This document shows positions 1-49,959 of a DNA stretch of 49,959 bases, in pieces; position 1 is the stretch's first letter, and each line of letters begins with the position of its first letter. The notes below the pieces were generated by a model that ran no database searches, had not been told where the DNA came from, and was given only the letters and a program-made list of their open reading frames with translations. The stretch is from Clostridiales bacterium DTU070 (GTDB taxonomy: Bacteria > Bacillota > Clostridia > DSM-8532). A program made the translations under genes and the position numbers. Location of the stretch: the NCBI GenBank assembly GCA_001513105.1, contig LFSH01000076.1:8381-58339 (forward strand). Reading direction: 5' to 3'.

Positions 1-1017
1 CTGAATCCAAAATACACCTTTGACACATTTGTACGGGGCAGCGGCAATCAGTTCGCCCACGCGGGAGCTGTGGCCGTTGCAGAATGCCCGGCAAAAAGAT
101 ATAACCCGTACTTCATATACGGCGGCGTTGGTCTTGGAAAGACCCACCTGATGCATGCCATAGGGCATTACATACTGGAGCAGAACAAGGATGCAAAGGT
201 GTTGTATGTAACCTCGGAAAAATTTACAAACGAGCTTATAAACTCCATAAAGGATGACAAGAACGAAGAATTCAGAAACAAGTACAGGAACATCGACGTT
301 CTTTTAATTGACGATATTCAGTTTATTGTTGGAAAGGAAAGAACCCAGGAGGAATTTTTCCACACCTTTAATGCTTTGTATGAAGCTCAGAAACAGATAA
401 TAATTTCAAGCGACAAGGCGCCGAAAGAAATTGCCACCCTTGAGGAAAGATTAAGATCAAGATTTGAATGGGGTCTTATTGCAGATATCCAGGCCCCCGA
501 TTTTGAAACAAGGATCGCAATTCTGAAGAAAAAAGCCCAGCTGGAGAAATTTGAAGTACCTGATGATGTTATCGCCTATATTGCGGAAAATATTGTATCA
601 AATATCAGAGAATTAGAGGGAGCATTGAACCGGGTAGTTGCATATGCATCATTGATCAACAGTCCTCTTAATGTTGATTTGGCAAAAGAGTGCTTAAAGC
701 AAATGATATCAAGCAATAAAATTAAGGAAATAAATCCGACGGTTATAATAAAAACGGTTTCACGCTATTTCGATATAAATCCCGATCATATTTTAGGGAA
801 AAAGCGTTCAAGGGATATCAGTTATCCAAGACAAATAGCAATGTATTTATGCCGTGAACTGACAGACTTGTCTTTGCCAAAAATAGGACAGGCCTTCGGT
901 GGAAGAGATCACACCACCGTCTTGCATGCATGTGAAAAAATCATGGAAGACATTGAGAGAAATTCCGAAACAAGAAGAGCTGTTGCCGAAATGAAAAAAA
1001 ATATAACCGGAAATTGA
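1..1017 (+). CDS. dnaA: Chromosomal replication initiator DnaA (5' end cut off by window edge)
   Basis: DnaA binds DnaA boxes at oriC, forms an ATP-dependent filament and opens the duplex. The reading frame is open from base 1 and begins inside domain III, so the N-terminal DnaB-interaction domain and the linker are outside the window. Visible are the Walker A motif GGVGLGKT (bases 121-144), the Walker B region VLLIDDIQF, the sensor/arginine-finger segment RLRSRFEWG, and the domain IV DNA-binding signature [15 protein letters not shown] near the C-terminus. Identity is certain from these motifs and from dnaN following. An ATG at base 70 lies inside the AAA+ domain and is not the true start. 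The spacer after this gene carries DnaA boxes, as is usual for origins lying between dnaA and dnaN. Confidence 0.98.
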
Positions 1018-1288
1018 TTTTTTCAACATTTACAGCTTTGGTTTTTTATTGCCGAAGCTTTATCTACAGAATCATGTGGATATGTTGTTTTTTTTATGTG
1101 GATAACGCAGATAAAATATAAAATTTTTATTCTGTGAACAAAAAAAACAGGATATCAACAGAAAATTTAGCAGGTGATAAGCGGGAAATATCAGTGCGGA
1201 AACGATTTTTCAACAATTTTCACAGCCCTTATTACTACTGTTACTGAAAATAAATTATATTATATGAATAAAAATGGAGGTATAGAAC
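1018..1288. other. dnaA-dnaN spacer, probable oriC (DnaA boxes, AT-rich DNA)
   Basis: This gene-free, AT-rich spacer holds a cluster of sequences like the DnaA box TTATCCACA. A perfect box lies on the minus strand at 1097-1105. One-mismatch boxes lie at 1060-1068 (plus, TTATCTACA) and 1075-1083 (minus), and a weaker one lies at 1133-1141 (minus). The two best minus-strand boxes are 22 bases apart in the same orientation. A/T runs that could serve as unwinding DNA follow. Known origins of Firmicutes often have box clusters both before dnaA and between dnaA and dnaN; only the second part is visible here. Function as the origin is inferred from position and boxes. Confidence 0.75.
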
Positions 1289-2380
1289 ATGAATTTTTCC
1301 TGTAATAAGCAAGATTTGATGGAAGCAATAAATACAGTACAGAAAGCCGTTATGACAAAAGCAACAATACCAATACTCGAAGGTATATATATTGAGGCAG
1401 GCCAGAATCTCAAACTTGTGGGAAATTGCTTTGATATGGGAATTGAATGTTCGGTTGACGCAGATATTAAGGAAACAGGTTCAATCGTACTTAATTCCAG
1501 GATATTTGGTGAAATAGTAAGAAGACTTCCCGATTCAGAAGTGTACATACAGGTAAAGGATAATTTTATTGTCGTAATAGAATGCGACAATTCCTATTAT
1601 GAAATAAAAGGTCTTTCTTCAGAGGGCTTTCCAATGCTTCCCGAAGTGGAGGAAGAAAGCAGGATCACAGTTCAGCAGTCGGCTTTGCGGGATATGATCA
1701 GGAAAACAATATATGCAATAAGCATTGACGAAAAAATAAAAATTCTCACCGGATCCCTGATAGAGGTAAGGGACGGTGATATTACAATGGTGTCCCTTGA
1801 TGGATTCAGGCTTGCGGTGGCCAAAACCGTTGTTCAGGAGAATGTCTCGTTCAGTGCGGTAATACCAGGTAAGAATCTTGGAGAAATTTACAAGATACTT
1901 GATCAAACCGAAGACAAGGTTAAAATAACATTATCTGCAAACCAGGCATTGTTTGAATTTGACAACTGCAGAATAGTATCAAAAGTTCTGGACGGCGAAT
2001 ACATGAATTACAGAAGTTTTATTCCGGAACAGTTTGAAACAAAAATAGAAGTTAATGTAAAGGAAATTACAAGAAGCATAGAAAGAGCATCGCTGATTAT
2101 GAGCGACGACAACAGGTATCCTGTAAAACTGATAGTCGAGGATGACCGGATGCTGATTACATCAAGTACAAAGTATGGTATTTCCAAGGAACAAATAGAC
2201 GTGGAAAGCGATGGTAATAATATAACAATAGGTTTTAACCCGAAGTATTTACTGGATTCATTCAAGGTAATAGACGACGAGAAAGTTGAAGTATTTTTCA
2301 GTTCATCGGTAGGGCCTTGTGTAATAAGACCGATAAACAGCGACAAGTTTACGTTTATGATCCTGCCTGTAAGAATATAG
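1289..2380 (+). CDS. dnaN: DNA polymerase III beta subunit (sliding clamp)
   Basis: The beta clamp is a ring-shaped dimer that encircles DNA and tethers the replicative polymerase and repair proteins. The 363-residue product has the usual family length and begins MNFSCNKQDLMEAINTVQKA, a typical clamp N-terminus. It ends with FTFMILPVRI, the conserved C-terminal segment around the peptide-binding pocket. The ATG is preceded by GGAGG at 1276-1280, eight bases upstream. It lies directly downstream of dnaA and the oriC-like spacer and upstream of recF, the canonical order. The S4-domain gene (yaaA/rlbA) that commonly separates dnaN and recF in Firmicutes is absent. Confidence 0.98.
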   Translation: MNFSCNKQDLMEAINTVQKAVMTKATIPILEGIYIEAGQNLKLVGNCFDMGIECSVDADIKETGSIVLNSRIFGEIVRRLPDSEVYIQVKDNFIVVIECDNSYYEIKGLSSEGFPMLPEVEEESRITVQQSALRDMIRKTIYAISIDEKIKILTGSLIEVRDGDITMVSLDGFRLAVAKTVVQENVSFSAVIPGKNLGEIYKILDQTEDKVKITLSANQALFEFDNCRIVSKVLDGEYMNYRSFIPEQFETKIEVNVKEITRSIERASLIMSDDNRYPVKLIVEDDRMLITSSTKYGISKEQIDVESDGNNITIGFNPKYLLDSFKVIDDEKVEVFFSSSVGPCVIRPINSDKFTFMILPVRI

Positions 2381-2383
2381 AAC

Positions 2384-2402
2384 GGGAAGCATCCTGCTTC
2401 CC
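2384..2402 (+). other. Perfect hairpin between dnaN and recF
   Basis: An 8-bp perfect inverted repeat (GGGAAGCA, three-base loop, TGCTTCCC) starts three bases after the dnaN stop. It is not followed by a T-run, so it is not a standard intrinsic terminator. It may pause polymerase, protect the dnaN mRNA 3' end, or modulate recF translation, because it lies just upstream of the recF start. The function is not known. Confidence 0.5.
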
Positions 2403-2429
2403 GCAATGTCCGTCAGGACGGTGCATGTA

Positions 2430-3533
2430 ATGAAGATTAAAAAAATACACCTGATAAATTTTAGAAACTACGTTAACCAGGAAATAGTGTTTTCTGATAA
2501 CGTAAGCCTGATATACGGAGAAAATGCCCAGGGTAAAACAAATATAATTGAAGCGTTATATCTGCTTTCAACCGGCAAATCTCACAGAACCGGCAATACA
2601 AATGAACTGATAAGGTATGGAGAGTCATTTTTTGATATAAGGCTTGAATACGAGGACAATAACTATTTGCAGAATATAGAGATAAAATATGAAAAAGGAA
2701 ACAGGAAAAGATTGCTTATAAATGAAGTAAAAAAGGACAGGATATCGGATTTGTTGGGAGTTGTCCCGTCAGTATTGTTTTCGCCCGAAAGCCTTTCCTG
2801 CATAAAAGGTTCACCCAGAGAAAGAAGAAAAATAATAGATATTGTATTGTGCCAGGTAAGCAGAAAATATTTGTATAATCTGCAAAAATACAATAAAATT
2901 GTTAGGAATAAGAATGTATTATTGAAAGAAATAAAGAAGAAAAGACATCAGACCCAACAGCTTGATGTATGGAACGAAAGCCAGGCAATGACGGGAGCAG
3001 TTATTATCGAAGAAAGAAAACTGCTGATTCAGAGCCTTGAAAAAAGAATGAAGAGACTAATGCATGGAATTTCAGAAGGCAGGGAAGATGTTACATTAAG
3101 ATACAAATCTTTTTTTGATGAAGACAAGAATATATTCAACAGCCTGCTGGACATGATGAACGAAAATAAAAACAGGGAAATAGAAAACGAGATTTCACTT
3201 TTCGGACCGCACAGGGATGAAATCGAGATACTGCTGAATAACCGGAATTCCAGACTATATTGTTCACAGGGTCAGCAAAGATCACTGGCTCTTGCCCTGA
3301 ATATAGCAATAATGGAGGAAATTAAAGATAGGTCAGGAAAAGTTCCGGTATTGCTGCTTGATGATGTTATGTCAGAACTGGATGAAAAACGGCGAAACTA
3401 TTTATATGAGATTATCGGTGACAAACAGGCTGTGATAACATCAACCGACAAAACACAATTCAGAATGACTGTTGGCGGAATATCATACATAAGAATAAAA
3501 AACGGAACGGTAATTTCTGATTCAAATGTATAG
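2430..3533 (+). CDS. recF: DNA replication and repair protein RecF
   Basis: RecF is an SMC-like ATPase that, with RecO and RecR, loads RecA on gapped DNA at stalled forks. The product has the Walker A motif GENAQGKT near the N-terminus (in context IYGENAQGKTNIIEALYLL), an ABC-type signature region (SQGQQRSLALAL) and Walker B LLLDDVMSELD. Length is 367 residues from the ATG at 2430, normal for RecF. An in-frame ATG at 2406 would add eight residues (MSVRTVHV), but family members start MxIxxIxLxNFRNY, and GGACGGTG at 2416-2423 sits six bases before 2430, so I prefer 2430. It forms part of the dnaA-dnaN-recF-gyrB cluster. Confidence 0.96.
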   Translation: MKIKKIHLINFRNYVNQEIVFSDNVSLIYGENAQGKTNIIEALYLLSTGKSHRTGNTNELIRYGESFFDIRLEYEDNNYLQNIEIKYEKGNRKRLLINEVKKDRISDLLGVVPSVLFSPESLSCIKGSPRERRKIIDIVLCQVSRKYLYNLQKYNKIVRNKNVLLKEIKKKRHQTQQLDVWNESQAMTGAVIIEERKLLIQSLEKRMKRLMHGISEGREDVTLRYKSFFDEDKNIFNSLLDMMNENKNREIENEISLFGPHRDEIEILLNNRNSRLYCSQGQQRSLALALNIAIMEEIKDRSGKVPVLLLDDVMSELDEKRRNYLYEIIGDKQAVITSTDKTQFRMTVGGISYIRIKNGTVISDSNV

Positions 3534-3579
3534 AAAAGTTTTTTTCATTTGTATATAATATTTAAGATCAGGTGATATA

Positions 3580-5807
<2,228 letters not shown>

Positions 5808-5811
5808 GAAA

Positions 5812-5827
5812 TGTTTCACGTGAAACA
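5812..5827. promoter_or_regulatory. parS centromere site 1
   Basis: A perfect 16-bp palindrome TGTTTCACGTGAAACA, identical to the consensus parS bound by ParB/Spo0J. It begins five bases after the gyrB stop and is about 450 bases upstream of parA. ParB nucleates here and spreads for origin segregation. Confidence 0.97.
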
Positions 5828-5883
5828 TTTCTTGGTATGATTTATAAAAGTGCAAAAATATATTACATAAAGTATGATTATGA

Positions 5884-5918
5884 AAAACCTGCAGTGAAAC
5901 TGTAAAACTGCAGGTTTT
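5884..5918 (+). terminator. Hairpin after gyrB, probable terminator
   Basis: An 11-bp perfect stem (AAAACCTGCAG / CTGCAGGTTTT) with a 13-base loop. The 3' arm ends in four T residues but no longer U-tract follows, so termination may be partial. The A-rich 5' arm also makes it usable from the other strand. Confidence 0.6.
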
Positions 5919-6003
5919 ACGTTATATTTAGAAAAACAGTATAAAACATATTGCAAAAGATAAATATGAAAACTGAATTGTGAAATCTTTGCAACAAGGT
6001 AAA

Positions 6004-6019
6004 TGTTTCACGTGAAACA
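6004..6019. promoter_or_regulatory. parS centromere site 2
   Basis: A second perfect copy of the 16-bp palindrome TGTTTCACGTGAAACA, 192 bases from the first and in the same gyrB-parA spacer. The spacing and identity make chance very unlikely. Confidence 0.97.
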
Positions 6020-6201
6020 TTTGAAATAAACACCCGTCAAATATATTAAAATCAATGATTTTCAACGTTTCTTTCCGGTATTTAATAGATTAATGAATCG
6101 TCCTTGCCTGCTTCTTTTATATTCTATTTTCAATAAAAATTTTGAGCAGCAGTATTATAACCAGCCATATATCAATAATTCTCACATAATTATTTAGCAA
6201 G

Positions 6202-6230
6202 TTTATTTTCTATCAGCTGTGTGTTATAAT
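6202..6230 (+). promoter_or_regulatory. Extended -10 promoter of parAB
   Basis: A TGnTATAAT extended -10 element spans 6222-6230 and the -35 region is weak (TTTATT at 6202-6207). Transcription would start near 6237, between the GTG at 6219 and the ATG at 6261. This supports the ATG as the parA start. Confidence 0.6.
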
Positions 6231-6260
6231 GATTTAAGTATAAGATGCGGGGTGTATGGA

Positions 6261-7028
6261 ATGTCCAAAATTATAGCGATAGCCAACCAGAAAGGCGGAG
6301 TCGGAAAAACGACAACAGCGGTTAATCTCAGTTCATGCCTTGCGGTTAAGGGGAAAAAGGTTCTGATAATAGATATTGATCCCCAGGGGAATACTACAAG
6401 CGGACTTGGAGTGGACAAAGCAAAAATAAGAAGATCAATCTACGATGTTATAATTAATGAGGTTCCAATTGAAGAAACCTTTGTAAAAACCATGATTGAC
6501 AATCTGACATTATCCCCATCAAATATACAGCTTGCGGGAGCTGAAGTTGAGCTTGTATCGGTCATTTCACGTGAAACAAGACTAAAACATGCTCTCGAAG
6601 ATATAAAAGACAAATTTCACTTTATTATTATAGACTGCCCGCCATCACTTGGACTAATTACAGTCAATGCGTTAACAGCAGCCAATACCATCCTGGTTCC
6701 AATTCAATGTGAGTACTACGCCCTTGAAGGTCTAAGCCAGTTGATGAACACCGTAAAAATAGTTCAGAAACACCTGAACCCGGGTTTGCAGGTTGAAGGC
6801 GTTGTTTTGACAATGTTTGATGCCAGGACCAACCTGTCGATACAGGTTGTTGATGAAGTAAAAAAATATTTCGGCAACAAGGTATACAGAACAATCATTC
6901 CAAGAAATGTACGGTTAAGTGAAGCACCAAGTTATGGCCTTCCTATAATTCTATATGACAGCAAATCCAAGGGTGCTGAATGCTATATGGACCTGGCAGA
7001 CGAAGTTATTGAATATTCGGAGGTATAA
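6261..7028 (+). CDS. parA: Chromosome partitioning ATPase ParA (Soj)
   Basis: ParA/Soj is a Walker-type ATPase that binds DNA as an ATP dimer, works with ParB-parS in origin segregation and, in Bacillus, also controls DnaA. The N-terminus reads MSKIIAIANQKGGVGKTTTA with the deviant Walker A motif KGGVGKTT. Walker A' (IIDIDPQGNTTSGLG) and Walker B (FIIIDCPPSLGLI) follow. Length from the ATG is 255 residues, typical for the family. A longer frame from GTG 6219 has no ribosome site and starts upstream of the predicted transcription start; GGGGTG at 6249-6254 serves the ATG. A degenerate parS lies inside the coding region. parB follows after two bases. Confidence 0.96.
   Translation: MSKIIAIANQKGGVGKTTTAVNLSSCLAVKGKKVLIIDIDPQGNTTSGLGVDKAKIRRSIYDVIINEVPIEETFVKTMIDNLTLSPSNIQLAGAEVELVSVISRETRLKHALEDIKDKFHFIIIDCPPSLGLITVNALTAANTILVPIQCEYYALEGLSQLMNTVKIVQKHLNPGLQVEGVVLTMFDARTNLSIQVVDEVKKYFGNKVYRTIIPRNVRLSEAPSYGLPIILYDSKSKGAECYMDLADEVIEYSEV
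6563..6578. promoter_or_regulatory. Degenerate parS-like site inside parA
   Basis: CATTTCACGTGAAACA matches the parS palindrome at 14 of 16 positions, differing only at the first two. It lies within the parA coding sequence. A parS within the parAB genes is known from B. subtilis (inside spo0J), so this may be a third, weaker ParB site. Confidence 0.65.
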
Positions 7029-7030
7029 AA

Positions 7031-7882
7031 ATGAAGAAAGGACTTGGTAAAGGACTCGGAGCTCTTCTTGATACTGAAAGCATTCTATCCAATGATTCCG
7101 GCATAGTTGAATTGAAAGTTACGGATATTGAACCTAACAAGGAACAGCCAAGGAAAAACTTCAACCAGGAGAAATTGCAGGCTCTTGCCGATTCCATCAG
7201 CCAGCATGGTGTGGTTCAGCCCATTATTGTTAAAAAGAAGGATAAAGGGTACACAATCATCGCAGGTGAAAGAAGATGGCGTGCGGCAAAGATTGCAGGG
7301 CTCAGGACAATTCCTGCAATAATCAAGGACCTGTCTTCAAGGGAGACCATGGAAATAGCCCTGATTGAGAACCTCCAGAGAGAGGATTTGAATCCCATTG
7401 AAGAAGCCGAAGCATACCAGAGATTAATGGAGGAGCATGGGCTTACACAGGAGGATTTATCAAAGCTGGTCGGAAAAAGCAGGGCAGCCATTGCAAACTC
7501 TGTAAGATTGCTTTCATTAACCGAGAAAGTAAAGGAAATGCTGATTAATGAGCTGTTGACACCCGGCCATGCCAGAACCCTCATTACAATAGAAGACTCT
7601 GAAAGACAAAAAAAGCTGGCCGATGAAATTGTCAGCAGGAATCTCAGTGTCAGGGAAACCGAAAAGTTTGTGAACGATCAGAAAAGTTTGAGCAGGAAAA
7701 AAAGAAAGGCTGTCAAGGATGCAGATATACTTGACATGGAAGAAAGACTGAAAAGCATACTGGGGACAAAGGTGGACTTAAGGCACGGCAATAATAACAG
7801 GGGAAAAATAATCATTGAGTATTATTCAAACGACGAGTTCAACAGAATAATAGAACTTATAACTAAAAATGTTAAAAATTAG
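7031..7882 (+). CDS. parB: Chromosome partitioning protein ParB (Spo0J)
   Basis: ParB binds parS, uses CTP to clamp and slide on DNA, and recruits condensin and ParA. The 283-residue product has a basic N-terminus (MKKGLGKGLGALL) of the type that contacts ParA. The CTPase/arginine-rich motif AGERRWRAAKIAG and the ENLQREDLNPIEEAEAYQ segment are present, followed by a helix-turn-helix (LTQEDLSKLVGKSRAAIANS) and a C-terminal dimerisation region. It starts two bases after the parA stop, with GGAGG at 7019-7023 inside the end of parA, so the pair forms one operon. The nearby parS sites at 5812 and 6004 are its expected targets. Confidence 0.97.
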   Translation: MKKGLGKGLGALLDTESILSNDSGIVELKVTDIEPNKEQPRKNFNQEKLQALADSISQHGVVQPIIVKKKDKGYTIIAGERRWRAAKIAGLRTIPAIIKDLSSRETMEIALIENLQREDLNPIEEAEAYQRLMEEHGLTQEDLSKLVGKSRAAIANSVRLLSLTEKVKEMLINELLTPGHARTLITIEDSERQKKLADEIVSRNLSVRETEKFVNDQKSLSRKKRKAVKDADILDMEERLKSILGTKVDLRHGNNNRGKIIIEYYSNDEFNRIIELITKNVKN

Positions 7883-8036
7883 GATGCGGTTATTTTCGTT
7901 TGTATTGCTTTTTTGAAACATTGGTAATATAATTTCATTATTCATATTTTGTGTTCCTTATAATTTGAAATAAACGCTTTAAAATTGAATTGGTTATATA
8001 TGGCAAATTTACACACATTGCTGTGGAGGGATATTG

Positions 8037-8507
8037 GTGGAGAAATACATTTTATATGCTTCGTTCGGTCTCTCACTGTTGTCTGTTATTTTTTTCCTGG
8101 TTTTGAATGTAAGGCTTAACAGAATGATAAAAAAATACAATCATTTTATGCAGGGTTTGGGTGACAAAGATGTGGAAAATCTTATGACATCATATATTGA
8201 TAATTTGGAGAAGTTAAAAAATGATGTACATACAGGCATGAACAACAGGATTAATGAACTTGAGAAAAAGCTGCCGGAATGCATTCAGTACTTTGGCATG
8301 GTAAATTACAATGCCTTTGAAAACGTCGGGCACAATATGAGTTTTTCAATAGCCTGCCTGGATGAAAGCAAAGACGGTTTTGTACTGACAGGAATATATT
8401 CAAGGGAAAACTCATATGTCTATGCAAAAGAAATTAAAAACGGCATTCCGAATAAAGAATTATCCGATGAAGAACGTGAAGCAATTAATAAGGCTTTGAA
8501 AAAATAA
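8037..8507 (+). CDS. DUF4446 family membrane-anchored protein
   Basis: This protein of about 156 residues begins with one transmembrane helix (roughly residues 4-25, YILYASFGLSLLSVIFFLVL). It continues with a coiled-coil-like segment (LNRMIKKYNHFMQGL through NRINELEKKLP) and ends in a compact domain with YFGMVNYNAFENVGHNMSFSIACLD. That layout matches DUF4446, a family of unknown function often found next to parB or serS in Clostridia. GTG at 8037 is the likely start, seven bases after GGAGG; a TTG one codon earlier is too close to the ribosome site. No function can be assigned; the context suggests a housekeeping role near the origin. Confidence 0.8.
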   Translation: MEKYILYASFGLSLLSVIFFLVLNVRLNRMIKKYNHFMQGLGDKDVENLMTSYIDNLEKLKNDVHTGMNNRINELEKKLPECIQYFGMVNYNAFENVGHNMSFSIACLDESKDGFVLTGIYSRENSYVYAKEIKNGIPNKELSDEEREAINKALKK

Positions 8508-8535
8508 AAACAAAAATGACAAGAGGTGTGATAAT

Positions 8536-9819
8536 ATGCTTGATATCAACAGAATAAGGACCAATCCGGAGGAAGTAAAAAATGCATTGTTAAAGAGAAT
8601 GGATGAAGTAGATTTTACTGAACTTCTGGAATGGGATCTGAAAAGAAGACAGTTGATTGCGTCAAACGATGAAAAAAAGGCCAAAAGGAATAAAGTGTCT
8701 TCTGAAATACCGCGTCTTAAAAAAGAGGGCAGGGATGTTTCGGATCTTTTATCAGAAATGAAGGTTTTATCTGATGACATAAAGGCAAATGACGATGCAA
8801 TCCGGGAATTGGAGGAAAAAATAAACAGATTTTTATCTACGCTGCCGAATATTCCGGCTGATGATGTGGTGGCCGGAGGAAAAGAAAACAATAAAGTAAT
8901 CAGAACCTGGGGTAAAAAACCTGAGTTCAGCTTTGAGCCCAAAAACCATGTTGACCTTGCAACCGATTTGGGACTCGTGGATTACGAGCGCGGTGCTAAA
9001 ATAGGCGGAAGCGGCTACTGGATTTATACCGGCATGGGAGCATTAATCGAATGGGCGTTGTTGAACAATTTTATTGAAGAGCACCTGAAAGACGGGTATA
9101 CCTTTATGTTACCTCCGCATATTCTGAATTATAAGTGCGGCTATACAGCAGGCCAGTTCCCGAAGTTTACCGAAGATGTATTCAAGGTTGAAACGGGTGA
9201 GGCAAGCGAGAATATGCAATTCCTGCTTCCTACTGCCGAAACGGCACTCATCAATTTCCATCATAATGAAATATTAAAGGAAGAAGAATTGCCCAAGAAA
9301 TACTTTGCCTATACACCCTGTTACAGGAAGGAAGCCGGCAGCTATCGCACCGAAGAGCGCGGAATGATCCGCGGGCATCAGTTTAACAAGGTTGAAATGT
9401 TCCAGTACACAACCCCGGAAACCTCGGAGCAGGCCCTTGATGAACTTGTTAACAAGGCGGAAAGACTTGTTCAGGGACTGGGTCTTCATCACCGCGTTTC
9501 AAAACTTGCGGCAAAGGACTGCAGTGCCTCGATGGGCAAGACCTTTGATATCGAAGTCTGGATTCCAAGCATGGGAGATTTCAAAGAGGTCAGCTCGGCA
9601 TCGAATGCATACGACTACCAGGCAAGAAGGGGAAATATCAGGTTTAAACGCTCAAGTACGGGAAAGACTGAGTTTGTTCATACATTAAATGCTTCAGGCC
9701 TTGCAACAAGCAGAATTCTTCCTGCGATTCTTGAACAGTATCAGCAGGAGGACGGAAGTGTCGTGGTACCCGAAGTATTAAGAAAATGGATTGGTACAGA
9801 TATAATCAGGAAGCCGTAA
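8536..9819 (+). CDS. serS: Seryl-tRNA synthetase
   Basis: SerRS charges tRNA-Ser with serine in the cytoplasm. The 427-residue product has the N-terminal antiparallel coiled-coil arm (about residues 30-100, rich in K and E). The class II synthetase motifs follow: motif 2 in YRKEAGSYRTEERGMIRGHQ and motif 3 in NASGLATSRILPAILEQYQ. Length is normal. It starts with ATG preceded by AAGAGGTG. There is room for only 28 bases after the DUF4446 gene, so no T-box leader lies directly upstream and it is probably co-transcribed with that gene. A terminator-like hairpin follows. Confidence 0.97.
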   Translation: MLDINRIRTNPEEVKNALLKRMDEVDFTELLEWDLKRRQLIASNDEKKAKRNKVSSEIPRLKKEGRDVSDLLSEMKVLSDDIKANDDAIRELEEKINRFLSTLPNIPADDVVAGGKENNKVIRTWGKKPEFSFEPKNHVDLATDLGLVDYERGAKIGGSGYWIYTGMGALIEWALLNNFIEEHLKDGYTFMLPPHILNYKCGYTAGQFPKFTEDVFKVETGEASENMQFLLPTAETALINFHHNEILKEEELPKKYFAYTPCYRKEAGSYRTEERGMIRGHQFNKVEMFQYTTPETSEQALDELVNKAERLVQGLGLHHRVSKLAAKDCSASMGKTFDIEVWIPSMGDFKEVSSASNAYDYQARRGNIRFKRSSTGKTEFVHTLNASGLATSRILPAILEQYQQEDGSVVVPEVLRKWIGTDIIRKP

Positions 9820-9850
9820 AACAGCATGATTAAATATATTAAGAAAATTT

Positions 9851-9905
9851 CCGATATGCTGCTGCTGTTCGTAATAACTGCAGCAGTGTATCGGATAAAA
9901 TTTTT
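9851..9905 (+). terminator. Terminator-like hairpin after serS
   Basis: Stem arms CCGATA..CTGCTGC (9851-9865) and GCAGCAG..TATCGG (9880-9894) pair with one two-base internal mismatch. ATAAAATTTTT follows. The T-run is slightly delayed. Confidence 0.6.
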
Positions 9906-9963
9906 CGTTGAATGCCGGATATTAATTCCTTATATTGACATTTAAATCAAAAGCAATTGTCTC

Positions 9964-9993
9964 TTGACAATTGCATATGAAGTGACTTATAAT
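9964..9993 (+). promoter_or_regulatory. Consensus sigma-A promoter of the tRNA pair
   Basis: TTGACA at 9964-9969 and TATAAT at 9988-9993, both perfect, with an 18-base spacer. The tRNA-Leu begins about 30 bases downstream. Confidence 0.88.
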
Positions 9994-10023
9994 GATATAG
10001 TCATTTCGGTGATAACGGCTTAC

Positions 10024-10112
10024 GCCGGAGTGGCGGAATTGGCAGACGCACAGGACTTAAAATCCTGCGAGGCTAAAACCTCGTACCGGTTCGATTCCGG
10101 TCTCCGGCACCA
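10024..10112 (+). tRNA. tRNA-Leu (anticodon UAA)
   Basis: A class II tRNA. The acceptor stem is GCCGGAG/CTCCGGC and the anticodon stem CAGGA/TCCTG closes a loop with TAA. A long variable arm and the T arm ACCGG-TTCGATT-CCGGT follow. The CCA end is encoded (10110-10112). Position 34-36 TAA reads UUA/UUG leucine codons. Confidence 0.97.
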
Positions 10113-10135
10113 TGAAAAACAGAATAAGTTAACGA

Positions 10136-10212
<77 letters not shown>

Positions 10213-10217
10213 CAATG

Positions 10218-10249
10218 AAACCCGCTTTGCCTTACGCAAAGCGGGTTTT
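10218..10249 (+). terminator. Intrinsic terminator of the tRNA operon
   Basis: A perfect 13-bp stem (AAACCCGCTTTGC / GCAAAGCGGGTTT) with a five-base loop, ending in TTTT. Confidence 0.9.
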
Positions 10250-11105
10250 GCTATGCTCAAAGAAATTTATTAAAAACCTGCGTTTGGTGTTTATTTGAGC
10301 TTACTGAATAAAAATCATTGGGTTAAAAAATAAGGCTATGTGATCTTCTACATTGGGTGGAACTCATGGCTTTTGCTTGTATAAGATTGCATTTGCAACG
10401 TGTTCCATAATTCACTCTGCCTAACCAGTGTCAGAACCATGCGTGAAAGAATTAGTTCCTTGTCTTGCCTGCCGGAGTTACTTCTTTCTGCCCGAAGCAT
10501 CCGATATATTTAATATATTTCAAGTTTACAGATGCATTAACCCCATCAGATATCATAGGAATAGTCGGAACTGTTTACGGTGCATTCCTGACTGTATTTA
10601 CTGTTAAGATGAACTTCCTCATTGCACCTACCACACAACGTACAGCATCTGTCTAATTATATTATATATACGCTCATGCGATCCTGTCAGCCGACACAGC
10701 CACAGATGAGACACTCAAAATTATTCTGTTTGAAAGAAGGCTGTAGTCTACGCCCATAAAGTAAAGGACTCGTCTGTAAGACAACAATTTATAATAATAG
10801 TGAGAAGCTATATAAATATACAATAAAAACTGATTCTTCAGATAGGACTTACTTTAGTATATCTGAACCAGAAGAATAACTCATTCCATCACCTGCCTTA
10901 AATTTTCAATATCAACAGGACAAACTGTAATTATATATTTATCAGTAAAAATGCAAAACCGTAAAATATATGCATGAAAGCACAAGCCTTTGTTGTTATA
11001 TTTTTACCATAATGATACAATCTAATAAGGACTCAAACTAAAAATACAATCCTGTTTATGATTACCTGCAGATATGTTTATATAAGAGTACAAGGAGGGA
11101 AGGGT
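10250..11105. other. Gene-poor stretch of about 850 bases
   Basis: No reading frame with a ribosome site or recognisable domain is found. The longest, 63 codons at 10465-10656, has no Shine-Dalgarno sequence and an unfamiliar product. Short AT-rich segments and an imperfect inverted repeat around 10838-10867 are present. The stretch may be a decayed gene or mobile element remnant, but nothing in it can be named. Confidence 0.5.
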
Positions 11106-12491
11106 ATGCCGATAAAAGCTGCTTTTATCGTACCGCATCCGCCGATTATACTCCCCGAAATAGGACGGGGTGAGGAAAAGAAAATACAGAAAACCATAGA
11201 CGCCTACATGGAAACAGCTAAAAGAATTTCCGAAATAAAACCCGAAACAATAATTGTTACTACACCTCATTCCATTCTTTATGCCGACTACTTTCATATA
11301 TCTCCTAACAGGAAGGCGAAGGGGAATATGCGCCGTTTCGGTGTATCCGGTCTTTCAATGGAGGCTGAATACGACAGCGAGTTTGTCCAGGTTTTATCCA
11401 GTGAAGCAGAAAAGGCCGATATACCGGCAGGAACCCTGGGCGAACGGGATCCTGAATTGGATCACGGTACCTTTATACCATTGTATTTTATCAATAAATT
11501 CTATACCGGCTACAAAATGGTCCGTATCGGGTTATCGGGACTGGACCATCTTGACCATTACCGTTTCGGGAAAATCATAGCAGATACTGTTGACAAACTT
11601 GGTCGTAACACTGTTTTTGTGGCAAGCGGTGACCTGTCTCACAAACTCCTGCACGACGGCCCGTATGGATTTGCAAAAGAGGGCCCGGAGTTTGACAAAC
11701 AGGTTACGGAAGCAATGAAGAACGGCGATTTTCTTGCCTTCATGAATTTTGATCCTTCATTCTGCGAGTCTGCCGCAGAATGCGGGCTGAGATCCTTTAT
11801 TATAATGGCCGGAGCACTGGATGGAAAGGAGTTGAAATCCGAGCTGCTGTCATACGAAGGGCCTTTCGGCGTAGGATATGCAGTGGCCTCATTTGAAGTT
11901 ACCGGCACGAATGAAAACCGCAGGTTTGATATAATTTATGAAACAGAACAGCGTAGAAAACTGGAAAATATAAAATCTTCCGAGGATGCATATGTAAAAC
12001 TTGCACGGCTCGCCCTTGAGACATATGTAAGAACAGGCAAATACGCAAAGCTGCCTGACAATCTTCCCGAAGAAATGCTAAACAGGAAAGCCGGTGTGTT
12101 TGTTTCATTGAAAAAGCATGGGCATTTGAGGGGCTGCATAGGAACAATCAGCCCCGTTACCCGAAACATAGCTGAAGAAATATTGCGTAATGCCGTAAGT
12201 GCCGGTACGGAGGATCCGAGGTTTTCACCGGTTACGGAAAAAGAGCTTGACGAAATAGTTTACAGTGTTGACGTTCTGTCAGAGCCCGAGCCCATTTCAT
12301 CAATGGATGAACTGGATGTTAAGAAATACGGAGTTATTGTTTCGCACGGACATCGCAGGGGTTTGCTGCTTCCGAACCTTGAAGGGATTGATACCCCTGA
12401 AATGCAGGTGGCCATTGCCTTGCAGAAAGCCGGTATAAGCAAAAACGAACCTTATTCAATGCAGCGTTTTGAGGTGGTGAGACATTTTTGA
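11106..12491 (+). CDS. MEMO-like / AMMECR1 fusion protein of the AmmeMemoRadiSam system
   Basis: A two-domain protein of 461 residues. The N-terminal half ([20 protein letters not shown], later [14 protein letters not shown] and [10 protein letters not shown]) belongs to the MEMO / class III extradiol dioxygenase-like family, with its conserved histidines. The C-terminal half is an AMMECR1 domain with the signature LRGCIGT and a [11 protein letters not shown] segment. Start at 11106 is supported by AAGGAGG at 11092-11098; a longer frame from 11058 lacks one. The stop overlaps the next gene's TTG by four bases, so it is translationally coupled to the radical SAM protein. The three-domain system is widespread in anaerobes; its reaction is not established to my knowledge. 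Confidence 0.9.
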
Positions 12492-13315
12492 AAAAGGTAT
12501 GCGATGTATGCCCGCATCATTGCAAAATCAGTGAAGGACAGCTGGGGTTCTGCAGAGCACGTACAAACAGGGACGGGAAGATTGTCTGTGAGAACTATGG
12601 AAAACTGACTTCAATAGCCCTGGATCCTGTTGAGAAAAAGCCTTTACACCGCTTTTTCCCCGGCAGCTTTATTCTGTCGGTCGGAAGCTACGGCTGTAAT
12701 TTAAGATGCCCGTTTTGCCAGAACAGCGGGATATCAATGACCTGCGGCGATCAGATCAATACCGAAAGGGTTATGCCCAAAGAACTTGTTAATGTTGCAA
12801 AAAGTTTAACAGACAAGGGGAATATCGGTATTGCATACACATATAACGAACCGCTGATAGGCTATGAATACGTAATGGATTGCGCAAGGCTTGCAAAAGA
12901 AGAGGGACTGAAAAACGTTGCGGTCACGAACGGATATATATGCGAAGGCCCGCTGATGAAACTTCTTCCGTTTATCGATGCAATGAATATTGATCTGAAG
13001 GCTTTTACGGAAGAATTCTATAAAAAGGTCAGGGGAAACATTGAAACGGTGAAAAGAACAATTGCTCTTGCGGCAAAAAAATGCCATGTGGAAGTAACTA
13101 CGCTGATAATTCCCGGAGAGAACGACAGTGAGGAGGAAATGGAGAAACTTTCGTCATGGCTTGCATCTATAAATCCCGAAATACCGCTTCACGTTACAAG
13201 GTTTTTCCCAAGATGGCTGATGAAGAGCAAAAAACCCACCCCTGTTGAAAAAATTTACAGGCTGGCTGATGTTGCAAGAAAAAACCTTCGCTATGTGTAT
13301 GAAGGGAATATATGA
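12488..13315 (+). CDS. AmmeMemoRadiSam system radical SAM enzyme
   Basis: A radical SAM protein of 275 residues, related to pyruvate-formate-lyase activating enzymes. The cluster-binding CX3CX2C motif is CNLRCPFC. An upstream cysteine set (CDVCPHHC, then GFCRAR) could bind another metal or zinc. [10 protein letters not shown] and the GENDSEEE segment are typical of this subfamily. The TTG start overlaps the previous stop (TTGA), with GAGGTGG at 12471-12477 as ribosome site. The tight coupling to the MEMO/AMMECR1 fusion indicates a shared pathway. Annotation as plain PFL-activating enzyme would be misleading; the substrate is unknown. Confidence 0.9.
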
Positions 13316-13353
13316 ATTAAACCTCAGCGCCTGGAGGAAACGGAGAAAATACT

Positions 13354-13737
13354 ATGACAGAAGTTGCAGCTGCCATTATATGGCGACATGATAAGATCCT
13401 GATATGCAAAAGGGGACCCGGAGGAAGTTGTGAATACCTGTGGGAGTTCCCGGGAGGAAAAAGGGAACCGGCTGAAACCCCGGAAGAATGCCTTGAAAGA
13501 GAATGCCGGGAGGAACTTGGAGTAACAATAAAAATAAACGGTATATTCGACAAAACCGTTTATAAATACCCCGACCGGGAAATAGCATTTACTTTCTTCA
13601 ATGCCGAAATAACCGGAGGGGAATTAAAGCCCGCCGTTCACGAGGAAATAAGGTGGGTTACGGTAAAAGAGCTTCCGGAATACGAATTTTGTCCTGCAGA
13701 TATGAAAATAATTGAACGGTTGTCGGAAGAGTATTGA
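13354..13737 (+). CDS. Nudix hydrolase, MutT-like nucleotide pyrophosphatase
   Basis: A 127-residue Nudix protein. The Nudix box GX5EX7REUXEEXGU is complete, running from GGKREPAETPEEC to ERECREELGV (about residues 30-52). Related proteins hydrolyse oxidised or non-canonical (deoxy)nucleoside triphosphates such as 8-oxo-dGTP or 5-methyl-dCTP, cleaning the nucleotide pool. Substrate cannot be decided from sequence. It starts 38 bases after the radical SAM gene, with GGAG before the ATG, and is followed by yjbQ on the same strand; co-transcription is plausible. Confidence 0.88.
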   Translation: MTEVAAAIIWRHDKILICKRGPGGSCEYLWEFPGGKREPAETPEECLERECREELGVTIKINGIFDKTVYKYPDREIAFTFFNAEITGGELKPAVHEEIRWVTVKELPEYEFCPADMKIIERLSEEY

Positions 13738-13812
13738 ACCGGATGTACGGTATGTTTTATTATTTATTTCCGGGTGAATGTTTATAAAACATAAGGAAAG
13801 GAAAGAAGGCAA

Positions 13813-14208
13813 ATGGTGTTTAAATACAGCATCAGGACAGGTAATGAAGGTTTTTACAACGTAACTTCGCAGGTCAGGGAGGCGGTAGTGAAAAGCGGTG
13901 TCAGTGACGGGATTTGCGTGGTTTTCTGTCCGCATACAACCGCCGGCATGACAATCAATGAAAATGCCGATCCCGATGTAACATCCGACATGATTTTTGC
14001 GCTGAACAAGACTATACCGCATCGCCCAGAATTTCGTCATTTTGAGGGAAATACCACTGCTCACGTGAAGGCAAGCCTTGTCGGAAGCAGTGTAACCGTG
14101 ATTATTGAAAACGGAAAACTTTTGCTTGGAACCTGGCAGGGGATATATTTCTGCGAATTTGACGGGCCAAGGAACAGGAATTATTACGTGAAAATCCTGA
14201 AAGGCTGA
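13813..14208 (+). CDS. yjbQ: YjbQ family protein (UPF0047, secondary thiamine-phosphate synthase type)
   Basis: The 131-residue product shows the conserved UPF0047 segment CPHTTAGMTINENADPDV with its histidine, and a second conserved C-terminal region GTWQGIYFCEFDGPRNR. E. coli YjbQ has weak thiamine-phosphate synthase activity, which gave the family its name, but the physiological role is uncertain. GAAAGGAAAGAAGG precedes the ATG. It sits between a Nudix hydrolase and sfsA in a run of small conserved genes that look like a loose housekeeping operon. Confidence 0.9.
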   Translation: MVFKYSIRTGNEGFYNVTSQVREAVVKSGVSDGICVVFCPHTTAGMTINENADPDVTSDMIFALNKTIPHRPEFRHFEGNTTAHVKASLVGSSVTVIIENGKLLLGTWQGIYFCEFDGPRNRNYYVKILKG

Positions 14209-14238
14209 TTTGTTTCAGAAACCATAACTGAAAGGAAA

Positions 14239-14943
14239 GTGACACAGCTGCGCTATTCAGACATTTGCGAGGGTACCTTTATAAGAAGGAAAAACAGGTT
14301 CATAGCAGAGGTAATGGTTGACGGAAGGGAAACGGTATGCCATGTAAAAAACACCGGGCGGCTTAAGGAACTGCTTACGAAAGATGCAACGGTATACCTT
14401 GAAAAAAGCAGCAACCCGAAACGAAAAACGGGTTTATCGCTTATATCCGTAGAAAAGGACGGGCGTATAGTCAATATTGATTCGCAGGTCCCGAACAAGG
14501 TCCTTTACGAAGCACTGACAGGCGGGAAAATAAAACTTCCGGGCTTTGAAAACATAACCTTTTTAAAACAGGAATATACATACCGTTCATCCAGGTTCGA
14601 CTTTTATATTGAAAGCATGAACCGTATGGCATATATCGAGGTGAAGGGAGTTACCCTTCTGGACAACGGTGTTGCAAAGTTTCCCGATGCGCCCACCATA
14701 AGAGGCGTTAAGCATATATATGAGCTGATGAATGCGAAAAAAGAAGGTTTTGACGCATTTGTAATTTTTATTGTGCAGATGAGCGATACCAGGTATTTTG
14801 CCCCGAACGACGGAACCCATAAGGAATTTGGGGATGCCCTCCGCCTTGCAAAACGAAACGGGGTTGAAATTCACGCGTATGAGTGCGACACGGGCCCGGA
14901 CTTTATTGAATTTAACGGCAGACAATGCGATGTCCTGTTATAA
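14239..14943 (+). CDS. sfsA: SfsA family DNA/RNA nuclease-like protein
   Basis: A 234-residue protein of the SfsA (sugar fermentation stimulation) family. It has an N-terminal OB-like part (GRETVCHVKNTGRLKELL) and a PD-(D/E)XK-like nuclease part (RFDFYIE, AYIEVKGVTLL, FPDAPTIRGVKHIYEL, FVIFIVQM). The conserved EVKG is the expected metal-binding motif of the nuclease fold. The start codon is GTG, three bases after AAGGA, a short spacing that leaves some doubt about the exact start. In E. coli SfsA was linked to maltose gene expression; the real function is unclear. Confidence 0.92.
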   Translation: MTQLRYSDICEGTFIRRKNRFIAEVMVDGRETVCHVKNTGRLKELLTKDATVYLEKSSNPKRKTGLSLISVEKDGRIVNIDSQVPNKVLYEALTGGKIKLPGFENITFLKQEYTYRSSRFDFYIESMNRMAYIEVKGVTLLDNGVAKFPDAPTIRGVKHIYELMNAKKEGFDAFVIFIVQMSDTRYFAPNDGTHKEFGDALRLAKRNGVEIHAYECDTGPDFIEFNGRQCDVLL

Positions 14944-15101
14944 CGTAGTCCGGTTCACGGGTAAACTGTCGGATGAACGGCTTTTTCTTGAATGACTGTT
15001 TATTGCATGATAATATTATTGTAATATGATTGTATGATTCAGGTTTAGCTGCCTGATTATTCGTTTTTACAGAACACAATAAATTAAAGGGAGTGGAATA
15101 C

Positions 15102-16703
15102 ATGATATTGAGCGATTCAGGGTTGAAAAACCGGGAGCCTTGGGTTGAAGCCGGGTTTGAGCTGCCGGAATATGACCGTGAAAAAGTAAGGGAAAATACT
15201 CTGAAAAACCCGACCTGGCTGCACTTTGGAGCAGGTAATATCTTCAGGGGTTTTCCTGCCGCCCTTCAGCAGAAACTTCTGAATGACGGGAAAACCGACA
15301 AAGGTATAATTGTTTGCGAAGGTTACGACTACGAGATTATTGAAAAGGCCTACAAGCCTTACGATAACCTCAGTGTCCTTGTTGTACTGAAACCTGACGG
15401 AAACATGCAGAAGAAAGTGATAGCTTCTGTTGTGGAAGCGCTTACAACTGAGCAAAGCAACTGGCAGAGGCTGAAAAACATTTTTGCAAACCCGTCACTG
15501 CAAATGGTGAGCTTTACAATAACCGAAAAAGGATACAGCCTGAAGAATGCAAAAGGGGAGTATTACGGAGATGTAGTAAGCGATTTCGAAAACGGACCCG
15601 AATACCCCAAGAGCTTTATAGGCAAACTTGCATCGCTGTGTTATGAAAGGTACAGGAGCGGAAAATATCCGCTGGCTCTGGTCAGCATGGACAACTGTTC
15701 CCATAACGGAACGAAACTTTACGAGGCAGTCAGCGCTTTCGCCGGGGAATGGGTGAAGAACGGCCTTGTTGAAAAAGGTTTTGCAGACTATATAAATGAC
15801 CCTGGGAAGGTATCATTTCCATGGAGCATGATAGACAAAATCACGCCAAGACCTGATCCGGGCGTAAAGGAAATGCTTGAGGAAAGCGGACTTGATAGCA
15901 CCGAAATCATAACAACGTCAAAAAACACGTATACCGCACCTTTTGTAAATGCCGAAGAGCCCGAATACCTTGTTATTGAAAACCTGTTCCCGAACGGCAG
16001 GCCTTCCCTTGAGGATGCAGGCGTCATTTTTACCGACAGGGAAACCGTCGACAAGGTGGAGAAAATGAAGGTATGCACATGTTTAAATCCGCTTCATACT
16101 GCCCTTGCAGTATATGGTTGCCTTTTGGGCTATAACGCAATTTATAAAGAGATGGAAGATGAACAGCTTAAAGCCCTTGTAGAGAAAATAGGCTTTGAAG
16201 AAGGGCTGCCCGTTGTTATAAATCCGGGAATAATCAATCCTGAAGCCTTTATCAGGGAAGTTGTTGAGAAGAGACTGCCGAACCCGTTTGTACCGGATAC
16301 ACCGCAAAGAATAGCAACAGATACATCCCAAAAACTGGCCATCAGGTTTGGAGAAACCATTAAGGCATATCAAAGAAGGGAAGACCTGAACGCAAAAGAC
16401 TTAAAGTTCATACCCCTTGTTTTTGCCGGCTGGCTAAGGTATCTCATGGCAACAGACGATGATGGAAAGCCCTTTGAATTAAGTCCCGATCCCCTTATGG
16501 ATCATCTTAAGAAATTAGTTGAAGGAATAAACCTTGGTGACAGGGGGCCTTTTGATGAAAAACTGAAACCCGTGCTTTCGGATTCATCCATTTTCGGGGT
16601 TGACCTTTTTGAAGCCGGGCTGGCGGATAAAGTTTTAGGTTACTTCGAAGAGCTCATTCAGGGTCCGGGGGCGGTCAGGTCAACGCTTAAAAAATACCTG
16701 TAG
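15102..16703 (+). CDS. Mannitol dehydrogenase family oxidoreductase (fructuronate/tagaturonate reductase type)
   Basis: This 533-residue protein belongs to the long-chain mannitol dehydrogenase family of NAD(P)H-dependent polyol and hexuronate reductases. The nucleotide-binding start WLHFGAGNIFRGF, the family motif MIDKITPRPD and the catalytic region KMKVCTCLNPLHTALA are visible; the last replaces the usual LNxxHS. Members reduce D-fructuronate or D-tagaturonate, or oxidise mannitol or arabinitol; which applies is undecided. ATG 15102 is chosen because GGGAG at 15088-15092 is well spaced for it, while the GTG at 15093 overlaps that site. Next come GH127 and GH112 genes, which would fit hexuronate metabolism from pectin. 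A terminator follows. Confidence 0.85.
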   Translation: MILSDSGLKNREPWVEAGFELPEYDREKVRENTLKNPTWLHFGAGNIFRGFPAALQQKLLNDGKTDKGIIVCEGYDYEIIEKAYKPYDNLSVLVVLKPDGNMQKKVIASVVEALTTEQSNWQRLKNIFANPSLQMVSFTITEKGYSLKNAKGEYYGDVVSDFENGPEYPKSFIGKLASLCYERYRSGKYPLALVSMDNCSHNGTKLYEAVSAFAGEWVKNGLVEKGFADYINDPGKVSFPWSMIDKITPRPDPGVKEMLEESGLDSTEIITTSKNTYTAPFVNAEEPEYLVIENLFPNGRPSLEDAGVIFTDRETVDKVEKMKVCTCLNPLHTALAVYGCLLGYNAIYKEMEDEQLKALVEKIGFEEGLPVVINPGIINPEAFIREVVEKRLPNPFVPDTPQRIATDTSQKLAIRFGETIKAYQRREDLNAKDLKFIPLVFAGWLRYLMATDDDGKPFELSPDPLMDHLKKLVEGINLGDRGPFDEKLKPVLSDSSIFGVDLFEAGLADKVLGYFEELIQGPGAVRSTLKKYL

Positions 16704-16760
16704 GTTATAAGACGGAAGAAATACGTTCCTGTTGAGTAATGGTTTAAACAATGCGTAAGC

Positions 16761-16802
16761 AAATACGGCATGCGGGATAAAGACCGCGTGCCGTATTTTT
16801 TA
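16761..16802 (+). terminator. Intrinsic terminator
   Basis: Stem ATACGGCATGCGG / CCGCGTGCCGTAT with one mismatch and an eight-base loop, then a T-run. Confidence 0.88.
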
Positions 16803-16939
16803 CTGTATTAACCCACTTACCTGTTTTGACAAAAAATCTATTTATTACACATCCCAAACTTTAAATAGAAAAGCCTAATGACATTAGCTCTGCTTTATTG
16901 TATGCTAAGTGTAAGAAGTTCTGCGGGGAGGTTTTTGAA

Positions 16940-18889
16940 ATGGGAATTTCCGAACCTGTATCGAAGAGAAATGTTAAAATAAATGATAATTTCTTCGGGT
17001 ATTATACCAGGCTTGCCAGGGATGTAATGATCCCATACCAGTGGGAAGTACTGAATGACAGGGTTGATGATGCGGAGCCGAGCCATGCTGTGAAAAATTT
17101 CAGGATAGCTGCAGGACTTGAAAAAGGAGATTTCTATGGGTTCGTGTTCCAGGACAGCGATGTGGCAAAATGGCTTGAGGCAGTAGGCCACAGTTTAATG
17201 ACCCATCCCGACCCCGGGCGTGAAAAGATTGCTGACGAAATGATCGATTTAATGGAAAAAGCCCAGTGTTCCGACGGGTACCTGGATACGTACTATATCA
17301 TAAACAGGAAAGAGAAACGCTGGTCGAACCTGTGCGAATGCCATGAACTGTATTGCGCCGGGCACCTTATTGAAGCTGCCGTTGCATACTATGAAGCAAC
17401 CGGAAAGGACAAACTTCTTAAAATAGCCTGCCGTTTTGCAGATTTAATAGATTCGGTGTTCGGCCCGGAAGAAGGGAAAATCAAGGGTTACCCCGGTCAC
17501 CAGGAAATAGAGCTTGCACTGGTGAAACTTTACCGGGCAACCAATAATCCAAAGTATTTGAAGCTCAGCAAATTCTTTATAGATGAAAGAGGCAGTGAAC
17601 CCAGCTATTTCATACATGAGTGGGAACATGTGAGGGGAAAGGTATCCCACTGGACCAAGAAAGAGGAACCTGCTCCGAACCTCGAATACTGCCAGGCCCA
17701 TAAGCCTGTCAGGCTGCAGGATAAGGCGGTCGGTCACGCGGTTCGTGCTGTTTACATGTACAGCGGGATGGCCGATATTGCTTATGAAACCGGGGACAAG
17801 GATCTTTTCGACGCCCTGAGAAGGTTATGGCTGAATATTACAAAGCGGCAGATGTATATAACCGGGGGAATAGGTTCAACCCGGCATGGAGAGGCCTTCA
17901 CTTTCGATTACGACCTTCCGAATGATACGGTATACGCCGAAACCTGCGCATCAATTGGGCTTGTTTTCTTTGCCCATCGCATGCTGAAGATGGATCTCTC
18001 AGGAGAGTACGGCGATGTTATTGAAAAAGTACTCTATAACCTCGTGCCCGGGGCCATGTCCCTGAACGGCAAAGAGTTCTTTTATGTAAACCCGCTTGAG
18101 GTATGGCCGGAGGCCTGTGAAAAAAACCCGGGCAGGCATCATGTAAAACACAGGCGCCAGAAATGGTTCAGCTGCGCATGCTGCCCTCCGAATATAGCAA
18201 GGCTCCTTGCATCACTGGGCGATTATATTTATTCGGTGAACCAGGATACATTGTTTGTTCATTTATACATAGGCTCAGAGGCTGAAACCGGTCTTTGCGG
18301 CAAAAGAGTTTCGGTAAGGCAGGAATCGAAATACCCGTACGACGGAGAGGTTTGCTTTGTGGTGTCGGCTGACGGGCCGGTGGATTTCAGCCTTGCTCTG
18401 CGTATCCCTTCCTGGTGCAGGAAATACGAAATATATATAAACGGCGAAAGGGAAAACTATGAGATAAAAAACGGGTATGCAGTTTTGAACAGGGCCTGGG
18501 AAAACAGCGACAGCGTTCGGATATTTATGGATATGCCTGTTGAAATAATAACATCAAACCCGAAGGTAAGGGAGAATGCAGGAAAAGTCTGTATTATGCG
18601 CGGGCCTCTTGTATACTGCATTGAAGAGGCGGACAACGGTCCGAACCTATCCGACGTCGCGCTTTGCCCCGACAGTGAAATAAAAACCGAAAAAAGCGCC
18701 GATCTTCCTGAAGGCACAGTGGTAATAACGGTAAAAGGCATAAGAACCGTTGATGATGAATGGGATAATGATCTTTACAGGCCATACCGGAAAAAGATCC
18801 GGCCTGTTGAAATAAAGGCCATACCGTACTATCTCTGGGGAAACCGCGGCGAGGGGGAAATGCAGGTATGGATAAGAGCAGCGCAATAA
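16940..18889 (+). CDS. GH127 beta-L-arabinofuranosidase (DUF1680)
   Basis: A 649-residue cytoplasmic enzyme (no signal peptide) of family GH127, typified by HypBA1 of Bifidobacterium longum. That enzyme removes beta-L-arabinofuranose and uses a zinc-bound cysteine as nucleophile. The zinc ligands are present: ETC (E334, C336) and the CC pair in CACCPPNIARLLASLG (C414, C415), with the same spacing as E338/C340/C417/C418 of HypBA1 from memory. The start at 16940 has GGGGAGG upstream at 16924-16930; a longer frame from 16898 does not. It sits 27 bases before a GH112 phosphorylase. Possible substrates are arabinosides from plant glycoproteins or pectin, or beta-L-arabinobiose. Confidence 0.92.
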   Translation: MGISEPVSKRNVKINDNFFGYYTRLARDVMIPYQWEVLNDRVDDAEPSHAVKNFRIAAGLEKGDFYGFVFQDSDVAKWLEAVGHSLMTHPDPGREKIADEMIDLMEKAQCSDGYLDTYYIINRKEKRWSNLCECHELYCAGHLIEAAVAYYEATGKDKLLKIACRFADLIDSVFGPEEGKIKGYPGHQEIELALVKLYRATNNPKYLKLSKFFIDERGSEPSYFIHEWEHVRGKVSHWTKKEEPAPNLEYCQAHKPVRLQDKAVGHAVRAVYMYSGMADIAYETGDKDLFDALRRLWLNITKRQMYITGGIGSTRHGEAFTFDYDLPNDTVYAETCASIGLVFFAHRMLKMDLSGEYGDVIEKVLYNLVPGAMSLNGKEFFYVNPLEVWPEACEKNPGRHHVKHRRQKWFSCACCPPNIARLLASLGDYIYSVNQDTLFVHLYIGSEAETGLCGKRVSVRQESKYPYDGEVCFVVSADGPVDFSLALRIPSWCRKYEIYINGERENYEIKNGYAVLNRAWENSDSVRIFMDMPVEIITSNPKVRENAGKVCIMRGPLVYCIEEADNGPNLSDVALCPDSEIKTEKSADLPEGTVVITVKGIRTVDDEWDNDLYRPYRKKIRPVEIKAIPYYLWGNRGEGEMQVWIRAAQ

Positions 18890-18916
18890 AACAAATGCAG
18901 GGAATGGAGGTATAAT

Positions 18917-21103
18917 ATGACGGCAAAAAGCAAGGGATCTTTTACATTGCCCGGAGAAGCGGGTTATGAGGATTTAACGCTGCAGCTGGCGGAAAAATGG
19001 GGAGCAGACGTTATAAGGGACAGTGACGGAACGGTTCTGTCTCCTGAAATCCTGAAGTCGGGTTATGATATTTACTCAACTTTATGCCTTGTACGGGCGG
19101 ACAACAGCTGGGCAAAAGCCAACCGCGACAAACTGCAGCAGAATTATCTCATGTCTGATCCTGTAATTGCGAAGGACAGTACCGTAACAATAGACCTGTT
19201 GAAGGGATATTTCAGGGAACAGTTCGAAGTCAATTTCAACGACGATCCAAAGAGGTGGTGGCAGGTTTTTGACCGTACAACAGGCGAAGAGGTCCCGAAG
19301 GAGAACTGGGATTATAACAGCGGAAACGGCACCGTTACAATTAAAAACGCTGTAAAATGGCACAGGTATACTGTGAACTTCCTGGCGTACAGGATTTGGG
19401 AAGCCATTTCAATGTATAATCACATAACCAACGACTGGGGCGACAGGGAGCATCTCATGCCGATAGATCCCGTTTACCCCGAAACCCAGGAATTCATCCT
19501 GAGTTTCCTGGAAAAATGGCTTAAGGAACATCCGCATACAAACGTGGTAAGGTTTACATCAATGTTTTACAACTTCTGCTGGTTCTGGGGTGATGATCCC
19601 GAAAATCTCAGGTACCGTTATTCCGACTGGGCGTCATACGACTTTTCGGTCAGCCCGTACGCAATTGGGAAGTTCGAGGAGAAAACCGGAATCAGGCTTA
19701 CCTCGGAAGATTTTATCAACAAAGGCCTGTTAAACAACACCCATAATGTGCCTTCACCGAAAATAAGGGCATGGATGGACTTTGTGAATGAATTCGTTGT
19801 TTCGTTCGGCAGAAAATGTGTAGACCTGGTTCATAAATACGGGAAGAAAGCCTATGTATTCTATGATGATCACTGGATAGGAATAGAGCCGTACAGTCCA
19901 AGATTCAAGGATTTCAACTTCGACGGGCTTATAAAATGCGTTTTCAATGCCTTCGAGGCAAGGAAATGCGCAGGGGTAACCGGTGTTGAAACCCACGAGC
20001 TGCGGCTTCACCCGTACCTTTTCCCAACAGGGCTGAAAGGCGAGCCAACCTTCAAGGAAGGGGGGGACCCCACAAAGGATGCCAAAAACTTCTGGGTGAA
20101 AGTCCGCCGTGCATTGCTTCGCGCCCCGGTACAGAGAATAGGCCTTGGAGGGTATCTGCATCTTGTAAAGGATTTCCCCGACTTCATTGACTATATTGAA
20201 GAACTGGCAAATGAATTCAGAACTCTTAAAGGTCTCCACGAAAATGACAAGCCGTATACCGTTCCGGGAAAGGTTGCGGTACTAACCTGCTGGGGAAGGC
20301 TCAGAACATGGATCTGCAGCGGGCATATGCATGAACAGCCCCATCTTGATTTGAACCATGTGAACGAAGCACTGGCAGGGCTGCCTCTCGATGTGGAATA
20401 TATCAGTTTTGATGATATTCGGGAAAAAGGAATTCCTGAAGACGTAAAGGTTATCATCAACTGCGGAAGGCTGGACAGCGCATGGAGCGGCGGCGACAAC
20501 TGGAAAGATCCCGTTGTAACAGGGAAAATAACCGAATGGGTTGCGAAAGGCGGCGGATTCATAGGAATAGCAGAACCGACGGCAACGGTATTCAGCAGTC
20601 AATACTTCCAGCTGTCGCATATACTGGGAGTTGACAGGGAGACAGGCCGCACCCTGTCGAGGAATAAATACAGGTACACATTGAACGAAAAACATTTTAT
20701 CATGGATGACGTCAGGGATATCCCTGATTTCGGCACCGAAGTAGACAATGTATACGCAACAGGCGGTGAATCAAAAGTATTGGCTGATAAAGACGGCAGT
20801 GTCAGGATAGCCACCAAAGAATTTGAGAACGGCAGAGGCGTTTATTTCTCAGGCTTCAGGTATAACGCCCAGAACACAAGAATGCTGTACAGGGCAATTC
20901 TCTGGGCGGCCGGCAATGAGCAGCAAATTCAGTATTGGACCACCGATAATTTTAACACTGAATGTGCATTCTTTGTTAACAGCCGGAAACTTGTCGTGAT
21001 AAATAACGGTGAGAATGCGGAGAATGCGGTAATCACCAGTGACAAGGGCGAAAGGATTGAAGCAAGCCTGGAGCCATATGCCATAAAAATTCTGGATGTA
21101 TAA
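18917..21103 (+). CDS. GH112 phosphorylase (galacto-N-biose/lacto-N-biose or galactosyl-rhamnose phosphorylase)
   Basis: A 728-residue cytoplasmic phosphorylase of family GH112. These enzymes split beta-galactosides with phosphate to give alpha-galactose 1-phosphate, saving ATP. Known specificities are Gal-beta-1,3-GlcNAc/GalNAc and, in plant-degrading clostridia, D-Gal-beta-1,4-L-rhamnose. The start KGSFTLPGEAGYEDLTLQLA and the segments RFTSMFYNFCWFWG and YDDHWIG (316-322) are typical. The last probably carries the acid residue corresponding to D313 of the bifidobacterial enzyme (inference). GGAGG precedes the ATG. Pairing with GH127 and a hexuronate-type reductase favours galactosyl-rhamnose from rhamnogalacturonan, but this is not proven. 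Confidence 0.92.
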   Translation: MTAKSKGSFTLPGEAGYEDLTLQLAEKWGADVIRDSDGTVLSPEILKSGYDIYSTLCLVRADNSWAKANRDKLQQNYLMSDPVIAKDSTVTIDLLKGYFREQFEVNFNDDPKRWWQVFDRTTGEEVPKENWDYNSGNGTVTIKNAVKWHRYTVNFLAYRIWEAISMYNHITNDWGDREHLMPIDPVYPETQEFILSFLEKWLKEHPHTNVVRFTSMFYNFCWFWGDDPENLRYRYSDWASYDFSVSPYAIGKFEEKTGIRLTSEDFINKGLLNNTHNVPSPKIRAWMDFVNEFVVSFGRKCVDLVHKYGKKAYVFYDDHWIGIEPYSPRFKDFNFDGLIKCVFNAFEARKCAGVTGVETHELRLHPYLFPTGLKGEPTFKEGGDPTKDAKNFWVKVRRALLRAPVQRIGLGGYLHLVKDFPDFIDYIEELANEFRTLKGLHENDKPYTVPGKVAVLTCWGRLRTWICSGHMHEQPHLDLNHVNEALAGLPLDVEYISFDDIREKGIPEDVKVIINCGRLDSAWSGGDNWKDPVVTGKITEWVAKGGGFIGIAEPTATVFSSQYFQLSHILGVDRETGRTLSRNKYRYTLNEKHFIMDDVRDIPDFGTEVDNVYATGGESKVLADKDGSVRIATKEFENGRGVYFSGFRYNAQNTRMLYRAILWAAGNEQQIQYWTTDNFNTECAFFVNSRKLVVINNGENAENAVITSDKGERIEASLEPYAIKILDV

Positions 21104-21167
21104 GCAACTGCATGCTTCAAGTGCATTTACAGCGTATTTTTACGTACCTGGCTGCGAATTAAACCAT

Positions 21168-21194
21168 GGTCCGCTTTTTGCGGACCGTTTTTTT
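21168..21194 (+). terminator. Intrinsic terminator after GH112
   Basis: Perfect stem GGTCCGC / GCGGACC with a TTTTT loop, followed by G and seven T residues. Confidence 0.92.
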
Positions 21195-21263
21195 AAGTCT
21201 TGAGTTATAATTCTCTTTGGTTTATTATTGATAAAGTAGTTTCCATAAAAGGCAGGTGATAAA

Positions 21264-22205
21264 ATGATCCAGATTTTCAAAACCGTTGAACCGGATAATG
21301 AGCTGATACAAATCGATACCATTGAAAAAGGCTGCTGGATTAACATTACTTCGCCAACGGAAGAGGAACTGATGATGATCCAGAACCAGCTGGATGTCAA
21401 TCCGAAACTCTTAAGGGACCCTCTTGACGAAGAGGAAAAGCCGAGAATTGACGTTGAAGATGACCAGATTATTGTAATTGTTGATATTCCGTATGCTTAC
21501 CAGGATGAGGAATCTTTAAGGCTTGAAACAATGCCGCTGGGGCTTCTTGTTCTGCGGGATGAGTATTTTATCTCGATATGCGCCCATGAAGCTGCGGTTC
21601 TGAAACCTTTCATGAATAAGCAGGTTAAGGACTTTTTCACCTATAAAAAAACCAGGTTCATATTCCAGATTCTGTACAACAATGCGAAGGATTACCTGAA
21701 ATATCTGAGACAAATAGACAAAAGAACCGAATACCTTGAAAGAAGTTTGCATAAATCCATGCGTAATAAGGAGCTGTTTAAACTCTTAGAGCTTGAAAAG
21801 AGCCTTGTATTCTTTACAACGTCGTTAAAATCCAACGATGTGGTGCTTGAGAGGCTTTTACGCGGAAAATATATCAAACTGTATGAAGAGGATCAGGACC
21901 TGCTCGAAGATGCAATTATTGAAAACAAACAGGCTATTGAAATGGCAAACATATACAGCACTATCATGAACGGAATGATGGATGCATTTTCGTCAGTGAT
22001 TTCCAATAACCTGAATATTGTCATGAAGTTCCTGACATCGGTGACAATTGTGCTTTCGATTCCGACGATAGTCTTCAGTTTTTATGGAATGAATATGTAT
22101 CTGCCTCTTGCAAACAGCCCGTTAAGCTGGTTATATATATTTATCGGAACGGTCGTTCTGTCACTTGTTGTTGTAATTATACTGAACCGGAAACAGCTCC
22201 TTTAG
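21264..22205 (+). CDS. corA: CorA-family magnesium/divalent cation transporter
   Basis: CorA proteins form pentameric Mg2+ (also Co2+, Ni2+) channels. The 313-residue product has a large N-terminal cytoplasmic domain and a long helix (LEKSLVFFTTSLKSNDVVLERLL). Two C-terminal membrane helices follow, the first ending in the selectivity motif YGMNMYLPL and the second being LSWLYIFIGTVVLSLVVVIIL. The C-terminal basic tail NRKQLL is normal. GGCAGGTGAT precedes the ATG. It is a single-gene unit, with terminators on both sides and no Mg-riboswitch-sized leader. Confidence 0.95.
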   Translation: MIQIFKTVEPDNELIQIDTIEKGCWINITSPTEEELMMIQNQLDVNPKLLRDPLDEEEKPRIDVEDDQIIVIVDIPYAYQDEESLRLETMPLGLLVLRDEYFISICAHEAAVLKPFMNKQVKDFFTYKKTRFIFQILYNNAKDYLKYLRQIDKRTEYLERSLHKSMRNKELFKLLELEKSLVFFTTSLKSNDVVLERLLRGKYIKLYEEDQDLLEDAIIENKQAIEMANIYSTIMNGMMDAFSSVISNNLNIVMKFLTSVTIVLSIPTIVFSFYGMNMYLPLANSPLSWLYIFIGTVVLSLVVVIILNRKQLL

Positions 22206-22210
22206 TTCAA

Positions 22211-22236
22211 AAAAGCCGCAGAATACTTGCGGCTTT
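22211..22236. terminator. Bidirectional terminator between corA and the minus-strand small gene
   Basis: Stem AAAGCCGCA / TGCGGCTTT with a seven-base loop, flanked by A-run and T residues so it can work from both strands. It overlaps the stop codon of the 54-residue minus-strand gene. Confidence 0.75.
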
Positions 22237-22399
22237 AAGACTCCAACCATTCACTGATGTAGGGGATATGGACGTCTGTAAACATCAGCAGGAACAATAT
22301 AACAACCACAGCAACAAGAATTATTATAAGCAGTGTGGATAAAAACTTCGGAAACCATTTTCTTTTCCGCTTTACGTAGGTTATGCCGGAAATCCGCAT
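22235..22399 (-). CDS. Small single-pass membrane protein, 54 residues (unknown function)
   Basis: Reading the minus strand gives a 54-codon frame starting at 22399 with ATG. It is preceded by a perfect GGAGG (22406-22410 on the plus strand), seven bases away. The product begins MRISGITYVKRKRKWFPKF, a basic cytoplasmic stretch. One strong membrane helix follows (STLLIIILVAVVVILFLLM, about 21-39), then a short outer tail TDVHIPYISEWLES. This is a textbook type of small membrane protein. The frame is below common gene-finding length cut-offs. It converges on corA and shares its terminator. I do not recognise the family; a role in modulating a membrane complex is only a guess. Confidence 0.75.
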   Translation of the reverse strand: MRISGITYVKRKRKWFPKFLSTLLIIILVAVVVILFLLMFTDVHIPYISEWLES

Positions 22400-22632
22400 T
22401 ACAAACCTCCATCAATATCAATAAACTGTAATAACAATTTATATTATATTTTTTATTTCCAAAAAAGTAAAGCCATGAACATTCTTTTTTGTATTTTTAA
22501 TAATGTATTTGCAAAAAGTTTACAAGAAATAACGTCTGTTGCCGTTTCGGGCAGAATTAATGAATATATTTGCCCTGGGGCTGTTTGTTAACTGAATTAC
22601 ATATATTGCCGTGAATTATTTTTTATCCACGG

Positions 22633-22661
22633 TTGATTTTTTAACCGGTTTATATTATTAT
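22633..22661 (+). promoter_or_regulatory. Promoter of tRNA-Arg
   Basis: TTGATT (22633-22638) and TATTAT (22656-22661) with a 17-base spacer, ending 22 bases before the tRNA. Confidence 0.65.
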
Positions 22662-22683
22662 ATATATTGCATCTCGAAACAGT

Positions 22684-22760
22684 GCGCTCATAGCTCAATT
22701 GGATAGAGCGTCTGGCTACGGACCAGAAGGTTGTGGGTTCGATTCCTGCTGGGCGCACCA
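22684..22760 (+). tRNA. tRNA-Arg (anticodon ACG)
   Basis: Acceptor stem GCGCTCA/TGGGCGC, anticodon stem TCTGG/CCAGA with loop CTACGGA (ACG, read as ICG after deamination), T loop TTCGATT, encoded CCA. It decodes CGU/CGC/CGA. Confidence 0.96.
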
Positions 22761-22765
22761 GAATA

Positions 22766-22800
22766 AACACCCGCTAATGTCACAGGTTAGCGGGTGTTTT
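22766..22800 (+). terminator. Terminator after tRNA-Arg
   Basis: Perfect stem AACACCCGCTAA / TTAGCGGGTGTT with a short loop, ending in TTTT. Confidence 0.9.
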
Positions 22801-23026
22801 GCTTTTATTGGCATAACCGGGTGACGCCGGGATGACCGGCGTAAATCAAACCGACAGGGTTCCGGTAATGAAGCTCCGGTAAAAATGACGCAAAACCGTT
22901 ACTTTTTATAAAAATATGAGTATAAGTATATGTAAGTAATAAAATTTCGAGCAGCGGGTACAGGCCGTTTTTATATTATTCTTTCTCCGGGGATTGATAA
23001 TATGAATTTTACATGGATGTGGTGCA

Positions 23027-23587
23027 ATGCATGAAGACCTGGCACATATAAAAAGAATACGGGACGGGGACATAGAAGCCTTTGAAGTGATAGTTGACAA
23101 ATACAGAAACAAACTGTTCAGCTTTCTTGTAAAGATGACCTGTTCAAGACAGGACTCGGAAGAAATTCTTCAGGAGGTTTTTATCCGTGCCTTCAACAAC
23201 ATCAACAAGTATGACGACAGATGGAGCTTTTCAACCTGGATATACCGCATTGCAGTAAACACTTACAAAAGCCATATGAAAAAAACAAGGCGGCATAAAA
23301 CAGTGCCGATTGACGAGATTGCCGCGGATAAAGGCATGGCTGTGGGAGAAAATCCCGAGAAGGTTTTCGAAAGAAATGAAAGGCATCGGGAGATTGTTTC
23401 ACTTATCAACAGTTTGAAGGATAAGCAGAGAATACCGTTAATACTGAAGTATGTTAAGGGTTTTTCCTACCAGGAAATCAGCGAGATCCTGGGAATTTCC
23501 GAAGAGGCGGCAAAAATGAGGGTTCTCAGGGCGAAAAAGAATATATGCGAAAAGTATATCGAGAAGCACGGGGGTGATATCCGGTGA
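23027..23587 (+). CDS. ECF-type RNA polymerase sigma factor
   Basis: A 186-residue sigma-70 family protein with only regions 2 and 4. Region 2 includes DSEEILQEVFIRAFNNI and WSFSTWIYRIAVNTYKSH; region 4 includes GFSYQEISEILGISEEAAKMRVLRAKK, a helix-turn-helix that reads the -35 element. This size and layout mark an extracytoplasmic-function sigma factor (SigW-like). Its last codons overlap the start of the next gene by four bases (GTGA), which encodes a zinc-finger anti-sigma factor, so the two form a classic sigma/anti-sigma module responding to an envelope signal. The regulon is not predictable from this window. Confidence 0.93.
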   Translation: MHEDLAHIKRIRDGDIEAFEVIVDKYRNKLFSFLVKMTCSRQDSEEILQEVFIRAFNNINKYDDRWSFSTWIYRIAVNTYKSHMKKTRRHKTVPIDEIAADKGMAVGENPEKVFERNERHREIVSLINSLKDKQRIPLILKYVKGFSYQEISEILGISEEAAKMRVLRAKKNICEKYIEKHGGDIR

Positions 23588-24975
23588 GATTTCATTTGTC
23601 GGTTGAGGATTTGGATTCCTTCAGCGAAGGCAATGTTACAAACAGGGAGAAGGAAAGAATAAAGCTGCATTTAAGAGAATGCGAGGAATGCCGGGAAAAA
23701 TACAGCCTGTTGCATGATCTGGAAAAATACCTCCAGGAAGAATACTCTACAGATACTGCATTTACAAAAAGGGTGGTGGATTCATTGGGTAAAAAGAAGT
23801 ACGCGAAAAAAAGGACCGGGTATATAAGAAAGAAAAGAAGCATCCTGAAACCTGTGTTTTCAGGGGTTTTAATATGCGCATTCGTCGGGGCGTCTTTCTA
23901 TTTCGGATCAAAGTTTGATTTGCTGAAAATTAACTCTCTTAAAGGACCCGACGGCCCTGAGGTAACGCAGGCGTCACAACCGACGGCGAAACCCACTGCT
24001 GCTGATTCCAGGGCGGACGAGGCTGTGAAGACGGCTGATTCCGCCAGGAGGGTGACATTGTATTTTCCCAACCCAAGTGCCGAATGTGTTGTTCCTGAAC
24101 ACCGTGAGGTTGTTGTAAAGCCCGATGAAAAGATTGAAGAGGTTATATTCAGGGAGCTTCAGGAAGGTCCGGGCGGTAATGCCGAAGGCTCCGTAATCCC
24201 TGAAGGAACAAAACTTCTGTCTGTTGAAGTGAAGGATGGCATCTGCTACCTAAATCTTTCAACGGAGTTTGTTGACAATAACCCGGGCGGCACTGCCTAT
24301 GAGACCGTTCTGATAAATTCAATAGTAAACTCCCTGACAGAGCTGCCTCACATACAAAAGGTACAGTTCCTGGTAGAAGGCGAAAAAAGGGCGGTTTATA
24401 CCCACCTAGTTTTTGATGAGCCTTTCGAGAGAAATGAAAGTTTTATCAGAACACCCGAAAATACACCCGAAGCAGTTGAAGAAAGGATTCGGGAACTGGG
24501 TGAAAAAGTGCTTGCAGCCTTTAAAGACAAGGACATGCAGACCCTTTCCCGGTACGTGCATCCTGAAAAGGGAGTCCGTTTTTCCCCGTACACATATGTT
24601 GAAGTTGATAAGGACATTGTTATTACCAGTGAGGAAATAAAAACATTACCGGACAACGGCAAGGTTTATGCCTGGGGTTATTACGACGGCATCGGTGATC
24701 CGATAGAACTTACATTTGAAGAGTACCTGGCCGAATTCATATATGATTATGACTTTCTGAATGCCGATGAAGTAATATACGACAGGCAATACGATCGGGG
24801 AAATACCATTAACAATGTTTTTGAGGTTTACGAAGGAAGCCATATACTTGAATACTATTACAAGGGAACCCCTGAGTATGACGGAATGGACTGGAGAAGC
24901 ATCAAACTCGTGTTTGAAGAAAAGGACGGAACCTGGTACCTCGTCGGCGTGGTTCACGACCAGTGGACAATATAG
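23584..24975 (+). CDS. Transmembrane anti-sigma factor with GerMN domain
   Basis: A 463-residue protein. The N-terminal cytoplasmic part has a zinc anti-sigma motif HX3CX2C (H29, C33, C36 in HLRECEEC). One membrane helix follows (about 87-107, ILKPVFSGVLICAFVGASFYF), then a Thr/Ala/Pro linker. The outer region has a GerMN domain (about 155-285, ending VQFLVEGEKRAVYTHLVFD) and a C-terminal, probably NTF2-like, domain (about 295-463). GerMN domains occur in spore germination protein GerM and lipoprotein LpqB and are thought to bind ligands or peptidoglycan. The GTG start overlaps the sigma gene. By analogy, an outside signal would release the sigma factor; the ligand is unknown. Confidence 0.88.
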   Translation: MRFHLSVEDLDSFSEGNVTNREKERIKLHLRECEECREKYSLLHDLEKYLQEEYSTDTAFTKRVVDSLGKKKYAKKRTGYIRKKRSILKPVFSGVLICAFVGASFYFGSKFDLLKINSLKGPDGPEVTQASQPTAKPTAADSRADEAVKTADSARRVTLYFPNPSAECVVPEHREVVVKPDEKIEEVIFRELQEGPGGNAEGSVIPEGTKLLSVEVKDGICYLNLSTEFVDNNPGGTAYETVLINSIVNSLTELPHIQKVQFLVEGEKRAVYTHLVFDEPFERNESFIRTPENTPEAVEERIRELGEKVLAAFKDKDMQTLSRYVHPEKGVRFSPYTYVEVDKDIVITSEEIKTLPDNGKVYAWGYYDGIGDPIELTFEEYLAEFIYDYDFLNADEVIYDRQYDRGNTINNVFEVYEGSHILEYYYKGTPEYDGMDWRSIKLVFEEKDGTWYLVGVVHDQWTI

Positions 24976-25119
24976 AGCATGGAACATATACATTCTTGAT
25001 TAACGTTGCTTGTATTGGTAAAATAATCTAAACAATCTACGCGAAGTAGGTTCAGGAACGCAGACGCGTTCAGGCTTTCGCACTATGTGCAGCAATATGT
25101 ATTGAATGTATGCTATTGA

Positions 25120-25160
25120 AGGCATACGGTTTTTCTGAAGAAGAACCGTATGCCTTTTTT
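25120..25160 (+). terminator. Strong intrinsic terminator of the sigma/anti-sigma operon
   Basis: A 12-bp perfect stem (AGGCATACGGTT / AACCGTATGCCT) with a 12-base loop and a run of six T residues. Confidence 0.93.
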
Positions 25161-25240
25161 GTCGCTCATAGCGGGGATTGAAGGCACATTCGGCATGATT
25201 GCTGAAAAAGATTACTTATTATTACAAGGAGGGGTTTTTT

Positions 25241-25645
25241 ATGGCATGTTTTCTTGTACCTGTTGCAGAGGCTGTCGTAACGACCGTTATCACCAAAGCT
25301 GTAAAATCCAGGGAAACCGAACCCGAAGCCTTGAAGGCTGACACCGGTAGTTTCGGGATGGGGAGCAAAATACCATTCTCCAGAAAGCTGAAATGGCTCA
25401 ATAATATGCTTTGGGGCGGCTCCGCCCTGCTTGCCTTTGAGCATGTATGGCACGGCGAGATAGTGCCGTGGTTCCCGTTCCTGACTGCGGCATCAGACCC
25501 CGCCGAGGCGTCGGTGATGATCTCAGAGATGGCAACCGTAGGTGTATCCATGGCCGCGCTCGTCACCGCCGTTTGGGGCGTGATGCTGCTGGTGACAAAT
25601 GCGATGGAGAAAAAGGCTCTCAGGGCGCAGCCCGATTCAAACTAA
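25241..25645 (+). CDS. Unknown membrane protein (larC-linked, first of a pair)
   Basis: A 134-residue protein starting MACFLVPVAEAVVTTVI after AAGGAGG. Hydrophobic segments lie at about 1-20, 46-60 (LNNMLWGGSALLAFEHVWHG) and 95-118 (MATVGVSMAALVTAVWGVMLLV), giving two to three membrane helices. The middle loop has conserved-looking W, H and E residues (FEHVWHGEIVPWFPFL) that might bind a metal or cofactor. It is followed after 12 bases by a second small membrane protein and then, about 280 bases on, by larC. I recall similar proteins in other Clostridia but know no function. Codons are richer in G+C than in the neighbouring genes. Confidence 0.75.
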   Translation: MACFLVPVAEAVVTTVITKAVKSRETEPEALKADTGSFGMGSKIPFSRKLKWLNNMLWGGSALLAFEHVWHGEIVPWFPFLTAASDPAEASVMISEMATVGVSMAALVTAVWGVMLLVTNAMEKKALRAQPDSN

Positions 25646-25657
25646 GGAGGGCTGTAC

Positions 25658-25972
25658 ATGACTTTACTTACCACTGTTTTCGCGGCGATCATTTGTACAA
25701 TAATATGGTATAAAAATGATCCTAAGAACGAAATGAAGGTAGGCATCCTCTGCTGGATGTATTGGGGTGCTTCGCTGATGTGGCTGGTGGACGCGATCTT
25801 CGAATACGTAGAGCTGCACGCGGAATATTTTACACCCGCGCCGGTTGATATGCTCAACGATTTCTGCCTTGGCCTTTCCGCCGTTGCGCTGGGCCTGGTT
25901 ATCTGGCTTGTTATTTTGCTGATTAAAGACCCTAACGGCGTTGTCAAGGCAGCGTTGTTCAAGAAAAAGTAA
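25658..25972 (+). CDS. Unknown small membrane protein (second of a pair)
   Basis: A 104-residue protein with three predicted membrane helices: TLLTTVFAAIICTIIW, KVGILCWMYWGASLMWLVDAIFEYV and LSAVALGLVIWLVILLI. The short inner loop is acidic (YVELHAEYF). GGAGG at 25646-25650 precedes the ATG, and the gene starts 12 bases after the preceding membrane gene, so the two are surely co-transcribed and probably form a complex. I do not recognise a family. A link to the larC gene downstream is suggested only by position. Confidence 0.72.
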   Translation: MTLLTTVFAAIICTIIWYKNDPKNEMKVGILCWMYWGASLMWLVDAIFEYVELHAEYFTPAPVDMLNDFCLGLSAVALGLVIWLVILLIKDPNGVVKAALFKKK

Positions 25973-26013
25973 AACTGGGCAAATGCTCCGGCGATGCGGG
26001 CGGCCGTCCGGGA

Positions 26014-26256
26014 ATGAGGGCACTTAAAGAGTTAAGTGTTCTCTTTCCGCTTCGGGAATGCGGCTTTGCTAAAGAGGAAATTCGCTGCCGCCCAAAGGAG
26101 GCAGCTCTTTTCGCATGGGGCAAGCCCGCCCGTGCCCGCCTTAACAAGAATCCCGGCGGGAAGACAATTACAAAGGAAAAACTAGTATCTGCAACGGTTT
26201 TAAGAGCCGGGTATATGGCAGGCATGATCAGTCACATGGAGGTGAAAGCGGAATGA
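26014..26256 (+). CDS. Doubtful 80-codon frame in a GC-rich spacer
   Basis: An 80-codon frame whose stop overlaps the larC ATG (ATGA), an arrangement usually seen for coupled genes. Against it: there is no good ribosome site, the product (RECGFAKEEIRCRPKEAALF) is Cys/Arg/Lys-rich without a recognisable fold, and an equally long frame runs on the other strand. The GC-rich DNA contains short palindromes (CCCGGCGGG), which looks more like an intergenic element or remnant than a gene. Confidence 0.25.
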   Translation: MRALKELSVLFPLRECGFAKEEIRCRPKEAALFAWGKPARARLNKNPGGKTITKEKLVSATVLRAGYMAGMISHMEVKAE

Positions 26257-27494
26257 AAATACTTTATATAGATTGCAGTATGGGCGCAGCCGGGGATATG
26301 CTGACAGCAGCTTTGTTGGAGCTTCTGCCCGATCAGGAGGCTTTCCTTGCTGAGCTGAACAGCCTGGGTATTCCGGGCGTTAAAGTAAAAAAGGAATTGA
26401 CCAGAAAATGCGGCATTACCGGCACCCTTGTTACCGTTACCGTTGACGGTGAGGAGGAAAAAGCCAAAGACTTGCACGGGCATGAACCCCATTTTGATCA
26501 TGACCATGAACACGCCCATAACCATGAACTGACACAGAATGCCGGGCATACACATCATCACAGGGGGATGTACGAGATTGAGCATATTATTAAGAACCTG
26601 AAGATTTCGCCCAGGGTCAGAGAGGATGTCCTGGCGGTCTATTCCCTGATTGCTGAAGCCGAAAGCCATGTGCACGGCGTGCCGGTGACTGATGTCCATT
26701 TCCACGAGGTTGGAACAATGGACGCTATTGCGGATATCACGGCAGTGTGCCTTTTGATGGAGAAACTTGCTCCCGGGCAGGTCATAGTCTCCCCGGTACA
26801 TGTGGGCAGCGGTCATGTGCGCTGTGCGCACGGTATTCTGCCTGTCCCCGCGCCCGCAACCGCACATATCCTGCGTGATGTGCCGATTTACGGCGGAGGG
26901 ATCAGGGGAGAGCTCTGCACGCCTACCGGTGCTGCGTTGCTTAAGCACTTCGCTACCTCCTTCGGCAATATGCCGGTAATGAAAACCGAGAGGATTGGTT
27001 ATGGCATGGGTAAGAAGGATTTCGGAGCTGCAAACTGCGTGCGGGCTTTTCTTGGCGAAACTTCAAACCAGAGTGACCAAATACTTGAGCTCAGCTGCAA
27101 CGTGGACGATATGACTGCAGAAGAAATCGGCTTTGCGATGGACAGGATCTTTGATGCGGGTGCAATTGAAGTCTTCACTATTCCGGCCGGAATGAAAAAA
27201 AACCGCCCGGGAACGCTTATCAGTATACTGTGCCGTGAACAGGACAGGGATACGGTTGTGAAAGCTGCCTTCAGGTACACCACAACCATCGGCATACGGG
27301 AAGTCCGTTGCAATCGATATGTGCTGGAGCGCAGAATAACGTCCCTGCAAACTCCATACGGTGAAGTGCGGCGCAAGGAATCCGTCGGATACGGTGTGAG
27401 CCGCTCCAAGTACGAGTATGACGATCTGGCAAGAATTGCGAAGGAAAAGGGAATCAGCATTGCCGAAGTGATTCGGCTGATCGGGGATAAGTGA
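26253..27494 (+). CDS. larC: Nickel-pincer cofactor biosynthesis protein LarC
   Basis: LarC is a CTP-dependent nickel insertase that completes the nickel-pincer nucleotide cofactor of lactate racemase and related enzymes. The 413-residue product has the family N-terminus MKILYIDCSMGAAGDMLTAA. A His-rich nickel-binding stretch lies at about 75-100 (DHDHEHAHNHEL), followed by HEVGTMDAIADITA and the C-terminal part with NVDDMTAEEIGFAMDRIFD. In Lactobacillus plantarum larC needs a programmed frameshift; here it is one continuous frame. GGAGGTGAAAG precedes the ATG. larB, larE and larA are not in the window, so either they lie elsewhere or LarC serves another LarA-like enzyme. Confidence 0.92.
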   Translation: MKILYIDCSMGAAGDMLTAALLELLPDQEAFLAELNSLGIPGVKVKKELTRKCGITGTLVTVTVDGEEEKAKDLHGHEPHFDHDHEHAHNHELTQNAGHTHHHRGMYEIEHIIKNLKISPRVREDVLAVYSLIAEAESHVHGVPVTDVHFHEVGTMDAIADITAVCLLMEKLAPGQVIVSPVHVGSGHVRCAHGILPVPAPATAHILRDVPIYGGGIRGELCTPTGAALLKHFATSFGNMPVMKTERIGYGMGKKDFGAANCVRAFLGETSNQSDQILELSCNVDDMTAEEIGFAMDRIFDAGAIEVFTIPAGMKKNRPGTLISILCREQDRDTVVKAAFRYTTTIGIREVRCNRYVLERRITSLQTPYGEVRRKESVGYGVSRSKYEYDDLARIAKEKGISIAEVIRLIGDK

Positions 27495-27608
27495 CAATGG
27501 CCTTTACTGTTTTAGCCTCTGCCTGAAAGTGCCGGACAAAATTTACCTGTTTTATAAATCCCTATGGCAAACTCCCTTTATAAAGAGGCTTTTTTATATG
27601 GAGACACA

Positions 27609-28088
27609 TTAATCATTATTGTCGTGATAAACCTGGTCAAGAACTATAACCAGGGCAAGGATGAACGCTGCATCCTCTTTATCGTCTATCGAAACACCGT
27701 ACGTATCGGAGAACGAGAACCATTTTTTAGATATGACCGCAACGGGCGCACCATTTTTAAAGATGGTGAAATCATAGGCCCAAAAGTTACCGCTGATATT
27801 ATAATTGCCGAATACGCTCGAGATATCAAAACTTGGCCTGAACAGCGTAAAATTCTTTTTCACCCGGGCTACCGGGTTACCGTTCTGATAGATGGTGTAT
27901 TCGGGTAAAAAGCGGAAAAGGCGCTGTTCAATGTAATACAGTTCCCTGCCTTGCAGGTCGTTTAAGTACAGCTTGTTGCCAAGGGAGAAAATCTTTCCGT
28001 AAACCGTGAAACAGTCTTCGCCTAACTCGTTCTTAATTGTAAAACTGTCTCTCAGTGAAAATATCCTCTGCCTTATCAAGTACTTCAT
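27609..28088 (-). CDS. LURP-one-related / tubby-like C-terminal domain protein
   Basis: A 159-residue minus-strand protein whose sequence MKYLIRQRIFSLRDSFTIKN begins a typical LURP-one-related domain. It continues through DCFTVYGKIFSLGNKLYLND and ARVKKNFTLFRPSFDI, alternating beta strands of the tubby-like barrel. A hydrophobic C-terminal stretch (AAFILALVIVLDQVYHD) may be the central helix of the fold. The ATG at 28088 has AGAGGTT upstream; a longer frame starting at 28166 lacks support. The family is widespread with no known bacterial function; some members may act as phospholipid scramblases or membrane sensors. It converges on larC and diverges from the yteA-like gene. Confidence 0.82.
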   Translation of the reverse strand: MKYLIRQRIFSLRDSFTIKNELGEDCFTVYGKIFSLGNKLYLNDLQGRELYYIEQRLFRFLPEYTIYQNGNPVARVKKNFTLFRPSFDISSVFGNYNISGNFWAYDFTIFKNGAPVAVISKKWFSFSDTYGVSIDDKEDAAFILALVIVLDQVYHDNND

Positions 28089-28235
28089 AAACTTAACCTC
28101 TTTGCCTTTTTTTAAATTATACCATTTGGAAAAAGCATGAACAATTAAAAACCGATTAAAAAACAATTAATTTAATTTAGGACAACAATTCAGGAAACAA
28201 TAAAGACCATAATGCATATGTTGGGAGGGCTGTAA

Positions 28236-28886
28236 ATGGATAATGACAAGTATCGGCACTACAAGTATCTTCTGAACCAGCTGAAGGATGATCACCTCGA
28301 AGTTCTTGACGATATGAATGAGGGTATGCCCGCAGGATACCGGGTGACCGAGGACAGTGAACTGTCCCGGTATGATAACCATCCTGCGGATGCGGCAACC
28401 GAGATGTTTGACGCCGAAAACTTTCATGCGCTGCAAAAGGGACAGGAGTATGCAATAAAGGAAATAGATGAAGCATTGGACAGGATAAAGAGAAATTCTT
28501 ACGGGATATGCGAATCATGCGGGAAGGAGATTGCTCCTGAAAGGCTTGAAATTATACCTTATGCACGGAACTGTATAGACTGTGAAACCGCGCTGGAGCA
28601 TGAAATGAAGCTCGACAGGATAAGCAAGTCCCGTCATCGCCCCGTGGAAGAAGATGTACTTGAAAAGGAAATGCGAGGAGATTTTCTTCACGATATTAGC
28701 GGTGACGAACCCTATGACGGGGAACAGGCCCTTGAGGAAGTTCTGTCCTTCGGTTCTTCCGATTCCCCCCAGGACGGCGCACCGCTTGGAAACAGGCAGG
28801 ACGCGGCCGACAATGACAGGTCGGTTCATGAAACAGAGGACGTGGAACAGGTAAGCAATGACATGTACAGACAGCAATTAACATGA
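28236..28886 (+). CDS. yteA: TraR/DksA zinc-finger protein, YteA family
   Basis: A 216-residue protein with an N-terminal coiled-coil region (YLLNQLKDDHLEVLDDMNEG) and the HPAD motif (SRYDNHPADAATEMFD). A DksA-type four-cysteine zinc finger follows (CESC ... CIDC, about residues 89-113). That order matches the YteA family associated with sporulating Firmicutes. DksA-like proteins bind the RNA polymerase secondary channel; whether YteA does is not known. TGGGAGGGC precedes the ATG. The acidic C-terminal tail (about 130-216) is long and low in complexity, as is common in this family. A terminator follows. Confidence 0.88.
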   Translation: MDNDKYRHYKYLLNQLKDDHLEVLDDMNEGMPAGYRVTEDSELSRYDNHPADAATEMFDAENFHALQKGQEYAIKEIDEALDRIKRNSYGICESCGKEIAPERLEIIPYARNCIDCETALEHEMKLDRISKSRHRPVEEDVLEKEMRGDFLHDISGDEPYDGEQALEEVLSFGSSDSPQDGAPLGNRQDAADNDRSVHETEDVEQVSNDMYRQQLT

Positions 28887-28891
28887 ACATT

Positions 28892-28921
28892 CTCCCACCA
28901 AAAGAGTGGGAGTTTCTTTTT
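28892..28921 (+). terminator. Intrinsic terminator after yteA-like gene
   Basis: Perfect CTCCCAC / GTGGGAG stem, seven-base loop, then TTTCTTTTT. Confidence 0.9.
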
Positions 28922-29075
28922 ACGGGGTTTTGGCATGGTGCTCCGTAAAAACAGCTTTATTTGGAAGGCTTTTTCAATAATTTTTGAATGATATTAGGGG
29001 CAGGGCCATATATTTTATAAGGATAAACAGAACATGCATTATGCTGCATTTTTGCAATGCGGTATCCGGGGGTAT

Positions 29076-30632
29076 ATGAGGAACAGGTCTCTTAAACGGA
29101 ATACGTTTATACTGACAGTTGCGGGCTTTATCGTAAAAATTCTGGGATTTTTCTACCGAATCTTCATTGCAAACTTTGTAGGTGCCGAGGGTATGGGGCT
29201 ATACCAGCTCGTACTTCCCGTTTACAGCCTTATTATACTGGGTTTGACGGCAGGTGTCGGTATTGCTGTATCAAGGCTTGTTGCCGAAGAAACAGCAAGG
29301 GGCAGCCACAAAAACGCCAGGAGGATTGCTGTTATTTCAGGAGCATTCATATTTTTGGCCGGGACGATAATTGTCGTGATACTCATGCTGAACCTTGATT
29401 TCGTGGTTAACGTACTTGTGGGAGATGCCCGGACAAAGAGCGCCCTGTATTACCTTCTGCCTTCTGTTCCGTTCATTGCCGCGCTCACATCAATAAAGGG
29501 CTATTTCTACGGTAGGCAGGAGGTGGTACCGAATGCAGTATCCCAGGTAGCTGAACAGGTTGTAAAGCTTGCGGTTGTTTACCTTGTTGCCGATTTTTTC
29601 ATACACGGCAGCATGGAGCAGAAATGCCTTTTTGCCACGATAGGCCTGATTACCGGTGAAATAGCAAACGTTCTTACCGTGTTTATCGCATTCAGGCTCC
29701 AAAAGGGAGATAAAACGATGCCAAACCGGAGAATTATGCGGAAACGGGATATTGCCAAAAGGGTTATGCGAATTTCGCTGCCTATAACAATGAACCGGCT
29801 GATTTTATCGCTGCTTGGTACTGTTGAATTTCTATGGATCCCGCAGCGGTTGTCGGTTTACGGGCTGTCTTCTGCGGAAGCCCTTACACAGTACGGCAAA
29901 CTTACGGGTATGGCATCGCCGGTAATCTCCTTTCCTTCAATGCTTACCGCAGCGCTGGCGACGGCACTGGTACCCGCAATAGCCGAGGCTGTTGCAACAA
30001 GGAGAATAAACAGGGCCAACAGGCAGATTTCAAGATCAATACGGGTTACCCTTGTTCTTGGTTTCCTGTTTTCAAGCATTTTTGTCTGCTTCGCATATGA
30101 AATTTCAGATTTAATGTATCCCGGGCAGAATGTAGGCCACATGCTGTACCTCCTGTCGTTAACAGGCGTGTTCTTCTATCTTCAGCAGACGCTTCTCGGC
30201 ATCCTTAACGGACTTGGCAGGGAAACGGCAACACTTAAACACTCCATGATAACGAGTATTATCAGGCTTGGATTTGTATGGTTCGGCATCCCGTATTTCG
30301 GGCTTAACGCGTATATTACGGCCCTTATTGTCAGTAACCTCTTAGGGGCGGTACTGAACCTTAACACGGTCATAAAAACCACCGGTATGTCCCTTGAAGC
30401 AGGAGACTGGATTATTAAGCCGCTTATAGCTTCCGTTTCGGGAATCCTTGCTGGCCCGGTAATTAAATCGGTCATCGCGTCGGTTTTCAAGTCGTCATTG
30501 GTAACGCTGGTTCTGTCCGGAAGCCTTACCGCGGGATTGATTATCGTAATGCTTATTTTGATGGGTGTTTTTGAAATCAGGGATATACGCCAAATGGTTC
30601 CGTTCAATATTGACAAATACAGAAAAATATGA
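29076..30632 (+). CDS. Polysaccharide biosynthesis / SpoVB-like flippase (MOP superfamily)
   Basis: A 518-residue integral membrane protein with 12-14 hydrophobic segments, beginning MRNRSLKRNTFILTVAGFIVK and LGFFYRIFIANFVGAEGMGLYQLV. That start is characteristic of the SpoVB/MurJ-like branch of the MOP flippase superfamily. SpoVB is needed for spore cortex formation, probably by moving lipid-linked peptidoglycan precursors. Two starts are possible: ATG 29076, which matches relatives, and ATG 29034 with AAGGA upstream, adding 14 residues. The exact start is therefore open. Its position after a sporulation-type yteA gene is consistent with a role in spore formation; a general lipid II or polysaccharide flippase remains possible. 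Confidence 0.87.
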   Translation: MRNRSLKRNTFILTVAGFIVKILGFFYRIFIANFVGAEGMGLYQLVLPVYSLIILGLTAGVGIAVSRLVAEETARGSHKNARRIAVISGAFIFLAGTIIVVILMLNLDFVVNVLVGDARTKSALYYLLPSVPFIAALTSIKGYFYGRQEVVPNAVSQVAEQVVKLAVVYLVADFFIHGSMEQKCLFATIGLITGEIANVLTVFIAFRLQKGDKTMPNRRIMRKRDIAKRVMRISLPITMNRLILSLLGTVEFLWIPQRLSVYGLSSAEALTQYGKLTGMASPVISFPSMLTAALATALVPAIAEAVATRRINRANRQISRSIRVTLVLGFLFSSIFVCFAYEISDLMYPGQNVGHMLYLLSLTGVFFYLQQTLLGILNGLGRETATLKHSMITSIIRLGFVWFGIPYFGLNAYITALIVSNLLGAVLNLNTVIKTTGMSLEAGDWIIKPLIASVSGILAGPVIKSVIASVFKSSLVTLVLSGSLTAGLIIVMLILMGVFEIRDIRQMVPFNIDKYRKI

Positions 30633-30761
30633 AATAACCGGATAAAGAGGCTTAATCCCGGGATTTACACTGTTTTATTCTTTTCATCCATGGATGGAAT
30701 TCGAAGAAACACCGAGAAAACAAAAGAAAAATTTAACAATTGCCAGGTAATTTCAAATAAT

Positions 30762-30778
30762 AGTCAAAGATAGTCAAA
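30762..30778 (+). promoter_or_regulatory. CtsR operator 1 of hsp20
   Basis: AGTCAAA-GAT-AGTCAAA fits the CtsR heat-shock repressor consensus RGTCAAA-NAN-RGTCAAA exactly. It ends eight bases before the -35 box. Confidence 0.85.
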
Positions 30779-30786
30779 ATCAAACA

Positions 30787-30815
30787 TTGCCTTTTTATGC
30801 AACCACATATAAAAT
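30787..30815 (+). promoter_or_regulatory. hsp20 sigma-A promoter
   Basis: TTGCCT (30787-30792) and TAAAAT (30810-30815), 17-base spacer. It lies between the two CtsR operators. Confidence 0.65.
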
Positions 30816-30826
30816 GTAATCAGAAA

Positions 30827-30843
30827 GGTCAAAGAAAGTCAAA
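30827..30843 (+). promoter_or_regulatory. CtsR operator 2 of hsp20
   Basis: GGTCAAA-GAA-AGTCAAA, again an exact fit to the CtsR consensus. It sits at the expected transcription start region, where a bound repressor would block initiation or escape. Confidence 0.87.
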
Positions 30844-30890
30844 GTTAAAAACAAAAAACAATGAATATAATATTCATGGAGGTGTTGTAA

Positions 30891-31334
30891 ATGTTCGGAT
30901 TAGTACCATTTTCAAGAAGGAATGCCAACCTGGCAAAAAGGAATGATTTTTTCTGGCTTGACAGGTTCTTTGAAGACTTCTTCAATGATCCGTTTTTCTC
31001 CAGGTGGAGCACACCTATGAGGGCTGATATTCGTGAAACCGACAAGGAATGGATTATTGACGCAGAACTTCCCGGCGTGGATAAGAACAGCATAAATATA
31101 GAAGTTAACGACGGATACCTGACAATTTCGGTAGAGCAGAACGAAGAATTAAATGAAGAAAGAGAAAACTATGTAAGAAGGGAAAGATCCTACGGCAGTT
31201 TCAGCAGATCTTTCTACCTCAACAATGTTAAGGAAGAGGACATTAAAGCGGTATACAAGGACGGAATACTTACAATTACACTGCCGAAGGCTAAGCCCGA
31301 CAATAAAAGAAAAATCCAGGTTGACATCCAGTAA
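30891..31334 (+). CDS. hsp20: Small heat-shock protein Hsp20 (alpha-crystallin family)
   Basis: A 147-residue ATP-independent holdase chaperone that keeps unfolding proteins soluble. The alpha-crystallin domain runs from about residue 43 (MRADIRETDKEWIIDAELPG) to 139, including the conserved GVDKNSINIEVNDGYLTI and YGSFSRSFYLNNV segments and the late motif YKDGILTITLPK. The C-terminal IxV-type tail KIQVDIQ is present. GGAGGTG lies ahead of the ATG. Two exact CtsR operators flank its promoter, so it should be induced by heat through CtsR release, together with clp genes elsewhere. It is monocistronic. Confidence 0.95.
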   Translation: MFGLVPFSRRNANLAKRNDFFWLDRFFEDFFNDPFFSRWSTPMRADIRETDKEWIIDAELPGVDKNSINIEVNDGYLTISVEQNEELNEERENYVRRERSYGSFSRSFYLNNVKEEDIKAVYKDGILTITLPKAKPDNKRKIQVDIQ

Positions 31335-31685
31335 TGCAATTCTCAAGTAAAGGCAGCAGAGGCAGCATCACCAGGAACATCGGCAGCTGACACCGCGGTC
31401 TGCATATAAACCGGCATCCGGTACTTAATAAAAGCCGGCCGCCTCCCGGGGATTGACGTATTTGCTGAACTTACCAGTCAAAAACGGTCAACCCCGGAGG
31501 GCAGCATCTGATAAAGAACTGAATAATCGGCCTTATGTCGGCCTTTATATAAACAGGGCTGAATCATGTTATGGTTCAGCCTTTTTTGAATGCAAAAATG
31601 ATTCACGGTTTTTACGGTAACATGCGGGGAACAGATAAAAACATCAGGAAAGAAAGACAGGAGGAATGGAATGTATTTTTTATGC
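31335..31685. other. Structured, gene-free spacer after hsp20
   Basis: No convincing gene. The spacer holds several inverted repeats: a small perfect hairpin ACCGG-CAT-CCGGT, and a long one whose arms (31442-31457 and 31487-31500) pair as CCTCC(C)GGGG(A)TTGAC with GTCAACCCCGGAGG. A one-mismatch CtsR-like sequence (31476-31492) and the terminator at 31557-31587 are also present. The 87-codon minus-strand frame here has no ribosome site. Confidence 0.5.
31557..31587 (+). terminator. Intrinsic terminator downstream of hsp20
   Basis: GGCTGAA / TTCAGCC stem with an 11-base loop, then six T residues. Confidence 0.85.
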
Positions 31686-31727
31686 TTGTAAATATTCCCA
31701 AGGGCTGATATAATAGAACATATGTTC
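31686..31727 (+). promoter_or_regulatory. SOS promoter: TTGTAA-17-TATAAT followed by a LexA box
   Basis: TTGTAA (31686-31691) and a perfect TATAAT (31709-31714) are separated by 17 bases. The palindrome GAACATATGTTC (31716-31727) starts two bases after the -10 box and matches the Gram-positive LexA/DinR core GAACNNNNGTTC exactly. A bound LexA would block this promoter. The next annotated gene on this strand starts 300 bases later (ABC exporter), and dinB is about 3 kb downstream. No obvious SOS gene lies immediately after. Confidence 0.82.
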
Positions 31728-32030
31728 TCGCGCTCGGGCAATTACTTGCTTAAGGCTTTGAAATTGCGCGGAACCTTATGGCAAGGGAATAATGCAGGAA
31801 CAAAATATATGCCGGTAAAGCGGATTTGCGGGAAAGGAAAAGAAACAGGGATTTGCCACTAAACAGTACAGAAAAGTATGTTGCTTATCCAGAAAATAAA
31901 TTATAATAAAAACCATAAACGGTCAGCAGTCCGGGTGAACCGGTTAATCAAAGGTATTTTCCGGTGTGCTTTAAGAGAGGGTACTCTCGTTGTAATTTAT
32001 TGAAATATTGTATTAGGGGAGAATGCAGGA
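31728..32030. other. Leader between the LexA promoter and the ABC exporter
   Basis: About 300 bases with only very short frames (for example 17 codons near 31809). A TATAAT at about 31903 may be a second promoter, and a small GAGAG/CTCTC hairpin lies just before the ABC gene. AGGGGAG before the ATG at 32031 is the exporter's ribosome site. Confidence 0.4.
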
Positions 32031-32860
32031 ATGCAGGGTACAGCAGTTAAAAAGGGCAATAGTCCTCCAAGAGTGTTTAAATCGGTTATTACGGCTACAT
32101 TCAAGGAGCACATGGCATACCGGAGCCGGATGGCTGTTTCGGTATTCGCCCAGCCGGTGTATTTTTTAGTGAACTACTTTATCTGGCAGGCAATTTTTCA
32201 AATCCGTGATACCGTTTCGGGTTTTACGTTCGGGCAGATGCTTTCGTATTTCGCCGTATCTTCCCTTGTAGGTTTTCTGAACTGGGACGATTCGGGAAAT
32301 GTTCTGCCGATGTTGGTACAAACAGGCGGGTTCATTACATTCCAGTTAAGGCCTGTATCTCATATCTATTATTCATTTTTCCAGAAGGTCGGCCACCGGA
32401 TTATGGCTTTTTTAATAGAAATGCTTCCTGTAGTTTGTTTCTACATAATGCTTGGAATAAACCTTGTTCCTGCAGAACCGTTCTGGGTACTGATTTCGTT
32501 ATTTTTAAGTTTTGTTCTTTCGTTTCTGATAAACTATACCATTGGAACTTTTGCGTTCTGGTTTGTAAGGACGGACGGAGTCAGGCGCGCGGTATATTTG
32601 TTTACCAGCATCTGTTCGGGTGCGTTCCTGCCCCTGAACCTGTTTCCGTACAGTTTTCAGAAGCTGTTTTTTACCTGCCGTTTCAGTTTATTGCATATGT
32701 ACCCGTAAGGGTTTTCATAGGGCAATATGAACTGGCGGGTATAACCATGTCCATCCCGCAGATTGTGTTTCTCCAGGCGGTGATGGTTGCAGTAATGTTC
32801 CTTGTTAACCGGGCACTATGGTATATGGGCATAAAACATTTTACGGGGGTGGGAGCATGA
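32031..32860 (+). pseudogene. ABC-2 type permease, disrupted by a frameshift
   Basis: The first permease of a two-permease ABC-2 exporter. The frame from ATG 32031 gives a normal N-terminal part with membrane helices (FAQPVYFLVNYFIWQAIF, VLISLFLSFVLSFLI). After ...LFPYSFQKLFF it reads into TCRFSLLHMYP and stops at 32708. The +2 frame from the same point continues the family sequence, YLPFQFIAYVPVRVFIGQYE through ALWYMGIKHFTGVGA, to the stop at 32860. The break lies at the T-run 32667-32672: six T residues where seven would restore the frame. The whole would be about 276 residues. It could be a sequencing error, a true mutation, or slippage. The stop overlaps the next permease (ATGA). Confidence 0.87.
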
Positions 32861-33678
32861 CAGGGGAAAATTCTGAAACGAGGACCCGGAATATACGATT
32901 TTCTGCGGCGGGTGTGTACATACAGGGTGTAAAAACCGCACTGGCATCAAGAATGGCATACCGCGGCGATTTTATAATGAGTATGCTTATCATGATGATA
33001 GTCGAATTCGGAGGGCCGGTTATCACGCTCATTATATATAACAACGGTGCGTCATTCCCGGGCTGGAACCAGTACGAGGTTTTGCTTCTGCAGGGAATAT
33101 TCCTGCTGTCCCGCGGAATTGCCTTTCCCTTCTTCATGGGGATTGTATGGAATACCATAGGAAGGGTCAGGGAAGGTACCTTTGATCTGCTGCTTATAAA
33201 ACCCCGGTCCATACTGCTGATGACTGTTGTAACCGGCTTTGACAGCGAGGATCTCGGAAAACTCATAGGCGGTATCCTGGTGTTCAGGTATGCCCTTAAA
33301 AACCTGCCTGTTCAGCCTGCATCCCACTGGGTATCATTTTTAATACTTTTTGTGTTCTCGCTTATCCTTATGTTTGCCTTTGCACTGTTCATGGCCGGGC
33401 TTGGAATAGTCTGGGTCGGAAATTACAGGATTTATGACATATTCATGTCCGTGATAGATTTCGGTTTATACCCGAAATCCATATTCACAAAAACATTCCA
33501 GTCAATCCTGACTTACATCATACCAGTAAGCCTGTTGGCTTCATACCCTGCATCGGCCTTACTGGGAGACCTTGATCAGAGCGTGTTTATGGCCCTGCTG
33601 TCTTCAGTGGTCTTTCTGCTCCTGGGATTTATGTTTTATTTCAAAATGGTACGCAATTACACCAGCGCCGGGGGATGA
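32857..33678 (+). CDS. ABC-2 family permease (DUF990-like)
   Basis: A 273-residue membrane protein, second permease of the exporter. After a basic N-terminus it shows six hydrophobic segments (GDFIMSMLIMMIVEFGGPVI, VSFLILFVFSLILMFAFALF, SVFMALLSSVVFLLLGFMFY among them) and the loop REGTFDLLLIKPRS typical of DUF990-type permeases. The ATG at 32857 overlaps the TGA of the preceding permease frame, with GGGTGGGAG as ribosome site; a longer frame from 32818 lies within the other gene. It pairs with the frameshifted permease and the ATPase downstream. Substrate unknown; relatives are linked to drug, peptide or polysaccharide export. Confidence 0.87.
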   Translation: MTGENSETRTRNIRFSAAGVYIQGVKTALASRMAYRGDFIMSMLIMMIVEFGGPVITLIIYNNGASFPGWNQYEVLLLQGIFLLSRGIAFPFFMGIVWNTIGRVREGTFDLLLIKPRSILLMTVVTGFDSEDLGKLIGGILVFRYALKNLPVQPASHWVSFLILFVFSLILMFAFALFMAGLGIVWVGNYRIYDIFMSVIDFGLYPKSIFTKTFQSILTYIIPVSLLASYPASALLGDLDQSVFMALLSSVVFLLLGFMFYFKMVRNYTSAGG

Positions 33679-33724
33679 GCCGGGATTTACCCTCAAAAAC
33701 AGCTTTAATATAAGGGTGGTATAT

Positions 33725-34693
33725 ATGATTCACGTTTCTGAACTTAAAAAGACATTTACAACATATGAACGCGGGGGAACCTTCAGGGAGGCATTATTAA
33801 GCCTTTTCGTCAGGAAAAGGAAAACCGTGGATGCGGTAAAAGGCATCTCCTTTGACATAAAAGAAGGTGAACTTGTCGGCTTCCTCGGACCGAACGGTGC
33901 GGGCAAATCAACCACGATAAAAATTTTGACCGGCATCCTGTACCCTACTTCCGGAACAGTTGATGTTATGGGTTTTGTTCCGTGGAAGGAAAGAAAAAAA
34001 TATGTCAGGAACATTGGTGCGGTATTCGGGCAGAAATCTCAGCTACTGTGGGACATCCCGCCGCTCGATTCTTTCTGCCTGAATCAGGCTATATACCGTA
34101 TTCCCGAAAATGAATTCAGGAAAACGGTCAACGATATGATAGAAATGCTGGATTTGGCAGATCTCGTCAAAAAACCCACACGCCAGCTCTCTCTCGGCGA
34201 ACGGATGAAATGCGAATTTATTATGGCTATGCTGCATAAACCTAAAATAGTCTTTCTTGACGAACCCACGATAGGCCTGGATGTCATTGCGAAGGGTAAA
34301 ATACGGGATTTCATCCTTGAGCAGAACAAAAGGGGGACAACATTCATACTGACCACTCACGATCTTGAGGACGTGGAACAGCTGGCAAAGCGTGTTATTG
34401 TTATAAACCACGGGGAAATTGTCTTTGATGACAGTATTGAAAAACTGAAGCATCATCTCGGCGAAAAACGGACGGTCCGTATTACAACAAGAGACAGGAT
34501 AAATATGGAGAGCAGGGAAGGAATCGAGGTCAGGAGGCAGATTTCGGATTATGAAACAGAAGTATTGATAGATCTTTCGGTAGTGAAACTGAATGAGTTC
34601 ATAAAAAAAGTAAACGAGGAAAGCAAAACCAAGGACATGTCGGTAGAAGGTCCGGAACTGGAACAGATAATCAAGAAACTTTATACTATATAA
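33725..34693 (+). CDS. ABC transporter ATP-binding protein (ABC-2 exporter, DrrA/NatA type)
   Basis: A 322-residue ATPase. Visible are Walker A GPNGAGKS, the Q-loop (GAVFGQKSQLLWDIPPLDSF), signature LSLGERMKCEF, Walker B KIVFLDEPTIGLD and the H-loop TTHDLEDVEQ. The C-terminal extension of about 80 residues is typical of this subfamily. The ATG at 33725 follows GGGTGG; the longer frame from 33572 overlaps the permease gene and is unlikely. It forms one operon with the two permeases. Because one permease is broken in this sequence, the exporter may be non-functional unless the frameshift is an error. Confidence 0.92.
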   Translation: MIHVSELKKTFTTYERGGTFREALLSLFVRKRKTVDAVKGISFDIKEGELVGFLGPNGAGKSTTIKILTGILYPTSGTVDVMGFVPWKERKKYVRNIGAVFGQKSQLLWDIPPLDSFCLNQAIYRIPENEFRKTVNDMIEMLDLADLVKKPTRQLSLGERMKCEFIMAMLHKPKIVFLDEPTIGLDVIAKGKIRDFILEQNKRGTTFILTTHDLEDVEQLAKRVIVINHGEIVFDDSIEKLKHHLGEKRTVRITTRDRINMESREGIEVRRQISDYETEVLIDLSVVKLNEFIKKVNEESKTKDMSVEGPELEQIIKKLYTI

Positions 34694-34803
34694 TGCTGTC
34701 CCTCCGGGATAAACCGTTTGAAGCGTCAGATTGAAACGCCGGGGAATTTCAGTCCGGTCTTCCTGGCTGGATGGCCCGAAAAGTTACTGTCTCTTGGCCG
34801 GTA

Positions 34804-34812
34804 TGGTATAAT
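34804..34812 (+). promoter_or_regulatory. Extended -10 promoter of dinB
   Basis: TGGTATAAT: a perfect TATAAT (34807-34812) preceded by TG one base away, 33 bases before the dinB ATG. The -35 region (TTACTG, 34784-34789) is weak. No LexA box overlaps it. Confidence 0.6.
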
Positions 34813-34845
34813 AGTATTCGGAAATCTATATTACAGGGGTTTTCA

Positions 34846-36069
34846 ATGGCACCTGACAGGATTATTTTTCATATTGATGTAAACTCGGCTTTTCTGAGCT
34901 GGGAGGCATTGGAACACTTAAAAAAAGGAAGCGGTGTTGATCTTCGTACTGTGCCGTCAATCGTGGCCGGGGATCCGTCTAAAAGGCATGGCGTTGTTCT
35001 GGCCAGATCAATCCCTGCAAAAAAATACGGTATAGTAACGGGAGAACCCGTTGTCAAGGCTGTCAAAAAGTGCCCGGAAGCAATAATTGTTCCACCGAGC
35101 CATGATGTATACGCCAGGTATTCCAAGGCCATGACAGATCTACTGTATTCCTTTTCTCCCGATCTGGAGAAATATAGCATTGACGAGTGCTTTATAAATG
35201 CGACCGGGCTTAGGCTCAGGTACAGGAACGACTTTTTCTCCCTGGCCCATTTAATGAAAAACAGGATAAGGGACGAACTGGGCTTTACTGTAAATGTGGG
35301 CATTTCGGAAAACAAACTGCTTGCAAAGATGGCCTCGGATTTCGATAAGCCAGATAAGGTTCATACCCTTTTCAAGGAGGAAATGCAGGAGAAAATGTGG
35401 CCTCTACCGGTATCGAGGCTTTTCATGGTGGGCAGGGCCTCCAGCGCAAAATTCCAGGTTATGGGGATAAAAACAATAGGTGATCTGGCAAGGTCGGATG
35501 TTTTACTGTTGGAGCAGAAATTCGGAAAATACGGCAGGATGATTTGGGAATACGCCAACGGTATTGATGACTCGCCCGTACAGACGCAGGAATCCGAGGC
35601 GAAGGACTTGAGCAATGAAACTACCGTGGAGTTTGACATAACTGACAGGGATACTGCAAGGCTGTATTTGCTGTCACTTAGCGAGACGGTGGGCATGCGT
35701 CTCAGAAAAGCCGGGCTGTATGCCGGTGTAATAGCAGTAAACATCAAGAACAGCAGTTTTGAATCCTACTCGAAAAGAAAAAAAATAAATAATCCCACCC
35801 AGGATACGATGGCGATATTTGAAACTGCAGCCGGGTTGTTCGATGAAGCCTGGAGAAAAGATCCCATCCGTTTAATCGGGGTTGCAACATCGGACCTGGT
35901 AAGAGAGCCGGTTGAACAGCTGAACATGTTTGACGGTATGTCTTCAAGGTGGTCTGAAAGAAAAAGCCTTAATGAAAGCATAGACAAAATCAGGGAAAAG
36001 TACGGAAGCAAGTATATAGTACGGGGATCATTACTTAAGCTCAACCGGGACCACGAAAGGAACAAGTGA
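34846..36069 (+). CDS. dinB: DNA polymerase IV (Y-family, DinB)
   Basis: An error-prone Y-family polymerase for translesion synthesis, 407 residues. The palm motifs are visible: IIFHIDVNSAFLSWEAL with the first metal-binding Asp, and YSIDECFINATG with the SIDE motif. Downstream are the GISENKLLAKMASDFDKP segment and the C-terminal little-finger domain. A putative beta-clamp binding motif QLNMF lies at about residue 363 (EQLNMFDGM). The ATG at 34846 follows AGGGG and a promoter; the frame from 34771 starts upstream of that promoter. The clamp motif fits dnaN also encoded here. Confidence 0.93.
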   Translation: MAPDRIIFHIDVNSAFLSWEALEHLKKGSGVDLRTVPSIVAGDPSKRHGVVLARSIPAKKYGIVTGEPVVKAVKKCPEAIIVPPSHDVYARYSKAMTDLLYSFSPDLEKYSIDECFINATGLRLRYRNDFFSLAHLMKNRIRDELGFTVNVGISENKLLAKMASDFDKPDKVHTLFKEEMQEKMWPLPVSRLFMVGRASSAKFQVMGIKTIGDLARSDVLLLEQKFGKYGRMIWEYANGIDDSPVQTQESEAKDLSNETTVEFDITDRDTARLYLLSLSETVGMRLRKAGLYAGVIAVNIKNSSFESYSKRKKINNPTQDTMAIFETAAGLFDEAWRKDPIRLIGVATSDLVREPVEQLNMFDGMSSRWSERKSLNESIDKIREKYGSKYIVRGSLLKLNRDHERNK

Positions 36070-36107
36070 AAAAAGCGAAAAAATTCCAAAAAAACTTTGT
36101 TAATTTA

Positions 36108-36136
36108 TTGACAATCATATTGACTCAGATTATAAT
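36108..36136 (+). promoter_or_regulatory. Consensus sigma-A promoter of adhE
   Basis: TTGACA (36108-36113) and TATAAT (36131-36136), both perfect, 17-base spacer. The start point would fall near 36143, at the edge of the inverted repeat that follows. Confidence 0.88.
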
Positions 36137-36139
36137 GAT

Positions 36140-36166
36140 AAAAATGTTGCAGAATACAACATTTTT
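36140..36166 (+). promoter_or_regulatory. 10-bp inverted repeat at the adhE transcription start
   Basis: AAAAATGTTG and CAACATTTTT flank a seven-base loop. As DNA it could be a repressor operator placed at +1. As RNA it would form a 5'-terminal hairpin (mRNA stabiliser), or a weak terminator because T residues follow. Which applies cannot be decided here. Confidence 0.6.
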
Positions 36167-36178
36167 ATTTTAAGCCAA

Positions 36179-36196
36179 TTGTTAAATTTTTGACAT
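36179..36196. promoter_or_regulatory. Rex-like redox operator upstream of adhE
   Basis: TTGTTAA-ATTT-TTGACAT resembles the clostridial Rex box TTGTTAANNNNTTAACAA: the left half is perfect, the right half matches 5 of 7. Rex senses NADH/NAD+ and is known to control adhE in other clostridia. A possible second -35 (TTGACA, 36190-36195) overlaps it. Confidence 0.5.
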
Positions 36197-36254
36197 AGTA
36201 AGATTTGATTAGTTTAAGTAAATTGCAAAATCATACAAAAAAGAGGTGAAAAGA

Positions 36255-38852
36255 ATGGGAGAAAAAGTGAAAAAAGTTGATGTTAACGAAATGATAAACC
36301 AGCTGGTTGAAAACGCTCAAAAAGCACTGAAAGAGTATTTGTCATTCAGCCAGGAGCAGGTGGATAAAATTGTTTATGAAATGACGCTTAAGGGACTGGA
36401 CAACCATATGTATCTTGCAAAACTCGCTGTGGAGGAAACGGGCCGCGGGGTGTTTGAAGACAAGGTTATAAAGAACATGTTCGCCACCGAATATATATAC
36501 CACAGTATCAAGAACGAAAAAAGCGTAGGAATTATTGAGGAAAACGACCTTGAAGGTTACGTGGAAGTGGCAGAACCCGTTGGCGTTGTTGCAGGCGTCA
36601 CACCTGTTACAAACCCGACGTCCACCACAATGTTCAAATCCCTGATCTGTGTAAAGACGAGGAATCCTATAATATTTGCGTTTCACCCGTCAGCGCAGAA
36701 ATGCTCAATGGAAGCTGCAAGAATCATGAGAGACGCGGCAGTTAAAAGCGGTACTCCGAAGCACTGCATACAATGGATAGAAACCCCGTCTGTTGAAGCA
36801 ACAATGACACTTATGAACCATCCCGGAGTGTCACTTATCCTTGCAACCGGCGGAAGCGGAATGGTAAAGTCGGCATACAGTGCCGGAAAGCCTGCGCTTG
36901 GTGTAGGCCCGGGTAATGTGCCCTGTTATATAAACAGGAACGTTGACGTGGAGCGGGCATGCACCGACCTCATTATTTCAAAGACCTTTGACAACGGAAT
37001 GATCTGTGCGTCGGAACAGGCTGTGATTGTGGATAAGGAAATAGCCGGTGAATTCGAAGGAATAATGAAAAAGTACGGCTGCTATTTCCTTGACGAAAAG
37101 GAAATAGAGCTTGTAACAAACTATGTTATAAACCGTGAAAAAATGGCCGTCAACCCCGAGGTGGTGGGGAAACCGGCATCGTTTATAGCAAGAAATGCAG
37201 GCATTGACGTGCCTGAGAACACGAAAATCTTAATTGCAAAACTCCCTGAGCCGTCCCTTGAGTATCCGCTGTCCCTTGAAAAACTTTCTCCCGTTCTCGC
37301 ATATTTCGTTTGTGAGAATGAGAAGCAGGGCTTTGAGTATTGCTCAAAGATGCTTGAACTGGGCGGGCTTGGCCATTCTGCGGTTATACATTCAAACGAT
37401 GAGGAATTGTGCAAGGCGTTCGGAAATGAAATGAAGGTGGGAAGGATAATAGTGAATTCGCCTTCTTCGCAGGGCGCCATAGGAGATATTTACAACACAA
37501 ACACGCCTTCGCTTACGCTGGGATGCGGCTCCTTCGGGCATAACTCAACCACCGCGAATATCTCATCGGTGAACCTGATTAACAAAAAGAGAATAGCGAA
37601 GAGGAGGGTCAATATGCAGTGGTTTAAAATACCTCCGAAGATTTATTTTGAAAAAGGCTCGGTCCAGTACCTGAAACACATGCCGAACATATCCCGGGCG
37701 TTCATCGTTACCGACCAGGTAATGGTTAAGCTGGGATATGTGGATAAGGTGCTGTATTATCTCAGAAGGCGCGAAGAATACTGCCACAGTGAAATATTCT
37801 CCGAAGTGGAGCCCGATCCGTCAATTGAAACAATTCAAAAGGGCGTTCATGCAATGAATATTTTCCAGCCCGACGTCATAATCGCCCTTGGCGGTGGAAG
37901 CGCCATCGATGCTGCAAAATGTATGTGGCTGTTTTATGAAAATCCCGACACATCCTTTGACGGATTAAGGCTGAAATTCATGGATATACGGAAAAGGGCA
38001 TTCCAGTTCCCGAACCTTGGAAAGAAAGCACAGCTTGTTGCAATACCCACAACGTCGGGTACAGGAAGCGAAGTAACTTCATTCTCGGTAATAACCGACA
38101 AGAAAAACGGAAACATTAAGTATCCTCTTGCCGACTATGAATTAACACCCGATGTTGCAATCATAGATCCGCAGTTTGTAAAAACAATGCCCAAATCCAT
38201 TACTGCCGACACCGGTATGGATGTGCTTACACACGCAATAGAGGCCTATGTATCGGTTCTTGCCTCGGATTATACAAACGGGCTTGCGATGAAGGCAATA
38301 GAACTGATCTTCAAATACCTGCCGAGGAGCTATGACAATGCCGAAGACGAAGTGGCACGTGAGAAGGTTCATAACGCCTCGTGCATAGCTGGTATGGCCT
38401 TTACAAATGCCTTCCTGGGAATAAACCACTCCCTTGCCCACAAGCTGGGCGGAGAATTCAATATTCCCCATGGAAGAGCAAATGCGGTATTGCTTCCCCA
38501 TGTTATCAAGTACAACTCACAGATACCCACCAAGTTCACAATATTCCCGAAATACGGGAAATACATGGCAGACTACCGCTATGCACAAATCGCAAGGCAG
38601 CTGAACCTTGGCGGCACAACCCAGGAAGAACAGGTTGATGCCCTGATTTCCGCCGTAATTAACCTGATGAAGAGGATAAACATGCCGTTAAGCATCAGGG
38701 AGCTGGGTATAGACGAAACCGAGTTTATGGCAAAGGTTCCAAGGCTTGCCGAAAGAGCGTTCGAAGATCAGTGCACCACCTCAAACCCGCGTTATCCGCT
38801 TGTCAGTGAGCTTGAAGAAATATACAGGAAAGCCTATTACGGTACAATATAA
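36255..38852 (+). CDS. adhE: Bifunctional acetaldehyde-CoA / alcohol dehydrogenase AdhE
   Basis: AdhE converts acetyl-CoA to ethanol in two NADH-consuming steps and forms filaments (spirosomes). The 865-residue product has the N-terminal aldehyde dehydrogenase domain (about 1-440) with catalytic cysteine C251 in NGMICASEQAV. The C-terminal iron-dependent alcohol dehydrogenase domain starts near WFKIPPKIYFEKGS, with ALGGGSAIDAAK, GTGSEVTSFSVI and the metal-binding HSLAHKLGGEFNIPHGRAN. Length is normal. ATG 36255 is preferred over GTG 36246 because AAGAGGTG is correctly spaced for it. It has its own strong promoter, a possible Rex box and a terminator, so is monocistronic. It indicates ethanol fermentation. 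Confidence 0.97.
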   Translation: MGEKVKKVDVNEMINQLVENAQKALKEYLSFSQEQVDKIVYEMTLKGLDNHMYLAKLAVEETGRGVFEDKVIKNMFATEYIYHSIKNEKSVGIIEENDLEGYVEVAEPVGVVAGVTPVTNPTSTTMFKSLICVKTRNPIIFAFHPSAQKCSMEAARIMRDAAVKSGTPKHCIQWIETPSVEATMTLMNHPGVSLILATGGSGMVKSAYSAGKPALGVGPGNVPCYINRNVDVERACTDLIISKTFDNGMICASEQAVIVDKEIAGEFEGIMKKYGCYFLDEKEIELVTNYVINREKMAVNPEVVGKPASFIARNAGIDVPENTKILIAKLPEPSLEYPLSLEKLSPVLAYFVCENEKQGFEYCSKMLELGGLGHSAVIHSNDEELCKAFGNEMKVGRIIVNSPSSQGAIGDIYNTNTPSLTLGCGSFGHNSTTANISSVNLINKKRIAKRRVNMQWFKIPPKIYFEKGSVQYLKHMPNISRAFIVTDQVMVKLGYVDKVLYYLRRREEYCHSEIFSEVEPDPSIETIQKGVHAMNIFQPDVIIALGGGSAIDAAKCMWLFYENPDTSFDGLRLKFMDIRKRAFQFPNLGKKAQLVAIPTTSGTGSEVTSFSVITDKKNGNIKYPLADYELTPDVAIIDPQFVKTMPKSITADTGMDVLTHAIEAYVSVLASDYTNGLAMKAIELIFKYLPRSYDNAEDEVAREKVHNASCIAGMAFTNAFLGINHSLAHKLGGEFNIPHGRANAVLLPHVIKYNSQIPTKFTIFPKYGKYMADYRYAQIARQLNLGGTTQEEQVDALISAVINLMKRINMPLSIRELGIDETEFMAKVPRLAERAFEDQCTTSNPRYPLVSELEEIYRKAYYGTI

Positions 38853-38870
38853 TATAATTGCTTGTTTTGT

Positions 38871-38904
38871 AAAAGGCATTGGTGTAAAAACCGGTGCCTT
38901 TTTT
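38871..38904 (+). terminator. Intrinsic terminator of adhE
   Basis: Stem AAAAGGCATTGG with CCGGTGCCTTTT (two G-T pairs) and a T-run. Confidence 0.85.
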
Positions 38905-38997
38905 ATTGGATGACAACCATCTTCACATTTAACGCAAGGCAACCGATACATATATAGATATTGCACAAATATTGTTTCTTTGTATTATTTTGTACAG

Positions 38998-39011
38998 TTA
39001 AACTGGTTTCA
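38998..39011. promoter_or_regulatory. Possible LacI/GalR-type operator before the large hydrolase
   Basis: TTAAACTGGTTTCA is an imperfect palindrome like LacI/GalR-family operators (TGAAACCGGTTTCA type), ending two bases before the AGGAGG ribosome site. The LacI regulator gene lies 3 kb downstream, so control is plausible but unproven. Confidence 0.35.
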
Positions 39012-39023
39012 GGAGGCCGTTTT

Positions 39024-42000
39024 ATGCTGTATCCAAAAAGTAAAAACGAATTTGAAGATTCTCTTTTTCAAAACCCCGCGCCTGAATACAGGTGTGCCCC
39101 TTTCTGGGCCTGGAACAGGAAACTTTACTGGGATGAAATGGAACGGCAGATAGAAGTATTTAAGGAAATGGGTATGGGCGGGTTTCATATACATTCAAGG
39201 ATAGGCCTTGACACTCCCTATCTGAGTGATGAATTCATGGATTATGTCAGGAAATGCAATCAAAAAGCCAGGGAACTGGATATGCTGACATGGCTTTATG
39301 ATGAAGATAAATGGCCGTCGGGCTTCGGAGGCGGTTTTGTCACGAGGAATCATGACTACAGAAGCAGGTATCTGCTCTTTTCACCGTATTATCATGAAGA
39401 CGGGTATTATGAACGGGGAATACCCCGTGAGAACCGGCTTGGAACAGACGGATTCCTCACTTTGATTGCGAAATACAGGGTGAGGATAAAAAACGGATAC
39501 CTTCACTCGTACAAAAGGATAACCTGTGACGACGATGAAAACAGCGGCGATGCATGGTATGCATACAGGATAGTATCCGGGGATTTATCCTGGTTCAACA
39601 ACCAGGCTTACGTGGACACGCTTAACAAAGAGGCTGTCAAAAAGTTTTTGGAAGTTACCCATGAAAGGTATTATGAAGTCCTCGGCGAGGAGTTTTCAAA
39701 ATCGGTTCCTGCCATATTTACCGATGAACCGCAGTTCGTGCTTAAGCAGAACCTTGCCGATCCTTACAGCAGGCAGGAGGTTGGCATTCCATTTACCGAT
39801 ACTTTCGAGGAATCTTTTAAGCAAAGGTTCGGGTGCAGTTTTCTTGACAGCCTTCCTGAGATTTTCTGGGAGCTTGAGAATAACAGGGTTTCGCGCATCA
39901 GGTACTTGTATCATGAACATATAGCCGAACTGTTCGCAGCTTCCTTCGCAGATACTGTAGGCAACTGGTGCAGGGAACACAATATTATGCTCACGGGACA
40001 TATGATGGCCGAAGATACCCTCGAGTCGCAGACCCGGTCCCTTGGTGAAGCGATGAGGTCATACCGCAGTTTTGATATTCCCGGGGTTGATATCCTGGCA
40101 AACCGATACGAATACGGCACTGTGAAACAGGCCCAGAGTGCGGCCAGGCAATACGGCGCTCCCGGTGTTCTGAGCGAATTGTACGGAGTCACTAACTGGG
40201 ACTTCGATTTCAGGGGCCATAAACTTCAGGGCGACTGGCAGGCGGCAATGGGTGTAAGCGTACGGGTTCCGCATCTTAGCTGGATGGGCATGGGCGGCGA
40301 GTCAAAAAGGGATTATCCTGCCCCCATCGACGCCCATTCTCCATGGTATAAAAAATATCATTTAATTGAGGATCATTTTTCAAGGGTAAATGTATGCATG
40401 ACAAGGGGCGTGCCCGAAGTTGACATCGGGGTTATCCATCCCGTTGAAAGCTGCTGGCTCCTGTGGGGGCCAAACAGCCAGACCAGGCGGAAAAGACAAA
40501 GGCTCCAGGAGAATTTTGATAATATAATAAACTGGCTCCTGTTCTCGGGTTTTGACTTTGATTTTATCTCAGAATCAGCGGTGCCCGGGTTGTATAAGGG
40601 TTCTGTGGACGGTTGCACCGAATTCGGCAGAATGAAATATAAAGTTATTATTGTTCCGGAACTGATTACCATCCGGGAAAGCACCGTCAGGATGCTTGAA
40701 GGTCATATTGGAAGCGGCGGGAAAGTCATATTCCTCGGGAACCTGCCCAAAGTGGTTGACGGTGATGACAACAGGAGGTTTGACCGTTCCCGTTTCAGCC
40801 AATATGTGATCGGCAATTCGAAACACGATTTGATTGACGCGCTGGAACCCTGGAGAAAGATTTATATTCATAACAGGGATCAGTCAGCAAACGAAAACTT
40901 TATATGCCAGTTAAGGGATGAGAAGGATTGCAAATGGCTGTTCATTGCCCCCGGAAAACCTGTGGAAACAATGAAACTGCCCGAAGAGAAAAATTTAACA
41001 ATAAGTATAACGGGAAATTACGAAGTGTGGCATTACGATACCGTTACCGGCACGAAACGGAAGGTACAGGCATATATAAAGGACCGAAAGACATTTTTTG
41101 AACAGGCTGCATATGAACATGACAGTTTTCTGTACAGGCTTGTAAAAAAAGAAACAGGTGATAATGGCGGGTTTGTTGAAAGGCCCTGCGCTGTAAAAAA
41201 GAATTACAGGTATGTGAAATATTTAAACGGGCCCTGGGAATACAGGCTGTCTGAAAAAAATGTACTGCTGCTGGACATGGCCCGCTATCAGCTTGATGAC
41301 GGAGAAATCCATGAAAGGGAGGAAATACTGAGGATTGATGACATAATCAGGACAAAACTGGGATTTCCACTCAGGACCGACAGTTTCCCGCAGCCCTGGC
41401 TTACAACCGGTGAAGCCTCATGCCCGCATACGGTGAGGCTTTATTTCGACATTGAGTCCGAACTGGATATTGACGGCGCGGAACTTGCCTTTGAAGGCAG
41501 CCCGTCTGAAATAAAATGGAACGGCCGGGCTGTAACCGAAAAGAGCGACGGCTTCTTCATCGACAGGTGTTTCAGTGTTATGAAACTGCCGCGGATAAAA
41601 AAAGGCATCAACAGCCTGATTCTCAGCATCCCGTTTGGGATCAAAACCGACCTGGAATGGTGCTATATTGCCGGCAATTTCGGAACATGTGTAAAAGGCG
41701 ACAGGAGCATTGTCATAAGAGCCCCTGAAACATTGTACTGCAGTGACATAACAAGGCAGGGACTGTGCTTTTTCGGAGGGAATATCACCTACATCATGAA
41801 CGTGGATATACCCGGGGGTAATATGACAATTGAAGTGCCCCAGTACAGGGGGTCGGTTGTGGAAGTAGCCCTGAACGGCGTCAGAAAAGGGGATATAATA
41901 TTCTCGCCCTACAGGCTGAACTTAGGTCATGTACCCGCGGGAAGTCATAAAATAGAGCTTACCCTTTACGGGAACAGGTTTAACATGTTCGGGCAGCTTC

Positions 42001-42134
42001 ATAACTGCAACAGGCTCGAAAAATACTACGGGCCGGCAACATGGCGCACAAAGGGGAATTCTTTTGCCTATGAATACCAGTTAAGGGAAGCCGGCCTTTT
42101 AACAGCGCCCCTGGTATATATCGAACAGGTTTAA
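39024..42134 (+). CDS. Large glycoside-hydrolase-like protein (distant GH106 / rhamnosidase-like)
   Basis: A 1036-residue cytoplasmic protein (no signal peptide). The N-terminal region APFWAWNRKLYWDEMERQIE, GMGGFHIHSRIGLDTPYLS and WLYDEDKWPSGFGGG marks a TIM-barrel family found widely in gut and plant-degrading bacteria. It is annotated variously as glycosyl hydrolase or GH106-like. Candidate acid residues lie in YDEDKWPSG and PAIFTDEPQF. The C-terminal third (about 730-1036) looks like beta-sandwich domains, with VRLYFDIESELDIDGAEL and ITLYGNRFN-like strands. The ATG at 39024 follows AGGAGG. Context (LacI, sugar importer, GH130) suggests intracellular processing of imported oligosaccharides. 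Family and substrate remain uncertain. Confidence 0.75.
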   Translation: MLYPKSKNEFEDSLFQNPAPEYRCAPFWAWNRKLYWDEMERQIEVFKEMGMGGFHIHSRIGLDTPYLSDEFMDYVRKCNQKARELDMLTWLYDEDKWPSGFGGGFVTRNHDYRSRYLLFSPYYHEDGYYERGIPRENRLGTDGFLTLIAKYRVRIKNGYLHSYKRITCDDDENSGDAWYAYRIVSGDLSWFNNQAYVDTLNKEAVKKFLEVTHERYYEVLGEEFSKSVPAIFTDEPQFVLKQNLADPYSRQEVGIPFTDTFEESFKQRFGCSFLDSLPEIFWELENNRVSRIRYLYHEHIAELFAASFADTVGNWCREHNIMLTGHMMAEDTLESQTRSLGEAMRSYRSFDIPGVDILANRYEYGTVKQAQSAARQYGAPGVLSELYGVTNWDFDFRGHKLQGDWQAAMGVSVRVPHLSWMGMGGESKRDYPAPIDAHSPWYKKYHLIEDHFSRVNVCMTRGVPEVDIGVIHPVESCWLLWGPNSQTRRKRQRLQENFDNIINWLLFSGFDFDFISESAVPGLYKGSVDGCTEFGRMKYKVIIVPELITIRESTVRMLEGHIGSGGKVIFLGNLPKVVDGDDNRRFDRSRFSQYVIGNSKHDLIDALEPWRKIYIHNRDQSANENFICQLRDEKDCKWLFIAPGKPVETMKLPEEKNLTISITGNYEVWHYDTVTGTKRKVQAYIKDRKTFFEQAAYEHDSFLYRLVKKETGDNGGFVERPCAVKKNYRYVKYLNGPWEYRLSEKNVLLLDMARYQLDDGEIHEREEILRIDDIIRTKLGFPLRTDSFPQPWLTTGEASCPHTVRLYFDIESELDIDGAELAFEGSPSEIKWNGRAVTEKSDGFFIDRCFSVMKLPRIKKGINSLILSIPFGIKTDLEWCYIAGNFGTCVKGDRSIVIRAPETLYCSDITRQGLCFFGGNITYIMNVDIPGGNMTIEVPQYRGSVVEVALNGVRKGDIIFSPYRLNLGHVPAGSHKIELTLYGNRFNMFGQLHNCNRLEKYYGPATWRTKGNSFAYEYQLREAGLLTAPLVYIEQV

Positions 42135-42253
42135 ACCCTGCATTTTGCCTGGATACCTGCCGCATGAAAACATGCGGGTATGCCCTGTCATACCTGTCCG
42201 GGCAACATGCGCATGCAATTATATGTAATTATTAAAAAAATGAAAATAAAGTT

Positions 42254-42282
42254 TTGATAAAGTTAAAATTTCACGCTATAAT
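42254..42282 (+). promoter_or_regulatory. Promoter of the lacI-type regulator gene
   Basis: TTGATA (42254-42259) and TATAAT (42277-42282), 17-base spacer. The GH-like gene ends 120 bases earlier. Confidence 0.78.
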
Positions 42283-42325
42283 TAAAGTAACATGTACTTG
42301 AAATGCAGAAAACCATACCATGATT

Positions 42326-42340
42326 CAGAACCGGTTTTTC
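42326..42340. promoter_or_regulatory. Possible LacI-type operator in the regulator's own leader
   Basis: The palindrome AACCGGTT (42329-42336), within CAGAACCGGTTTTTC, has the CCGG centre typical of LacI/GalR operators. It lies about 45 bases after the -10 box and just before the ribosome site, suitable for autoregulation. Flanks are only partly symmetric. Confidence 0.4.
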
Positions 42341-42350
42341 GGAGGTATAT

Positions 42351-43385
42351 ATGAACAAAAAGAAGATAAGGTTGAAGGATATAGCGGATAAACTGAGTAT
42401 ATCGGTAAATGCGGTTTCACTGGCACTGAATAACAAGGTGGGCGTAAGTGACGAAACCAGGATGAAAGTATTGAAAGTAGCCGAATCCTTGGGCTATCTG
42501 GATCAGTATAAGGGATCTGACAGGAAAAAGCATCTGCACAGTATCTGCGTTATGCTTGAAGAAAAGATATTCAAGGATACCAGGTTCTATCCCAAGGTTA
42601 TCCTGGGTATAGAAAACGAAGCAAAAAGAAATAATTACGATACGATTATCAATTTCATACGCAGGGACAAACACGATATACCTCTCAGCATAGAAAGGGG
42701 AAAGGCCGACGGAATCCTTGTTCTTGGCTATATCAGCGATGAATATCTTAAACTGCTTAAATCATACAGAATACCCATAGTCCTGGTTGACCATGCTTCG
42801 CTGTCGGTCACAACCGGCGCGGTTTTGACGCAGAATTTCACAGGCGCGTATATGGCCGCAGAGTACCTGATTAACAGCGGCCACAGCAGCATAGGTTTTT
42901 TCGGTGACATTAACATTGCAATGAGTTTCAATGAACGGTGGGCAGGTTTCGAATCTGCGCTGAGACACCGTAATATTCCCCTCAATATGGAATTCTGCTT
43001 TATTGAAAACGTTGAGGAGAATGTTCTGCAGAACAATTTCATGGCTTTTGTGAATACAATGAAGAATATGAAACAGTATCCCACGGCATGGTTCTGCGCG
43101 AATGATTCCACGGCGTTTGTGCTGATAAACGCATTGAAGTATATAGGGAAAAAGGTGCCCGAAGATATTTCGGTTGTCGGTTTTGACGACATAGACATAT
43201 GTTCTATTACCGAGCCAAAACTTACAACAATGCACGTCGAAATGGAGGAGATGGGGGCAACTGCTGTCAGGGAGCTGCTTCTGAAGGTCCATAACCCGGA
43301 TTATATCCAAAGGCATGTCAGATTGCCCGTAAGGCTTGTGGAACGGGATTCGTCAGGATATTATAACCAATCAAAATTAAAGTAA
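42351..43385 (+). CDS. LacI family transcriptional regulator
   Basis: A 344-residue sugar-responsive repressor. The N-terminal helix-turn-helix reads IRLKDIADKLSISVNAVSLA with the hinge LNNKVGVSDETRMKVLKVAES. The rest is a periplasmic-binding-protein-like ligand and dimer domain (DGILVLGYISDEY, WFCANDSTAFVLINALKYIG, VVGFDDIDICSITEPKLTTM). TTCGGAGG precedes the ATG. It lies directly upstream of the sugar ABC importer genes, whose promoter begins within its last codons, so it is the likely regulator of that operon. The inducer is unknown; a mannoside or product of GH130 is a reasonable guess. Confidence 0.93.
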   Translation: MNKKKIRLKDIADKLSISVNAVSLALNNKVGVSDETRMKVLKVAESLGYLDQYKGSDRKKHLHSICVMLEEKIFKDTRFYPKVILGIENEAKRNNYDTIINFIRRDKHDIPLSIERGKADGILVLGYISDEYLKLLKSYRIPIVLVDHASLSVTTGAVLTQNFTGAYMAAEYLINSGHSSIGFFGDINIAMSFNERWAGFESALRHRNIPLNMEFCFIENVEENVLQNNFMAFVNTMKNMKQYPTAWFCANDSTAFVLINALKYIGKKVPEDISVVGFDDIDICSITEPKLTTMHVEMEEMGATAVRELLLKVHNPDYIQRHVRLPVRLVERDSSGYYNQSKLK

Positions 43386-43441
43386 AATTCAACAAAATTC
43401 AAGCAAATTCAGATTGAAATTTTATCAAAATTCAATATAAT
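43384..43441 (+). promoter_or_regulatory. Importer promoter with a 10-bp-phased repeat array
   Basis: TTGAAA (43414-43419) and TATAAT (43436-43441), 16-base spacer, form the promoter. Repeats of AAAATTCAA start at 43384, 43394 and, as CAAATTCAG, at 43404; an inverted copy TTGAAATTTT starts at 43414 and a direct copy at 43427. The first four are exactly 10 bases apart, one helical turn, so a regulator could bind one face of the DNA. The inverted pair spans the promoter spacer. Confidence 0.6.
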
Positions 43442-43489
43442 AAAATATGTGGTAGAAATTTCTTCATATAACTGAGGGAGGGATATATT

Positions 43490-44836
43490 GTGAAGCGTAT
43501 AAGTATATTGTGTACGGCTCTGTTAATTGTTGCACTTCTTTTTACAGCATGTACCACTACCGGGACTGGCGACGTCAAAGGTTCAACGGATACTTCAAAC
43601 ACACCTGCTGCTGGTAACAAGGACCAGGGAAAATCATCCGAAAAGGTAGAGATTAAACTTTCCACCTGGGCCGGTTCAGAGGAGGCAGCAGAACTGCAGG
43701 CCATTATTGACAGGTTGAACGCAAGTTCGGACACTTACATAATTACACAGGATTCCAATCCTGCAGATTATGAGACACGTCTGACTACACAGCTTTCCGG
43801 AAGCGCAGGTCCCGATCTCTTCTGGGTCAGTGCAGCAAGGGGAGCACAGTTCGCAGCAAGAGGCGTTATGCTTGACATAACCGACAGGCTTTCGAAGTCG
43901 GACAAGCCTGCTGCAAACTTGGATGATTATTACGAGTCTGCTTTCGGTCCTTTCAAAGTTGACGGCAAGATTTATGCTCTTCCGTGGATCATGCAGCCAG
44001 TGGTTCTCTATGTAAACCAGGATGCGCTGGATAAGGCCGGAATAGTCATTGACGAAAACTGGAACTGGGATCGCTTCATGGAAGCGGCCAAAAAGCTGAC
44101 CGTTGACAAGAACGGAAAATCCCTTGGCGAAAGCGGATTTGACAAGAACAATATAGTTCAGTGGGGATTCACATTGAACGGTTGGCCGCCGGTCCAGATG
44201 TTCATCTGGCAGGCAGGCGGGGAAGTAATTGCTGAAGATTTCAGCAGTTCACCAATCGACACCCCTGAAGCAATGAAAGGTTTCAAATTCTACCGTGAAC
44301 TGATTGACAGCGGTGTGGTTCCTTCACAGCAAACCATCAGGGACAGAGGTTTTGACCAGATGTTCCGTGACGGACAGGTGGCAATGTTCATGGGCGGTGC
44401 AGCAGATTCACTCGACACCAGGGTTGAAAACTTTAAGTGTGTTGTCCGCGAGGTTCCGGCAGGCCCGAACGGAACGAAAGCCACCTTTGTTGATTTGCTC
44501 GGAATGGGCATCAATGCAAAAACCAAGTATCCCGATGCCGCATTTGAAGCATTGGTTGATCTTGCAGAAGAGATACATAAGTGGAAGGTCATGCCACCGA
44601 GAAAATCCATTGGAAGCACGGAAAACATGATAAGCCTGCATCCTGAAAGAAAAGATGCTTTCCCGGCAATAGTAAATTCGCTTTCCTACTCAAAACCGTA
44701 CAGGTTCTACCAGGACTACCCTGACTGGGACACAATTTTCTGGAATCAGTTAATGGATCCCATCATCAACAGTGACGGCAATCCAGAGGAGTTGGTTCCC
44801 AAAGTTAAGCCCTTACTGGATGAAACTTTAAAATAA
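43490..44836 (+). CDS. Sugar ABC transporter substrate-binding lipoprotein
   Basis: A 448-residue family 1 extracellular solute-binding protein. The signal peptide MKRISILCTALLIVALLFTA ends at a lipobox-like FTAC, giving a lipid-anchored cysteine near residue 21, followed by a Thr/Ser/Asp-rich linker. The mature domain has the typical KLSTWAGSEEAAELQAII start and the conserved YALPWIMQPVVLYVNQDALD region. The GTG start has GGGAGG eight bases upstream. It captures oligosaccharide for the two permeases downstream. The ligand cannot be read from sequence; the GH130 and DUF1861 neighbours point to a mannoside or related glycan. Confidence 0.93.
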   Translation: MKRISILCTALLIVALLFTACTTTGTGDVKGSTDTSNTPAAGNKDQGKSSEKVEIKLSTWAGSEEAAELQAIIDRLNASSDTYIITQDSNPADYETRLTTQLSGSAGPDLFWVSAARGAQFAARGVMLDITDRLSKSDKPAANLDDYYESAFGPFKVDGKIYALPWIMQPVVLYVNQDALDKAGIVIDENWNWDRFMEAAKKLTVDKNGKSLGESGFDKNNIVQWGFTLNGWPPVQMFIWQAGGEVIAEDFSSSPIDTPEAMKGFKFYRELIDSGVVPSQQTIRDRGFDQMFRDGQVAMFMGGAADSLDTRVENFKCVVREVPAGPNGTKATFVDLLGMGINAKTKYPDAAFEALVDLAEEIHKWKVMPPRKSIGSTENMISLHPERKDAFPAIVNSLSYSKPYRFYQDYPDWDTIFWNQLMDPIINSDGNPEELVPKVKPLLDETLK

Positions 44837-44860
44837 GCCGGTTTGCAAGGTATTATTAAT

Positions 44861-44882
44861 GAGGGGGCTTTTATGCCTCCTC
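44861..44882 (+). other. Intercistronic hairpin between binding protein and permease
   Basis: Stem GAGGGGGC / GCCTCCTC (one G-T pair) with a six-base loop and no T-run after it. Such hairpins commonly stabilise the binding-protein mRNA or reduce read-through so that the binding protein is made in excess over the permeases. Confidence 0.7.
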
Positions 44883-44902
44883 CATAAAAGAAAGGGATTA
44901 GT

Positions 44903-45895
44903 ATGGAAAGGTATATGGGAACTTTTGTGCGCTGGCTGTTAACACCCGTTGGTCTTTTTATCCTGGGATTGGGGCTTTACTACCTGATGCGGCTTTTCAG
45001 ATGGGAGAAGCAGCAGGCAACAGGCCTGGCCCTGATTTCCCCGTGGCTTTTCGGTTTCTTGGGGTTTACAGCCATACCCATTTTTTACTCGCTTTATTTG
45101 AGTTTTACCGATTTCAGTCTTTTCGGCAAAGAAAAATGGGTAGGATTGGGAAACTTTATTAAACTGTTCACAAATGATGTTGAATTCTGGCCATCTGTAA
45201 GAATTACCCTTTCATACGCGATATTTACATTACCAGTAGGAGTCTTCGGCTCACTGCTTGTTGCACTGCTGATTAACAGGGAGATAAAGGGAATAAGGAT
45301 ATTCAGGACAATTCTTTATCTTACCGCGATACTTCCGGATACGGCTGTTGCCATCATATGGCGGCAGTTATTCAACGGTGAGACGGGCCTTATTAACTTT
45401 TTCCTGTCGCTGTTCGGTGTAAACAAAATAGACTGGTTCGGAAACCCGAAATATGTTCTGCCGGCATTTGTCATAATAAGCATCTGGGGTATCTTCGGCA
45501 CGAATACTATTATATTCCTGGCATCCCTTAAGGACGTTCCGAGAGTTTTGTATGAAGCTGCCGAAATAGACGGGGCCAGCGGATTCAGAAGATTTGTACA
45601 TATAACCATTCCGCAGATTTCTTCAGTAATCCTGGTCCAGGTTGTCATGAGCCTTATTGGTTCACTGCAGATGTTTACCGTCGCGCAGTTTTTAAGACCC
45701 ACAACACAGGCCGGCCTGTTCATGAATCAGCTCGTATATACAAGAGGATTTACGCAGCTTCACATGGGAGAAGCTTCGGCTATAGCATGGGTCTTATTCG
45801 TGATAATTCTTGTGCTTACCCTGCTGGTGTTCAGGACTTCACCTGCATGGGTTCATTATGAGACCGAAGTCAAGGATGTTAAGAATGCGAGGTAA
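44903..45895 (+). CDS. Sugar ABC transporter permease, MalF type
   Basis: A 330-residue membrane protein with an extra N-terminal helix (LLTPVGLFILGLGLYYLM) followed by the usual six helices. The coupling EAA motif is EAAEIDGASGFRRFVHITIP. Segments WLFGFLGFTAIPIFYSLYLSF and ILPDTAVAIIWRQLF are typical of CUT1-family permeases. It starts 66 bases after the binding-protein gene and ends three bases before the second permease, so they are co-translated. With the second permease it forms the channel; energy must come from an ATPase encoded elsewhere. Confidence 0.92.
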   Translation: MERYMGTFVRWLLTPVGLFILGLGLYYLMRLFRWEKQQATGLALISPWLFGFLGFTAIPIFYSLYLSFTDFSLFGKEKWVGLGNFIKLFTNDVEFWPSVRITLSYAIFTLPVGVFGSLLVALLINREIKGIRIFRTILYLTAILPDTAVAIIWRQLFNGETGLINFFLSLFGVNKIDWFGNPKYVLPAFVIISIWGIFGTNTIIFLASLKDVPRVLYEAAEIDGASGFRRFVHITIPQISSVILVQVVMSLIGSLQMFTVAQFLRPTTQAGLFMNQLVYTRGFTQLHMGEASAIAWVLFVIILVLTLLVFRTSPAWVHYETEVKDVKNAR

Positions 45896-45898
45896 TGT

Positions 45899-46768
45899 AT
45901 GGGAAGTTCAGTTGCTGTTATCCAATCAAAAAGCAGAAAAGAGAAAATGATGGATTTCATCGTTTATATTGTTTTGATAACTGTTTCGGCAATAGTTCTG
46001 ATCCCGCTTTTCTGGATGATTTCAACCGCCCTGAAATCAAATGCCGATATTTATGCATGGCCTCCCGAATGGATTCCGAAACCGGCACATTGGGAGAATT
46101 TCCGTAATGCGTGGAATGCAATGCCTTTCAGTACATTCCTGCTTAACAGCCTGTTTATTGTGGTCCTGGGGGTTACCGCCGAAGTAATCAGTGAAACTGT
46201 GGTTGCATACGGGTTTGCAAGGTACAGTTTCCCGGGAAAGAACCTGATATTCATAATATTGCTGAGCACGATGATGCTCCCTTCCCACGTTACGTTGATC
46301 CCCACCTATATCATATGGAACAGGCTGGGGCTTTTAGGCGAGTTTGATCCGCTTGTGCTCAGGGCATGGACCGCATGGGGACCCTTTTACATATTCCTGA
46401 TGCGCCAGTTTTTCATGGGAGTACCGAAAGAACTCGATGATGCGGCAGATATTGACGGGGCGCCGCTGGTTCAGAAATTCGTTAAAATAATGCTCCCCCA
46501 GATAAGGCCGATTATTGTTGCTATTGCTATCTTTGCATTCAGGGGATACTTCAATGAGTTCCAGGGTCCGCTGATTTACCTGTCGGATAAAAGCAAATAC
46601 ACAATGACTCTTGGGATGTATTTTTTCATGGGCGGGGTCAATGAGCCTCCGAAATGGAATTACCTGATGGTTATCGCCCTGGTAATTACCCTGCCGAGTC
46701 TGATTCTGTACTTCTCAGCGCAGAAATACTTTATTGAAGGAATCACGTTCTCTGGACTGAAAAGCTGA
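45899..46768 (+). CDS. Sugar ABC transporter permease, MalG type
   Basis: A 289-residue permease with six helices beginning FIVYIVLITVSAIVLIPLFW. The EAA-loop variant is DDAADIDGAPLVQKFVKIML, and the pattern STMMLPSHVTLIPTYIIWNR is typical for MalG-like CUT1 permeases. The ATG at 45899 is three bases after the preceding stop (TAATGT region). It is followed closely by the GH130 gene. No ATP-binding gene is present in this operon, which is usual for clostridial and actinobacterial CUT1 systems that share an MsmK/MsiK-type ATPase. Confidence 0.92.
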   Translation: MGSSVAVIQSKSRKEKMMDFIVYIVLITVSAIVLIPLFWMISTALKSNADIYAWPPEWIPKPAHWENFRNAWNAMPFSTFLLNSLFIVVLGVTAEVISETVVAYGFARYSFPGKNLIFIILLSTMMLPSHVTLIPTYIIWNRLGLLGEFDPLVLRAWTAWGPFYIFLMRQFFMGVPKELDDAADIDGAPLVQKFVKIMLPQIRPIIVAIAIFAFRGYFNEFQGPLIYLSDKSKYTMTLGMYFFMGGVNEPPKWNYLMVIALVITLPSLILYFSAQKYFIEGITFSGLKS

Positions 46769-46794
46769 TTCCTGGATCTGAACGGAGTGTGAAT

Positions 46795-47706
46795 ATGTTT
46801 AAACTGAAGAGATTACAGGACAAACCGGTGCTTTCACCTGATGAAAGACATGACTGGGAGAAAGCGGCTGTATTTAATGCTGCCGTTATTTACGACAACA
46901 ATCTTTTTCATATGTTTTACAGGGCATCTGACAATCCGTTTTTCCTGGACACTGAAAAGCCCGATCCCGAAAGGAAATTCACGTCGGTTTTAGGCTATGC
47001 GTCAAGCACCGACGGAATTCATTTCAAACGGTATGATGAGCCGGTGTTAAGACCGTCGGGGTTAAATGATTCGTGGGGGATTGAGGATCCAAGGCTAACA
47101 AAGATAGATGACACATATTATTTATTATACACCTCATTTGGAGGAAGGGACTGGAATGATATCCGGGTTACAATGGTCAGCTCGCCCGATCTTAAGCAAT
47201 GGTCCGAACCTGTTGTTCTGCTGCCCGACGAGCCTAACAAGAACGCGGCGCTGCTGCCCGAAAAGATTAACGGGAAGTATGTATTGTTCCACAGGAGGCA
47301 TCCATCCATATGGACCGCTGTTTCGGACGATTTAATCCACTGGACCGATCACACCGAGATCATGGCGCCAAGAAAGGGCAAATGGGACAGCAAAAAAATC
47401 GGCATAGCCGGACCGCCGTTGAAAATAAAGGACGGCTGGCTGATGATATACCATGGAGTGGATGAAAATAATACATACCGGCTGGGTGCCGCGTTACTGG
47501 ATGAGCATAACATAAACAGGATAAAAGCCCGCCAGGACGAGCCGATACTTGAGCCCGAGCTTGACTGGGAGGTGAAAGGACTTATACCAAACGTTGTTTT
47601 CAGCTGCGGCGAATGTATTGTGAATAATCATCTTTATATATATTACGGAGCAGCCGATACACATATTGGTGTTGCAGGAATACCGGTCGACAGTATAATT
47701 TTTTGA
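46795..47706 (+). CDS. GH130 glycoside phosphorylase/hydrolase (beta-mannoside active)
   Basis: A 303-residue five-bladed beta-propeller enzyme of family GH130. Visible family segments are MFYRASDNPFF, GIEDPRLTKIDDTYYLLYTS with the catalytic Asp region, and HRRHPSIWTAV. KIGIAGPPLKIKDGWLMIYHG and the late IYYGAADTHIGVA complete the set. Members phosphorolyse beta-mannosides (Man-Glc, Man-GlcNAc, mannobioses) to mannose 1-phosphate, or hydrolyse beta-1,2-mannosides; the exact subfamily is undecided. ATG 46795 is chosen, with CGGAGTG before it; GTG 46789 overlaps that site. It lies in the importer operon and would act on the imported sugar. Confidence 0.9.
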   Translation: MFKLKRLQDKPVLSPDERHDWEKAAVFNAAVIYDNNLFHMFYRASDNPFFLDTEKPDPERKFTSVLGYASSTDGIHFKRYDEPVLRPSGLNDSWGIEDPRLTKIDDTYYLLYTSFGGRDWNDIRVTMVSSPDLKQWSEPVVLLPDEPNKNAALLPEKINGKYVLFHRRHPSIWTAVSDDLIHWTDHTEIMAPRKGKWDSKKIGIAGPPLKIKDGWLMIYHGVDENNTYRLGAALLDEHNINRIKARQDEPILEPELDWEVKGLIPNVVFSCGECIVNNHLYIYYGAADTHIGVAGIPVDSIIF

Positions 47707-47718
47707 TAGGGGAGTATT

Positions 47719-48645
47719 ATGGAAAGTTTAATAAAACCAAAAGGCTGCAGTGTGCTGCTTAAAGAGTTTGAAGGCAGGCAGCCTGAAGCAAGGGGAAAAA
47801 GACTTAAATTCACCAGTGTTGGGGACCGGGATGTTTATAACATAACGGCTCCTTTTGATGTAGACGGGGAAAAGGTAATAGCCGCAAGAGTTGAGAAAAG
47901 AGATTCTGAGTTTTCAAACATCATGTTTTTCGCCAACAGGGGTGAAGTGTGGGAACCTTTGGACGGCGCTCCGGTATTTGACCTTCAGGATCCTTTCATA
48001 ACAAGGATAAACAATGAAATTGTATTCGGCGGGGTTGAAGTTTTTCCGAAAGAAAGCGCCAGGACCCTGCTGATCTGGAAAACAGTTTTTTTCAGAGGGA
48101 ACAGTATTTACGAATTAAAGCGCTTTGCGTCAGGTCCCATAGGCATGAAGGATATAAGGCTGGTGGAATTGTCCGACAGGAGAATAGGCGTATTTACAAG
48201 GCCGCAGGGGGGAATCGCGGGAAGAGGGAAGATAGGATTCACCATTATAGATTCACTTGAAGAACTTAACGAGGAGACAATTGAAAATGCCGGCCTTATA
48301 GAAAACCAGTTTGCCAGGGGCGAGTGGGGAGGAGTAAATGAGCTGCATCTTCTTGAGGACGGGAGAATAGGTGCTTTAGGTCATATTGCACACTTTGATA
48401 ACAGGGGAAACAGGCATTATTATTCCATGGTGTTTACTTTTGACCCGGTCACAGGAAAATCAACACCGGTTAAGATTATTGCTGTAAGGAAAAACTTTGA
48501 AGAAGGCGAATACAAAAGAAAGGATCTTATTGACGTAATATTCAGCGGAGGCCTTATAAGGCGTAACGACGGTTATGCCGAGCTTTATGCCGGAGTAAGC
48601 GATGCAGAGGCGCATATGATAGTGATCCCCGATCCATTTCTTTGA
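47719..48645 (+). CDS. DUF1861 family beta-propeller protein
   Basis: A 308-residue protein of the DUF1861 family, recognised from RLKFTSVGDRDVYNITAPF, DPFITRINNEIVFGGVEVF, GPIGMKDIRLVEL and GEWGGVNELHLLEDGRIGAL. The repeating DxR/E-rich strands suggest a five-bladed propeller related to GH130 and GH43-like folds. It is commonly encoded next to GH130 genes and mannoside importers, and is thought to act on beta-mannosides, but I know of no firmly assigned reaction. It starts 12 bases after GH130 with AGGGGAG before the ATG and is the last gene of the operon. Confidence 0.85.
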   Translation: MESLIKPKGCSVLLKEFEGRQPEARGKRLKFTSVGDRDVYNITAPFDVDGEKVIAARVEKRDSEFSNIMFFANRGEVWEPLDGAPVFDLQDPFITRINNEIVFGGVEVFPKESARTLLIWKTVFFRGNSIYELKRFASGPIGMKDIRLVELSDRRIGVFTRPQGGIAGRGKIGFTIIDSLEELNEETIENAGLIENQFARGEWGGVNELHLLEDGRIGALGHIAHFDNRGNRHYYSMVFTFDPVTGKSTPVKIIAVRKNFEEGEYKRKDLIDVIFSGGLIRRNDGYAELYAGVSDAEAHMIVIPDPFL

Positions 48646-48660
48646 ATTTTGATTTCATCG

Positions 48661-48694
48661 GAAGCAGGAAACAATTATCCTGCTTCTTTTTTTT
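48661..48694 (+). terminator. Terminator of the importer-GH130 operon
   Basis: Perfect nine-base-pair stem GAAGCAGGA / TCCTGCTTC with an eight-base loop and eight T residues. Confidence 0.94.
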
Positions 48695-48872
48695 ATACTA
48701 CGGGCTGTTCCTGACACACTCTGACATATATCTCTTATGCGCATTTCGCACTGGGTTTTCCAAAATTGTGCGATATCCTGCTTGCCTGTAAATTTGAATT
48801 TGCCTGTTATGCAATGCCGGGATATATCACTGCCTGTTTTTTATAATTTATCAGAATATATGCAAATCTCTG

Positions 48873-48902
48873 TTGACATTGTGAACAGTACGGAAATATA
48901 CT
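48873..48902 (+). promoter_or_regulatory. Promoter of the ridA-family gene
   Basis: TTGACA (48873-48878, perfect) and TATACT (48897-48902), 18-base spacer. It would give a leader of about 140 bases before the gene. Confidence 0.75.
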
Positions 48903-48908
48903 GTATTT

Positions 48909-49049
48909 AGATTGCTTAATAAAAATATTGATTGCCGGCTCTACTGTGGCAGCACCCGGTGATACCGGAAAAACCTATGGGATACCGACCCAGCGGGAAT
49001 GACTTGGCCTGGCAGTTCTTTTATCGTTTTTGGCACAGGAGGAAAGGGT
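48909..49049 (+). other. Long structured leader of the ridA-family gene
   Basis: The transcript leader contains the hairpin CCGG-TGATA-CCGG, a GGG-ATACCGA-CCC stem and CTGTG/CACAG complementarity that reaches to the ribosome site. It matches no riboswitch I know. It may be an unknown cis-regulatory RNA or simply a GC-rich leader. Confidence 0.35.
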
Positions 49050-49508
49050 ATGAAAACAGAGAGCAGGATACAGGAACTTGGCCTTTCGCTGCCGAAGCCA
49101 TCTTCAGCAGGTCTGTATACACCCGTGAGAAAGGCTGGAAACATGCTTTATATCTCGGGGCAGATACCCTGGCTGGACGGGGAGGTAAAATACTCCGGCA
49201 AGGTGGGCGGTGAACGCGATATTGAATACGGCCAGGAGGCAGCAAGGCTGTGTATATTGAATATGCTTGCTGCGGTTAAAAGCGTAATCGGTGACCTGGA
49301 TAAAATTAGGCAGATAGTGAAGATTACCGTTATGGTCAGCAGTGAAAACGGTTTTGATAAACAGCACATTGTTGCAAACGGCGCATCGCAGCTGCTGATT
49401 GACATCTTCGGCGAGAACGGGCGTGCCGCACGGTCAGCGGTTGGCGTGAACCAGCTTCCCATGAATGTTACCGTTGAAATAGAAGGCATTATCGAAGTGG
49501 AAGAGTAA
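49050..49508 (+). CDS. RidA/YjgF family protein
   Basis: A 152-residue protein of the YjgF/YER057c/UK114 family. The pattern KAGNMLYISGQIPWLDGEV near the N-terminus and the C-terminal NGRAARSAVGVNQLPMNVTV, with the conserved Arg of the active-site cleft and the closing VEIEGIIEV strand, are clear. RidA hydrolyses reactive enamine/imine intermediates of PLP enzymes; this longer form resembles the YjgH/YabJ-like subgroup often of unknown role. AGGAGG precedes ATG 49050; the frame from 48999 is not supported. It stands alone behind its own promoter. Confidence 0.88.
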   Translation: MKTESRIQELGLSLPKPSSAGLYTPVRKAGNMLYISGQIPWLDGEVKYSGKVGGERDIEYGQEAARLCILNMLAAVKSVIGDLDKIRQIVKITVMVSSENGFDKQHIVANGASQLLIDIFGENGRAARSAVGVNQLPMNVTVEIEGIIEVEE

Positions 49509-49612
49509 TGAGCGGATTGCTGCAAGGCGGTGTAAAATAATTCCTGGATTGCCGTATACCTAAAGCGGAATGGAACCTGGTATGTGACAGAAAGACGTCA
49601 GGACCCGGAGAG

Positions 49613-49679
49613 CAAAAGGGCGTCCTGTGCATGCGCTCCCGCCGGGGGGGAGGGATGTGTTCTGCAAAACGCCCTTTTG
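49613..49679 (+). terminator. Large inverted repeat after the ridA-family gene, possible terminator
   Basis: Eleven-base arms CAAAAGGGCGT (49613-49623) and ACGCCCTTTTG (49669-49679) pair perfectly around a 45-base interior that can form its own GC-rich hairpin. The TTTT lies inside the 3' arm, so termination is possible in both directions. Confidence 0.5.
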
Positions 49680-49705
49680 TAACATAAAAATACATTAACA
49701 GGCTA

Positions 49706-49734
49706 TTGACAGATGAGTAAAACTGTTATATTAT
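49706..49734 (+). promoter_or_regulatory. Promoter of the Cys/Met leader peptide
   Basis: TTGACA (49706-49711, perfect) and TATTAT (49729-49734), 17-base spacer. Transcription would begin near 49741, about 28 bases before the leader ATG. Confidence 0.85.
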
Positions 49735-49768
49735 CTCACTAACCAGTTTATAAAGAAGGAGCCGCACT

Positions 49769-49888
49769 ATGAGAACCAGGATTTCGGCACACCTGAATAC
49801 CGGCGCTTTTGGTATGTGCAGCATGTACATGTGTATGTGCATGCCCGGTTCGTGCTGTTCTCATAATGCTTTCTGCTCCTGTCTGTAA
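49769..49888 (+). CDS. Cys/Met-rich leader peptide, 39 residues (probable attenuator peptide)
   Basis: A 39-codon frame starting with ATG, eight bases after AGAAGG (49754-49759). It begins MRTRISAHLNTGAFGMC and then alternates sulfur residues (CSMYMCMCMPGSCC), ending FCSCL. Seven of 39 codons are Cys (residues 17, 22, 24, 29, 30, 36, 38) and six are Met. The codon bias towards one amino-acid class, a consensus promoter just before it and a terminator 40 bases after it are the signs of a translated attenuator leader. Alternatives are a Cys-rich RiPP precursor or metal-binding peptide, but promoter-ORF-terminator order and the antiterminator pairing favour a leader. Downstream genes are outside the window. 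Confidence 0.78.
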   Translation: MRTRISAHLNTGAFGMCSMYMCMCMPGSCCSHNAFCSCL

Positions 49889-49958
49889 TATTATGGTGTT
49901 TACAGGTTTATTATAAAAGATTGCAAAAGTAGGAAGCAGAAAGTTTCCTACTTTTTTT
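49869..49958 (+). promoter_or_regulatory. Attenuator: antiterminator and intrinsic terminator downstream of the leader peptide
   Basis: The terminator stem AGTAGGAA (49928-49935) / TTCCTACT (49945-49952) has a nine-base loop and is followed by a T-run to 49958. The segment CTTTCTGCT (49869-49877), inside the last codons of the leader ORF, is a perfect complement of AGCAGAAAG (49935-49943), the terminator's inner 5' arm and loop. With a one-base bulge it extends to CCT/AGG. The two pairings exclude each other. A ribosome finishing the peptide would cover 49869-49880 and let the terminator form; a ribosome stalled at an earlier Cys codon would leave it free to form the antiterminator. Confidence 0.75.
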
Positions 49959-49959
49959 G

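Follow-up and report, generated by a model that had tools for sequence, protein, structure and literature searches.

A Met/Cys-rich leader ORF and a probable ribosome-mediated attenuator before the methionine importer operon of a clostridial genus

The stretch of DNA analysed here (the window; 49,959 nucleotides of contig LFSH01000076.1 from Clostridiales bacterium DTU070) closes with a compact leader region, the parts of which are collected in Table 1. A first-pass annotation had described a promoter, a ribosome site, a 39-codon open reading frame (ORF) and an intrinsic terminator, and all four are present where it placed them. Its count of seven Cys codons also stands, but the six Met codons that it reported included the start codon, leaving five internal ones. 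The predicted peptide reads MRTRISAHLNTGAFGMCSMYMCMCMPGSCCSHNAFCSCL, with the Met/Cys run spanning codons 16-30 (49814-49858). Among 236 Shine-Dalgarno (SD)-led ORFs of 12-65 codons in the window, this ORF alone passed a cut of at least five Met plus Cys making up at least 20% of residues, and no SD-led short ORF in 154 kb of other loci passed the same cut. The Met/Cys content has a binomial P of ~2e-8 (assumed background 4%), and the leader RNA has a folding z of -4.6.

Table 1. Parts of the leader region at the end of the window (49706-49959).
Feature	Coordinates	Strand	Basis and remarks
Promoter	49706..49734	+	-35 TTGACA 49706-49711, 17-nt spacer, -10 TATTAT 49729-49734; consensus scan 11/12
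Shine-Dalgarno AAGGAG of leader ORF	49756..49761	+	Sequence; seven bases ahead of ATG 49769
Leader peptide ORF, 39 codons	49769..49888	+	5 internal Met and 7 Cys codons; orthologues aligned
Strand 1: SD, start codon and first codons	49758..49776	+	Pairs with strand 2; minimum free energy (MFE) fold
Strand 2: last codons of leader ORF	49857..49880	+	Part 49867-49877 is the predicted antiterminator 5' half; duplex test p = 0.003
Strand 3: predicted antiterminator 3' half and terminator 5' arm	49928..49938	+	11/11 pairs in four species
Intrinsic terminator (3:4)	49925..49958	+	13-bp stem and U tract; fold; also delimited as 49925-49955 with the U tract
62-base overlap with end of contig C38	49898..49959	+	C38 runs on into metN-metI-metQ

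The end of the window coincides with the end of its contig (C3), and contig C38 has an end that repeats, inverted and exactly, the last 62 bases of the window, the pattern expected of two joining contigs. Past the join, metN, metI and metQ follow in that order (L003 4883 to 2386, minus strand, outside the window), with the metN start ~40 nt beyond the window. MetI and the MetQ/NlpA family lipoprotein score above their NCBIfam cut-offs (217.6 versus 212 and 245.2 versus 228.85, respectively); the best NCBIfam family for MetN is MetN, yet its score of 353 falls below the strict cut-off of 500. In support of the join, three genomes of the same genus, G001 (on one contig), G002 and G003, carry the leader, the terminator and metN without a break. 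Genes for Cys/Met uptake had been predicted just past the window edge, a prediction that holds given metNIQ on the adjoining contig and the unbroken order in G001. The gene 5' of the leader varies among genus members (a RidA-like gene, an FAD enzyme, an amidohydrolase and Crp/Fnr). Upstream neighbours thus change while metN stays, which argues that the leader belongs with metN.

Sequences around the leader promoter have features of their own. A strong inverted repeat at 49606-49682 (AAAGGGCG ... CGCCCUUUUG) lies between the RidA-like gene and the promoter and has a 74%-identical copy at the same place in G002, despite the different upstream gene there; it is perhaps a terminator or a small RNA. 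Directly after the -10 box, three genus members show strong conservation of 49735-49750 (CTCACTAA.CAGT), above the level of the remaining 5' untranslated region; the stretch may serve as an operator or as an initially transcribed signal. The RidA-like gene is preceded, at 48873-49050, by a good sigma-70-type promoter and a G+C-rich untranslated leader of ~140 nt, for which Rfam gave no match, no counterpart turned up at the DNA level within the genus, and the folding energy was unremarkable.

To assess conservation, we aligned the leader region across the four genus members, in all of which the ORF and the terminator are conserved together. The alignment shows a conserved -35 box and a largely conserved -10 box, and each member carries a short ORF upstream of the operon that is led by an SD sequence and predicted to be translated. 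Met 16, 19, 21, 23 and 25 and Cys 17, 22 and 30 are invariant, the ORF has indels of 6 and 12 nt, which keep the frame, and the N-terminal codons change largely non-synonymously. Each genome has one site for the peptide, always before metN, and a profile search for homologues outside the genus, covering 391 genomes of the class, returned chance matches only.

Met/Cys-rich peptides can bind copper, and an ORF conserved in the genus could encode a functional small protein (for example, one that binds metal), with the terminator merely ending its gene. We consider such a protein very unlikely: sequence conservation is confined to the genus, the N-terminal changes are of the kind just described, nucleotides at the end of the ORF pair with both the ribosome-binding site (RBS) and the terminator, and non-homologous peptides of like composition recur before metNIQ elsewhere, as set out below.

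The predicted layout of the leader is trp-like (1:2 / 2:3 / 3:4). In the MFE fold, strands 1 and 2 form a helix, with its core at 49764-49775 and 49858-49869, that hides the RBS and start codon of the leader; the core is paired in all four species, with one G-U substitution. Strand 2 is also complementary to the 5' arm of the terminator (49867-49877 with 49928-49938; 11 pairs, p = 0.003 versus shuffles in the window). All 11 pairs are kept in 4/4 species through three one-sided changes, each of which preserves pairing, and slid controls gave 44-68%. No two-sided change occurs in these pairs among the four species, a set of related sequences too small for strong covariation. The first-pass annotation had instead paired 49869-49877 with 49935-49943. 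That nine-base complementarity exists, but it is not the stronger, conserved one: its register fails in G003, where the loop has changed, and the 5'-arm register survives there. The terminator stem is present in the four species, and the alignment of relatives that had been proposed as a check yielded one compensatory change in it (A-U to G-C), along with the three conserved Cys codons. The terminator lies between the leader ORF and metN, as the attenuator class requires, and antiterminator and terminator share 49928-49938 and are predicted to be mutually exclusive, another feature of that class. Counted back from the last base of the stop codon, strand 2 falls at 10-23 nt in 4/4 genus members, and a ribosome at that codon would cover it.

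Taken together, the leader of the metNIQ (methionine ABC importer) operon is probably a ribosome-mediated transcription attenuator, a switch that very probably turns metNIQ on when methionine, perhaps also cysteine, is short. The trp/his-type reading offered at first pass gains support from the metNIQ genes that follow and from the joint conservation of ORF and terminator in 4/4 genus members. From the sequence we infer ribosome stalling, the direction of regulation and methionine as the main signal, with cysteine a possible co-signal. With ample Met-tRNA (and Cys-tRNA), ribosomes would complete the 39-codon ORF, and the 3:4 terminator would form because a ribosome at the stop codon would cover strand 2 (49867-49880), stopping transcription before metN. 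Under Met-tRNA shortage, a ribosome would stall in the Met/Cys run, strand 1 would be occupied by the stalled or a trailing ribosome, strand 2 would pair with the 5' arm of the terminator and, with 2:3 formed, RNA polymerase would continue into metNIQ. In an untranslated leader, strand 1 (the RBS) would trap strand 2, giving the terminator by default. Methionine shortage would also lower initiation with fMet, so this off-by-default untranslated state may matter.

In thermodynamic folds of the full leader the terminator always wins, and energy therefore predicts no state without kinetics. When the fold was masked by a single ribosome at codons 19-25, the 1:2 helix formed around the ribosome; for the antiterminator to win, the model needed either a ribosome stalled at codon 16 or a second one on the RBS, and even then it won only before the 3' arm was made. 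A ribosome stalled between strands 1 and 2 may block the 1:2 helix sterically, which is beyond the judgement of a fold program. The fold also places a 10-bp hairpin within the Met/Cys run (49821-49844), and the Met and Cys codons could be a by-product of this self-complementary stretch in an RNA element that binds a protein or ligand. This is highly improbable, as the element has no Rfam match, indels in the ORF preserve the frame, and leaders of other lineages differ in spacing and include non-palindromic runs such as MNMMMCG.

Neither a T-box (RF00230) nor a SAM (S-box) riboswitch (RF00162) was matched by Rfam in the window or the leader; searches at the gathering threshold and at an E-value of 1 returned rli42 alone, a chance match (15.8 bits versus a cut-off of 80). 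A SAM riboswitch occurs elsewhere in the window's genome, with one copy upstream of a metK-like ORF, which we take to be metK. The sister genus (g2) has a T-box before its metNIQ operon, with Rfam matches above cut-off in seven genomes and more T-box-like sequences at metN recognised by eye. The apparent specifier, placed by eye, reads ATG in each of the 12 T-boxes inspected, ten of them from the sister genus and two from another family, and the base ahead of the ATG varies. Thus, with a SAM riboswitch, a T-box and a leader at different operons or in different relatives, different RNA devices appear to read methionine supply.

The upstream regions of metN in 53 clostridial genomes or loci were surveyed against shuffled sequences. 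A Met/Cys-rich, SD-led ORF precedes metN in 13/53 regions (0.23 in shuffles), and, of the top-ranked residue pairs, Cys+Met exceeded its shuffled value by the largest factor. Met alone was enriched (10/65 versus 0.18 in shuffles) and Cys alone weakly so (2/65 versus 0.43). The control codons, enriched over shuffles, fit the pathway of the metNIQ genes downstream. A leader was recorded in the window genus, L016 (with L015), L018, L024, G072, G100, G202, G265, G300/G383 and G374; at least nine clostridial lineages besides the window genus thus have Met-rich leaders before metN that are not homologous to that of the window. An intrinsic-terminator-like hairpin lies 3' of every surveyed leader, with the weakest U tract in L024. 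Single-helix antiterminators in the other lineages did not reach significance (p 0.12-0.72).

Individual leaders in this survey stand out. L015 (12-74) and L016 (2200-2283), from a Herbinix metagenome-assembled genome (MAG) and a soil Bacillota MAG, carry homologous leaders before metN (MC[FY]NMCGMCSMP), a second conserved family unrelated in sequence to that of the window. The most Met-rich leader, that before metN in G100 (L139), has 49 codons, 13 of which encode internal Met (MRVTMRMSVYMLMMSMMMSMLMCMYMCF...).

In leaders of the ten lineages, which were chosen partly by Met+Cys content, Met makes up 20% and Cys ~10% of residues; a Cys excess persists in leaders picked by Met alone (21/250, P = 3e-10, background assumed 1.5%). 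This share of Cys, the seven Cys codons of the window leader, three of them invariant in the genus, and the Cys leaders known in Actinobacteria (PMC1262725; Canestrari 2020, through its citation in PMC13236596) could indicate an attenuator that responds to cysteine, with stalling at Cys codons as the signal and an importer that serves cystine or overall sulfur supply. We find this unlikely. Met outnumbers Cys in several leaders (4-13 versus one or two), and MetI and MetQ score above the cut-offs of methionine-transporter models. Because Met is also more conserved and more recurrent than Cys, and because the sister-genus T-box at the same operon has ATG, that is, Met, as its apparent specifier, methionine appears to be the better-supported signal, with Cys also enriched; on the same grounds, the label 'cysteine-responsive' given at first pass is not the best reading. 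A shortage of either amino acid might stall the ribosome, a refinement of the methionine-responsive attenuator rather than an exclusive alternative to it. Each leader of the ten lineages carries both residues, with 25 MC/CM adjacencies, and the excess of Cys among leaders selected by Met alone points the same way, but Cys drops to one or two in some lineages and might be a side effect of ATG-TGY codon runs or of RNA structure. We put such a joint sensor forward tentatively, as a reasonable prospect somewhat short of probable.

The nearest precedent is the metL leader before metNIQ of Streptomyces lividans TK24, called a methionine-dependent attenuator (PMC8079986); Actinobacterial Cys leaders come next. 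Like the window leader, metL encodes a short Met/Cys-bearing peptide (...CMCRRMCAF) upstream of the same operon, but it has a leaderless start, no clear terminator as reported and a home in another phylum, whereas the window leader has an SD start, an intrinsic terminator and a mapped antiterminator, with no sequence similarity to metL by eye. Polycysteine leaders of mycobacteria and related Actinobacteria likewise carry Cys codons in an ORF upstream of sulfur genes, but their Cys runs lie near the stop codon, before cys operons and without a conserved terminator (PMC1262725); the window leader is mixed Met/Cys, with Met leading, and has intrinsic termination. With trp/his-type attenuators it shares a promoter, a leader ORF with control codons and mutually exclusive 2:3 and 3:4 hairpins, and it differs in that its strand 1 consists of the leader's RBS and start codon, its strand 2 falls within the final codons of the ORF and Met appears to be the main control residue. 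Met T-boxes (in the Lactococcus lactis met operon, PMC7058034, and in the sister genus) have in common with it the type of operon, a presumed signal of tRNA-Met charging and control by termination, but there uncharged tRNA binds the RNA directly, without a peptide.

We rate the metNIQ leader as a probable new variant form of ribosome-mediated attenuation. A bacillar His leader was, to its authors' knowledge, the first such case, with none shown before outside Proteobacteria and Actinobacteria (PMC2965389), and a search confined to open papers turned up no account of clostridial Met leaders upstream of metNIQ. It is possible, although doubtful enough that we offer it as conjecture, that Clostridia repeatedly evolved, from unrelated sequences, attenuators for methionine import that read Met and Cys in one peptide and replace the T-box and in which, with initiation also starved, a start-site helix sets the no-translation state to 'off'. 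In Firmicutes such work is done by T-boxes and S-boxes, and leader-peptide attenuators were believed to be almost missing there. About ten clostridial lineages have unrelated leaders before the methionine importer operon, beside relatives that use a T-box, and thus offer a natural case for sensor replacement at one operon. They also raise the question of how methionine, needed at every start codon, can be the residue at which the ribosome stalls.
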